Source of the DNA: Thermoleophilaceae bacterium
Lineage (GTDB): Bacteria > Actinomycetota > Thermoleophilia > Solirubrobacterales > Thermoleophilaceae
DNA: 44,162 nucleotides
Direction of reading: 5' to 3'
Assembly: GCA_036378175.1 (NCBI GenBank)
Contig: DASUWY010000019.1
Span: 1-44,162 of the forward strand
The notes under the pieces are model-generated. The model made no database searches, was not told the DNA's origin, and was given only the letters and a program-made list of their open reading frames with translations. Both the position numbers and the translations under genes were made by a program. This document shows positions 1 to 44,162 of the stretch, in pieces (positions within the stretch are counted from its first letter, which is position 1; the number at the start of each line of letters is the position of its first letter).

Positions 1-65
1 AGCTCTTCCTTGCGCTCCCTGAGCGCGCGAACGCGCTCGAGCTTGAACGTGAAGGGACGGTCCAC
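1..65 (-). CDS. fliJ: FliJ-like flagellar export protein, N-terminal fragment (runs off the left edge)
   Basis: Only about 21 codons are visible, from a GTG at 63-65 to the window edge. They encode VDRPFTFKLERVRALRERKE, which resembles FliJ N-termini: a short basic Phe-rich start followed by an Arg/Glu-rich coiled coil. FliJ is the stalk-like general chaperone of the flagellar type III export apparatus and works with the FliI ATPase. The gene follows fliN by 22 bp, so it is probably the next gene of the same operon. Its usual position is directly after fliI; here fliI is followed by fliM. The call rests on a short stretch and could be wrong. Confidence 0.5.
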   Translation of the reverse strand, partial: MDRPFTFKLERVRALRERKEE

Positions 66-87
66 GGCCCGGTTGATCGACGGTCCC

Positions 88-651
88 TCAGGCTCCTGAA
101 CCTGAGTTGGACGCCTGTTCGAAGGCGCCGGGAGTGGCGACGATCCGCTCGAGGCGGATCGCCCACTCGCCATCCACGAGAAGCAGCTTGCCCTTGGCGA
201 ACGGCATGCCGTTAACGAGCACGTCGAGCTCCTCGTCGGGCTCCTTGTCGAGGTCCACGATGGCTCCCGTGCCGAGCGCGACGGTCTGCGCGAGCGGCAG
301 CCGGGCACGCCCGAGCTCCGCCCACAGGCGCACGTTCACATCGAGCAGGTGGGCGGCAAGCTCGTCCGAGGGATCCGGCGTGTCGTCCTCGGGCTCGGGC
401 GCCGGGGTCGCAGGTGGCGGGGTCACAGGTGCAGGGGCGGCGGCCGCCTCATCGGCAGGTGCCTCGTCCTTCATGAGATCCGCGTAGCGAGCCCGCATCT
501 CCTCGGGCGAAGGAAGCGAGTCATCCTCAGCAGGAGCAGCCTCGGGCTCAGCCTCTCCGGCCTCCGGCCTCTGGCCTCCGTCCTCCTCCATGAGGTCCGC
601 ATAGCGAGCCCGCATCTCCTCAGCGGTGGGCAAATTCCCTTCTTCGCTCAC
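88..651 (-). CDS. fliN: Flagellar motor switch protein FliN with a long, duplicated N-terminal linker
   Basis: The C-terminal ~80 residues form the SpoA/FliN surface-presentation fold (LLDVNVRLWAELGRARLPL, later VNGMPFAKGKLLLVDG). FliN forms the lower part of the C-ring with FliM and docks FliH/FliI. The start is GTG at 649-651, with GGAGG six bases upstream and a GTGA overlap with the fliM stop; an upstream ATG at 666 lacks such a site. The protein is 187 residues, longer than a minimal FliN, because of a ~100-residue acidic, Ala/Pro-rich N-terminal region. That region contains two near-identical motifs, EEMRARYADLM, at residues 11-21 and 50-60. A heptamer repeat (556-583) lies between the two copies. 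The product acts at the cytoplasmic face of the motor. Confidence 0.9.
   Translation of the reverse strand: MSEEGNLPTAEEMRARYADLMEEDGGQRPEAGEAEPEAAPAEDDSLPSPEEMRARYADLMKDEAPADEAAAAPAPVTPPPATPAPEPEDDTPDPSDELAAHLLDVNVRLWAELGRARLPLAQTVALGTGAIVDLDKEPDEELDVLVNGMPFAKGKLLLVDGEWAIRLERIVATPGAFEQASNSGSGA
556..583 (-). repeat. Heptamer repeat (about 4 units) inside fliN
   Basis: Plus-strand units are TCCGGCC, TCCGGCC, TCTGGCC and TCCGTCC, variants of the 7-bp unit seen elsewhere as TCCGACC/GGTCGGA. The array lies in frame in the FliN linker between the two copies of its short N-terminal motif, so it encodes a flexible spacer. Confidence 0.6.
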
Positions 652-1544
652 GACACACCTCCCCACGGCTGGCGGATCTGCACCGCGCGAGCGTTTCCGT
701 TGCGGCCGGGATCGCCGATGTGGGCAGCAACGTCACCGGCGTAGAGCACCACGCCCTTCGACGCCGGCCGCCGCAGGCGCACAACGTCACCCGCGCGCAT
801 GGCGAGCACCTCGGACAGGGGCAGCTCGACCGCGCCGACCTCGGCGCGAAGGTTCATCTCCACGTTGCCGACGGCGTCACGCATGTCGGCCGAGCTGTGG
901 TCGTCGATCTGCGGCGCCCCGTAGTGCCCCTGCTCCAGCTTCGACATGATCCGCTCCACCGCGCTGTGCGGGATCACAAGCGTCATGATCGACATCAGCC
1001 CGTCGATCATCGCCGACAGGTTGAGGAGCAGCGTGGGCTCGCTCGGGGACACGATCTGCACCGTCATCGGCGAGATCGCGTGGCCGTCGAGCCTGAGGCT
1101 CACGTCGGCGAGGTCGTGCCAGGTGGACGACAGCGCGTTCACAAGGCTCGTGACCGCTCGGTGCGCGACGGTGAGCTCCACGTCGGTGAGCGAGGTGGGC
1201 TGCCCGGCCGGAGCGCCGTGGCCGCCGAGCAGGCGCGCCACGAGTGCGAGCGCGAACGGCAGGTCCATGATCAGCGCCACCTCGGTGTCGAGCGGCTCGA
1301 TCCGCAGCAGGTTCACGAGCGCCTGGCGCGGCACCTCCTCGGCCATCACCACGCCGTACGGAAGCTGGTCGGTATTGAGCACGCCGAGCTGGAGCTCCGC
1401 CCGGAGCTCGGCCGACATGCGGCTCGACGCCGACTGGCAGAAGTTCTCGTGCGCGACCTCGATCCTGCGGACCTGCTCGCGGTTGAACTTCGACGGCCGG
1501 CGGAAGTCGATCTCGCGTACGCGCGGGTGTCGGGTGGGAGTCAT
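648..1544 (-). CDS. fliM: Flagellar motor switch protein FliM without the CheY-binding N-terminus
   Basis: FliM couples the chemotaxis signal to motor direction and links FliG to FliN in the C-ring. The FliM middle domain begins almost at residue 1 (VREIDFRRPSKFNREQ), contains the LLGGHG loop near residue 106, and is followed by a C-terminal SpoA domain (LPLSEVLAMRAGDVVRL). Canonical FliM carries an N-terminal peptide like LSQxEIDALL that binds phosphorylated CheY; it is absent here. An in-frame TAA lies four codons upstream of the ATG, so the peptide cannot be recovered with another start. The protein is 298 residues, against about 330 for most FliM. It lies 20 bp after fliI and overlaps fliN by 4 bp. 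Confidence 0.93.
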   Translation of the reverse strand: MTPTRHPRVREIDFRRPSKFNREQVRRIEVAHENFCQSASSRMSAELRAELQLGVLNTDQLPYGVVMAEEVPRQALVNLLRIEPLDTEVALIMDLPFALALVARLLGGHGAPAGQPTSLTDVELTVAHRAVTSLVNALSSTWHDLADVSLRLDGHAISPMTVQIVSPSEPTLLLNLSAMIDGLMSIMTLVIPHSAVERIMSKLEQGHYGAPQIDDHSSADMRDAVGNVEMNLRAEVGAVELPLSEVLAMRAGDVVRLRRPASKGVVLYAGDVAAHIGDPGRNGNARAVQIRQPWGGVS

Positions 1545-1564
1545 CCGTTCTCGTTAGTCGGCAG

Positions 1565-2989
1565 CTAGACCGCCAGATGGAGGGGCGGGATGGCGCTTGG
1601 GCCCGGTGCGATTGCCGCGGGCTGGGCGGGTTCCTCGAACTGGGGGTCGGAGGCTGGAGGCCGGAGGTCGGAGGCTTCGCCCAGTTGCATCAGCAACGCG
1701 TCTGCCTCTTCTGCCGTGCTCGTCTCGGTCACGGCCTGGCGCAGGAAGGAGTTGATCGGGTCGCGCTTGGCGATCGCGACGTCGGTCACCGGGTCGGCCC
1801 CATGCTGGTATGCGCCGATGGCGATCAGGTCCTCCTTCTCCTTGTAGGCGGCCATCAGCCGGCGCACGTTCTGCCCGGCGGCGCGCACCTCCGGGCTAAC
1901 CACCTCTCCCACGAGTCGGGACACGCTCGAGAGCACGTCGATCGCGGGGTAGTGGTTGGCGTGAGCCAGATCGCGCGAGAGCACGATGTGGCCGTCGAGG
2001 ATCGAGCGCACGGCGTCCGCGATCGGCTCGTTCATGTCGTCGCCGTCCACCAGCACGGTGTAGAGACCGGTGATCGAGCCGTTGCGGTTGTTGCCCGAGC
2101 GCTCGAGAAGCTTGGGAAGCAGGGCGAAGACGCTCGGCGTGTAGCCGCGGGTGGCCGGCGGCTCGCCGATCGCGAGGCCCACCTCGCGCTGCGCCATCGC
2201 GAAGCGCGTGACGGAGTCCATCATCAGCATCACGTTGGCGCCGCGGTCGCGGAAGTACTCGGCGATGGTGGTGGCGGTGAAAGCTGCCTTGATGCGCACG
2301 AGCGCGGGCTGGTCGGAGGTTGCGACCACCACCACGCTGCGGGTGAGGCCGGAGCCGAGATCGCGGTCGATGAACTCGCGCACCTCGCGGCCTCGCTCGC
2401 CCACCAGGCAGATCACGTTCACGTCCGCCGACGTGGAGCGCGCGATCATGCCGAGCAGCGAGGACTTGCCCACGCCCGAGCCGGCGAAGATGCCGAGCCG
2501 CTGCCCGCGCCCGCAGGGCACGAGCGCGTCGAGCGCGCGAACGCCGAGCGACACGCGTTCCTTGATGGGCGGGCGCTCCATCGGATCCGGTGCCTGCGCG
2601 ATGGTGGACACAGGACGCCCGACCGGCGCCTCCCCGCGGTCGTCGAGCGGGCGCCCGAGACCGTCGAGCACGCGCCCGAGCAGCTCGTCGTCCACGTTCA
2701 CGCGGAACTGCTTGCCGGTGGGAGTGACGGCGCGCCCAGGGCCGATCCCGTGCATCTCGCCGAGCGGCATCAGAAGCGTGCGCGAGTCGCGGAAGCCCAC
2801 CACCTCGGCGGGCACCGAGGCACGGTTGCGGCCTGTCTCGACCTCGCACACCTCCCCCACCTCGGCCTCCAGGCCGGTGGCCTCGATGATGAGGCCGATC
2901 AGGTTGATCACGCGGCCGCGGCGGGCGTGAAGGTCATCCCACTTGAGAGCCTCGAAGACGCCCGCCAGAGGGGCAGCCGCCTGGGTCAT
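1565..2989 (-). CDS. fliI: Flagellum-specific export ATPase FliI
   Basis: FliI is the hexameric F1-beta-like ATPase of the flagellar type III export system. Walker A GSGVGKS is at residues 170-176, followed by GERGREVREF and the Walker B-type stretch VMLMMDSVTRFAM. The domain order (N-terminal barrel, nucleotide-binding core, C-terminal helices) and length (474 residues) are normal. The C-terminus carries an extra Pro/Ala-rich tail of about 40 residues, part of which (SDLRPPASDP) is encoded by a heptamer repeat at 1645-1675. The ATG overlaps the fliH stop (ATGA), indicating translational coupling to its negative regulator FliH. Confidence 0.96.
   Translation of the reverse strand: MTQAAAPLAGVFEALKWDDLHARRGRVINLIGLIIEATGLEAEVGEVCEVETGRNRASVPAEVVGFRDSRTLLMPLGEMHGIGPGRAVTPTGKQFRVNVDDELLGRVLDGLGRPLDDRGEAPVGRPVSTIAQAPDPMERPPIKERVSLGVRALDALVPCGRGQRLGIFAGSGVGKSSLLGMIARSTSADVNVICLVGERGREVREFIDRDLGSGLTRSVVVVATSDQPALVRIKAAFTATTIAEYFRDRGANVMLMMDSVTRFAMAQREVGLAIGEPPATRGYTPSVFALLPKLLERSGNNRNGSITGLYTVLVDGDDMNEPIADAVRSILDGHIVLSRDLAHANHYPAIDVLSSVSRLVGEVVSPEVRAAGQNVRRLMAAYKEKEDLIAIGAYQHGADPVTDVAIAKRDPINSFLRQAVTETSTAEEADALLMQLGEASDLRPPASDPQFEEPAQPAAIAPGPSAIPPLHLAV
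1645..1675 (+). repeat. Heptamer repeat (4 units) inside the fliI 3' end
   Basis: Units on the plus strand are GGTCGGA, GGCTGGA, GGCCGGA and GGTCGGA, then GGC. Read on the minus strand, the array encodes a Pro/Ser-rich segment in the C-terminal tail of FliI, beyond the conserved ATPase core, so it looks like tolerated sequence added to a gene end. Confidence 0.7.
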
Positions 2990-3624
2990 CGCTGAAGTTC
3001 CGCCTCGAGCACCTCGCGCGCGCGCTCGAGCTTCGTCTCGATGGTGGCGTCCACCTCGCCGGCCAGGCTGCGCACCAGCGCACCGCCGCGTGCCACGCGG
3101 CGGTCCTCCTGGACCTCGAGGCTCTCGATCCCGCCGAGCGTGGCCGCGAGCGGCTCCACCGCCTCGCGCACGAGCTCGAGGTCGAGCGTGTTCACCTGCA
3201 CCACCACACGCTCACGGTCCACCAGGCAGCGCAGCGCGCCGCGGACCACGTCGACCACGCGCTCCGGCTGCACGTCGAGCGTGCCCGCGATCACCTTCTC
3301 GGCGAGGCGCAGGGACAGCTCGACGGCACGGGCCTCCACGATGTCGGCGGCCTCGCCGCGCAGCCGATCGGCCTCGGCGAGAGCCTCGCCAAGTGCGGCT
3401 GTGGCGGGAGCGAGCTCCTCGCGCGCGGCGGCCATGCCGGCCTGGAAACCCTCCTCATAGCCCTGCTGGCGTGCGGCGTGCCGGATGTCGTCGGCCTCGG
3501 CACGCGCCGCGGCGAGAAAATCCTCGGCGGCCGCGTGCGGATCCACGCTCGCCGCGAGCCGCGCACCCGCGGGCTCGGGTGGAAGCTGATCGAAGGAGAA
3601 GGCGCCCGGCGGCGCCTCGGCCAC
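2986..3624 (-). CDS. fliH: Flagellar export regulator FliH (stator-like)
   Basis: FliH binds the N-terminus of FliI, holds it inactive and brings it to FliN at the C-ring; it resembles the peripheral stalk of F/V-ATPases. After a variable N-terminus comes the typical GYEEGFQAGMAAAREEL segment, a Glu/Ala-rich coiled coil and a C-terminal HrpE/YscL-type domain (AEKVIAGTLDVQPERVVDVV). The GTG at 3622-3624 lies one base after the fliG stop, with GAGGAG ten bases upstream. A TTG three codons earlier (3631-3633) would also work but sits too close to that site. Product is about 212 residues. It sits between fliG and fliI, as in most bacteria. Confidence 0.9.
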   Translation of the reverse strand: MAEAPPGAFSFDQLPPEPAGARLAASVDPHAAAEDFLAAARAEADDIRHAARQQGYEEGFQAGMAAAREELAPATAALGEALAEADRLRGEAADIVEARAVELSLRLAEKVIAGTLDVQPERVVDVVRGALRCLVDRERVVVQVNTLDLELVREAVEPLAATLGGIESLEVQEDRRVARGGALVRSLAGEVDATIETKLERAREVLEAELQR

Positions 3625-3625
3625 G

Positions 3626-4681
3626 CTAGACAAGCTCCTCGGCCTCCTCCTCGTCGCCGCCGCCGCGGGCGATCACGATCGCGCCGGCGTCCTCGAGGCG
3701 GCGGATCGTGGCGACGATCCGGCCCTGCGCCTCCTCCACCACCGAGCGGCGCTGCGGCGGCTGATACTCCATCTCCTCGATGAGCATCTCGGCGCCGCGC
3801 TGGGACATGTTGCCGAGGATCTTCTGCTTGACCTCCTCGGACACGCCGCGGAGCGCCATGGCGAGATCCTTCTGGTCGACGTCCTTCAGCACGAGCTGCA
3901 CGCTGCGGTCGTCGAGCTTGAGGATGTCCTCGAAGACGAAGAGGAGCATGCGGATCTCCTCAGCGAGCTGCGCGTCCTTCTGCGCGAGCGTCTTGATCAC
4001 ATTGCGCTCGGTGGCGCGGTCGGCCGAGTTGAGGATGTCGGCGAGGCCCTTCACGCCGCCCGACGCCGAGTAGTCCTCTGACTTCACGAGTGCGAGCTTC
4101 TGCCGCATCACGGCCTCGACGTCCTTGATCACGTCCGGGTTGGTCTCGCTCATCCCGGCGATCCTCATCGCCACCTCCGCCTGCGTCTCCGCGGAGAGCT
4201 GCGCGAGCACCTGCGCGCCGATGCTGGTGTGCATGTTGGCGAGCACGAGCGCGAGGGTCTGGGTGGACTCGCCGGCGAGGAACGCCTGGATCTGCTCGGG
4301 CGGGGTGCGCCGCAGGAACTCGAACGGCCGCACCTCGATGATCGCCGAGAGGCGCCCGATGATGTCCTTGGCGCGGTCCTCGCCAACCGAGTTCTCGAGC
4401 ACCTCGCGCGCGAAGTCGAGCCCGCCCTGAGCGATGTACTCCGCGGCCATCAGCTGCTCGGACGCCTCCTCGAACACCGACTCCACCGCCTCGGGCTGGA
4501 CGGCGTCGAGCTTCGACATCTCGAGCGAGAGATGTTCGATCTCGGTTTCGCGCAGGTGCTTGAACACCGCGGAGGCGCGCGCCGCGCCGAGCGACACGAG
4601 CAGCACCGCTGCCTTCTGGCGGCCGTTGAGCTTGCCCGGCGCGAGCGCCTTGCTTGGAGTGGTCTCGAGAGCCTGGGACAC
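3626..4681 (-). CDS. fliG: Flagellar motor switch protein FliG
   Basis: FliG sits on the MS ring and carries the charged helix that the stator MotA pushes on. All three domains are visible. The N-terminal domain (GRQKAAVLLVSLGAARASAV) docks to FliF. The middle domain contains the EHPQ-like surface in degenerate form. The C-terminal domain has the torque helix region LDDRSVQLVLKDVDQKDLA, followed by MLIEEMEYQPPQRRSVVE. Length (351) is normal; the tail is unusually acidic (GGGDEEEAEELV). It starts with GTG two bases after the fliF stop, so it is translationally coupled to the MS-ring protein it binds. Confidence 0.96.
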   Translation of the reverse strand: MSQALETTPSKALAPGKLNGRQKAAVLLVSLGAARASAVFKHLRETEIEHLSLEMSKLDAVQPEAVESVFEEASEQLMAAEYIAQGGLDFAREVLENSVGEDRAKDIIGRLSAIIEVRPFEFLRRTPPEQIQAFLAGESTQTLALVLANMHTSIGAQVLAQLSAETQAEVAMRIAGMSETNPDVIKDVEAVMRQKLALVKSEDYSASGGVKGLADILNSADRATERNVIKTLAQKDAQLAEEIRMLLFVFEDILKLDDRSVQLVLKDVDQKDLAMALRGVSEEVKQKILGNMSQRGAEMLIEEMEYQPPQRRSVVEEAQGRIVATIRRLEDAGAIVIARGGGDEEEAEELV

Positions 4682-4683
4682 GC

Positions 4684-6177
4684 CTACGCCTCGTTCATCC
4701 AGATGCGGACCTGCTGGGCCACGCGATCGGGTGCGCGGTCGGCGACCTCCTCGACACCCTTCTTGGTGGCCGACTCGGCGGGCAACGGGATCTCATTCGC
4801 CGTGCTCGCCTCGAGCTCCGCGAGCGAGGTGGGAGCCTCGATCTCGTTGAGCCACGTGGGCTTGCGCATGAGCGTCTCGTCCTCGCGCTTCTTGAGGTGG
4901 CGCGTCATGAAGAACAGGAAGCCGAGGAGCGCGATGCCGAGCAGCACGTACTTGGCGTAGCCGATCGGGTTGAGCGGAGTCTTCGGCGTGGTGGGCAGCG
5001 GCTGCTTGGCGAACGCCACCTGGCTCACCGTGATCGTGTCGCCGCGCTTGGGATTGATCCCGGCGGCGGCGCCGAGCGCCGACTGGAGCTGCGCGACCGT
5101 GGCCGGCGGCACCGACTTGTCCACCAGCACCGCCACGCCGAGCTTGTTCACGGTGCCCGGAGCGACCTTGGTGTGCGACACCGTCTTCGACACGCCGAAC
5201 GTGTCGTCCTGGACCTTGTTGTTGTAGTTGTTGTTGCCACCGCCGGCGCTGCCCGTGGCATAGCTCGGAATGTTCGAGCCGGTGCCCGAGGTGCCGCCGG
5301 CGCCGCCCGAGCCCTTCAGCGTCTCGTTCTGCTTGTGTGAGGTGAGCGGCACGCCCTTCTTCGCGTACACGAGGGCGTCCTTGCTCGTCTCGTCCACGTT
5401 CAGGTCAGCATTCACCTGCACGGTGGCCTTGCCCATGCCCACCGCCTGGTTGAGCATCGCCTGAAGCTGGGCGCCGAGCTGCTGGTCGTAGCGGTTCTGG
5501 GCGGCCTCCTTGAGACTCGCGCTCGGCCCGCTGCCGAGGCTGTCGGACGTCGGCCAGAGCAGCTGGCCGCTGCTGTCCGTGATCGACACGTTCTGGAGCG
5601 ACAGGCCCTGCACGCCGCCGGACACGAGCTGCGCGATGCCGCGCACCGCGTTCGGGTCGAGCGCATTGCCGCCAGTGTTCAGGAGCACCGATGCCTTGGC
5701 GGTCGAGTTCTGGTCGCTGAAGAGCTGCTCCTGCGGGAGCACGAGGTTCACCTGCGCGCCGGACACGCCCTGCACCTGCCCGATCGTCTGGGACAGCTCG
5801 CCCTCGAGCGCCCGCTGGTAGGTCACCTGCTGCTGAAGGTTGCTGGCGCCGAGCTTCTGCTTGTCGAACAGCTCGAAGCCGGCCTGGCCGCTCTGCGGGA
5901 GCCCCTGCTCGGCGAGGGCGACGCGCGCCTGCGCGGTCTGCCCGGAGTCCACGGCGATGCCGGTGCCGTTGTTCACGAGCTTCCACTTCACGCCCTTCGA
6001 ATCGAGGGCCGCGGTCATCTTGCCGGTCTGCGCGGGATCGATGCCCGTGGCGATCGTCGAGTAGCTCGGCGAGCTCGCCATCTTCATCAACAGGACGGCC
6101 ACGAGCAGGACGCCGATAGCCGCCGCCGCCATGCCGATCTTGCCCTTGGTGCTCGTGTTCTGGAGGAGAGTTCCCAT
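4684..6177 (-). CDS. fliF: Flagellar MS-ring protein FliF
   Basis: FliF forms the MS ring in the cytoplasmic membrane on which rod and C-ring assemble. Two membrane segments are visible, at about residues 15-32 and 409-425, flanking a large extracytoplasmic region with ring-building motifs (YSTIATGIDPAQTGKMTAAL; LVLPQEQLF). A Gly/Asn/Ser-rich low-complexity loop sits near residues 290-325. The cytoplasmic C-terminus ends in VAQQVRIWMNEA, the FliG-binding helix. Length is 497 residues, slightly short but typical of Gram-positive FliF. It lies 4 bp after fliE. Confidence 0.96.
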   Translation of the reverse strand: MGTLLQNTSTKGKIGMAAAAIGVLLVAVLLMKMASSPSYSTIATGIDPAQTGKMTAALDSKGVKWKLVNNGTGIAVDSGQTAQARVALAEQGLPQSGQAGFELFDKQKLGASNLQQQVTYQRALEGELSQTIGQVQGVSGAQVNLVLPQEQLFSDQNSTAKASVLLNTGGNALDPNAVRGIAQLVSGGVQGLSLQNVSITDSSGQLLWPTSDSLGSGPSASLKEAAQNRYDQQLGAQLQAMLNQAVGMGKATVQVNADLNVDETSKDALVYAKKGVPLTSHKQNETLKGSGGAGGTSGTGSNIPSYATGSAGGGNNNYNNKVQDDTFGVSKTVSHTKVAPGTVNKLGVAVLVDKSVPPATVAQLQSALGAAAGINPKRGDTITVSQVAFAKQPLPTTPKTPLNPIGYAKYVLLGIALLGFLFFMTRHLKKREDETLMRKPTWLNEIEAPTSLAELEASTANEIPLPAESATKKGVEEVADRAPDRVAQQVRIWMNEA

Positions 6178-6181
6178 TTAC

Positions 6182-6493
6182 CTAGACCTGTGTATGGAAG
6201 ATGTCCGTTTCGGCCTCGATGGCCTTGGTGCGAATCTGCGAGGCCAGCTGCATCGCGAGCCGCGCCCGCTCCACAGACATGACCACCGACGACGGGTCGC
6301 TCGCCGTGCCGGAGGCAAGCGAGCCGGCCGCCTGCGCGGCCTGGTCCTGCGAGTTCGAGAGTCCCTGGATCGCCTGCGACAGCGCGCCGCCGAAGTTCGA
6401 GCCGCCCTGCGGCTGACCCGGCGTCGCGGTGGGCGACTGGATCTGCCACTCCGGGCCCTTCGCCAGCAAGCTCGGGTTGATCGGGATGGCCAT
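6182..6493 (-). CDS. fliE: Hook-basal body protein FliE
   Basis: FliE is the adaptor joining the MS ring to the proximal rod and is the first rod component exported. The product is 103 residues, the normal size. Its C-terminal half shows the family signature: MSVERARLAMQLASQIRTK followed by a conserved AIEAETDIF-type end. The N-terminus is a Gly/Gln/Ser-rich linker. The ATG at 6491-6493 shares one base with the flgC stop (TGATG), so translation is coupled. Confidence 0.92.
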   Translation of the reverse strand: MAIPINPSLLAKGPEWQIQSPTATPGQPQGGSNFGGALSQAIQGLSNSQDQAAQAAGSLASGTASDPSSVVMSVERARLAMQLASQIRTKAIEAETDIFHTQV

Positions 6494-6945
6494 CAGCGGA
6501 GCAGGTCGAGGGTCTTCGTGTACATGGACTTGGCCGTCTGCATCGCGGTCACGTTCGCCTCGTAAGAGCGCGACTCGGTGATGAGGTCCGTCATCTCGCT
6601 GACGGGCTCGACGTTCGGCATGCGGACGTAGCCCTGCGCGTTCGCGTCCGGGTGGCCCGGGTCGTAGACGAGCTGGCCCTGCGTCTGGTCCTGCACGATG
6701 CCGGCCACCTGCACGCCGCCGGGGGTGGACGACGAGCCGCCGCCCATGATGCCCGCGAGGGTGGCGCCGAAGCTCGAGCCGGCGCCCCCGACCTCCTGCA
6801 GCACGACCTCCTTGCGCTGGTACGGCTGGCCGTTCGCGCCGCGGGTGGTCTGAGCGTTGGCGAGGTTCTCGGACGTGACGTCCATCCGCAGGCGCTCGGC
6901 GCTGAGCGCGCTGCCCGAGATGTCGAGAGCGTCGAAGAGGCCCAT
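6493..6945 (-). CDS. flgC: Proximal rod protein FlgC
   Basis: FlgC is a structural protein of the proximal rod. The N-terminus has the rod-family helix ISGSALSAERLRMDVTSENL with LANAQTT. The C-terminus has the matching helix MTDLITESRSYEANVTAMQ and LDLLR. The mid-protein PNVEPVSEM motif is diagnostic for FlgC. The true start is ATG 6943-6945, overlapping the flgB stop as TGATG, giving 150 residues; a much longer frame upstream is antisense/out-of-frame noise through flgB. The central domain contains a Gly/Ser-rich stretch. It is cotranscribed with flgB and fliE. Confidence 0.95.
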   Translation of the reverse strand: MGLFDALDISGSALSAERLRMDVTSENLANAQTTRGANGQPYQRKEVVLQEVGGAGSSFGATLAGIMGGGSSSTPGGVQVAGIVQDQTQGQLVYDPGHPDANAQGYVRMPNVEPVSEMTDLITESRSYEANVTAMQTAKSMYTKTLDLLR

Positions 6946-7301
6946 CAGGCACCGCCGCCGATCGCGCTTTGAAGAATGTCGAGGCGCCCCTTGGCCACCG
7001 ACACGAGCGACTCGTAGTCGAGGCCGTTCTCCGCGAGCTTCGACGACTCCGTGTCGATGTCCACGCTGTTGCCGTCCGGCTGCATGGGCGCGGACGCGTC
7101 GGTCTGGACGGAGAACTGGAGCGAGTCGGGGTTCTGCCCGCTCGCCATGGCCGCGCGCAGCGAGGACTCGAAGTCCACGTCCTTGCGCTGGTAGCCGGGC
7201 GTGTTCGCGTTCGCGATGTTCTGAGCGAGCGCCGTCTGGCGAAGGCCCGCGCCGCGGATGGCCGCCTGAAGGCTGAGATCGGTGGTGTCGAACAGATTCA
7301 T
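6945..7301 (-). CDS. flgB: Proximal rod protein FlgB
   Basis: FlgB is the most proximal rod protein and the first gene of this basal-body operon. It has the characteristic ALAQNIANANTPGYQRKDVDF motif shortly after the start and the C-terminal helix GLDYESLVSVAKGRLDIL. Start choice: ATG 7299-7301 has AAAGG seven bases upstream and gives 118 residues, close to usual. Upstream in-frame codons lie in the leader. A sigma-28 type promoter at 7370-7396 would start transcription near 7363, giving a ~60-base leader. Confidence 0.94.
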   Translation of the reverse strand: MNLFDTTDLSLQAAIRGAGLRQTALAQNIANANTPGYQRKDVDFESSLRAAMASGQNPDSLQFSVQTDASAPMQPDGNSVDIDTESSKLAENGLDYESLVSVAKGRLDILQSAIGGGA

Positions 7302-7369
7302 GGATGCGCCTTTCGATCGTCCATCCATGGATCGAGCCCGGCTTCCCGGTCCCTGGGAGCCAGACGGGA

Positions 7370-7396
7370 TAGTCGGCACCCCCGGCGCGAGCTTTA
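7370..7396 (-). promoter_or_regulatory. Sigma-28 type promoter of the flgB-fliN operon
   Basis: Read on the minus strand the site is TAAA, 15 bases, GCCGACTA. It matches the FliA consensus layout (TAAA-N15-GCCGATAA) and the four other sites found in this window. The expected transcription start is ~7 bases downstream, about 62 bases before the flgB ATG. Confidence 0.75.
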
Positions 7397-7425
7397 GGAC
7401 CCCGATCGCGGCCGGCAGCGCGGGC

Positions 7426-7537
7426 GCTTACAGCAGCAATAAGCGGCGGCCCCAAGCGAACTGGCAGATTCTGCCGTCGGAAACCGGCGGCAGAATCTGC
7501 CACGCCGCCGAATTCGGCAGTTATTGCTGCCGTAAGC
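7426..7537. repeat. Nested inverted repeats between the fliT-like gene and flgB
   Basis: The outer arms are 17 bases (7426-7442 and 7521-7537) with one mismatch, built around GCAGCAATAA/TTATTGCTGC. The inner arms are 14 bases and perfect (7463-7476 GGCAGATTCTGCCG and 7488-7501 CGGCAGAATCTGCC). A perfect palindrome GCCGAATTCGGC lies at 7507-7518. The structure sits after the fliT-like stop and upstream of the flgB promoter, so it may end the fliS transcript or bind a regulator. There is no run of T, so it is not a classic intrinsic terminator. Confidence 0.7.
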
Positions 7538-7549
7538 GGTGGTCGACCG

Positions 7550-7891
7550 CTAACCAGCCGAGTCGACCAGCTTGCGCCGGTCCAAACCCGGCGGCGCGTA
7601 ACCCGCCGCGGCCCGCCGCCCGCGATCCGCACGCGAGATGCCCTCGCGCGCAAGCGCCAAGGCCCGCGTCAGCTCCAGTGACACCTTCTGCTGCAGCTCC
7701 GCCGCTCGCTCGAGCGCCCCGCGGGCTGTCTCCGGCGCCAGCGGCGGCAGGCTCTCAATCAGCCGCTCGCGCTCCTCGCCGAGCTGCGCCAGCTCCTCCC
7801 AGCGCTGCCCCTGCACGAGCTCCAGTTCGAGCTCGCCGAGCTCGAGGATGCGCTCGTACGGGTCGGCTACGCCCCGGCGATCTGACGCCAC
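7550..7891 (-). CDS. Small helical protein downstream of fliS, FliT-like flagellar chaperone candidate
   Basis: The 113-residue product is almost entirely charged helix (DPYERILELGELELELVQGQ; ERAAELQQKVSLELTRAL). Its size, helical make-up and position directly after fliS match FliT-type export chaperones, which guard FliD. Sequence similarity to FliT is too weak to see by eye, so the function is inferred from context. The ATG at 7889-7891 overlaps the end of fliS by 25 bp; no good later start exists. It probably shares the fliS promoter. Confidence 0.6.
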   Translation of the reverse strand: MASDRRGVADPYERILELGELELELVQGQRWEELAQLGEERERLIESLPPLAPETARGALERAAELQQKVSLELTRALALAREGISRADRGRRAAAGYAPPGLDRRKLVDSAG

Positions 7892-8235
7892 GCGTCGCCC
7901 ACCGTGTCGAGGATCTTGGCTGCCTCGTCGATCATGTCCGGGTCGCGCTGGAGGCGCGCCTGCATGAGGTGGCGCTTGCTGAAATTGTAGATCGCGCGCA
8001 GACGCTCGGCCACCTGGCCCTGCGACATGTCGAGCGTGGTGTTCAGCTCGTCGATGATCGCCTCGGCGCGCTTCAGCCGATCGTTCGACTGCTCGATGTT
8101 GCCCTCGCGCATCGCCACCGACGCCTGGAGCAGGAAGCGGCGGATGCCGTCGTACAGCATCACCACGAGGCGCTCCGGAGTGGCCGTGAGAATGGCGCTC
8201 TCCTTGTAGGCCTGCGGCGCAAGGGTCGGGTTCAT
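7867..8235 (-). CDS. fliS: Flagellin chaperone FliS
   Basis: FliS binds the C-terminal disordered end of flagellin and prevents early polymerisation. Family hallmarks are the N-terminal YKESAILTATPERLVVMLYD, followed by IRRFLLQASVAM and a four-helix bundle; length (122) is normal. The start is ATG 8233-8235 with GGAGA six bases upstream. It lies downstream of fliD but has its own sigma-28 type promoter at 8273-8299. A FliW-CsrA pair that also acts on flagellin lies elsewhere in this window. Confidence 0.96.
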   Translation of the reverse strand: MNPTLAPQAYKESAILTATPERLVVMLYDGIRRFLLQASVAMREGNIEQSNDRLKRAEAIIDELNTTLDMSQGQVAERLRAIYNFSKRHLMQARLQRDPDMIDEAAKILDTVGDAWRQIAGA

Positions 8236-8272
8236 CGAGCGGTCTCCAATCGAGGGGGAAAGATCTCCCCGG

Positions 8273-8299
8273 TAATCGACAGGAACGGAGCCGCTTTTA
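8273..8299 (-). promoter_or_regulatory. Sigma-28 type promoter of fliS
   Basis: On the minus strand the site is TAAA, 15 bases, GTCGATTA. It sits in the 71-bp gap between the fliD stop and fliS, with the fliS start about 40 bases downstream. It has one departure (T for C) from the GCCGA core seen in the other sites. Confidence 0.6.
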
Positions 8300-8306
8300 G
8301 GCGGCG

Positions 8307-10040
8307 CTAGCGGTTGGCCTGGAGGCCGGCGATCTGGCCGGAGAGCCAGGACTGCGTGGTCTGCGACTTCGACAGCGCGGACTCCATGGCCGCGAACTGG
8401 GCCTTCAGCCGATCCTGCTGGTCTGACAGCCGCTGGTCCCAATCCGAGATCTGGCCGGCGTAGTCGCTCACCTGGCTGTTGGCCTGGCTGATGAGCGTGT
8501 CGAAGTCGCCGCCGGCCTGCACCTCGGGGCCAAGCGCGCCGTCGATGAGCTGCGACAACCCGCTCTTGCCGAGCGTTCCGCCGAGCAGCGTCTGCACACT
8601 CGTGGGGTCGCTGGCCAGCATCGCGCTGAGCTTGTCGTCGTCGATCGTGAGCTTGCCGTTGACCGAGTCCTGATTGATGGTCCCGTCACCGGTGGTCGCG
8701 CCGGTGGAGATGCCGATCTGGGAGAGCAGGTTGAGCGACGAGTTCGAGCCGATCGGGCTCGAGACGAGCGTCCGCAGCCGGTCCTGGATGTTCGACAGGA
8801 GCGAATCGCCGAAGAAGAGGCCCTTGAGGTAATCGCTGGACTGCGACGGCGGGATCACCGGCTTCTCGTTCAGACGCGAGGTGAGGTCGCTCATCAGCGC
8901 GTTGTAGGAGTCCACGAAGTCGTGGACCTTCTGCTTGATGGCGTCGGTGTCGGGCGCGGGCGAGCTCACCGTGATCGTCACCGGATCGGGGCTCACGGCC
9001 TTGAGCGTGAGCTGCAGGCCCGGGATCGCGTTCGCCACGATGTTCGAGGTGGCGTACTGCAGCGGCCCGCCGTCGATCGAGTACTGGGCGTTGAGGTTCG
9101 ACATCGTCGAGTCCTGGCCCGTGGTGGCGCTGTAGGCGGCGAGCTGCGAGCCAGAGGCCGTGAAGTTGCCCGCGGAGCCGGCGGTGTTGCTGGTCATCAC
9201 GAGGCGCCCGTTCGAGTCCTTGCTGGCCGTCACGCTCGTGCCGGCGCCGTTGATCGCCGTCACCACGTCGTCCACCGTCGCGTTGGCGGCGATGTTCACG
9301 TTCGTGCCGTTGATCGTGAGCGTGGTGGGGTTCACCGGATCCGGCGTGTAGTCGAAGGTCTGCTGCGCGGTGCTGATCGGGTGCGCCTTCGCGTCCGCGG
9401 CGATCTCCGACAGCCCGGTGGTGCTGTCGGACTTCACCGAGAAGTCGCCGCCGGAGCCGGTGGTGCGGCTCGAGAGCACGAGAAGCTGCGTGTTGCCGGT
9501 GGGGTCGTTCGGATCCGTGATCGCCGCCGCGTACACGGGAATGTTGCTGGCGCCGTTGATGAGGGTGGCCAGGTCGGCGATCTTCGTACCCGCGGGAACG
9601 GTGAGCTGCGAATACGGCTTGCCGGAGGCGTCGTTGCCGAAGTCGATGGTGGTGTCGGAGGCGTCGTTCTCCGAGTAGCTGTAGGTGCGCTGCTGCGAGC
9701 TCGCGAGGCGCGACACCGTGATCGAGGTACCGCCCGTGCCCGCGCCCGAGGTCTTCACAACGTCGACCTTCGTGCTGTCGCTCGAGAACGCCGACTGGAC
9801 GTTCGCGTACAGCCCGGGCGAACTCAGGTCGTCCGCCAGGCCCTTCAGGCCGTTGAGCTCGGCCTTGATCGCGCCGAGCGCCACGGAGCGCGCGTTCGCC
9901 TGGTCCTTCTTGTGCTGGAGGGCAAGCTGCGGCTGCTTCGCGATGTTCATCAGGGCATCGACAACGGAGCTCGTGTCGATGCCCGATGCCAGGCCGCTCA
10001 GCCCCAGGTTGAGCGGGTCAGTTACAGAGGTGCTTGCCAA
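8307..10040 (-). CDS. fliD: Flagellar filament cap protein FliD
   Basis: FliD caps the growing filament and helps flagellin fold. The N-terminal domain has the classic FliD opening GLSGLASGIDTSSVVDALMN. The C-terminal part (VHDFVDSYNALMSDL, then YAGQISDWDQRLSDQQDRL and QFAAMESALSKSQTTQSWL) matches FliD C-terminal domains. At 577 residues it is within the family range; repeated Thr/Ser/Gly-rich beta domains fill the middle. The only possible start is TTG 10038-10040, because a TGA lies three codons upstream in frame. It follows flaG by 14 bp and probably shares the flaG promoter. Confidence 0.95.
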   Translation of the reverse strand: MASTSVTDPLNLGLSGLASGIDTSSVVDALMNIAKQPQLALQHKKDQANARSVALGAIKAELNGLKGLADDLSSPGLYANVQSAFSSDSTKVDVVKTSGAGTGGTSITVSRLASSQQRTYSYSENDASDTTIDFGNDASGKPYSQLTVPAGTKIADLATLINGASNIPVYAAAITDPNDPTGNTQLLVLSSRTTGSGGDFSVKSDSTTGLSEIAADAKAHPISTAQQTFDYTPDPVNPTTLTINGTNVNIAANATVDDVVTAINGAGTSVTASKDSNGRLVMTSNTAGSAGNFTASGSQLAAYSATTGQDSTMSNLNAQYSIDGGPLQYATSNIVANAIPGLQLTLKAVSPDPVTITVSSPAPDTDAIKQKVHDFVDSYNALMSDLTSRLNEKPVIPPSQSSDYLKGLFFGDSLLSNIQDRLRTLVSSPIGSNSSLNLLSQIGISTGATTGDGTINQDSVNGKLTIDDDKLSAMLASDPTSVQTLLGGTLGKSGLSQLIDGALGPEVQAGGDFDTLISQANSQVSDYAGQISDWDQRLSDQQDRLKAQFAAMESALSKSQTTQSWLSGQIAGLQANR

Positions 10041-10054
10041 GTGAGATGCTCAGA

Positions 10055-10393
10055 TCAGTCCAGCTTGTCGCCCGTCGCGACGGAAAGGGCCTTTGACGGG
10101 GGAATCGTCCGGAGCACGTTTCCCTTGAGGTCCCGAACCTCGATCTGCACCCGCTTCTCGACGTTGTCGTAGGCGAAATGGAGCTCGCGGCCCTCCGACT
10201 TGAGCTCGTCCACGCGCTGCGCCGCGGCGTCGATCTGCCCGTACAGCTCCTCGGGCGGGCTCGAGGGAATCATGTCCAGCTGCACCGCGTCAGCATCCTT
10301 TCCGTTCGCGGCCTGGGGCTTGTCTGTGCGCGCGGCCGCTGCACTGGCGGGCACCTGTGACGCGCCACTGACCGGGGGCACTTCAAAGCTCAT
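10055..10393 (-). CDS. flaG: FlaG family protein
   Basis: FlaG proteins lie next to fliD in many bacteria and affect filament length. The C-terminal half has the family core: GRELHFAYDNVEKRVQIEV, followed by DLKGNVLRTIPPSKAL. The N-terminal half is a low-complexity Ala/Ser/Pro linker. Two starts are possible. ATG 10391-10393 has GGAGG eight bases upstream, whereas ATG 10397-10399 would sit on top of that ribosome-binding site, so the former is chosen (112 residues). A sigma-28 type promoter lies at 10458-10484. Confidence 0.9.
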   Translation of the reverse strand: MSFEVPPVSGASQVPASAAAARTDKPQAANGKDADAVQLDMIPSSPPEELYGQIDAAAQRVDELKSEGRELHFAYDNVEKRVQIEVRDLKGNVLRTIPPSKALSVATGDKLD

Positions 10394-10457
10394 TGTCATC
10401 TCCTCCTAACGGGAGTCCTACCTCCGCTGGGCGACCCTCGCCCAGCTTTGCCGGGTC

Positions 10458-10484
10458 TATTCGGCGATTCCGAGAGAAACTTGA
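10458..10484 (-). promoter_or_regulatory. Sigma-28 type promoter of flaG-fliD
   Basis: On the minus strand the site is TCAA, 15 bases, GCCGAATA. It lies in the gap between the glycosyltransferase gene stop and flaG, so flaG-fliD can be transcribed independently of that gene. Confidence 0.7.
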
Positions 10485-10494
10485 GAGCCGTGAC

Positions 10495-12933
10495 TCAAGC
10501 CGCAGCGCCGAGCGCGTCCAGCAACCGCCCGGCGCCCGCGTGTGCAGGCTCGAGCGTGCGCGTCTCCTCGGCGAACATCTGAGCGTCCTCGAGAAGCCCG
10601 CGGCCGGCCGCCACCTGCGCCAGGCCAAACAGCGCCCGCACGTCCGGGCCGTCCTCCTGGCAGGCGGCCACCCACTCGTCGCCGGCGGACTCGAGGAAGC
10701 CGCGGCGCAGGTAGATACTCGCGAGCAGCTCGCGGCGCTCGCGGCGCGGGAGGCCGATCCTGTCGAGCAGCGGGAGAAGCTCGGCGAAGGCATCCACGTC
10801 CTGCACGCGCAGGAGAGCCTCGAGGGTGAGCGCGAGCAGTGCGCCGGACTCGAGCGGCAGCGCGATGGGCGGCTGGCCGCCGCCGCGCACGGCATCCCAT
10901 GCGCGGAAGAGCGCGAGATCGCCGGCCACCATCCCGATCGAGTCGGCCTGCGCAAGTGCGCGACCTGTGCCCTCGCGGTCCCCGTCCATGATGCGGGCGA
11001 ACAGCTCGCTCCGGCGGGCCGTGAGCGCGTAGCCGCTCGAGTCCTCCACCTCGGCGGCGGCCTCGGCGGCCTCGGCCCAGCGGCGCTGCGAGAGCAGGGT
11101 CTCGGAGAGAGCCACGCGCGCAGGGTCGCTCGACGGCTGCTTCGCGAGCACGGCGCGGAACTGAAGCTCGGCGGCCTCCGCGAAGCGGTGCTCGTATAGG
11201 GCGCTGCCGACCATGAAGTGGGCGCTCGGGGTGAGCGTCCGCACCGTTGCCTCCACGCGCGCCACCATCGCCTCGGGCTCGAGGCCGCGCATCAGCATGA
11301 TCGTGGCGAACGGGTGGATCGCGCCGAGGTAGCCGGGGTGATCGCGCAGCGTCTCGGCCATGAGGCGCTCGCACTCCTCGTAGTCGCCCTGCTCGCGGCG
11401 GATGTCGGCCAGCACGCCGTAGGCCAGGTAGCTGCCGCAGCCGACCATTGGGGAGTACCGGCTCGGCGCGTCGCCCATCTTGATGCACTCCTGCACGATC
11501 CGGGCGGCGGTGTGCAGGTCGCCCCGCTCGCGAGCGCAGTGGGCCTGCTCGAGCAGAAGGTCGGTGAAGCCCGGGAACATCCGGAGCCCCTCCTTCGCGC
11601 GCTCGATCGCCGCGTCGTACATCCTGTTGGTGCGCAAGGCCTTCACGAGGCGGTTGGTGAGCGACGGCACGTAGCCGTAGTCGCTCTTGTCCTCGCCGTC
11701 GCCCAGAAGATCCCAGGCCTTCTGGAACTGCTCGAGGGCGGCCTCGGCGTCGCCGGCGGCGGCGTACTCGGAGCCCAGGTTGAAGCAGAGGAACGGGGAC
11801 ATCTCCCCCTCCGCCTGCTGGCGCTCGAGCAGCTCGATGTTGCGGCGCGACTTCTCCTTCGCGTCGCGCACCGCGCCCAGGTAGCCGTAGTGCTCGATGC
11901 GCACTGACGGCTGCTCGATCCGTTCCGGCATGCCGGACGGGAGCTGGTGGGCGATCTGCTCGTGGATCCGGCCCTCAAAGCGGTACTCGGGGCGGTTGCG
12001 GAACATGCGCAGGGCGTTGTGGTTCACGGCGGTGCCGTCGTCCACGTCGCCGGTGAAGTTGGTCTCTGTGAGGAAGATCGCCTCGCGCCACACATGGCCC
12101 GCGAGCTCGCGCAGGCGCGGCGCGTCCTCGCGCACGAGCACCTCGTCGGCGTCGAGGTAGATGAACCAGTCCCCCGTGGCGGCGTCGAGCGAGACGTTGC
12201 GCGCCTCCGCGAAATCGCCCGTCCACTCGTGATGCAGCACCTTCGCGCCGTAGGACTCGGCGATCTCCACGGTGCGGTCCGTGGAGCCCGTGTCGACGAT
12301 GATCATCTCGTCCACCACGTCGTGGATCGCCTCGAGACTGCGCGGGAGCATCTCCTCCTCGTCCTTGACGATCATCACGAGGCTGATGGTCTTGCCCTTG
12401 GCGGGCTGCGCGCGGCCCGCCACGCTGTCCACGCGCTTCGACAGCTCGCCGAGCTCGAGCGCCACCGGACGCGGCAGGGTGCGCAGGATGTCCACGCCCT
12501 CACGGCGCCGGCGCGCGAGCTGCTCGAGGTTGCGGCTCACGTGCGGAAGATCGTTGTCCAGGCGCTTTGCGGCCTTGAACAGCTGCTCGGCCGGCTTCAG
12601 GCCGCCGAGCTCATAGAAGAGGACGCCCGTGTAGTTGAGGAACATGGGCTCGCGCGCCTCGTCCTCGAGCAGCTCGATGCCCGAGCGTGCGCCCGCAAGC
12701 AGGGTCTTGTGGAGGACCTTTGGCGGGGCCGACGCGCCCATCGCCGCCTCGAGCAGGGTGAGCCTGCCGCGGAAGCGAGTGTGCTCGTTCGGATCGCCGG
12801 CGACCTCCTCGAAGAGCGCCCTGTAGGCGGCCACGTCGCAGTTGCCGAGATGCGTGCGCGCAAGGGCGGCCAGCTCCTGCGGAGAGCGGCGGACGGTCTT
12901 GGGAGCTGATGCTGTGGTGAGCCGAAGAGCCAT
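10495..12933 (-). CDS. Large GT2-family glycosyltransferase with TPR repeats, probable flagellin glycosylation enzyme
   Basis: This 812-residue protein has three parts. Residues 1-180 are helical. Residues 182-400 form a GT-A glycosyltransferase domain of family 2: SLVMIVKDEEEMLPRSLEAI, then DEMIIVDTGSTDRTVEIAE and the metal-binding motif YLDADE with DAD at 261-263. The rest consists of TPR-like helical pairs such as PFLCFNLGSEYAAAGDAEAA. TPR-linked GT2 enzymes often modify proteins. The position between the sigma factor and flaG-fliD-fliS suggests flagellin or another filament protein as acceptor; this is inference. ATG 12931-12933 has AGGAGGT nine bases upstream. No sugar-nucleotide genes are nearby. 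Confidence 0.85.
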   Translation of the reverse strand: MALRLTTASAPKTVRRSPQELAALARTHLGNCDVAAYRALFEEVAGDPNEHTRFRGRLTLLEAAMGASAPPKVLHKTLLAGARSGIELLEDEAREPMFLNYTGVLFYELGGLKPAEQLFKAAKRLDNDLPHVSRNLEQLARRRREGVDILRTLPRPVALELGELSKRVDSVAGRAQPAKGKTISLVMIVKDEEEMLPRSLEAIHDVVDEMIIVDTGSTDRTVEIAESYGAKVLHHEWTGDFAEARNVSLDAATGDWFIYLDADEVLVREDAPRLRELAGHVWREAIFLTETNFTGDVDDGTAVNHNALRMFRNRPEYRFEGRIHEQIAHQLPSGMPERIEQPSVRIEHYGYLGAVRDAKEKSRRNIELLERQQAEGEMSPFLCFNLGSEYAAAGDAEAALEQFQKAWDLLGDGEDKSDYGYVPSLTNRLVKALRTNRMYDAAIERAKEGLRMFPGFTDLLLEQAHCARERGDLHTAARIVQECIKMGDAPSRYSPMVGCGSYLAYGVLADIRREQGDYEECERLMAETLRDHPGYLGAIHPFATIMLMRGLEPEAMVARVEATVRTLTPSAHFMVGSALYEHRFAEAAELQFRAVLAKQPSSDPARVALSETLLSQRRWAEAAEAAAEVEDSSGYALTARRSELFARIMDGDREGTGRALAQADSIGMVAGDLALFRAWDAVRGGGQPPIALPLESGALLALTLEALLRVQDVDAFAELLPLLDRIGLPRRERRELLASIYLRRGFLESAGDEWVAACQEDGPDVRALFGLAQVAAGRGLLEDAQMFAEETRTLEPAHAGAGRLLDALGAAA

Positions 12934-13058
12934 GCGGAAGTGACCTCCTGGAGGGACGGACGCCCCGTGTGATCGACCGCATGCCGCAAACCCTGAACGC
13001 TCGACGAGCTTACGAGCCCAGTTACAGCGTTTGGGGGATGAAGCACCCCCGGGGGGTC

Positions 13059-13066
13059 GCCGATAC
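13059..13066 (+). promoter_or_regulatory. Possible sigma-28 type -10 element before the sigma factor gene
   Basis: GCCGATAC lies about 113 bases upstream of the sigma factor ATG, in the 245-bp divergent gap. Fifteen bases further upstream is only GAAG (13040-13043), a poor -35 match, so autoregulation is possible but unproven. Nothing else convincing is seen in the gap apart from a C/G-run hairpin near 13045-13056. Confidence 0.3.
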
Positions 13067-13178
13067 AGCCATGTCCCGGCAGCAAGGGACGACCGCGGCC
13101 CAGCCACTCAGGGCCACCCCACCTCGATCACGTCCCTCTGGCAGGGGAACCGAGACCCTCAAAAGGAGTTCTGAACCC

Positions 13179-13988
13179 ATGCAATCCGACAAGAGCCGCC
13201 GCCGTATCTCGCCCGACGACGCTCTGAAGCTGTGGCAGGAGTACCGCAAGTCGAACGACCCTCGGCTTCGCGATCGACTGATCATGACCTACGCCCCGCT
13301 CGTGAAGTACATCGTCTACAAGAAGATTCGCGAGCTTCCGGCACGTTGCGAGGTTGAGGACTTCATCTCGTGTGGTCTCGAAGCCCTGATCAACTCGATC
13401 GACCGCTACGACCCGGAGAAGGGCGCCACGCTCGAGCAGTTCGCCTGGACCCGCATCCACGGCGCCGTGCTCGACGAGCTGCGCCGCCAGGACTGGGCTC
13501 CCCGCTCGCTTCGCCGCTGGGAGCGTGACATCGCCAAGGCCCGCGAGAGCTTCATCGTGATCCACAACCGCCGGCCCACTCGCGAGGAGCTCGCCGACTC
13601 GCTGGGCACCACGCCCGAGGATCTCGCCACTCGCGAGCACGAGATCGCGGCTTCGGAGGTCACCTCGCTGAACACGCTCGTGATCAGCGACGAGGAGACC
13701 ACTGTGGAGCGCATCGACACGCTCGTGTCGGACGACCACCGGCTCGACCCCGAGCACGCGTCGGCCGCCAGCGAGGCCAAGGACAAGTTCCGCGTGGCGT
13801 TCGCGAAGCTTCCGGAGCGCGAGCGTGAGGTGGCGGTGCTCCTGTATGTGAACAACCTGACGCTGCGCGAGATCGGCGACGTGCTCGGCGTGTCCGAGAG
13901 CCGCGTGTGCCAGATCCACGGGCACCTGAAGCGGAAGCTGAAGGATCAGCTTGCGGGCGAGGCGTCGCTGTTCAGCGAAGTCGCATAG
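13179..13988 (+). CDS. fliA: RNA polymerase sigma factor FliA/WhiG type (sigma-28)
   Basis: This alternative sigma factor directs transcription of flagellar genes. Region 2 (DRLIMTYAPLVKYIVYKKI; EDFISCGLEALINSIDRYD; FAWTRIHGAVLDELRRQDW) and the region 4 helix-turn-helix (LTLREIGDVLGVSESRVCQI) are intact. The phrase GAVLDELRRQDWAPRSLR is characteristic of the FliA/WhiG/SigB-like group. ATG 13179-13181 has AAGGAG ten bases upstream and gives 269 residues. An in-frame extension upstream runs through non-coding leader. Its likely targets are the five T[A/C]AA-N15-GCCGA-type promoters listed here. No anti-sigma factor FlgM is seen in the window. Confidence 0.93.
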   Translation: MQSDKSRRRISPDDALKLWQEYRKSNDPRLRDRLIMTYAPLVKYIVYKKIRELPARCEVEDFISCGLEALINSIDRYDPEKGATLEQFAWTRIHGAVLDELRRQDWAPRSLRRWERDIAKARESFIVIHNRRPTREELADSLGTTPEDLATREHEIAASEVTSLNTLVISDEETTVERIDTLVSDDHRLDPEHASAASEAKDKFRVAFAKLPEREREVAVLLYVNNLTLREIGDVLGVSESRVCQIHGHLKRKLKDQLAGEASLFSEVA

Positions 13989-14014
13989 CCACGGCCCGCA
14001 CGCCACACGTCACA

Positions 14015-14046
14015 GGGCCGGCACTTCGGTGCCGGCCCTTTCCTTT
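14015..14046 (+). terminator. Intrinsic terminator of the sigma factor gene
   Basis: GGGCCGGCAC, TTCG loop, GTGCCGGCCC, then TTTCCTTT: a perfect 10-bp GC stem with a stable UUCG tetraloop and a T-rich tail, 27 bases after the sigma factor stop. Confidence 0.92.
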
Positions 14047-14111
14047 GCTGCGCCGCGTCTGTGCGGCTTGAACGGCGCAATGAGAGGTTGGGCCGCGCGG
14101 GAGCGGAAGGA

Positions 14112-14148
14112 TCCCAATTAGCTGTTCTCTGGGAACAGCTAATTGGGA
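14112..14148. repeat. Perfect AT-rich 16-bp inverted repeat
   Basis: TCCCAATTAGCTGTTC (14112-14127), a 5-base spacer TCTGG, then GAACAGCTAATTGGGA (14133-14148). It lies between the convergent sigma factor and FlhB-tail genes. It is markedly AT-rich for this genome and lacks a T tract, so it looks less like a terminator than a protein-binding palindrome or small mobile hairpin. The remaining gap bases (14047-14111 and 14149-14184) show nothing recognisable. Confidence 0.75.
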
Positions 14149-14184
14149 CGGCCCGCGCAGTCAGCCGCCGCCGCCCGCGCTCAG

Positions 14185-14445
14185 TCAGGAAGCTGCGCGT
14201 AGGTCCAGCCGGTAGGCCCAGGCGAGTGCTTGCGCCACTGCTACCCACAGGTCCTCGGGCACTTCCGTCCCCAGCTCGAGACCGGCCAGTGCTTCCGCCA
14301 GCTCCCTGTCCTCGCGGATCGGCACTCCGGCCCTCTTCGCCTCCTCGAGGATCTTCTCCGCGATGAGCCCCTTGCCGGCGGCTGTTACGCGCGGGCTGCC
14401 GGCGCCCTCGTAGCGAAGCGCGGCGGCTCGTTTACGCGTAGACAT
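14185..14445 (-). CDS. FlhB C-terminal-domain homologue (FlhX/YlqH type)
   Basis: The 86-residue product matches only the cytoplasmic tail of the export gate protein FlhB/EscU: AALRYEGAGSPRVTAAGKG, then IAEKILEEAKRAGVPIRED and a final DLWVAVAQALAWAYRLD. Full FlhB has four membrane helices and an autocleaving NPTH site; neither is present here. Such free-standing tails (B. subtilis YlqH, FlhX of some Proteobacteria) can partly replace the FlhB tail in substrate-specificity switching. The ATG overlaps the stop of the FliK-like gene by 14 bp, and the same gene pair (ylqG-ylqH) is known in Bacillus. Confidence 0.85.
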   Translation of the reverse strand: MSTRKRAAALRYEGAGSPRVTAAGKGLIAEKILEEAKRAGVPIREDRELAEALAGLELGTEVPEDLWVAVAQALAWAYRLDLRAAS

Positions 14446-14986
14446 CGAGAGGGTCGTGTCGGGGACTCACCACAAGCTGCACAGGCTTCCCGGTCGCCCG
14501 GTTGAGCGCCTCCCGCAGCGCCGCCGCCTGCGCCTGAGCCAGCTCGAACGGTGCTCCGTCCCTGGCTCTCACGTGCGCGGTCACCGCGCCGCCCTCGAGT
14601 GCCAGCCGGAAATCGAGGGCGCCCAGAGCGGGCGAGCGGTAGGTGATCGCCACGGCTGCCTGCTCGCCACTCCGCCTCCCTTCTCCCTCCCGCTCGTTCA
14701 CCTCGAGCTGCGCCGCCTGGCCTCCCGGCAGCGGCACAAGCGGCACCGGCGGAGCGTCGGTTTCCAGGCGCATCACGATCCGGTCCGGCGTGGCCTCCTG
14801 CACGCGCAGCTTCAGGGTGTCTCCGGCCTGAACCCCTTCGGGCAGTTCCGCCGCCAGCGCCGAGTTGGCGATCATCAGCAGGCCACGGGTGCCGTGCGTC
14901 TCCGCCACGCGCGCCGCCAGCATCATCCCCGGCCGCAGCACGAGCTGCGGCAGCTCGGCCTTGAGCATCGCGGGGTCGAGGAACAC
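14432..14986 (-). CDS. FliK-like protein (hook-length control C-terminal domain, YlqG type)
   Basis: The C-terminal half resembles the Flg_hook domain of FliK: LGALDFRLALEGGAVTAHV, then EALNRATGKPVQLVVSP. That domain interacts with the FlhB tail to switch export from hook to filament subunits. The N-terminal half (PGMMLAARVAETHGTRGLLM; AGDTLKLRVQEATPDRIVM) is a beta-rich region found in YlqG-like proteins. At 184 residues it is far shorter than true FliK and lacks the long ruler region. GTG 14984-14986 has GAGG five bases upstream; a GTG two codons earlier is possible. Its start faces the leaderless flgF promoter. Confidence 0.75.
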   Translation of the reverse strand: MFLDPAMLKAELPQLVLRPGMMLAARVAETHGTRGLLMIANSALAAELPEGVQAGDTLKLRVQEATPDRIVMRLETDAPPVPLVPLPGGQAAQLEVNEREGEGRRSGEQAAVAITYRSPALGALDFRLALEGGAVTAHVRARDGAPFELAQAQAAALREALNRATGKPVQLVVSPRHDPLDVYA

Positions 14987-14993
14987 GCGCACC

Positions 14994-15020
14994 TCAAGGA
15001 TGTTGACGCATGGCCGACTA
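14994..15020 (+). promoter_or_regulatory. Sigma-28 type promoter directly abutting flgF
   Basis: TCAA (14994-14997), 15 bases, GCCGACTA (15013-15020). The flgF ATG begins at 15030, only nine bases after the -10 element, so transcription should begin at or within a base or two of the start codon. Confidence 0.75.
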
Positions 15021-15029
15021 CCCGACCGT

Positions 15030-15716
15030 ATGGAGCGAGGGCTCTACATCGCCGCTTCGGGGATGCTCGCTGAGCAGGTTCGTCAGAACCAGATCGCGAA
15101 CGATCTCGCGAACGCCTCCACGCCGGGCTACAAGGCGGACCGCTCCAGCCAGCGCAGCTTCAGCGAGGTGCTCCTGCACAACACCTCCACGGGCGAGAAC
15201 ATCGGCCCGCTCGGCACGGGCGTGACCATCGCCCGGACCGTGACGGATCTCGAGGGCGCCCCGCTCCGCGACACCGGCGAGCCGCTCGACTACGGAATCG
15301 AGGGCGCCGGCTTCTTCGAGCTCCGCACGCCGCAGGGCATCCGCTTCACGCGCAATGGCCAGTTCATGCGGTCGGCGCAGGGAATGCTCGTGGACTCCCT
15401 GGGCAACCAGGTGCTCGGTCAGAACGGCCGCCCGATCAACGTGCGCGCCGACGGCACCGCGGCCACCGCTCCCGGCGTGTTCAACGTGCCGAACGCCCGC
15501 AAGGTGGGCGACTCCTACTTTCAGGGCGCTGCCGCGGGCCGCGCCACCGGCACCGTACGCAATGGCGCGCTCGAGGCTTCGGGCACCGATCCCGCCCGCG
15601 CGATGATCGACATGATCACCTCGGAGCGCTCGTACGAGGCCGGCCAGAAGGCCATTCGCACGATCGACGAGACGCTGCAGAAGGCCGTCACGTCGCTGCC
15701 GTCACTCAGCGGCTAA
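15030..15716 (+). CDS. flgF: Flagellar rod protein FlgF (FlgF/FlgG family)
   Basis: The protein belongs to the rod/hook family. The N-terminal helix carries QNQIANDLANASTPGYKADR and the C-terminal helix ARAMIDMITSERSYEAGQKA. The middle has GIEGAGFFELRTPQGIRFTR and the RNGQF-type turn. At 228 residues it is the shorter of the two adjacent paralogues, hence FlgF rather than FlgG, though FlgF/FlgG naming in Gram-positives is uncertain. There is no Shine-Dalgarno before ATG 15030-15032 and the promoter sits immediately upstream, so the mRNA is probably leaderless. Its stop codon supplies the TAA of the next promoter. Confidence 0.9.
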   Translation: MERGLYIAASGMLAEQVRQNQIANDLANASTPGYKADRSSQRSFSEVLLHNTSTGENIGPLGTGVTIARTVTDLEGAPLRDTGEPLDYGIEGAGFFELRTPQGIRFTRNGQFMRSAQGMLVDSLGNQVLGQNGRPINVRADGTAATAPGVFNVPNARKVGDSYFQGAAAGRATGTVRNGALEASGTDPARAMIDMITSERSYEAGQKAIRTIDETLQKAVTSLPSLSG

Positions 15717-15740
15717 AGGTCCCGCCGCCCCGGCCGACTA
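15714..15740 (+). promoter_or_regulatory. Sigma-28 type promoter of the flgG-flgL operon
   Basis: TAAA (15714-15717), 15 bases, GCCGACTA (15733-15740). The -35 element begins with the flgF stop codon itself. The expected start gives a leader of about 70 bases before flgG. It is the same -10 octamer as for flgB and flgF. Confidence 0.78.
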
Positions 15741-15819
15741 CCCCGGCTGACCAATACGGATTTCCGGCTGGACCGCTTTGCGGAAGCCGCGATCCGATTT
15801 CTTCGACCAAGGAATCAGG

Positions 15820-16557
15820 ATGCTGGAGGGCTTGTACTCCGCCGCCGCAGGAATGGCGGCACAGCAGCAGCACATGGACGCGGTGGCCAACGACCTGGCC
15901 AACGTCGACACCACGGGCTACAAGAGCCTGCGGACCGGCTTCCGCGACCTCCTCTACACGCAGGCCGCCAAGGCCGCCGGCCCGCGCGTGGACGTGGGCG
16001 CCGGCGCCGCCGCCACGCAGCTCGGCCGCTCGCTCCAGCAGGGCTCGCTTCAGAACACCGGCCGGATGCTCGACGTCGCGATCAGCGGCCAGGGCTTCTT
16101 CCAGGTCCGTCTCCCGAATGGCTCCACCGCGCTCACGCGCGACGGCAACCTCCACCTCGATCGGAATGGTCGTCTCGTCAACTCCACCGGCGCGCGGGTG
16201 CTCCCCGCGATCACCGTGCCGGCCGGCACCACCGAGGACCAGGTGTCGATCGCAAGCGACGGCACGGTGAACGTGGCGGGCCGCCAGCTCGGCCGGCTTC
16301 GCGTGGTGGACGTTCGCTCGCCGGAGGGCCTCGCCCCGGCCGGCAACAACCTCTTCACCACCAGCGCCGCGAGCGGCCCCGTCCGCGCGGCCGGCACTGG
16401 CACCACACTTCAGCAGGGGTACCTCGAGGGCTCGAACGTGGACATGGCCGACGCGATGGTCGGCATGATGGACGCGCAGCGGGGCTTCGAGCTTGCCAGC
16501 AAGGCCATCTCCATGCAGGACGAGATGGCGGGCATCGCCAACCAGGTGAAGCAGTGA
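15820..16557 (+). CDS. flgG: Flagellar distal rod protein FlgG
   Basis: FlgG builds the distal rod. Key features are the N-terminal MLEGLYSAAAGMAAQQQ with VANDLANVDTTGYKS, the central ISGQGFFQVRLPNGSTALTR, and the C-terminal EGSNVDMADAMVGMMDAQR followed by FELASKAISMQDEM, which is diagnostic for FlgG. Length is 245 residues. ATG 15820-15822 has AAGGA six bases upstream; a longer in-frame extension lies in the leader. It begins the operon flgG-flgJ-flgN-flgK-flgL. Confidence 0.94.
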   Translation: MLEGLYSAAAGMAAQQQHMDAVANDLANVDTTGYKSLRTGFRDLLYTQAAKAAGPRVDVGAGAAATQLGRSLQQGSLQNTGRMLDVAISGQGFFQVRLPNGSTALTRDGNLHLDRNGRLVNSTGARVLPAITVPAGTTEDQVSIASDGTVNVAGRQLGRLRVVDVRSPEGLAPAGNNLFTTSAASGPVRAAGTGTTLQQGYLEGSNVDMADAMVGMMDAQRGFELASKAISMQDEMAGIANQVKQ

Positions 16558-16883
16558 GCGTCGATCCGCTGAGCTCGCTGCCGGTCGTGCCGGACACCGC
16601 GCTTCCCGCGGACGTCCGCAACGGGAGCACGGCCGACAAGCAGGCCTACCAGGCCGCGCTCGGGTTCGAGCGTGTGCTGCTCGAGCAGCTCACGCAGTCG
16701 ATGGTCGATACGACCGGCTCCGGCGACGCTTCGGATTCCGGCGACGGCTCGGGTTCGAGCGACGCCGTGACCCAGGCCTACAACCAGATGCTTCCCGGCC
16801 AGCTCGCCGACTCGCTGACGTCGGCCGGCGGCACCGGACTCGCCGACAACCTCTACCGCGCACTGCGCGAGGGACAGTCATGA
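16554..16883 (+). CDS. flgJ: FlgJ-like rod-capping/scaffold protein without muramidase domain
   Basis: The 109-residue product matches the N-terminal rod-binding domain of FlgJ: GFERVLLEQLTQSMVDT, a Gly/Ser/Asp-rich loop, then QMLPGQLADSLTSAGGTGLA. FlgJ helps the rod assemble through the cell wall. In gammaproteobacteria it is fused to a glucosaminidase; that domain is absent here, as in many other phyla, so wall opening must depend on another enzyme. The GTG start overlaps the flgG stop (GTGA), and its own stop overlaps flgN. Confidence 0.85.
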   Translation: MSVDPLSSLPVVPDTALPADVRNGSTADKQAYQAALGFERVLLEQLTQSMVDTTGSGDASDSGDGSGSSDAVTQAYNQMLPGQLADSLTSAGGTGLADNLYRALREGQS

Positions 16884-17383
16884 GCGGAACCATCGTTCCC
16901 TTCGAGCGCGACGTGCTCGCGCACCTCGAGGCTCAGATCGACTCCGCCCGCCGCCTGCTCGGCTCGATCCTCGGACAGGGCGTGGCGATCCGCGAGCGCG
17001 ACGTGGAGTCCGTGCTCGCGCGACTCGCCGACATCAAGACCGAGATGGACCTCCGCGCGAGCCTCGAGAGCGAGCGCACCGACCTGCTCGTGCGGGCAGG
17101 CGCGCAGCTCGGCGTGCCCGCCGCGGCGGTGACGCTCGAGGCGATGACCTCCCTGATGACGCCGCTGGTGGCGGAGCGTGCGCGCGAGCGCAGCGCCGAG
17201 CTCCGCGGCCTGCTCGACGAGGTGTCTCGCGAGCACGGCATCAACCGCGCGCTGATGCGGCAGGAGCTCGCGTTCCTCGACCACCTGGTGCGGCTGCTCT
17301 CGAAGGAGCCGGACACGGGCTACCGCCCCACCGGGCCGAGCGCCCCCACCGCTTCCCACCACGTCCTCAACCTCCAGGCCTGA
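16880..17383 (+). CDS. flgN: Flagellar export chaperone FlgN
   Basis: FlgN keeps the hook-filament junction proteins FlgK and FlgL unfolded and export-ready. The 167-residue product is helical: HLEAQIDSARRLLGSILGQG, then MDLRASLESERTDLLVR and NRALMRQELAFLDHLVRLL. It ends in the conserved YRPTG-type tail seen before flgK in many bacteria. It lies directly upstream of its clients flgK and flgL, overlapping the flgJ-like gene by 4 bp and separated from flgK by 3 bp. Confidence 0.9.
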   Translation: MSGTIVPFERDVLAHLEAQIDSARRLLGSILGQGVAIRERDVESVLARLADIKTEMDLRASLESERTDLLVRAGAQLGVPAAAVTLEAMTSLMTPLVAERARERSAELRGLLDEVSREHGINRALMRQELAFLDHLVRLLSKEPDTGYRPTGPSAPTASHHVLNLQA

Positions 17384-17386
17384 GCC

Positions 17387-18739
17387 ATGCCGAGCATCTC
17401 GACCTTCTTCGGAATTGAGACCACCCTGCGCGGACTGCGGGCCCAGCAGGAGGCGCTCGACGTGACGAGCCACAACATCGCGAACGCGAACACCCTGGGG
17501 TACTCGCGCCAGGAGGCGGTGTTCAGCTCGTCCGATCCGCTCCAGGTGGTGGACGGCGCGCGGCTCAGCACCCTCGCGTCGATGGGCACGGGCGTGGACG
17601 TGCAGTCCTACCAGCGCATCCGCAACCAGTTCCTCGACCTCCAGTACCGGGCGCAGAACATGGTGCTCGGCCAGCAGACCGCGACCTCCGACGCGATGAG
17701 CCAGATCGAGACCGCGCTTCAGGAGCCGGGCTCGAACGGCATCGCCTCGCAGCTCTCGAAGTTCTGGAGCGCGTGGTCGGACGTGGCGAACGATCCGTCC
17801 TCCACCGCCGCCAAGCAGGCGCTCGTGGACCAGGCGAGCACGCTCGTGGACTCGCTGCACGGCCTCGACTCCGCGCTCACGAGCTTCGCCACCCAGGCGA
17901 GCGCCGAGTACACCTCGCTCACGCAGCCGGGCGGCGAGATCGACCAGGACGCGAAGGAGCTCGCGAGCCTGAACCAGGCGATCAAGACCGCCGTGAGCGC
18001 CGGCGACCACCCCAACGACCTGATGGACAAGCGCGACCAGCTGCTCGACAAGCTGTCGGCGCTCGGCCAGGTGTCGGTGACCGACCTCGGCAACGGCTCG
18101 ATCAGCGTGAGCTTCGGTGATGCCGCGAGCCCGCTCGTGAACGACACCACGGTCACGTGGCCGCAGACGCTGAACAACGCCGGCCCGCCTCCCACGAGCT
18201 CGGGCGGCAAGCTCGGTGCGCTCAATGACCTGTTCACGAGCGGCGGCACGATCGACTCGCTGCGCTCTGACCTGAACGGCGTGGCGAGCGACCTCGCGAC
18301 GAAGGTCAACGCCATTCACAACCTTGGCGGCGCCAGTGGCCTGGACTTCTTCACCGTCGGCGCCCCCGGCACTGAGGCCGCGACGATCGCGGTGAACGTC
18401 ACGGCGTCCACCGTGGTCACGAACTCACCAGGCCAGTACAGCGACGTGGCCACGGCGATCGCGAACCTCCGCGGCCAGACCACCGACAAGCTCTACTCCA
18501 CCTTCGTCACGCGCGTGGGGAGCATGGCCCAGAACGCCACGCGCCAGCAGTCCACCGCGCAGGCGCTCGTGAACTCGGTGGACTCGAGCCGCCAGAGCAC
18601 CTCGGGCGTCTCCATGGATGAAGAGATGACCAACATGGTCCGCTTCCAGCGTGCCTACCAGGCCTCGGCCCGGGCGATGACCACGATGGATCAGATGCTC
18701 GACACGCTGATCAACCGGACCGGATCGGTAGGCATGTGA
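17387..18739 (+). CDS. flgK: Hook-associated protein 1 FlgK
   Basis: FlgK forms the first layer of the hook-filament junction. N-terminal signature: TFFGIETTLRGLRAQQEAL, then SHNIANANTLGYSRQEAV. C-terminal signature: GVSMDEEMTNMVRFQRAYQ, then MTTMDQMLDTLINRTG. At 450 residues it is at the short end for FlgK, with a reduced central domain. The ATG is three bases after flgN. Secreted through the flagellar export system, so no signal peptide is expected. Confidence 0.96.
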   Translation: MPSISTFFGIETTLRGLRAQQEALDVTSHNIANANTLGYSRQEAVFSSSDPLQVVDGARLSTLASMGTGVDVQSYQRIRNQFLDLQYRAQNMVLGQQTATSDAMSQIETALQEPGSNGIASQLSKFWSAWSDVANDPSSTAAKQALVDQASTLVDSLHGLDSALTSFATQASAEYTSLTQPGGEIDQDAKELASLNQAIKTAVSAGDHPNDLMDKRDQLLDKLSALGQVSVTDLGNGSISVSFGDAASPLVNDTTVTWPQTLNNAGPPPTSSGGKLGALNDLFTSGGTIDSLRSDLNGVASDLATKVNAIHNLGGASGLDFFTVGAPGTEAATIAVNVTASTVVTNSPGQYSDVATAIANLRGQTTDKLYSTFVTRVGSMAQNATRQQSTAQALVNSVDSSRQSTSGVSMDEEMTNMVRFQRAYQASARAMTTMDQMLDTLINRTGSVGM

Positions 18740-19659
18740 TGACGATCCGAATCACCCAGAACATGGTGAGCGCACGCGTGCTCACGGATCTCCAGAACGT
18801 CTCCAACCAGCTCTCGCAGACCCAGGAGAAGCTCGCGTCAGGCAAGCAGCTCACGAAGCCGTCCGACGACCCGTTCGCGGTGAGCCAGGCGCTCTCGTAC
18901 TCGAACGACCTCGAGGGCACTCAGCAGTTCGAGCGCACGGTGCAGGACGCAACCGGCTGGGCCAACCAGACCGAGACCGCGCTCTCGAGCATCAACTCGG
19001 CAGCCCAGCGCGCGCGCACGCTGCTCGTGCAGGCGGGCAACGACACCAACTCCACCACCGACCGCTCCGACATCGCCGACGAGATCGACCAGCTGATCGA
19101 GACGATCAAGGGCGACGCAAACGTGCAGTACAACGGCCAGTACGTGCTCGCCGGCGCGAGCACGAGCAGCGCTCCGTACGCCCTCGGCGGATCGCCGCCG
19201 GACGACACCTACCACGGGGACAGCACCGGCGTGTACCGGCAGATCGGCCCGGGCGTGTCGGTTCAGATCAACACGGCCGGCTCCACCGTGCTCGGCAATG
19301 GCGTTGCGGGCGACGGCGGCCTCATCTCCGTGCTGCGCGGGATCGCGCAGCACCTGCGCAGCGGTACCGCGACGGACGCCGACGCCCTCCGCACCACGGA
19401 CCTCGCGTCGCTCGACGCAAGCCTCGACACGATCAGCTCGGCCCGCGCCGTGAACGGCGCGACGACCAACCGCCTCAGCAGCGCGTCGGACCGCCTGAGC
19501 GAGATCGAGCAGTCCACCACAAGCCTTCTCTCAAACACACAGGACGCTGACATGGCGAAGACGATGATCGACTTCTCCATGCAGCAAACCGTCTACCAGT
19601 CGGCGTTGCGTGCCGGCGCAAACATCGTGCAAGCCTCGCTCCTCGACTTCCTGTCGTAG
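18739..19659 (+). CDS. flgL: Hook-associated protein 3 FlgL
   Basis: FlgL forms the second junction layer and shares flagellin-like ends. N-terminus: RITQNMVSARVLTDLQNVS, followed by EKLASGKQLTKPSDDPFAV. C-terminus: AKTMIDFSMQQTVYQSAL and a final ASLLDFL. Length 306 is normal. ATG 18739-18741 overlaps the flgK stop as TGATG; a GTG one codon earlier (18736) is an alternative. It is the last gene of the flgG operon before a 23-bp gap to fliW. Confidence 0.95.
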   Translation: MTIRITQNMVSARVLTDLQNVSNQLSQTQEKLASGKQLTKPSDDPFAVSQALSYSNDLEGTQQFERTVQDATGWANQTETALSSINSAAQRARTLLVQAGNDTNSTTDRSDIADEIDQLIETIKGDANVQYNGQYVLAGASTSSAPYALGGSPPDDTYHGDSTGVYRQIGPGVSVQINTAGSTVLGNGVAGDGGLISVLRGIAQHLRSGTATDADALRTTDLASLDASLDTISSARAVNGATTNRLSSASDRLSEIEQSTTSLLSNTQDADMAKTMIDFSMQQTVYQSALRAGANIVQASLLDFLS

Positions 19660-19682
19660 CGGGGGTTTACCAAGGAGGTTCA

Positions 19683-20138
19683 ATGCCCCTTACAGTCGAC
19701 ACAACGCGCTTCGGACCGCTTGAGATTGCGGGCGAGGCCGTGATCGAGTTCCCCGCAGGCCTCATCGGCCTCGGTGGCTCCCGCTACGCGCTCCTGGCGA
19801 ACGACGAGAACGCCCCGATCGTGTGGCTCCAGTCGATCGACGATCCGTCGCTCGCTCTGCCCGTGGCCAACCCGTGGCAGTTCTTCGCCGATTACGAGGT
19901 GAAGCTGTCCGACGCCGAGGTCGCGCGTATTGGCATCACGGATCCCGGTCAGGCCGACGTGTACGTCACGGTCCGCGCCACCCAGACGCTCGAGGACTGC
20001 ACCGCCAACCTGCGTGCGCCCATCGTGGTTGCCGCCGGTCGCGGCTGGCAGGTCATCAACGAGGCGGACGACGCTCCCATGCGTGCGCCGCTGTTCGAGG
20101 TCGTCTCCGAGCCGGTGGTGGCAGAGAGCGCAGCCTAA
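19683..20138 (+). CDS. fliW: Flagellar assembly factor FliW
   Basis: FliW is a partner-switching regulator. Free FliW binds and inhibits CsrA; when flagellin accumulates, FliW binds flagellin and releases CsrA, which then represses flagellin translation. The 151-residue product shows the family pattern (VIEFPAGLIGLGGSRYAL; PVANPWQFFADYEVKLSD; LRAPIVVAAGRGWQVI). A strong AAGGAGGT lies before the ATG. Gene order fliW-csrA-flagellin matches other Gram-positives and supports this circuit. Confidence 0.95.
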   Translation: MPLTVDTTRFGPLEIAGEAVIEFPAGLIGLGGSRYALLANDENAPIVWLQSIDDPSLALPVANPWQFFADYEVKLSDAEVARIGITDPGQADVYVTVRATQTLEDCTANLRAPIVVAAGRGWQVINEADDAPMRAPLFEVVSEPVVAESAA

Positions 20139-20178
20139 GCGACCCGATCCGTCCCTACTTCCAAGGAGGAAGACCCCC

Positions 20179-20409
20179 GTGCTCATCATCACCCGCCGCC
20201 CCGGCGAGCGCATCATGCTCGGCGACGACATCACCGTCCACGTGATGGAGATCGTCGGCAACAGCGCCCGGATCGGGATTGAGGCACCTAAGTCGCTGCC
20301 CGTCTACCGCGAGGAGATCTGGGTGGCAGTCAAGGAGGAAAACCAGGCTTCGGCGCGCGCCGAAGCGGATTCGATGCCCCGCCCGGCAGACGCCGGAGCG
20401 CGCGTCTAA
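20179..20409 (+). CDS. csrA: Carbon storage regulator CsrA
   Basis: CsrA is a small dimeric RNA-binding protein that represses translation by covering GGA motifs at ribosome-binding sites. The 76-residue product has the family core: ITRRPGERIMLGDDITV, RIGIEAPKSLPVYREEI and Arg44, which contacts RNA. The acidic C-terminal extension is where FliW binds in studied systems. It starts with GTG 20179-20181, with AAGGAGGA nine bases upstream; that site itself contains the AAGGA core, allowing autoregulation. It lies between fliW and flagellin. Confidence 0.95.
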   Translation: MLIITRRPGERIMLGDDITVHVMEIVGNSARIGIEAPKSLPVYREEIWVAVKEENQASARAEADSMPRPADAGARV

Positions 20410-20424
20410 GGAGAACCAACACCA
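20410..20424 (+). promoter_or_regulatory. Flagellin ribosome-binding site and likely CsrA target
   Basis: The 15-base csrA-flagellin gap begins directly after a stop codon whose bases join with it to give TAAGGAGA. This serves as the Shine-Dalgarno sequence and contains the A-N-GGA core recognised by CsrA. The same AAGGA core is at the fliW and csrA ribosome-binding sites. Binding is inferred, not shown. Confidence 0.5.
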
Positions 20425-21237
20425 ATGTCACTCAGGATCAACACCAACATCGAGGCGATGGATGCCCATCGCCAGCTGCTGGGGACCCAGGAGAAGCTGC
20501 AGAAGTCGATGGAGCGTCTCTCCTCGGGTTACCGCATCAACACCGCTGCTGATGACGCGGCCGGACTCGCCATCAGCGAGAAGCTGCGCGCTCAGATCTC
20601 TGGCCTCGACCAGGCCAACCGCAACACCGCTGACGCGATCTCGCTCGTGCAGACGGCCGAGGGCCAGCTGAACGAGGTGCACTCGATGCTCCAGCGCGTT
20701 CGCGAGCTGGCGGTCGAGTACCGGAACGGTACCCTGTCCACCGCGGACCAGACCGCCATCCAGTCCGAGATCAACCAGCTGGCGAGCGAGATCGAGCGCA
20801 TCGGCACCACGGCTGCGTTCAACGGCATCCCGCTGTTGAACGGCCAGGTGACCGTCACGTTCCAGGTGGGCGCCAACGACGGTGAGACCATCGCCGTCAC
20901 GACCGCCACGCTCTACGGCAGCGCGATCCCCACCTCGGCGTTCGCACTCTCGCCGAACAACACCGCGGACATCAGCGAGATCGACGCCGCCATCGACGGC
21001 GTGAGCGAGCTCCGCGCGAACTACGGCGCGGTGCAGAACCGCCTGGAGCACGTGGCGAACAACCTCGCCATCTACCAGGAGAACCTGACCGCATCGGAGA
21101 GCCAGATCCGCGACGTGGACATGGCATCCGAGATGTCAAATCTGACCCAGCTCCAAGTCCTCCAGCAGGCCGGCACGAGCATGCTCGCGCAGGCCAACCA
21201 GGAGCCGCAGTCAGTGCTTAGCCTCCTCCGCGGCTGA
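20425..21237 (+). CDS. fliC: Flagellin
   Basis: The filament subunit has both conserved coiled-coil ends: LRINTNIEAMDAHRQLLGT with ERLSSGYRINTAADDAAGL at the N-terminus, and SQIRDVDMASEMSNLTQLQ with QAGTSMLAQANQ at the C-terminus. At 270 residues it is a compact flagellin, with only a short middle insert (about residues 140-180) in place of large D2/D3 domains. It follows csrA by 15 bp, is expected to be controlled by FliW-CsrA, and may be modified by the glycosyltransferase at 10495-12933. No other flagellin lies in the window. Confidence 0.97.
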   Translation: MSLRINTNIEAMDAHRQLLGTQEKLQKSMERLSSGYRINTAADDAAGLAISEKLRAQISGLDQANRNTADAISLVQTAEGQLNEVHSMLQRVRELAVEYRNGTLSTADQTAIQSEINQLASEIERIGTTAAFNGIPLLNGQVTVTFQVGANDGETIAVTTATLYGSAIPTSAFALSPNNTADISEIDAAIDGVSELRANYGAVQNRLEHVANNLAIYQENLTASESQIRDVDMASEMSNLTQLQVLQQAGTSMLAQANQEPQSVLSLLRG

Positions 21238-21261
21238 GCGATCACGCAGTACGCAGTAAGC

Positions 21262-21300
21262 GAAGCGGGCCGCGGGATGTCCTCCCCCGCGGCTCGCTTC
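21262..21300 (+). terminator. Terminator after flagellin
   Basis: A 15-bp stem (GAAGCGGGCCGCGGG at 21262-21276 pairing with 21286-21300 through one G-T pair) with a nine-base loop follows the flagellin stop by 24 bases. The downstream tail (GACTTTAGG) is only weakly T-rich. Confidence 0.75.
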
Positions 21301-21307
21301 GACTTTA

Positions 21308-21342
21308 GGTCGGAGGTCGGAGGTCGGAGGTCGGAGGTCGGG
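21308..21342 (+). repeat. Heptamer repeat, 5 tandem units, intergenic
   Basis: Four perfect GGTCGGA units and a fifth GGTCGGG. This is the purest array in the window. It lies between the flagellin terminator and the stop codon of the minus-strand MobA-like gene, ending one base before that stop. Confidence 0.9.
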
Positions 21343-21343
21343 C

Positions 21344-21904
21344 TTACGCCGCCGCCAGCAGCCTCTCTGCCTCCGCCAGCTCCTCGGGCGTATTCACGCT
21401 CTGCACCAGCCGCATCGGGAACGCCACCCGCACCGGGTCGAGCGCCTCCACCGCGTCCGTCAGGCGTCCGTTCGGCGGCGCGCCCCGGAGCGTGTCGAGC
21501 GCGCGTCCCGCGTAGAGCCCGAAGGTCGGCTGCAGCACGCCGTCCGCCGCCGCGACGACGGCGAGTCCCTTCGGCGGCGTTGCCAGCAACGAACGGCAGG
21601 CGTCGGCCGTGACGAAGGGCATGTCCGCCGCGCACACGAGCACCGGCGCCCCATCCGCCTGCGCCAGCGCGAACACAATCCCCGCGAGCGGATGCCGCGG
21701 CTCATCCGGCTCGTCCCAGCGCTCAACCCCGTCGAGCGCGGGCAGGTCGGTGCCGCGCTTGCACACCACCGCCACGCGGTCGCACACATCGGCGAGCGCC
21801 TCCAGGGGATACGAAACGAGCGGCCGTCCCGCCAGCAGCGCCGCCGGCTTGCTCGCGCCACGGAAGCGCGATCCAGCTCCCCCGGCCAGCACAGCGCCTA
21901 TCAA
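21344..21904 (-). CDS. mobA: MobA-like nucleotidyltransferase (molybdenum cofactor)
   Basis: The product attaches a nucleotide to molybdopterin. The N-terminus has the GT-A nucleotidyltransferase signature AVLAGGAGSRFRGASKPAAL; later come VCAADMPFVTADACRSLL and VLQPTFGLYAG, typical of MobA. Length is about 186 residues from a TTG at 21902-21904 preceded by GAGGGG; a GTG four codons in is possible. LAGG favours MobA (guanylyl) over MocA (cytidylyl). The CO dehydrogenase in this window would need a cytosine dinucleotide cofactor, so specificity matters. The gene diverges from the luciferase-like gene by 24 bp. Confidence 0.8.
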   Translation of the reverse strand: MIGAVLAGGAGSRFRGASKPAALLAGRPLVSYPLEALADVCDRVAVVCKRGTDLPALDGVERWDEPDEPRHPLAGIVFALAQADGAPVLVCAADMPFVTADACRSLLATPPKGLAVVAAADGVLQPTFGLYAGRALDTLRGAPPNGRLTDAVEALDPVRVAFPMRLVQSVNTPEELAEAERLLAAA

Positions 21905-21928
21905 ACGCCCCTCGATCCCACCGGGGCT

Positions 21929-22930
21929 ATGCTGCCACACCCCGTGGGCGTAGGGACCTTCATCTCCGCCGGACGCTCGCTCGAGACGGCGCTCCAGCGC
22001 GTGGAGCGCGCGGAGAGCCTCGGCTACGAGTCCGTCTACACCACCCACATCGCGGCTCGCGACTCGCTGATCGTGCTCGCCGCATACGCCAGCCGCACCG
22101 AGCGCATCAAGCTCGGCACCGGCGTGCTTCCCATCTATTCCCGCACCCCTGTGGCCACGGCTCAGGCGGCGGCGACGATCGACGAGCTGTCGGCCGGCCG
22201 GATGGTGCTCGGCCTCGGAGTGGCGCACCAGGTGACCGTGGAGAACTGGTTTGGCTCGACGATCGGCAAGCCCGTGGCGGAGATGCGCGAGTACGTGGGC
22301 GCGGTGCGGGCGATGTTCCGCGGCGAGGAGCCACCGCAGAACGAGAGGTTCGCCACCCGCTTCCGCTTCATGGGCTACGAGCCGCGCCCGGACCTCCCCG
22401 TGTATATAGCCGCGCTCTCGCCGGCGATGCTGCGCCTGGCCGGCGAGATCGGCGACGGCGTGATGCTCTGGCTCTGCAACCCCGACTACATCCGCGACGT
22501 CGTGGTGCCGGAGGTGACGAAGGGACGCGAGCGCGCGGGCAAGACGCTGGAGGGCTTCGACATCGTCGCCGCGGTTCCGTCGGCTGTCACGGAGGATCCC
22601 GACACCGCACGAGCCTCATTGAGGAGCGACCTGATCCCGTACTTCTCGCTGCCCTTCTACAGGGCGATGATCGAGCGCTCCGGCTACGGCGACGAGATCG
22701 GGGCATTCGACGAGGCCATGAAGCGCGGTGACACCGAGGCCGCCGCCGCGGCGATCTCGAACCGCTTCCTGGACCAGCTCGCCGCCATCGGAGGCGCAAC
22801 GGATGCGGAGGCATCGGTTCGTCGCTACCTGGACGCGGGCACTACCTCACCATGCCTCGGCGGCGTGCCGCGCACAGATTTCGACGTGACGCTCAAGGCC
22901 CTCGCCGGCCTCAGCGCAGGCGCTCGCTGA
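21929..22930 (+). CDS. Luciferase-like (LLM class) F420-dependent oxidoreductase
   Basis: The 333-residue product is a TIM-barrel flavin/F420 oxidoreductase: AESLGYESVYTTHIAARDS near the start, RTERIKLGTGVLPIYSRTP and ATIDELSAGRMVLGLGVAH are hallmark segments, followed by GEIGDGVMLWLCNPDYI. Actinobacterial members mostly use coenzyme F420; the substrate cannot be told. The ATG at 21929-21931 lacks a clear ribosome-binding site; a GTG five codons later is an alternative. No F420 biosynthesis genes are nearby. It appears to be a single-gene unit. Confidence 0.85.
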   Translation: MLPHPVGVGTFISAGRSLETALQRVERAESLGYESVYTTHIAARDSLIVLAAYASRTERIKLGTGVLPIYSRTPVATAQAAATIDELSAGRMVLGLGVAHQVTVENWFGSTIGKPVAEMREYVGAVRAMFRGEEPPQNERFATRFRFMGYEPRPDLPVYIAALSPAMLRLAGEIGDGVMLWLCNPDYIRDVVVPEVTKGRERAGKTLEGFDIVAAVPSAVTEDPDTARASLRSDLIPYFSLPFYRAMIERSGYGDEIGAFDEAMKRGDTEAAAAAISNRFLDQLAAIGGATDAEASVRRYLDAGTTSPCLGGVPRTDFDVTLKALAGLSAGAR

Positions 22931-22987
22931 GCGAGTTCGTGCAAGCTGACACAAGCCCTCCCGCGGGCACGGAGCATAATTGGTGAC

Positions 22988-23596
22988 ATGGAAGGTTCAG
23001 CGAGGGACTCGATAGGCACGGCTTCGAGCTGGTTGCGGTGCTACCGCTGCTGGTCGCAGAACCTCGAGGTTCAGGTGCATTACGAGGGCGTTCTGAAGGT
23101 CGACCCGGAGACCGCCGAGGCGGTGGACCCCGTGGAGGAGGTCCAGGAGGCCGTGGTGCAGTGCCTCGATTGCCTCCACGACCAGCCGCACCTCAACCTC
23201 ACCTTCTACGAGGAGAACGGCCGCCGGATCAGCAAGATCGAGGCGGTGGAGGACCGCTGGGAGCGGATGGTCGCCGGAACCCCCTGGGTCGCGTCCTGCA
23301 CCGTCACCGTCGACGGCGAGCAGGTTGAGAGCTGCTCGGGACCGGACGCCGCGGATTCGCTCGCGTTCGGCGCCTTCGGCGACCACGGTACGCGCGAGTT
23401 CTTCACGCACGTGCGCTTCCACAAGCACGAGGGCGACCAGATCGTGATCCACATGCTCGTGGAGCTGTACGCGCGCTCCGCAGAGGAGGCCGCCGAGGTG
23501 CTCGAGGACGCCGCGCGCGGCGATCTGGCCATCACCTCGCTGGCCGAGGAGTCCCGTCCGCCGGCGGCCGCCACCGGGTCGGACGGCCAGCACTAG
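22988..23596 (+). CDS. Unknown protein with two CxxC motifs (zinc-ribbon-like)
   Basis: I do not recognise this 202-residue protein. Near its N-terminus it has two CxxC pairs, CYRCW and CLDC, about 40 residues apart, suggesting one bound zinc or iron. The rest is acidic and beta-rich (HLNLTFYEENGRRISKIEA; FFTHVRFHKHEGDQIVIHM), followed by a helix rich in Ala/Glu and a disordered tail. No signal peptide or membrane segment is seen. Its stop overlaps that of the convergent ogt gene within a shared CTAG. Confidence 0.7.
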   Translation: MEGSARDSIGTASSWLRCYRCWSQNLEVQVHYEGVLKVDPETAEAVDPVEEVQEAVVQCLDCLHDQPHLNLTFYEENGRRISKIEAVEDRWERMVAGTPWVASCTVTVDGEQVESCSGPDAADSLAFGAFGDHGTREFFTHVRFHKHEGDQIVIHMLVELYARSAEEAAEVLEDAARGDLAITSLAEESRPPAAATGSDGQH

Positions 23597-24177
23597 TTCA
23601 GGAACCCCTCCAGCCGGAGCAGGAACTCCTTGCGGGGCAGCCCGCCGCCGTAGCCGCCGAGCGATCCGCCCGTGCGCAGGATCCGGTGGCAGGGAACCAC
23701 GATCGGGATCGGATTGGCGCCCAGTGCGTTCCCGGCAGCGCGCACCGCGCGCTCGTTGCCTGCCTTGGCCGCCATCCGTCGGTAGGTGCTCACCTCGCCG
23801 TACGGAACCTTGGCCGTGGCCCGCAGCACACGCTGCGTGAACCCGCGGGTGAGGCTCCAGTCGAGCGGCACGTCGAAGTCCGTGCGCCGCCCCTCGAAGT
23901 ACTCGTCCAGCTCGCGCCGGACGGGATCGAGCCTCGCCGGCGCCTCGAGCACGCGCGGCGAAACCTTCCTGGTCAACCGCTCGAGGTAGAAGTCGAGCTC
24001 CTTCTGTCCCTCGAAGCCGAGCTCCACGAGACCCCGCTTCGTGGCCGCGAGCAGCAGCGGCCCGACGGGCGAGTCCTCCACCGTGTACGCGACGTCGAGC
24101 AGGCCCTCGGCCTCCGCCCGCGCGGCGAACCGTTCAGCCGCCGCGCGCGACGCGTCCTTCGGTAGCTCGAGCTTCAT
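23593..24177 (-). CDS. ogt: Methylated-DNA--protein-cysteine methyltransferase
   Basis: This suicide enzyme repairs O6-alkylguanine in DNA. The active-site motif is IVVPCHRILRTGGSLGGYGG, with the acceptor Cys at about residue 163 of 194. The helix-turn-helix region GFTQRVLRATAKVPYGEVST and the RAAGNALGANP segment are also typical. ATG 24175-24177 overlaps the stop of the upstream sigma factor gene (ATGA) with AAAGG ten bases upstream. A second ATG nine bases earlier sits too close to that site. The coupling suggests the sigma factor is coexpressed with it. Confidence 0.93.
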   Translation of the reverse strand: MKLELPKDASRAAAERFAARAEAEGLLDVAYTVEDSPVGPLLLAATKRGLVELGFEGQKELDFYLERLTRKVSPRVLEAPARLDPVRRELDEYFEGRRTDFDVPLDWSLTRGFTQRVLRATAKVPYGEVSTYRRMAAKAGNERAVRAAGNALGANPIPIVVPCHRILRTGGSLGGYGGGLPRKEFLLRLEGFLN

Positions 24178-24638
24178 GACTGCCATGCCTTTCTCAATTG
24201 TCGAATTCCCTCACTCACGCGCTGCCGCGCGGCCTCCTCGCTTGTGCCGAGCGCTGCCGCAACATCGCTGTAGGGCAGATCGGCCGCGAAGCGGTAGAGC
24301 AGCGCCTCCCGCTGGGAAGCGGGGAGGCCGCGGGCCGCCGCCCACACGTCCTGCTCCACCTGATGCCCGTCGCGGACGGCCACCTCCGGCACCTCCTCCA
24401 CCGGAACCGCCCGCCGCTTGCGCGCCCGAATTGCGTCGATCGCCTTGCGGTGGGCAATCGTGAGAGCCCACGCCCGCAGGTTCGAGTCCGGCTTCAAACG
24501 CGGATACGCCCGCAGGGCCGCGATGAACGTCTCCTGGAAGACATCCTCGGCGTCATCGGGGCCGATCATGGCAATCAGGTAGCGGAAAACCGTCTCCCGC
24601 TGGGCGTCCAGAAACGCTTGAAAAGGAGGAAGGGCCAC
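24174..24638 (-). CDS. ECF-type RNA polymerase sigma factor
   Basis: The 154-residue product has the sigma-70 region 2 (RYLIAMIGPDDAEDVFQETF; LRAWALTIAHRKAIDAIRA) and a region 4 helix-turn-helix (LPYSDVAAALGTSEEAARQ) joined by a short linker, and no region 3, as expected of extracytoplasmic-function sigma factors. It is translationally coupled to ogt, suggesting a DNA-damage or alkylation link, but no anti-sigma gene is visible. GTG 24636-24638 has no clear ribosome-binding site. The gap to the divergent PEPCK gene contains the palindrome at 24739-24756. Confidence 0.88.
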   Translation of the reverse strand: MALPPFQAFLDAQRETVFRYLIAMIGPDDAEDVFQETFIAALRAYPRLKPDSNLRAWALTIAHRKAIDAIRARKRRAVPVEEVPEVAVRDGHQVEQDVWAAARGLPASQREALLYRFAADLPYSDVAAALGTSEEAARQRVSEGIRQLRKAWQS

Positions 24639-24738
24639 TAGCTAGGAAACGGTACGCATGACGGGAATGTGAGCCGGGCAACCTAGGATTTGCCCGAGTC
24701 GTCTCTTCGCGAGCGGAGCATCCATCCGCCGATTCATG

Positions 24739-24756
24739 GTTGACTCTCCAGTCAAC
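24739..24756. promoter_or_regulatory. Palindromic operator GTTGACT-N4-AGTCAAC upstream of PEPCK
   Basis: A perfect 7-bp inverted repeat with a 4-base spacer (GTTGACTCTCCAGTCAAC), 27 bases upstream of the chosen PEPCK start. The same arms and spacing occur at 29509-29526 between the MaoC and malyl-CoA lyase genes. Its size and symmetry suit a dimeric repressor of TetR or GntR type; no such regulator is in the window. Confidence 0.7.
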
Positions 24757-24783
24757 AGCAACCTCGAAGGAGTAGAACCGACC

Positions 24784-26592
24784 GTGCCAGATACCGCTAC
24801 CGCCCCCACGAAGAACAAGCAACTTCTCGACTGGGTGCAGGAGGTGGTAGCCCTCACTGAGCCTGCCGACGTGCACTGGTGTGACGGCTCCGAGGAGGAG
24901 TACGACCGGCTGTGCCAGCAGCTCGTGGACGCCGGCACGTTCACCCGGCTGAACGACGAGCGGAGGCCGAACTCATACCTCGCGCGCTCGGATCCGGACG
25001 ACGTCGCGCGCGTGGAGGACCGCACCTTCATCTGCTCCCCCACCGAGGCCGAGGCCGGGCCGAACAACAACTGGCGCGATCCGGACGAGATGCGCGAGAC
25101 GCTCGCCGACCTCTTCCGCGGCTCGATGCGCGGGCGCACGCTGTATGTGGTGCCCTTCTCGATGGGACCGATCGGGGCGCCGGTGGCGCAGATCGGCGTG
25201 CAGTGCACCGACTCCGCGTACGTGGCGGTGAGCATGCGGATCATGGCCCGCATGGGAGCGCAGGCGCTCGAGGCGCTGGGCGACGACGGCGAGTTCGTCC
25301 CCTGCCTCCACTCAGTGGGCGCGCCGCTCGAGTCGCCCGCGGACGACGTTCCGTGGCCGTGCAACGCGGACAACAAGTACATCGTCCACTTCACCGGCAC
25401 GCGCGAGATCTGGTCGTTCGGCTCCGGATACGGCGGCAACGCGCTGCTCGGCAAGAAGTGCCTGGCGCTCCGCATCGCGTCCGTGATGGCGCGCGACGAG
25501 GGCTGGCTCGCCGAGCACATGCTCATCCTGAAGATCACATCGCCCGAGGGCGAGACGAAGTACATCGCGGGCGCGTTCCCGTCCGCCTGCGGCAAGACCA
25601 ACACCTCGATGATGGTGCCGAAGCTGCCGGGCTGGAAGGTCGAGACGATCGGCGACGACATCGCGTGGATGCGCTTCGGCAAGGACGGCCGGCTGTACGC
25701 GATCAACCCGGAGGCGGGCTTCTTCGGCGTCGCGCCGGGCACCGGAGCGGACACGAACCCCAACGCCGTGAAGATGCTCGAGAAGAACACGATCTTCACG
25801 AACTGCGCGCTCACCGACGAGGGCGACGTGTGGTGGGAGGGTCTGACGAAGGAGCCGCCCGCACACGCGATCGACTGGCGCGGCAACGAGTGGACGCCGG
25901 ACAGCGACGCCCCGGCGGCGCATCCGAACGCTCGCTTCACCGTCGCGGCGGCGCAGGCGCCGTCGATGGCGGACGAGTGGGAGGACCCGGCCGGCGTGCC
26001 CATTGACGCCGTGATGTTCGGCGGCAGGCGCTCCACGGTGGTCCCGCTCGTTACCGAGGCAGCGAACTGGGACCAGGGCGTGTTCCTCGGCGCGAGCATG
26101 TCGTCGGAGAAGACCGCCGCCGCCGCGGGGAACGTGGGCGAGCTGCGCTTTGACCCCTTCGCCATGCTGCCCTTCTGCGGCTACAACATGGCCGACTACT
26201 TTGGTTACTGGCTGAGCCTGAAGGAGCGCGAGGGCGCGAAGCTGCCGCGGCTGTTCTACGTCAACTGGTTCCGCAAGAACGACGAGGGCAAGTTCCTGTG
26301 GCCCGGCTTCGGCGACAACATCCGGGTGCTCGCCTGGATGTTCCGCCGCTGCGACGGGGCTGCCGAGGCTGAGGAGTCGCTGCTCGGGCTCGTGCCGGCT
26401 GAGGGCGAGATCGACCTGAGCGGGCTCGACATCGGCGAGGACGTGATGGACGAGCTCAAGCGCGTGGATCCGGAAGCGCTGCGCGACCAGATTCCGCAGA
26501 TGAAGCAGCACTTCGCCCAGTTCGGCGACCGGCTGCCGGAGCAGATCGACCAGCAGATGAAGGCGCTCGAGCAGCGCCTCGATCAGGTCTAG
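24784..26592 (+). CDS. pckG: Phosphoenolpyruvate carboxykinase (GTP)
   Basis: The enzyme interconverts oxaloacetate and PEP using GTP/GDP. GTP-type motifs are plain: [35 protein letters not shown], the P-loop [13 protein letters not shown] with reactive Cys269 and Lys271, and [14 protein letters not shown]. Length is 602 residues from GTG 24784-24786, with GAAGGAG eleven bases upstream. An ATG at 24736 is in frame but has no ribosome-binding site and would place the shared palindrome inside the coding sequence, so the GTG is preferred. Sharing an operator with the malyl-CoA lyase operon suggests control by C2/C4-acid metabolism. Confidence 0.96.
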
Positions 26593-26619
26593 GCAGCCCG
26601 GCCACATACACTCGGCTCG

Positions 26620-27345
26620 ATGCGTGGCATCGGGCGTTTTCTCGCGTCCGTCCTCATCGTGACGGGCGCGCTGCTGATCGCCGACGTGGTGGTCACGCTG
26701 CTCTGGCAGGAGCCGGTGTCGGCGCTGATCGCCCACCGCGAGCAGTCGCGGCTGAGCGGGCAGCTGAGGACGCTCGAGCGCCTGAGCGCGGCCGACGAGC
26801 GCGCGCTCGCCCGCGTGCGGCGCGGCCGCCTGGCGGCGCTCGCTCGCCGCGAGCAGGCGCGAGTGCGGCCGGGACATGCCCTCGGCCGCATCCGTCTCCC
26901 GAGCCTGGGGCGCTCGTACGTGCTTGTGCAGGGCACCGACTCGGCCAGCCTTCGCAAGGGTCCCGGCCACTATCCGGACACCGCGCTTCCCGGCGAGCCC
27001 GGCACAGTGGCCGTGGCCGGGCACCGCACCACGTACCTCGCGCCGTTCAGGACAATCGACCAGCTCCACGCCGGCGACCCCATCGTGCTTCAGATGCCGT
27101 ACGGCACCTTCACCTACCGCGTGCAGGAGAGCCGGGTGGTGCTGCCCACGGCGCTGTGGGTCACGCGGAACGTCGGCTATCAGCGCCTCGTGCTCAGCGC
27201 GTGCCACCCGCTCTACAGCGCGTCACACAGGATCGTCGTGTTCGCCAGGCTCACCGCTCCGATCGATCCGGAGTCGCGCGACTCGAGCAGCAGCACGAGC
27301 GCCACGAGCAGCGCGAGCGCGACCACCAGCACGGCCAGCCAGTAG
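26620..27345 (+). CDS. Sortase (class D/E-like)
   Basis: The product is a membrane-anchored cysteine transpeptidase that attaches proteins to the cell wall or builds pili. One N-terminal membrane helix (about residues 8-28) is followed by a charged helix and the sortase barrel. Catalytic residues are His135 in VAVAGHRTTY, Cys195 in LVLSACHP and Arg204 in SHRIVVFA. The C-terminus is a Ser/Thr/Ala-rich low-complexity tail, unusual for this family. No protein with an LPxTG-type sorting signal is seen in the window. It lies 27 bp after pckG. Confidence 0.9.
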   Translation: MRGIGRFLASVLIVTGALLIADVVVTLLWQEPVSALIAHREQSRLSGQLRTLERLSAADERALARVRRGRLAALARREQARVRPGHALGRIRLPSLGRSYVLVQGTDSASLRKGPGHYPDTALPGEPGTVAVAGHRTTYLAPFRTIDQLHAGDPIVLQMPYGTFTYRVQESRVVLPTALWVTRNVGYQRLVLSACHPLYSASHRIVVFARLTAPIDPESRDSSSSTSATSSASATTSTASQ

Positions 27346-27429
27346 AGAACCCTGCGCAGCACCCGCTGCAAGATTACGGCCGCGCGGGCGGCCAAGACCC
27401 CCGTGGCCCGGCAGAATGGGGGCGGCCCC

Positions 27430-28209
27430 ATGATCGACCTGCACTCCCACGTTCTGCCGGGAATCGACGACGGCCCGGACGACCTCGCCGAAAGCCTCGC
27501 CTTCGCCGAGGCGGCGGCCGTGCAGGGAACGACGCTGCTCGTGGCCACACCGCACCTGCGCTCCGACTTCCCACTGGTGCGGGTGGAGGAGGTGGCGGAC
27601 CGCTGCGCGGAGCTCAACGAGCGGCTGCCGCCGGCGCCGGACATCCTGGTGCTGCCGGGGGCGGAGGTGGACATCTTCTGGGCACAGAGCGCGAGCGAGG
27701 ATCAGCTCCGGCTGGCGTCGCTCGGCCAGCACGGCTCGGACCTGCTCATCGAGACGCCCTACGGGCTTCTGCCCGACCACTTCGAGGACATGCTGTTCAA
27801 GATCAACGTGCGCGGCTACCGGATCCTGCTCGCCCACCCCGAACGCAACCCCACCTTCCAGCGCGATCCCGGGCGCCTCAAGGAGCTGGCCGGCCGCGGA
27901 GTGCTCATCCAGATCACACTCCCGTCCGTGGTCACGCGGGAACGCGGCTCGCGCTCGCGCAAGCTCGCCTTCGCGCTCGTGCGCGACGGGCTCGCCCACA
28001 ACATGGCGAGCGACTCGCACTCCTCCGGCAACTTCCGCCCGCCCGCGCTGCGCACCGGGGTGCGCGCGTTTTCCGACTTCGCGCCCGCCTATGCCGAATG
28101 GATGGTCACCGACGCCGCCGCGGCGATCCTGGAAGGCGAGCCACTGCCGCGTCCGCCGCGCACCGAGAGCGTCCGGCGCGGCATCCGGCTGCCCGGCTGG
28201 CGGCGCTAA
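27430..28209 (+). CDS. PHP-domain phosphatase, CpsB/CapC (YwqE) type
   Basis: The 259-residue protein starts with the metal-binding motif MIDLHSHVLPGIDDGP (His5, His7), typical of the manganese-dependent tyrosine phosphatases that regulate capsule and exopolysaccharide synthesis. Further ligands appear in VATPHLRSDFP, LPGAEVDI, LLAHPERNPTF and MASDSHSSGN. ATG 27430-27432 has a G-rich stretch upstream; a GTG at 27403 is in frame. No bacterial tyrosine kinase or polysaccharide genes are nearby, so another PHP hydrolase role (for example histidinol-phosphatase-like) cannot be excluded. Confidence 0.85.
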   Translation: MIDLHSHVLPGIDDGPDDLAESLAFAEAAAVQGTTLLVATPHLRSDFPLVRVEEVADRCAELNERLPPAPDILVLPGAEVDIFWAQSASEDQLRLASLGQHGSDLLIETPYGLLPDHFEDMLFKINVRGYRILLAHPERNPTFQRDPGRLKELAGRGVLIQITLPSVVTRERGSRSRKLAFALVRDGLAHNMASDSHSSGNFRPPALRTGVRAFSDFAPAYAEWMVTDAAAAILEGEPLPRPPRTESVRRGIRLPGWRR

Positions 28210-28212
28210 GTC

Positions 28213-28893
28213 CTAGCCGGCCGCGCCCGGCGGCCGAGAAGGGAAGCCCTCCGCGAACACATGGTCGAGGATCGGCTGCGGATCCTCCACGTCGAACGCC
28301 GTGCGCAGATGCGCCTCCACCTCCTCGCGCGTGCGCCCCGCCACGGCCATCTGCAGAGCCACGAGCCGCGCGTCCTCGAGCCGCGTCTCAGCCGGACTCT
28401 GCGGCACATGAGCACGAGCCACCGATCGAAGCGGGCGGGGAGCATCGCCCCGCTCTGAAGGCGGGCGCAAAGGTCGAACCTCGTCCGCCATGGGGTGTTC
28501 GTCTTCGGCGGGGTCGGAGGGCGCCGCGGGAGGCTCAGGCCCTCCGGCCTCCGACCTCCGGCCTCCGACCTCGGACCCGAGCTCAGAGCTCATACGAGCC
28601 GCCGCGTCGCCGAGCGCTCGGGCCACCCCCTCCGCCTGCTCCAGAATCCCGTCGGAGAGCTCGGACATGCGGGCCAGCCGCTCCGCCAGCAGGGCATCCG
28701 CCTGCTCGCTCGCCTCGCGGAGGCGCCTCTCGGCCTCGGCATCCGCCTCGCGGCGGCGGGCCTCCGCATAGCTGTCCGCGTCACTGCGAACGGCGGCCGC
28801 CATGCTCTCTGCGGCGGCCACGAGCGCCCTTACGCGCTCGCCCAGCTCACCGGATACAGATTCCTCGCGTCCTACTCCGGACTGCTCGCTCAA
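28213..28893 (-). CDS. Unknown coiled-coil protein with repeat-derived linker
   Basis: The 226-residue product is not recognised. Residues ~15-105 are a charged Ala/Glu/Arg coiled coil (YAEARRREADAEAERRLRE) of the kind found in DivIVA-like and cytoskeletal proteins. A disordered middle contains GSEVGGRRSEAGG, encoded by the heptamer repeat at 28543-28577. The C-terminal ~45 residues form a small helical domain (VALQMAVAGRTREEVEAHL, then PQPILDHVF). Start is TTG 28891-28893 without a clear ribosome-binding site. Its stop lies 3 bp from that of the convergent phosphatase gene. Confidence 0.65.
   Translation of the reverse strand: MSEQSGVGREESVSGELGERVRALVAAAESMAAAVRSDADSYAEARRREADAEAERRLREASEQADALLAERLARMSELSDGILEQAEGVARALGDAAARMSSELGSEVGGRRSEAGGPEPPAAPSDPAEDEHPMADEVRPLRPPSERGDAPRPLRSVARAHVPQSPAETRLEDARLVALQMAVAGRTREEVEAHLRTAFDVEDPQPILDHVFAEGFPSRPPGAAG
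28543..28577 (-). repeat. Heptamer repeat (5 units) inside the coiled-coil gene
   Basis: Plus-strand units are TCCGGCC, TCCGACC, TCCGGCC, TCCGACC and TCGGACC. In the coding direction the array encodes a heptad of the form RRSEVGG/RRSEAGG in the disordered linker. Confidence 0.85.
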
Positions 28894-28949
28894 CCCGCGC
28901 TCCTGGTCTCAAAGAGGGGCGCGAGACTACCACCGAAGGGGGACCGTGT

Positions 28950-29480
28950 TCAGTCGGCTGAGACGTTCTCCGGACGCCGCGGAACCAGCACCGCGCGCTT
29001 GAACGTGGCCACGAGCACTCCGTCCTGGTTGTAGACGTCCGTGCGGACCTTCACCACGCCGCGGTCGGGCTTCGACTGCGATGGCCGCACGTCGAGCACC
29101 TCGCTCTCCACGAACAGCGTGTCGCCGTGGAACACGGGCGCCGGATGCGAGAGCTCCTCGGTGGCGAGGTTGGCGATGGCCTTGCCGGACACGTCGCTCA
29201 CTGACATGCCGAGCGCGAGGGAGTACACGAGCGGGCCCACCACCACGTTGCGCCCCTGCTGCGACTGCGACGCGTAGACGTCGTTTATGTGCAGCGGGTG
29301 GTGGTTCATCGTAATCAGGCAGAACAGGTGGTCGTCCGCCTCGGTCACGGTCTTCGCGGGCCAGTGCTTGTACACGGCGCCGACCTCGAATTCCTCGAGG
29401 TAGCGCCCGTACTTGTGGGCTCCGCTGGCCTCGCGTGAGGCCTGGTCGGTCTGCAGCTCGTGCGTGGCTGTGTCGCTCAT
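28950..29480 (-). CDS. MaoC-family hydratase (mesaconyl-/itaconyl-CoA hydratase-like)
   Basis: The 176-residue hotdog-fold protein matches MaoC-type enoyl-CoA hydratases: GRYLEEFEVGAVYKHWPAKT, then TVTEADDHLFCLITMNHHPLH with the active-site Asp/His pair, and VVVGPLVYSLALGMSVSDV. This subfamily, often beside CitE/Mcl-type lyases, hydrates C5 dicarboxylic CoA esters such as mesaconyl-CoA or itaconyl-CoA; the substrate here is inferred. ATG 29478-29480 has AAGGA just upstream; a TTG at 29523-29525 would put the shared palindrome in coding sequence. It is divergent from mcl, 133 bp apart. Confidence 0.85.
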   Translation of the reverse strand: MSDTATHELQTDQASREASGAHKYGRYLEEFEVGAVYKHWPAKTVTEADDHLFCLITMNHHPLHINDVYASQSQQGRNVVVGPLVYSLALGMSVSDVSGKAIANLATEELSHPAPVFHGDTLFVESEVLDVRPSQSKPDRGVVKVRTDVYNQDGVLVATFKRAVLVPRRPENVSAD

Positions 29481-29508
29481 CAAGTCCTTCTGGTAGCTGG
29501 TGGTGCAA

Positions 29509-29526
29509 GTTGACTCGTGAGTCAAC
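29509..29526. promoter_or_regulatory. Palindromic operator GTTGACT-N4-AGTCAAC between MaoC and mcl genes
   Basis: GTTGACTCGTGAGTCAAC: the same arms and spacer length as at 24739-24756, with a different spacer sequence. It lies 29 bases upstream of the MaoC start and 87 bases upstream of mcl. A weak -35/-10 pair toward mcl (GTCAAC 29521-29526, TAGATT 29544-29549) overlaps it, which would suit repression. Confidence 0.7.
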
Positions 29527-29613
29527 GACGGACCATCTTACGGTAGATTCCCCGCTCCCGGGGAGGGCGCCGTGCCTGTGCGCCCGTCTCCCCCGCAACG
29601 AACTGGAGTACCT

Positions 29614-30672
29614 GTGCGCAACCCTCGAGACTTCTTCAAGCCTCTCGCCATCGACGCGCCTGAGCCGGTGCGCGAGATCCCCGTCGTCCCGTCGCGGATG
29701 ATCCATTTCCTCGACTTCTCGAACGAGAAGATGGTGGCGAAGGTTCCCGACATCGCCCCCACCGTGGACATCCTGCTCGGCAACCTCGAGGACGCCGTGC
29801 CGGTGGACCGCAAGGAGGCGGCGCGCGACGGCCTGATCACGGTCGGCAAGGAGATGGAGCTGGGCGATACGCAGCTCTGGACGCGGGTGAACGCGCTCGA
29901 GTCGCCATGGGTGCTCGACGACATCACGCAGGTGGTCACCGAGATCGGCGACAAGCTTTCCGTGATGATGATCCCCAAGGTCGAGGGCGCCTGGGACATT
30001 CACTACGTGGACCGGCTGCTGGCGCAGCTCGAGGCCCGGGCCGGGCTCGACAAGCCGATCCTGATCCACGCGATCCTCGAGACCTCCCTCGGCGTATCGA
30101 ACCTCGAGGAGATCGCCGCGGCCTCGCCGCGCATCCAGGGCATGAGCTTCGGACCGGCCGACCTCGCGGCGTCGCGCCGAATGAAGACCACACGGGTCGG
30201 CGGCGGCCACCCCGGCTACCGCACGATCGGGGACCCGGATCCGGACGATCCCGAGGCCGCGCGGCCCAGCTATCAGCAGGACCCGTGGCACTACTCGATC
30301 GCCCGCATGGTCGACGCCTGCACGGCGGTTGGCGCGCTGCCGTTCTACGGCCCGTACGGGGACATCAAGGACGTGGAGGGCTGCGAGACGCAGTTCCGCG
30401 CGGCGTTCCTGCTCGGCTGCGTCGGAGCTTGGTCTCTGCACCCGGTGCAGATCGACATCGCCAAGAAGGTCTTCTCCCCTGATCCCGACGAGGTGGCGTT
30501 TGCGCGCAAGGTGATCGAGGCGATCCCGGACGGCCGCGGAGTGCACATGATCGACGGGAAGATGCAGGACGACGCGACCTGGAAGCAGTGCAAGGTGATG
30601 GTGAACCTCGCTGAGATGCTGGCCAAGAAGGACCCAGAGCTGGCTGAGGCCTACGGGATGGTGACCGCGTGA
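29614..30672 (+). CDS. mcl: L-malyl-CoA / beta-methylmalyl-CoA lyase (HpcH/CitE family)
   Basis: The enzyme cleaves malyl-CoA to acetyl-CoA and glyoxylate (or methylmalyl/citramalyl-CoA analogues). The TIM-barrel CitE-family fold shows [18 protein letters not shown] (metal-binding Asp/Glu), [19 protein letters not shown], and the sequence [17 protein letters not shown] with [19 protein letters not shown], which is characteristic of serine-cycle type malyl-CoA lyases. Length is 352 residues. GTG 29614-29616 has GGAG five bases upstream; an earlier GTG at 29572 does not. It heads an operon with a malate-CoA ligase-like pair. (S)-citramalyl-CoA lyase is a possible alternative. Confidence 0.9.
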
Positions 30673-31877
30673 GGTTCTTCGAATACGAGTCGCGGCAGGT
30701 ACTTCAGCGCGAGGGGATTCCCGTCGCGCAGGGCGGGTTCGCGCGCACTGCAGACGAGGCCGCCGATATCGCGCATCAGGTCGGCGGGCCGGTGGTCATC
30801 AAGTCGCAGGTCCTCACGGGTGGGCGGATGAAGGCCGGTGGAGTGAAGTTCGCCGATACGCCCGAGGAGGCTCGCGAGCACGCCGAGGCGATCCTTCAAT
30901 TGGAGATCAACGGTCACATGCCGCGCGGCGTGCTGGTGGGCGCGAAGGCGCCGATCGCCAAGGAGTACTACGCCGGCGTGATCTACGACGGCGTCCGCAA
31001 GCTCCCCACGTTCGTGTTCTCGGACATGGGCGGGATCGACATCGAGGAGGTGGCCGAGCAGCACCCGGACCACATCGGCCGCGGCCACTTCTCCACGCTC
31101 CTCCCCCACATGGACTTCCGCGCGAAGGACGCGATCGCGTCCGTCGGCATCACCGGCTCCGAGCTGAACAGGCTCACGCCGATCCTGTCGAAGCTCGCGC
31201 AGCTGTTCGTGAAGTACGGAATGACGCTCGCCGAGATCAACCCCCTGGCGCAGCTCGAGGACGGCACGTTCGTGGCGGTGGACGCCCACATGGACATGGA
31301 GAACGAGGCGCGGCCGCGGCAGAAGGAGCTCCTCGCCGAACTCGGCATCGCCGACGAGGAGACGCGCGAGGCGCGCGAGCCCACGCCGTTCGAGATCGAG
31401 GGCGAGAAGATCGACTCGGTGGACCACCGCGGCGTGGCAGGCAACGTGACCGAGTTCGACGGCAACCTCGGGCTCGTGATCGGCGCGGGCGGCGGCTCGC
31501 TAACGCTCTTCGACGCCGTGCAGACGCAGGGCGGCAAGCCGGCCAACTACTGCGAGATCGGCGGCAACCCGAGCGTGTCCAAGGCCTGCAACCTCACGAA
31601 GCTCGTGCTGTCCAAGCCGGGCGTGGACAAGATCGCGGTGATGATGTCGATCGTCTCCAACACCCGCGTGGACATCGTCGCCCGCGGCGTGATCAAGGCG
31701 TGTGTCGAGCTGGGCCACGACCCGGCGGAGAAGATCGCGATCTTCCGCATCCCGGGAGCCTGGGAGGACGAGGGCTTCAAGATCCTCGAGAAGTACGGCG
31801 TGGAGTACTGCGACCGCAGCGTGTCGCTGCACGAGGCCGCGCGCCGCGCGGTGGAGAAAGTGGGTGTGGCGGCATGA
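30669..31877 (+). CDS. mtkA: Malate-CoA ligase / succinyl-CoA synthetase beta subunit homologue
   Basis: The ATP-grasp subunit is SucC-like: [19 protein letters not shown] at the N-terminus, [20 protein letters not shown] for nucleotide binding, [20 protein letters not shown], and the CoA-ligase part [20 protein letters not shown]. It is 402 residues. Position directly after malyl-CoA lyase (GTGA overlap) argues for malate thiokinase, which makes malyl-CoA from malate, CoA and ATP, rather than the TCA enzyme. The sequence alone cannot separate the two. It forms a pair with the downstream alpha subunit. Confidence 0.82.
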
Positions 31878-32791
31878 ACCATCTGATCGACGAAAACACG
31901 ACGTTCATCGTCCAGGGCATCACCGGCCGCGAGGCGGTGAACCTCACGCGCGAGTGCCTCGACTACGGCTCGAAGGTGGTGGGCGGCGTGACCCCCGGCC
32001 GCAAGGGCCGCGAGGTGCACGGCGTGCCGGTGTATGACTCGGTCGCCCAGCTCGTGGAGGCCGAGGGGCACGTGCCGGACGGCTCCGTGGTCACGGTGCC
32101 CCCCGCGTTCACGCGCGATGCCGTGTTCGAGGCGATCGAGGCAGGCATCAAGCTGATCGTGATCGTCACAGAGCGCATCCCGCGCTACGACGTGGCGCAG
32201 ATGGTCGAGCTCGCGAACCTGCGCGGCGCGCGCATCATCGGCCCCAACTGCCTGGGAATCATCCGGCCCGGCGTGGCGAAGATGGGCGGCATCGGCGGTC
32301 CAGCCAAGGACGCGGCCAAGTCCTACCAGCCGGGCTGCGTGGGAGTGATGTCGCGTTCCGGCGGCATGACCACGGAGATCTCCTCCACTCTCACCGCCGC
32401 TGGTCTCGGAGTGTCCACCGCGATCTCGATCGGCGGGGACGCGATCATCGGTTCCACCTACGCCGAGCTGATGCCGCTGTTCGAGGCCGACGAGCAGACC
32501 GAGGCGATCGTGATCTACACGGAGCCGGGCGGCCGCATGGAGGCGGAGCTGGCGCGCTACGTGACGGAGAACGACTCGCGCCTGCCGATCGTCGCCTTCA
32601 TGGCCGGGCGGTTCATGGACGAGATGCCGGGCATGAGCTTCGGCCACGCCGGCACGATCGTGGAGGGCAAGGCGGACACCGCCTCCGAGAAGATCGAGCG
32701 CCTCGCAGAGGCGGGCATCACAGTGGCCGAGGAGATCGCCGAGATCCCGGACCTCATCAAGCAGAAGCTCGGCAGGGAGGTGGCAGCCTGA
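31874..32791 (+). CDS. mtkB: Malate-CoA ligase / succinyl-CoA synthetase alpha subunit homologue
   Basis: The 305-residue SucD-like subunit has a CoA-binding Rossmann domain (TTFIVQGITGREAVNLTREC; VVGGVTPGRKGREVHGVPV), GARIIGPNCLGIIRPGVAK, and the phosphohistidine loop SFGHAGTIVEGKADTASEK near residue 255. It overlaps the beta-subunit gene by 4 bp (ATGA). With mcl it would give a route malate to malyl-CoA to acetyl-CoA plus glyoxylate. The TCA alternative stays open until a separate sucCD is shown elsewhere in the genome. Confidence 0.82.
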   Translation: MNHLIDENTTFIVQGITGREAVNLTRECLDYGSKVVGGVTPGRKGREVHGVPVYDSVAQLVEAEGHVPDGSVVTVPPAFTRDAVFEAIEAGIKLIVIVTERIPRYDVAQMVELANLRGARIIGPNCLGIIRPGVAKMGGIGGPAKDAAKSYQPGCVGVMSRSGGMTTEISSTLTAAGLGVSTAISIGGDAIIGSTYAELMPLFEADEQTEAIVIYTEPGGRMEAELARYVTENDSRLPIVAFMAGRFMDEMPGMSFGHAGTIVEGKADTASEKIERLAEAGITVAEEIAEIPDLIKQKLGREVAA

Positions 32792-33027
32792 TGCCAGGGC
32801 TATTCATCGACGTCGAGGTCGACGACCAGATTCGCAACCAGGCGGACATCGCGCAGAAGCTCGAGGACGCCTGCCCCGTGGACATCTTCAAGAACGCCGG
32901 CGGGCACGTGGACATCGTCGAGGAGAACCTGGACGAGTGCGTGCTCTGCGAGCTCTGTATCAACGCCGCGCCCAAGGGCACGGTGCGAGTGAAGAAGCTC
33001 TACGACGAGAGCGTTCTCCAGAGTTAA
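32791..33027 (+). CDS. Small ferredoxin-like protein with a single [4Fe-4S] site
   Basis: The 78-residue acidic protein contains CVLCELC (Cys50, 53, 56) and one further Cys28 followed by Pro (ACPVDIF), enough for one four-iron cluster. In ordinary two-cluster ferredoxins CxxCxxC is followed by xxxCP; here that position reads INAAP, so the second cluster is lost. This arrangement resembles FixX-type ferredoxins. Its start shares one base with the mtkB stop (TGATG), placing it in the mcl-mtk operon. Why a CoA-ester operon needs an electron carrier is unclear. Confidence 0.85.
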   Translation: MPGLFIDVEVDDQIRNQADIAQKLEDACPVDIFKNAGGHVDIVEENLDECVLCELCINAAPKGTVRVKKLYDESVLQS

Positions 33028-33031
33028 CGAG

Positions 33032-33436
33032 GTGGAGATCACCGCCGAGGGGATCGCCGAGCTTCAGAAGGGCACCCTGACGGGTGAGCTCGGGGTGGAG
33101 CCGCTCGAGGTCACCGACGAGCTGGCACGGGGACGGCTCGTGGTGGAGTCGCGGCACCTCCACCCCTTCGGCTTCATGCACGGCGGCGCCTGGGTCACGC
33201 TCGCGGACAGCGTGGCGGCCTGGGCCACGCTGCGACACCTTGCGGACGGCGCCGGCTTCAGCACCGTCGAGCTCAAGACCAACGTGTTCGCGGGCGCGAA
33301 GGTTGGCGACGAGCTGGTGGCCACCGCCAGGCCGCTCCACATCGGGCGCCGCACGCAGGTGTGGGAGGTGCGCATCACGCGTGAAGACCGCCTGATGGCG
33401 GTCTTCACGTGCACGCAGATGATGCTGGCCGGCTGA
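33032..33436 (+). CDS. Hotdog-fold acyl-CoA thioesterase (PaaI/YdiI type)
   Basis: The 134-residue protein has the PaaI-type signature HLHPFGFMHGGAWVTLADSV, with the FMHGG turn and a catalytic acidic residue in the following helix, then ELKTNVFAGAKVGDELVATA and a final MAVFTCTQMML. These enzymes hydrolyse acyl- or aroyl-CoA. In this operon it may recycle CoA from dead-end dicarboxyl-CoA esters; this is inference. Start is GTG 33032-33034, four bases after the ferredoxin stop. It is the last gene before a hairpin terminator. Confidence 0.85.
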   Translation: MEITAEGIAELQKGTLTGELGVEPLEVTDELARGRLVVESRHLHPFGFMHGGAWVTLADSVAAWATLRHLADGAGFSTVELKTNVFAGAKVGDELVATARPLHIGRRTQVWEVRITREDRLMAVFTCTQMMLAG

Positions 33437-33462
33437 AGCGATCCCACAACGGTGGGATCGCT
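33437..33462. terminator. Bidirectional hairpin between convergent genes
   Basis: AGCGATCCCAC, AACG loop, GTGGGATCGCT: a perfect 11-bp stem directly after the thioesterase stop and 9 bp before the stop of the convergent beta-helix gene. There is no T tract on either side. Confidence 0.7.
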
Positions 33463-33471
33463 CTCACACGC

Positions 33472-34974
33472 TCAGCCGGTAAAACGCGGCGCTACGTGAC
33501 GTCGCGGCTTGGCCGCACGCTTTGCGCAGCGGGTGATGGTGCGGCGCGTGGTGGTGGTGTTGCCGGCGCCGTCGGTGGTGGTGATGCGGAGCACGTGACG
33601 GCCCGCCTTGAGCTTCTTCACGTTGATCTTCAGCGTGAAGCTCGTCTTGTTCTTCGTGTGGAGGCGCTTGCCGTCCAGCGTCACCCGCGTGCTCTTCACG
33701 CCGGACGCGTCGGTGGCATGCACGCGGACCGAGACTGTCCGCGTGACGCAGGCGGCGCGCACGCCCGCCACGGTCACCTTCGGCTTGGTGGTGTCGGCCG
33801 TCGGGCCGGGTGCCGGCGCGGGAGGGGGAGGCGCCGGCTGCAGCTCGAAGGCGCCGATGTCGCAACCGCCCAGTGCCGGACGAGGCAGGTCGCGCTGATC
33901 TGTGGGCACGCAGTTCGCGGAGTCCGCGTGATCCACCGCCGGACTGCTGGGCGCGAGCGCCATGGTGTCGCTCTCGCCGCCGTTGTTGCCGAGTGCGGCG
34001 AGCAGAGGGTCGCCCGTGATGTCACCGGCGGCCGTGAAGCCGCAGTCGCTCGTGCCCTGGAGGTTGTGTCCCTGCTCGGCCACCCCGCTGGTGTTGATCA
34101 CGCAGTCCTGCGGCGCGCCGTCCACGGTGTTTCCGGCCAGGATCGAGTTCGTGATCGTCGCGTCGTCATTGAAGAACACTCCGCCGCCGGCGTCGTCGCC
34201 TGACGCGCTGTTCCCGGCGATCGTCACGTGCTTGAACGCCGTCCCCTTCTCGTTCACGAAGATGCCGCCGCCCTGGCTGTGCGGGAACGTTGCCTTCGGA
34301 TCAGCCGGCAGCGCGGCATTGTTCGCCACCGTCACGTTCGTGAGGGTGAGCGCCTCATTGCCGAAGATGCCGCCGCCCTGGCCACCGCTGAATGTTCCCC
34401 CCGTGCCATCGGCCACGTTGCCGGCGATCAGGCTGTTCGTGATCGTCACCGCCTCGTCGCCGAACACGCCGCCGCCCTGGCCGCCGAAGTCCGGCTGGGA
34501 CAGGGCCTTGTTACCGATCACGGCCACGTGGTCGAGCGTCAAGAGCTGACCGTCGAAGAAGATCCCGCCGCCCTCGCCGGCTCCGAATGTCTCGGTGCCG
34601 GACGCCACGCCGCCGGTGATCGTCACGTGCGAGAGATTCACAGTGCCGTCGTTCACGAAGTACACGCGGGACTGCCCGCCGGCGTCGATGATCGTGTCGC
34701 GAGCGCTGTGGCCGACGATGGTGGTGGTGTTGCCGAAGTCGTCTGTTTCCAGCTGGCCGTGCGTGAGGACGTAGTGGCCCGCCGGGATGTTCACCGTGTC
34801 GTCGCCCGGACCCGCCTGGGCTGCGGCCAGCGCCTCCCGTATCGAGCAGGCGCTCGGATCGCAGCTGCCGATGTCGTCGCTCGTGGTCGTGACGTTGAAG
34901 GTGTTCGCCGCCGCCGTCCCGGCGAGGGCAAGAAGCGCCGCGCACAGCACGGCCGCGATCGTGGCGAGTCTCAT
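33472..34974 (-). CDS. Secreted right-handed beta-helix protein with CSLREA-like N-terminus
   Basis: A signal peptide (residues 1-22, ending LALAGTAAA) is followed by a CSLREA-type start (CDPSACSIREALAAAQAGPG) and about ten parallel beta-helix coils with recurring GQGGGIFGNE-like turns and N-x-S/T-rich strands. The C-terminal ~110 residues form an Ig/cadherin-like domain (VSVRVHATDASGVKSTRV) and a basic tail. No LPxTG motif is present, so it is probably released or loosely wall-bound. Substrate or ligand is unknown; similar folds include polysaccharide-binding adhesins and lyases. ATG 34972-34974 has GGAGGT five bases upstream. Length is 500 residues. Confidence 0.85.
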   Translation of the reverse strand: MRLATIAAVLCAALLALAGTAAANTFNVTTTSDDIGSCDPSACSIREALAAAQAGPGDDTVNIPAGHYVLTHGQLETDDFGNTTTIVGHSARDTIIDAGGQSRVYFVNDGTVNLSHVTITGGVASGTETFGAGEGGGIFFDGQLLTLDHVAVIGNKALSQPDFGGQGGGVFGDEAVTITNSLIAGNVADGTGGTFSGGQGGGIFGNEALTLTNVTVANNAALPADPKATFPHSQGGGIFVNEKGTAFKHVTIAGNSASGDDAGGGVFFNDDATITNSILAGNTVDGAPQDCVINTSGVAEQGHNLQGTSDCGFTAAGDITGDPLLAALGNNGGESDTMALAPSSPAVDHADSANCVPTDQRDLPRPALGGCDIGAFELQPAPPPPAPAPGPTADTTKPKVTVAGVRAACVTRTVSVRVHATDASGVKSTRVTLDGKRLHTKNKTSFTLKINVKKLKAGRHVLRITTTDGAGNTTTTRRTITRCAKRAAKPRRHVAPRFTG

Positions 34975-35057
34975 CTGCAACCTCCGTTCGTGATGACGGA
35001 GGCGAAGCTACGTGCGGCCGCTCACCAAATCCTCACAGAGCCTCCAACGGGGAACTC

Positions 35058-35086
35058 TGGACATGCCCGGATACGGGGGGTATCGT
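35058..35086 (+). promoter_or_regulatory. Candidate promoter of the membrane-cassette/CO dehydrogenase operon
   Basis: TGGACA (35058-35063), 17 bases, TATCGT (35081-35086): a housekeeping-like -35/-10 pair about 70 bases upstream of the first small gene. The spacer and -10 include a small palindrome GATAC-N5-GTATC, a possible operator. This is the only plausible promoter seen in the 184-bp gap. Confidence 0.35.
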
Positions 35087-35158
35087 CGCCGCTGGGGCAT
35101 CATTTGGCTCGGCGGCGCCGCGCTGGCCCGCCCATGACGGAGTGAGGAGGATTCGCAG

Positions 35159-35422
35159 ATGACCGTGGTGACCGCCTCGTCCACCGGATGGACGATTGGG
35201 ATCGTCCTCGGCGTCGTAGTGATTGCGGTGGCTGCGGCGATCGTCATCACAATCGTGCTCCTGGCGAGACGCATCGCCGCGCAGGCGGAGGCCGCCGAGC
35301 GCGCGCTGGAGGTGCTCCGCGAGCAGACGTCTGAGCTGCCGAACATTGCCCGCATCAACGACTCCGGTGTTCGAATACTTCACTCCGCGCGGGCGCTGAG
35401 AAAGGTGGCGGTGGGCAAATGA
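35159..35422 (+). CDS. Small membrane protein 1 of the CODH-linked cassette
   Basis: Not recognised as a named family. The 87-residue product has one strong membrane helix (about residues 11-36, GIVLGVVVIAVAAAIVITIV) followed by a short cytoplasmic amphipathic helix rich in Ala/Glu (AAQAEAAERALEVLREQTSEL) and PNIARINDSGVRIL. GGAGG lies nine bases before ATG 35159-35161. Its stop overlaps the next gene by 4 bp. It begins a run of five similarly built genes leading into coxMSL, so a role with CO dehydrogenase at the membrane is plausible but unproven. Confidence 0.8.
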   Translation: MTVVTASSTGWTIGIVLGVVVIAVAAAIVITIVLLARRIAAQAEAAERALEVLREQTSELPNIARINDSGVRILHSARALRKVAVGK

Positions 35423-35709
35423 CCGTTCTCGCGATTTCAGCCCACGGCTACTGGGGCATCGCGCTCATCATCGGCGTGGTGGCCGCCGCCGTGGTGGTGG
35501 TCCTGCTCGGCTTGCTCATCCAGGCGGTGAGCAGCATCGAAAACTCCGTCGAGGGCCTGCTCGCCACCGCCGGTGTGGTGGCGCGGCACACCTCGCACAT
35601 CCCGCAGCTCGAGGCCACCGCCCCGGTGCTGTCGCAGATCGTGGACGAGGCGGTGGTGCAGGACGGATACATGAACGCGCTCACAGACGGCTTCGGGGAG
35701 GCGATATGA
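35419..35709 (+). CDS. Small membrane protein 2 of the CODH-linked cassette
   Basis: The 96-residue product has one membrane helix (about residues 12-36, WGIALIIGVVAAAVVVVLLG) and a C-terminal cytoplasmic segment SSIENSVEGLLATAGVVARH with TSHIPQLEATAPVLSQIVDE. The TSxxPxL motif echoes TSELPNI in protein 1, suggesting the two are distant paralogues. It overlaps its neighbours by 4 bp on both sides (ATGA), so all five proteins should be made in linked amounts. Function unknown. Confidence 0.8.
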   Translation: MTVLAISAHGYWGIALIIGVVAAAVVVVLLGLLIQAVSSIENSVEGLLATAGVVARHTSHIPQLEATAPVLSQIVDEAVVQDGYMNALTDGFGEAI

Positions 35710-35981
35710 GCACCACCGCTTTTGTGATCCTCAGCGTCATGCTGGCGGCCGTGGTGATCCTGGTGCTGGTGGCGGCGCTCGTGCGCGTGCAGCAGGGGCT
35801 CGAACGGATCTCCGCGGGACTCGCCACGCTCGCCTCCGCCCTCGCCGGAGTGGAGGCGGACCACCTGCGCCCCCTGGAGGGCGCCGTGAAGGACATCAAC
35901 GCGCAGTTCGACATCATCCTCGGCGCGCTGCCGGGCATCGGGAAGAAGGCCGCGATCGTGGCCGAAAGGAGGCCGCGATGA
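35706..35981 (+). CDS. Small membrane protein 3 of the CODH-linked cassette
   Basis: The 91-residue product has one N-terminal membrane helix (about residues 5-27, FVILSVMLAAVVILVLVAAL) and a helical tail with VRVQQGLERISAGLATLASA and AVKDINAQFDIILGALPGI. The VKDINxQxD motif recurs in protein 5, so these two are related. The spacing of hydrophobic residues suggests a coiled coil lying along the membrane. It overlaps both neighbours by 4 bp. No catalytic motif is seen. Confidence 0.8.
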   Translation: MSTTAFVILSVMLAAVVILVLVAALVRVQQGLERISAGLATLASALAGVEADHLRPLEGAVKDINAQFDIILGALPGIGKKAAIVAERRPR

Positions 35982-36247
35982 CGCTCTGGTGGATCGGCGA
36001 CGTCCTGCTGTTCGTGGTGGTGATCCCGGTTGCGGCCTACCTCCTGCACCGCGTGTACAGCGCGGCGCGAAGCATCGATCCGAGCGTGAAGGAGATAGCT
36101 CACATGGCGGAGGCGGGGTCGAAGGATCTCGACGCCGTGCCGCTCCTGCTCACCACACAGGACCAGGTGCGGCAGACCGTGGCGGGCGTGGCCGGCTACG
36201 GCGCCTCGCTCGACGTGATCGTGGACGACGCGGAGGCGGCAGCATGA
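35978..36247 (+). CDS. Small membrane protein 4 of the CODH-linked cassette
   Basis: The 89-residue product has one N-terminal membrane helix (about residues 3-23, WWIGDVLLFVVVIPVAAYLL) followed by HRVYSAARSIDPSVKEIAHM and an acidic helical end (GASLDVIVDDAEAAA). It is built like its neighbours but lacks the VKDIN motif. It overlaps both neighbours by 4 bp. I find no family to assign. Confidence 0.78.
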   Translation: MTLWWIGDVLLFVVVIPVAAYLLHRVYSAARSIDPSVKEIAHMAEAGSKDLDAVPLLLTTQDQVRQTVAGVAGYGASLDVIVDDAEAAA

Positions 36248-36849
36248 GTGGTGCAGCGGTGGTGATGATCGTGGCGGTCGTCCTGATCGTCCTGGCGCTC
36301 GTGGTCTACCTCGTGGGCGTGATCCTCCAGCTCCGCAAGATCACCGCCGGGCTCGACCGCGTGATCGCGGGCGTGGGCCAGATCCTCGAGAAGACGAAGC
36401 CCGTGAACGAGGTGGTGAAGGACATCAACGGGCAGCTCGACGCCGGCGTCGACCTGCTCGAGGGCCTGCTCGTGAAGAAGGCCGGCCTGGTGGACAGCAT
36501 GGGGCTCATCGACGGCCTCTATCCGGGCGCCGCCGCGGAGGGCCTCCGCAACTTCCCGGAGAGCAAGGAGGTCGACGCCCCGCGCATCGGCGAGGTGTAC
36601 ACCAAGGGCACGCTCACGCTGGCGCGCCTTGGGCGCGAGGCGCCGATCGCCGCCGCGAGTCCCAATGGCCCCGCCATACGCAACCCGGCGTACGCCACGG
36701 CTTCCGCACGCGCGCTGTACCCAGGCGGACGCCCGGCCGAGCCCGAGCCGCTGCCGCGCTCGCCCGTGATCGGAACGGACTCACCGGTCCAGTACGAGCA
36801 GCGCGACGACATCGGCAAGCCGCGCAAGCGGATGCCGTCAAAGAGCTAG
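36244..36849 (+). CDS. Membrane protein 5 of the CODH-linked cassette, with a long soluble tail
   Basis: This 201-residue product is the largest of the five. It has one N-terminal membrane helix (about residues 4-28, VVMIVAVVLIVLALVVYLVG), then LRKITAGLDRVIAGVGQILE and VVKDINGQLDAGVDLLEGL, sharing VKDINxQxD with protein 3. A proline/arginine-rich disordered C-terminus follows (PGGRPAEPEPLPRSPVIG). The helical part is vaguely like MCE-type or methyl-accepting coiled coils, but no assignment is justified. It ends 18 bp before coxM with no terminator between, so it should be in the same transcript. Confidence 0.8.
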   Translation: MSGAAVVMIVAVVLIVLALVVYLVGVILQLRKITAGLDRVIAGVGQILEKTKPVNEVVKDINGQLDAGVDLLEGLLVKKAGLVDSMGLIDGLYPGAAAEGLRNFPESKEVDAPRIGEVYTKGTLTLARLGREAPIAAASPNGPAIRNPAYATASARALYPGGRPAEPEPLPRSPVIGTDSPVQYEQRDDIGKPRKRMPSKS

Positions 36850-36867
36850 GAACGAGAGGAGCGCACG

Positions 36868-37746
36868 TTGCAGACCCCCGCGTCCTTCGAGTATGAGCGC
36901 GCGACGAGCGTCGAGGGGGCAATCGCCTCCCTCGCGAGGCTCGGGCCCGAGGCCCGCGTGATCGCCGGTGGCCACAGCCTGCTGCCGATGATGAAGCTCC
37001 GGCTCGCACAGCCGGAACACCTGATCGACATCAACCCGCTCGAGCCCGAGCTGTCGTACATCCGCGACCAGGGTGGCGAGATCGCGATCGGCGCGCTCAC
37101 GAGGCACGTGGACCTGCTCAAGTCAGAGCTGCTGGCGGAGCACTTCCCGGTGTTCCGGGATGCCGAGGAGGTGATCGCGGACCCGGTGGTGCGCAACCGC
37201 GGGACGATCGGCGGCTCGCTCTGCCAGGCCGATCCCGCCGAGGACCTCTCGGCTGTGTGCACGGCGGTGAAGGCGAAGGCAGTGATTCGCGGGCCTAGCG
37301 GCCAGCGGGTGGTGCCGATGGACCAGTTCCACGTCGCGCCATACGCAACGGCGGTGGGCGATGGCGAGCTGCTCACGGAGGTCCGCCTGCCGCTCTTCCT
37401 GGGCGCGGGCAGCGCGCACGAGAAGGTGGAGCGCCGCGCGGGCGACTGGGCGATCGCGGCGGTGTCGGCGGCCGTGTGGGTGGATCGCGCGACGATCCAC
37501 GACGTGGGCATCGGGCTGAGCGCCGTGGGCCTCACCACGATCCATCTCAAGCGGGCGGAGGAGCTCCTGCGTGGACAGCCGCCGTCCGAGGAGTTGTTCG
37601 AGCAGGCGGCCACGATCGCCTCCGAGGACTGCTCCCCGATGGCGGACGGCCGCGGGCCGGTGGACTACAAGCGCCACCTCGCCGGCGTCCTCACCAAACG
37701 TGCACTCAGCCGCGCGACCGCGCGCGCTCTCAAGCAGGAGGCCTGA
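36868..37746 (+). CDS. coxM: Aerobic carbon monoxide dehydrogenase, FAD subunit
   Basis: CoxM passes electrons from the iron-sulfur subunit through FAD toward the respiratory chain. FAD-binding motifs AGGHSLLPMMKLRLAQP (near residue 33) and NRGTIGGSLCQADPAED (near residue 111) are intact, and the length (292 residues) is normal. Start is TTG 36868-36870 with AGGAG seven bases upstream. Gene order M-S-L followed by D and E is the canonical cox arrangement. It belongs to the operon that begins with five small membrane proteins. Confidence 0.93.
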   Translation: MQTPASFEYERATSVEGAIASLARLGPEARVIAGGHSLLPMMKLRLAQPEHLIDINPLEPELSYIRDQGGEIAIGALTRHVDLLKSELLAEHFPVFRDAEEVIADPVVRNRGTIGGSLCQADPAEDLSAVCTAVKAKAVIRGPSGQRVVPMDQFHVAPYATAVGDGELLTEVRLPLFLGAGSAHEKVERRAGDWAIAAVSAAVWVDRATIHDVGIGLSAVGLTTIHLKRAEELLRGQPPSEELFEQAATIASEDCSPMADGRGPVDYKRHLAGVLTKRALSRATARALKQEA

Positions 37747-37748
37747 CC

Positions 37749-38231
37749 ATGGAAGTCTCGATCAACATCAACGGCCGGCAGGTCTCCCGGGACATCGAGC
37801 CGCGCATGCTGCTCGTGCACTTCATCCGCGAGACGCCGGGCCTCACCGGAACCCACTGGGGCTGCGACACGTCCAACTGCGGCGCCTGCGTGGTGCTGAT
37901 GGACGGCAAGCCGGTGAAGTCGTGCACCACGCTCGCCGTGATGTGCGAGGGGCACGAGATCCGCACGGTGGAGTCGCTCGAGGTGAACGGACAGCTCGAC
38001 CCGATCCAGCAGGGCTTCCACGAGATGCACGCGCTCCAGTGCGGCTTCTGTACGCCCGGGATGCTGATGACCACGCGCGCGCTGCTCGACGAGAACCCCA
38101 ATCCAACTGACGAAGAGATCAGAACCGCGATATCCGGCGGCATCTGCCGCTGCACCGGCTACAAGAACATCGTCGCGGCCGTGAAGTGGGCGGCCGAGCA
38201 CGAGTCGGCCGGCATGAGGCAGGAGGTCTGA
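37749..38231 (+). CDS. coxS: Aerobic carbon monoxide dehydrogenase, [2Fe-2S] subunit
   Basis: The 160-residue protein has an N-terminal plant-type ferredoxin fold (GCDTSNCGACVVLMDGKPV, plus the Cys in KSCTT) and a C-terminal helical domain with the second cluster (ALQCGFCTPGMLM and GGICRCTGYKNIV). Together they carry the two [2Fe-2S] clusters that link the molybdenum site of CoxL to the FAD of CoxM. ATG 37749-37751 is two bases after the coxM stop. All eight cluster cysteines are present. Confidence 0.96.
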   Translation: MEVSININGRQVSRDIEPRMLLVHFIRETPGLTGTHWGCDTSNCGACVVLMDGKPVKSCTTLAVMCEGHEIRTVESLEVNGQLDPIQQGFHEMHALQCGFCTPGMLMTTRALLDENPNPTDEEIRTAISGGICRCTGYKNIVAAVKWAAEHESAGMRQEV

Positions 38232-38233
38232 GC

Positions 38234-40614
<2,381 letters not shown>

Positions 40615-40618
<4 letters not shown>

Positions 40619-41523
40619 GCCCGGACGAGGCAGCCGGAGAGATCCGGCGGCTCGTTCCCGACGTCGAGACGCTGGCGCAGCGCCTGGCCAGCGTGGACTA
40701 CCTGGTGGACGAGGGTCTCGCCACGTCCATGTTCCTGTCGCTGCGCCTGCCGCAGCCGCTGCTGCTCGAGGGCGAGGCCGGCGTGGGCAAGACCGAGGCT
40801 GCAAAGGCCCTCGCGCTCGTGCTCGACACGCCTCTGGTGCGCCTCCAGTGCTACGAGGGGATCGACGCCGCCGAGGCGCTGTACGAGTGGAACTATCCGC
40901 GCCAGCTCCTGTCGATCCGGCTGGCGGAGTCCCAGGGGGAGTCGCTCGCCGAGGAGGATCTGTTCGGCAGCGAGTACCTGATCCGCCGGCCGCTGCTGCG
41001 TGCCCTGGAGCATCCGGGGCCGCGTCCCGCGGTCCTGCTCGTGGACGAGATCGACCGCGCGGACGACGACTTCGAGGCGTTCCTGCTCGAGCTTCTGGCA
41101 GAGGCCGCGGTCACGATTCCGGAGCTCGGCACCATTCGCGCCACGCACCCGCCGATCATCGTCCTCACCTCCAACCGCACGCGCGATCTGCACGACGCCG
41201 TGAAGCGCCGCTGCCTCTACCACTGGATCCCCTACCCCACGCCCGAGCGCGAGGTGGAGATCGTGCGGCGGCGGGTGAAGGGCGCGTCGGAGACGCTTGC
41301 GGTGCAGGTGGCGAACGCGGTTTCCCGCATGCGCGACTCGGACGTGCAGAAGCCGCCCGGCATCGCCGAGGCGATCGACTGGCTGGCGGCGCTCGAGCTG
41401 TTGGGCGTGGAGACGCTCGACCCGAACACGGTCGATCGCACGCTTGGAACCGTCCTGAAGTACGAGGAGGACCAGGAGGTGATTCGCGCGGGCGGCCTGG
41501 AGCAGCTCGTGCGGAGCGAATGA
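40615..41523 (+). CDS. coxD: MoxR-family AAA+ ATPase CoxD
   Basis: CoxD is a membrane-associated AAA+ chaperone needed to insert sulfur and copper into the CoxL active site in studied CO oxidisers. Walker A GEAGVGKT is at residues 53-60, Walker B in VLLVDEIDRADDDFEAFLL, and the sensor region in IIVLTSNRTRDLHDAVKRR. Length is 302 residues. GTG 40615-40617 overlaps the coxL stop (GTGA); an ATG at 40579 would overlap coxL by 40 bp. It is paired with the VWA protein CoxE, a common MoxR-VWA partnership. Confidence 0.92.
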
Positions 41524-42866
41524 GCCGCGAGTTTCGGGTATCGACTGTCGAGCTGGATCTGCCGCCGTTCGTGGGCGCCTTCAGCCGCCTGCTTCACGAG
41601 GCGGGCCTACCCATCACACCGGCTCGCGCCGCCGATTTCGCGCGCGCGCTCACGCTCGTCGAGCCCATCTCCCGGCGGCGCCTCTACTGGACCGCGCGGA
41701 GCGTGCTCGTGTCCGACCAGTCGCAGGTGAAGACGTTCGACTCCGTGTTCTTCTCCGTGTTCGGGCAGCGGATGGACGACGAGCCATTCGAGCCGGAGCT
41801 CCCGGAGGGAGCCACCGACGCCGAACCTCCGACCTCCGACCTCCCGCCTCAGACCTCCGGCGAGGCGAAAGGCGGCCGTTCGTCCTGGAGCCACGCCGGC
41901 GGAGCGAGCGAAGAGGAAGGATCGGAGCCGCAGCCCCATCTGCTCGCAAGCGACGAGGAGCGGCTGGCCTCAAAGAGCTTCGACGCGCTCGAGCCCGGCG
42001 AGCTGGCGCAGCTCTACCAGCTGATGTCGCGCCTCGAGCTGGCCACGCCGGTGCGGCGCACACGCCGGCAGGTGCGCAGCCGCCATGGGGCGAAGATCGA
42101 CATGCGCCGCACGCTGCGTGGCAGCCTCCGCACCGCCGGCGACCCGGTGCACCTGCGCCACCGCGAGCGCCGCATCAAGCGCCGGCGGCTCGTGATGCTC
42201 TGCGATATCTCGGGCTCGATGGAGCCGTACGCGCGCGCGTACCTGCAGTTCCTCACCTCCGCCGTCGGCAGCGGCCCCAACGCCGAGGTGTTCGTGTTCG
42301 CCACGCGCCTCACCCGTCTCACGCGAGCGCTGTCCTCGCGCAACCCGGAGCGGGCGATACAGCGTGCGGCGCACACCGCGCCGGACTGGTCGAGCGGCAC
42401 TCGCATCGGAGACGCTCTGAAGGAGTTCAACGACCGCCACGGGCGGCGCGGCATGGCGCGCGGTGCGGTGATCGTGATCCTCTCCGATGGCTGGGAGCGC
42501 GGGGACCCGAAGCTGGTGGCGCGTGAAATGGAGCGGCTCTCACGGCTCGCCCACAAGATCATCTGGGTGAACCCGCGCGTGGCGTCCAGTTTCTTCGTGC
42601 CGCGCACAGGTGGAATGAGAGCGGCATTGCCGTATTGCGACACGGTGGTGAGCGGACACAGCTTCGCGGCATTGAAGGAGGTGGTGAACGCGATCGCGGA
42701 CGAGCTCCCCTCGGGCCGCCGGCCTCCCGTCTCCGGCCTCGCGCCCGAGCCGCCGGAGGAGGACTGGCCGAGTGCCACTCCTGTCGCGGGCAGCTCCGTG
42801 GCCATGCCTTCCGGTCACGCGCCTTCACGCGGCAACACCACACCGGGTTGGGTCACCGATGAGTGA
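41520..42866 (+). CDS. coxE: VWA-domain protein CoxE
   Basis: CoxE works with the AAA+ protein CoxD in maturation of CO dehydrogenase. The C-terminal VWA domain has the metal-ion-dependent adhesion motif CDISGSM at about residues 228-234, with TAPDWSSGTRIGDALKEF and VIVILSDGWERGDPKLV. The N-terminal ~90 residues are helical. Between them, a disordered Pro/Ser/Glu-rich linker (residues ~100-150) includes heptamer-repeat sequence at 41821-41861, and the C-terminal tail contains a degenerate copy (42725-42745). At 448 residues it is somewhat longer than usual because of these. It overlaps coxD by 4 bp. Confidence 0.9.
   Translation: MSREFRVSTVELDLPPFVGAFSRLLHEAGLPITPARAADFARALTLVEPISRRRLYWTARSVLVSDQSQVKTFDSVFFSVFGQRMDDEPFEPELPEGATDAEPPTSDLPPQTSGEAKGGRSSWSHAGGASEEEGSEPQPHLLASDEERLASKSFDALEPGELAQLYQLMSRLELATPVRRTRRQVRSRHGAKIDMRRTLRGSLRTAGDPVHLRHRERRIKRRRLVMLCDISGSMEPYARAYLQFLTSAVGSGPNAEVFVFATRLTRLTRALSSRNPERAIQRAAHTAPDWSSGTRIGDALKEFNDRHGRRGMARGAVIVILSDGWERGDPKLVAREMERLSRLAHKIIWVNPRVASSFFVPRTGGMRAALPYCDTVVSGHSFAALKEVVNAIADELPSGRRPPVSGLAPEPPEEDWPSATPVAGSSVAMPSGHAPSRGNTTPGWVTDE
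41821..41861 (-). repeat. Heptamer repeat (about 5 units) inside coxE
   Basis: Plus-strand units include two perfect TCCGACC followed by TCCCGCC, TCAGACC and TCCGGCG. It encodes the PPTSDLPPQTSG linker between the N-terminal and VWA domains of CoxE. Confidence 0.75.
42725..42745 (-). repeat. Degenerate heptamer repeat (3 units) in the coxE 3' end
   Basis: TCCCGTC, TCCGGCC and TCGCGCC on the plus strand. It encodes RPPVSGLAP in the disordered C-terminal tail of CoxE. It is the weakest member of the family and could be chance in such sequence. Confidence 0.35.
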
Positions 42867-43044
42867 GCCGAAGACCTGCATCTATCCCGGCTGTGAGCGC
42901 CCCGCGGCCCCGTCGGATCCGCGTGGCGGCCCGCAGCCGGCGTTCTGTGACCTCGAGGAGCACAACGCGCTGACGGCACATCAAGAGCGCCAGCGCCTGG
43001 CCAAAGAGGGTTCTAACGAGGAGAAGGAGGAAGCGAGTGGCTAA
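42859..43044 (+). CDS. Small Cys-rich protein (zinc-finger-like) in the CODH operon
   Basis: The 61-residue product begins MSEPKTCIYPGCERPAAP and has Cys7, Cys12 and Cys30 plus His36 nearby (FCDLEEHNALTAH), a plausible zinc site. A charged helical tail follows. Similar short CIYPGCxRPA segments occur in actinobacterial replication or mobile-element proteins, but the role here is unknown. The ATG overlaps the coxE stop by 8 bp and the gene overlaps the next one by 8 bp, so it is translated as part of the cox operon. Confidence 0.75.
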   Translation: MSEPKTCIYPGCERPAAPSDPRGGPQPAFCDLEEHNALTAHQERQRLAKEGSNEEKEEASG

Positions 43045-43498
43045 CGAGGCCTATCGCGCGGTGTTCCTGCGCGTTCACCCCACGGGCAAGATGGTGCTGA
43101 GCCTGACCACGGAGTCCGACGGCAAGGAGCCCGAGTACGCGCAGCTCGTGGCGCACGAGCTCGGGGTGCCGCCGCTCGACGTGAAGGTGGTGCCGGCGGA
43201 CACCGACCGCTTCGGCGAGGGGCACGGCTACAACACGGCGCCCTCGGACGGCACGCAGGCTGCGATCGTGAGCGCCACGGGCAAGATCCGCGAAAAGGCG
43301 CAGCTCCTGGCGGGCGTGGCGCTCGGCGCGCCGCCGGAGACGCTCACCTGGAAGAACGGCGCGTTCATGAACGGCGACGGCAGCGACCCGACCCAGGTGA
43401 AGACGATCGAGGACATCGCCATGTACGCGCACGGCACCGGCGCGCTGCCGCCGGGCGTGGAGGGCGGCCTCGACGGCCAGACCGTGTATCGCGACTAG
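43037..43498 (+). CDS. Free-standing CoxL-domain paralogue lacking cofactor-binding residues
   Basis: The 153-residue protein aligns by eye over nearly its whole length with residues ~490-634 of the CoxL encoded 2.5 kb upstream: RVHPTGK vs RVHPSGK, ELGVPPLDVKV vs ELGIPPEDVQV, DTDR in both, and VEGGLDGQTVY vs MEGGLDAQVIY. CoxL QTQGQGHET, which contacts the molybdenum cofactor, is replaced by TTESDGKEPE, and GSRSTPVSG by NTAPSDGTQ. GTG 43037-43039 has a perfect AAGGAGG upstream and the frame is intact, so it looks like a maintained gene rather than debris. Function unknown: assembly partner, decoy or regulator are possible. Catalysis on its own is unlikely. Confidence 0.85.
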   Translation: MANEAYRAVFLRVHPTGKMVLSLTTESDGKEPEYAQLVAHELGVPPLDVKVVPADTDRFGEGHGYNTAPSDGTQAAIVSATGKIREKAQLLAGVALGAPPETLTWKNGAFMNGDGSDPTQVKTIEDIAMYAHGTGALPPGVEGGLDGQTVYRD

Positions 43499-44160
43499 GC
43501 GCTCATCGCCGTGTAGGTGAGGTGCGTCACCCGGGGCGATGCGTCCGCCCGGGCCTGGTCCAGCGCAAGGCGGGCGGGATCCACGCGCTCGAACAGGCGG
43601 ATGCCGGTGCCGAACAGCACTGGCGCGAGCGTGATCGAGAACTCGTCGATCAGGCCGCTGTCCAGGTACTGCTGGATCGTCTCGGCACCGCCCGCGATGC
43701 GCACGTCACGGTCTCCGGCGGCCTCGCGTGCCTGAAGCAGCGCGCTCTCGATGCCGTCGTTCACGAAGTGGAACGTGGTGCCGCCCGGCCGCTCCCACGG
43801 CTCGCGCCTGGTGTGGGTGACGACGAACACCGGGGTGTGGAACGGCGCCTCCTCCGGCCATGCCAGCTCGCCGCCGTCGAACATGCGCTTGACCATGACG
43901 CTCGCGCCCGTGCGCTCGTACGTCGTCCGCGCGATGTCGTTGTCGAGGCCTTCCTCGCCGCCCTCCCCGAGCCCCAGGTTCTCCCGGAACCAGCGCTGCG
44001 GGAAGAGCCACGCCTGCAGCTCGGACCACTTCGCCATCCAGCGCTGGGCCCTCGGGTCGTTCTGACCCTCGGGCGAGAACACGAACTCGACGGACACGTC
44101 GTCGGGCGCCATGAAGCCGTCCAGTGACACCGTCACGCTGAAGAACACCTTCCCGGCCAT
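43495..44160 (-). CDS. RibD C-terminal / dihydrofolate reductase-like protein
   Basis: The 221-residue protein belongs to the broad DHFR-fold family: FSVTVSLDGFMAPDD at the N-terminus, VFVVTHTRREPWERPGGTT in the middle and the NADPH-binding RIAGGAETIQQYLDSGLID followed by EFSITLAPVLFGTGIRLF. Such YyaP/YwjB-type proteins are reductases of unknown substrate and are rarely true DHFR. The ATG is two bases from the window edge, so the promoter is not visible. Its stop overlaps the convergent CoxL-like gene within a shared CTAG. Confidence 0.88.
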   Translation of the reverse strand: MAGKVFFSVTVSLDGFMAPDDVSVEFVFSPEGQNDPRAQRWMAKWSELQAWLFPQRWFRENLGLGEGGEEGLDNDIARTTYERTGASVMVKRMFDGGELAWPEEAPFHTPVFVVTHTRREPWERPGGTTFHFVNDGIESALLQAREAAGDRDVRIAGGAETIQQYLDSGLIDEFSITLAPVLFGTGIRLFERVDPARLALDQARADASPRVTHLTYTAMSA

Positions 44161-44162
44161 CA

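Follow-up and report, generated by a model that had tools for sequence, protein, structure and literature searches.

How the electrons of soluble trace-gas enzymes travel from H2 or CO to the membrane has so far received separate answers, HucM for Huc and CoxG for the CO dehydrogenase (CODH) of mycobacteria. The HucM stalk of Huc delivers menaquinone over 94 Å; it is built from one protein as a homotetramer and is described as peripherally membrane-associated (PMC10017518). According to PMC13240472, which cites Kropp et al. 2025, CoxG is a menaquinone-binding membrane protein that transfers CODH electrons to the quinone pool. Group 1l [NiFe]-hydrogenases come with five short membrane proteins, HylTM1-5, which are encoded between the subunit genes, and the group 1m [NiFe]-hydrogenase cluster with two small single-TM proteins of 82-92 aa (PMC9561532). 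Robiginitalea biformata and Marinovum algicola FF3 are group 1l strains named in the literature (PMC10305171). In the open-access literature searched, HylTM is the subject of no functional study, and homologs of it are not reported alongside CODH, though subscription papers could contain such a report.

The window, i.e., the whole stretch of 44,162 nucleotides analysed here (Thermoleophilaceae bacterium, contig DASUWY010000019.1), carries five small genes in front of a CODH operon. They are consecutive, lie on the forward strand and encode, as initially annotated, proteins of 87, 96, 91, 89 and 201 aa: T1 (35159..35422), HylTM1-like, with a single TM helix and recognised as an ORF with colinear homologs; T2 (35419..35709), HylTM2-like, with an invariant Trp12; T3 (35706..35981), HylTM3-like; T4 (35978..36247), HylTM4-like; and T5 (36244..36849), HylTM5-like, which starts with the ATG at 36244 within a longer mechanical ORF. 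All T1-T5 neighbours overlap by 4 bp, each overlap being ATGA, and the T5 stop is followed by a spacer of 18 bp (36850..36867, forward strand) and the coxM start (TTG, 36868). The absence of a terminator before coxM likewise held, with zero terminator-like sites in 34900-37200; the sole promoter-like site of this stretch is located upstream of T1 (35058-35086). Gene calls were made by a simple script, the genomes compared are mostly drafts, and L-numbers denote compared loci.

Each of the five proteins has one strong hydrophobic segment at its N-terminus, in line with the single N-terminal membrane helix proposed for them. The cytoplasmic amphipathic helix proposed for all five is clear in T5 and in T3, whose tail is strongly amphipathic, and moderate in T4, but weak in T1 and T2. 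That the genes are real follows from their dN/dS of 0.11-0.15 against a same-genus genome (0.15 for T1), which resembles that of the neighbours coxM and coxS and is a sign of purifying selection. Pfam and NCBIfam scans assigned no family to any of the five, and the CoxG domain PF06240 found no match in the Pfam scan. DUF948 (PF06103) was considered for T5 and dismissed at 12.7 bits against a Pfam gathering cut-off of 37.2; a weak match to DUF7289 among the five also stayed below its cut-off. Profiles of T5 and T2 retrieved generic helical or chance-level matches only from the PDB chains.

The operon downstream, again on the forward strand, starts with coxM (36868..37746), the FAD subunit of CODH (PF00941, PF03450). 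It continues with coxS (37749..38231), the iron-sulfur subunit, assigned by position and sequence without a Pfam scan and with homologs at the same place in related operons. Then follow coxL (38234..40618), coxD (40615..41523) for a MoxR-type AAA ATPase, and coxE (41520..42866) for a VWA protein; homologs of the latter two in a hydrogenase locus are classed as AAA_5 and VWA_CoxE, respectively. CoxL scores 1225.9 bits against TIGR02416 (cut-off 991.15) and has the active-site motif AYRCSFR, which conforms to the AYxCSFR of form I; its closest solved structure is 8uem. Judged by sequence, the partner enzyme is a genuine form I aerobic CODH. The operon and its relatives have further peculiarities. 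A free-standing CoxL fragment of 153 aa (43037..43498, forward strand; partial PF20256 match) is kept 3' of coxE in many cassette-type CODH operons, mostly with 143-154 aa, and its dN/dS of 0.26 (against L029) indicates purifying selection. Between coxE and this fragment lies a short Cys-containing protein of about 60 aa (42865-43044), and L062, L063, L066 and L086 have small ORFs of about 61-66 aa at the corresponding position. In L055, L062, L067 and L086, the region of the cassette-type operon encodes a further CoxL, with AYACSFR or AYSCSFR, and additional coxM/coxS copies precede the cassette in L062 and L068.

The block was traced with T5 in 61 related genomes and then with T2, coxL and hydrogenase in 250 genomes of the same class, 30 of which are T2-positive. 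The block accompanies CODH as T1-T5 (layout A) in 19 Thermoleophilia genomes of six families. It stands as a whole directly before coxM in 14 of them, the window included; four genomes, all of a single genus, have it a few kilobases away (L071 shows T5 alone at a contig end), and in one it is divided over two contigs. The linkage to CODH that had been read from the window alone is therefore tight and evolutionarily conserved. In the remaining T2-positive genomes, the block mostly adjoins [NiFe]-hydrogenase genes. The form I coxMSL operons that lack it belong to neighbouring clades (L079-L085). In layout B the order is coxM-coxS-coxL-xdhC-coxG-T4-T5-T1-T2-T3 (L149, L151, L155, L156, L158, L159 and L206, with variants in L204 and L205), and CoxL is only about 54-57% identical to that of the window. 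Counted over other classes, CODH linkage was seen in nine loci with a gene order differing from layout A. Cassettes apart from both enzyme genes are L033, L034, L073 and L148; otherwise unbiased searches with T2 and T4 led almost everywhere to CODH or hydrogenase loci. Another CoxL clade (L087-L092) has AYRCSFR and 60-64% identity to the window's CoxL, and its operons lack the cassette and an anchored CoxG alike. Because of this clade, neither of the two is indispensable.

A first reading of L028-L030 had suggested a module for CODH only. This reading, which was also implied by the initial annotation, was ruled out by the hydrogenase-linked cassettes: [NiFe]-hydrogenases come with this set of five genes as well, and its counterpart is HylTM1-5. 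When 396 genomes across the phylum were searched with T4, 39 were positive, with neighbourhoods of three kinds, hydS-T1-T2-T3-T4-T5-hydL, loci resembling group 1m hydrogenases, and CODH layout B. The first arrangement, seen in L160, L162, L164, L166, L167, L207-L209 and L170, equals the one published for group 1l with HylTM1-5 (PMC9561532). Five T-type genes occupy the same hydS/hydL position in the gammaproteobacterium HIMB30 (L179) and two other proteobacterial MAGs. In Rubrobacteraceae, profiles from CODH-linked members recovered the five genes of hydS-T1-T5-hydL loci, for the most part in the same order; profiles from all members widened the range to Chloroflexi and Proteobacteria. When named genomes were scanned with one group 1l-type large subunit, the arrangement appeared in Rubrobacteraceae and Chloroflexi, and also in Gemmatimonadaceae and Acidobacteria, there with some T genes not recognised.

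The correspondence was examined gene by gene with profiles from six CODH-linked clusters only, scored on eight other clusters. The matching profile was the best one for 37 of 40 genes. The three misses are all third genes, on which the T5 and T3 profiles score about equally; T3 accordingly shows the weakest correspondence to the HylTM block. By these sequence comparisons, made with loci of the published layout and not with a group 1l sequence named in the literature, T1-T5 are homologous to HylTM1-5 gene by gene; plasmid searches had found no literature-named group 1l strain. Like HylTM1-5, they are five short proteins with one TM helix each, encoded in one block of consecutive genes with counterparts by profile and mostly by order. 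Unlike the HylTM block, which lies between hydS and hydL, the window block precedes coxM, its partner is a molybdenum-copper CODH and not a hydrogenase, and T5 bears a tail specific for the CODH clade. The [NiFe]-hydrogenase locus of the window's genome (L113, contig C14), with hyp genes nearby, has no T genes. At the second hydrogenase type, homologous sub-blocks T1-T3 and T4-T5 adjoin hydSL, HybD, DUF1059, CooC-type and regulator genes, a gene content from which we infer group 1m. Unlike in the window, the relatives there often form two separate sub-blocks and are often transcribed divergently from hydSL. The culturable Haloechinothrix halophila has T1-T3 next to its hydrogenase (L184). Longer single-TM proteins of about 190-280 aa matching T3/T4 profiles adjoin cassettes in L031, L032, L059, L037, L146, L147, L154 and L163; some of them are rich in N-T/I-N repeats.

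The five proteins are also mutual paralogs. Their suspected origin by duplication was substantiated by profile-profile comparison (E 2e-14 for T1-T2, 3.5e-14 for T3-T5 and 1.6e-12 for T2-T4, with reversed controls at best 5e-4), and the subgroups are {T1,T2,T4} and {T3,T5}. The tree of the concatenated cassettes splits exactly by partner enzyme without excess changes into CODH_A, CODH_B, hyd_1l and hyd_5; the AU test (p-AU 0.585) does not reject a clade that unites CODH_A and CODH_B with the two orphan cassettes. In the coxL tree, the cassette-linked enzymes form two clades with cassette-less clades between them, a few rows labelled 'none' being contig-end cases (L055, L071, L093).

AlphaFold predicts T5 as one helix from residue 3 to 92 (block means of pLDDT between 76 and 98 as far as residue 80); the remaining tail of about 100 aa is predicted to be disordered. 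This tail is conserved in the CODH_A clade only; in layout B, T3 has a conserved tail instead. A helix of 90 residues would leave about 95 Å past the membrane, close to the 94 Å of the HucM stalk. T2 is predicted to have a helix from 8 to 58, a break at the HTSHIP stretch and a second helix from 63 to 93. These models are of single chains, and AlphaFold is prone to drawing out coiled coils. T3 contains one Asn that does not vary in any of the 40 clusters compared; in T5 it is almost invariant. Across these 40 clusters, T1-T5 have no conserved Cys or His column and hence no heme or Fe-S wire.

CoxG varies with the cassette. In five form I operons without cassette (L079-L082, L109) it comprises 222-253 aa and has a hydrophobic C-terminus. 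In layout A cassette operons it is an anchor-less protein of 138-144 aa, in layout B one of 181-207 aa without TM, and all complete cassette-linked operons examined have an anchor-less CoxG; L085 and L217 are truncated at contig ends, and the start in L066 is uncertain. The window genome contains a single CoxG match, anchor-less and on another contig (L094). L087-L089, which belong to a different coxL clade, have neither the CoxG anchor nor the cassette, and some cassette genomes (L104, L106-L108) encode anchored CoxG paralogs at other sites. The correlation of the cassette with anchor-less CoxG is an association in related genomes and not a functional test. A plain exclusion of CoxG by the cassette was discarded: CoxG is present in the cassette operons, minus its anchor.

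What might such a set of proteins do? Of the roles initially proposed, a membrane dock or scaffold is the best inference, while a strict electron-transfer scaffold is made unlikely by the missing Cys and His. We consider it moderately probable that T1-T5 are the CODH version of the HylTM1-5 module, an exchangeable membrane dock and stalk that would keep trace-gas dehydrogenases at the membrane so that they can reduce quinone. The five paralogous single-pass proteins would most likely be oriented N-out/C-in, and their membrane helices and long cytoplasmic helices may assemble into one complex, a membrane-rooted stalk or platform. This stalk would keep the cytoplasmic CoxMSL at the inner membrane and open the quinone pool to it; in hydrogenase operons the same module would serve HylSL-type enzymes. 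With CODH, the module may replace the anchoring part of CoxG, the soluble quinone/lipid-binding domain being kept. The clade-specific tails, that of T5 in layout A and that of T3 in layout B, could adapt the common core to the enzyme in question. More tentatively, and with less than even probability in our view, T1-T5/HylTM may form a hetero-oligomeric, membrane-rooted helical conduit that brings quinone to the docked enzyme, is exchangeable between molybdenum-copper CODH and nickel-iron hydrogenases, and was gained by CODH more than once as a general plug-in for atmospheric trace gases.

Of course, other explanations are being considered. The proteins could be a passive tether or oligomerisation scaffold, which only concentrates the enzymes at the membrane and leaves the reduction of quinone to others such as soluble CoxG. 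The lack of cofactor-binding residues in T1-T5 and the retention of the soluble CoxG domain in CODH operons are compatible with this idea. Yet no CoxG homolog accompanies the cassette in the fetched stretches of group 1l loci, where some quinone route would still be required, and five distinct conserved subunits seem excessive for a plain tether; we rate it as rather unlikely. Still less probable appears a maturation platform outside the working enzyme, a membrane assembly site where chaperones of the CoxD/CoxE type activate CODH or hydrogenase. In many hydrogenase loci (L037, L041, L060, L070), the cassette does have neighbours resembling coxD and coxE (54-57% and 36-38% identity). However, the stretches fetched for group 1l loci contain the cassette and no such genes, and both coxD and coxE are present in CODH operons that lack the cassette (L079-L082). 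A dedicated platform, which the initial annotation had proposed for CoxD/CoxE, is weakened by this dissociation in both directions, and the link with the CoxG anchor does not follow from it. A lipid or membrane-stress operon unrelated to CODH and co-transcribed with it by chance could explain the few cassettes away from either enzyme gene (L033, L034, L073). It is strongly disfavoured and hardly credible, as the linkage recurs in 19 Thermoleophilia genomes and, with different gene order, in nine loci of other classes, and independently with two hydrogenase types.

The dock and stalk reading has a functional parallel in HucM. Long helices that bridge about 90-95 Å, from a soluble trace-gas enzyme to membrane and menaquinone, would be the common element. 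The likeness would be one of working only: the T5 and T2 profiles revealed no sequence similarity to HucM among the PDB chains, and HucM, unlike the cassette, consists of a single protein. By analogy, the cassette fits something that works like the HucM stalk and is not a HucM homolog. With CoxG (PF06240; PMC13240472), the cassette would share the role of linking aerobic CODH to membrane and quinone, whereas fold and family differ from T1-T5.

If the proposed mechanism is true, one membrane-protein family serving CODH and hydrogenases would join two problems that have been answered separately. It would provide the unexplained HylTM proteins with a predicted function and account for CODH operons with an anchor-less CoxG. 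It further predicts that the module and its enzyme co-purify, that deletion abolishes membrane coupling, and that the tail of T5 or T3 sets the specificity. That the five window proteins belong to the same set as the hydrogenase-linked ones suggests an interchangeable part with which bacteria link different air-feeding enzymes to the cell membrane.
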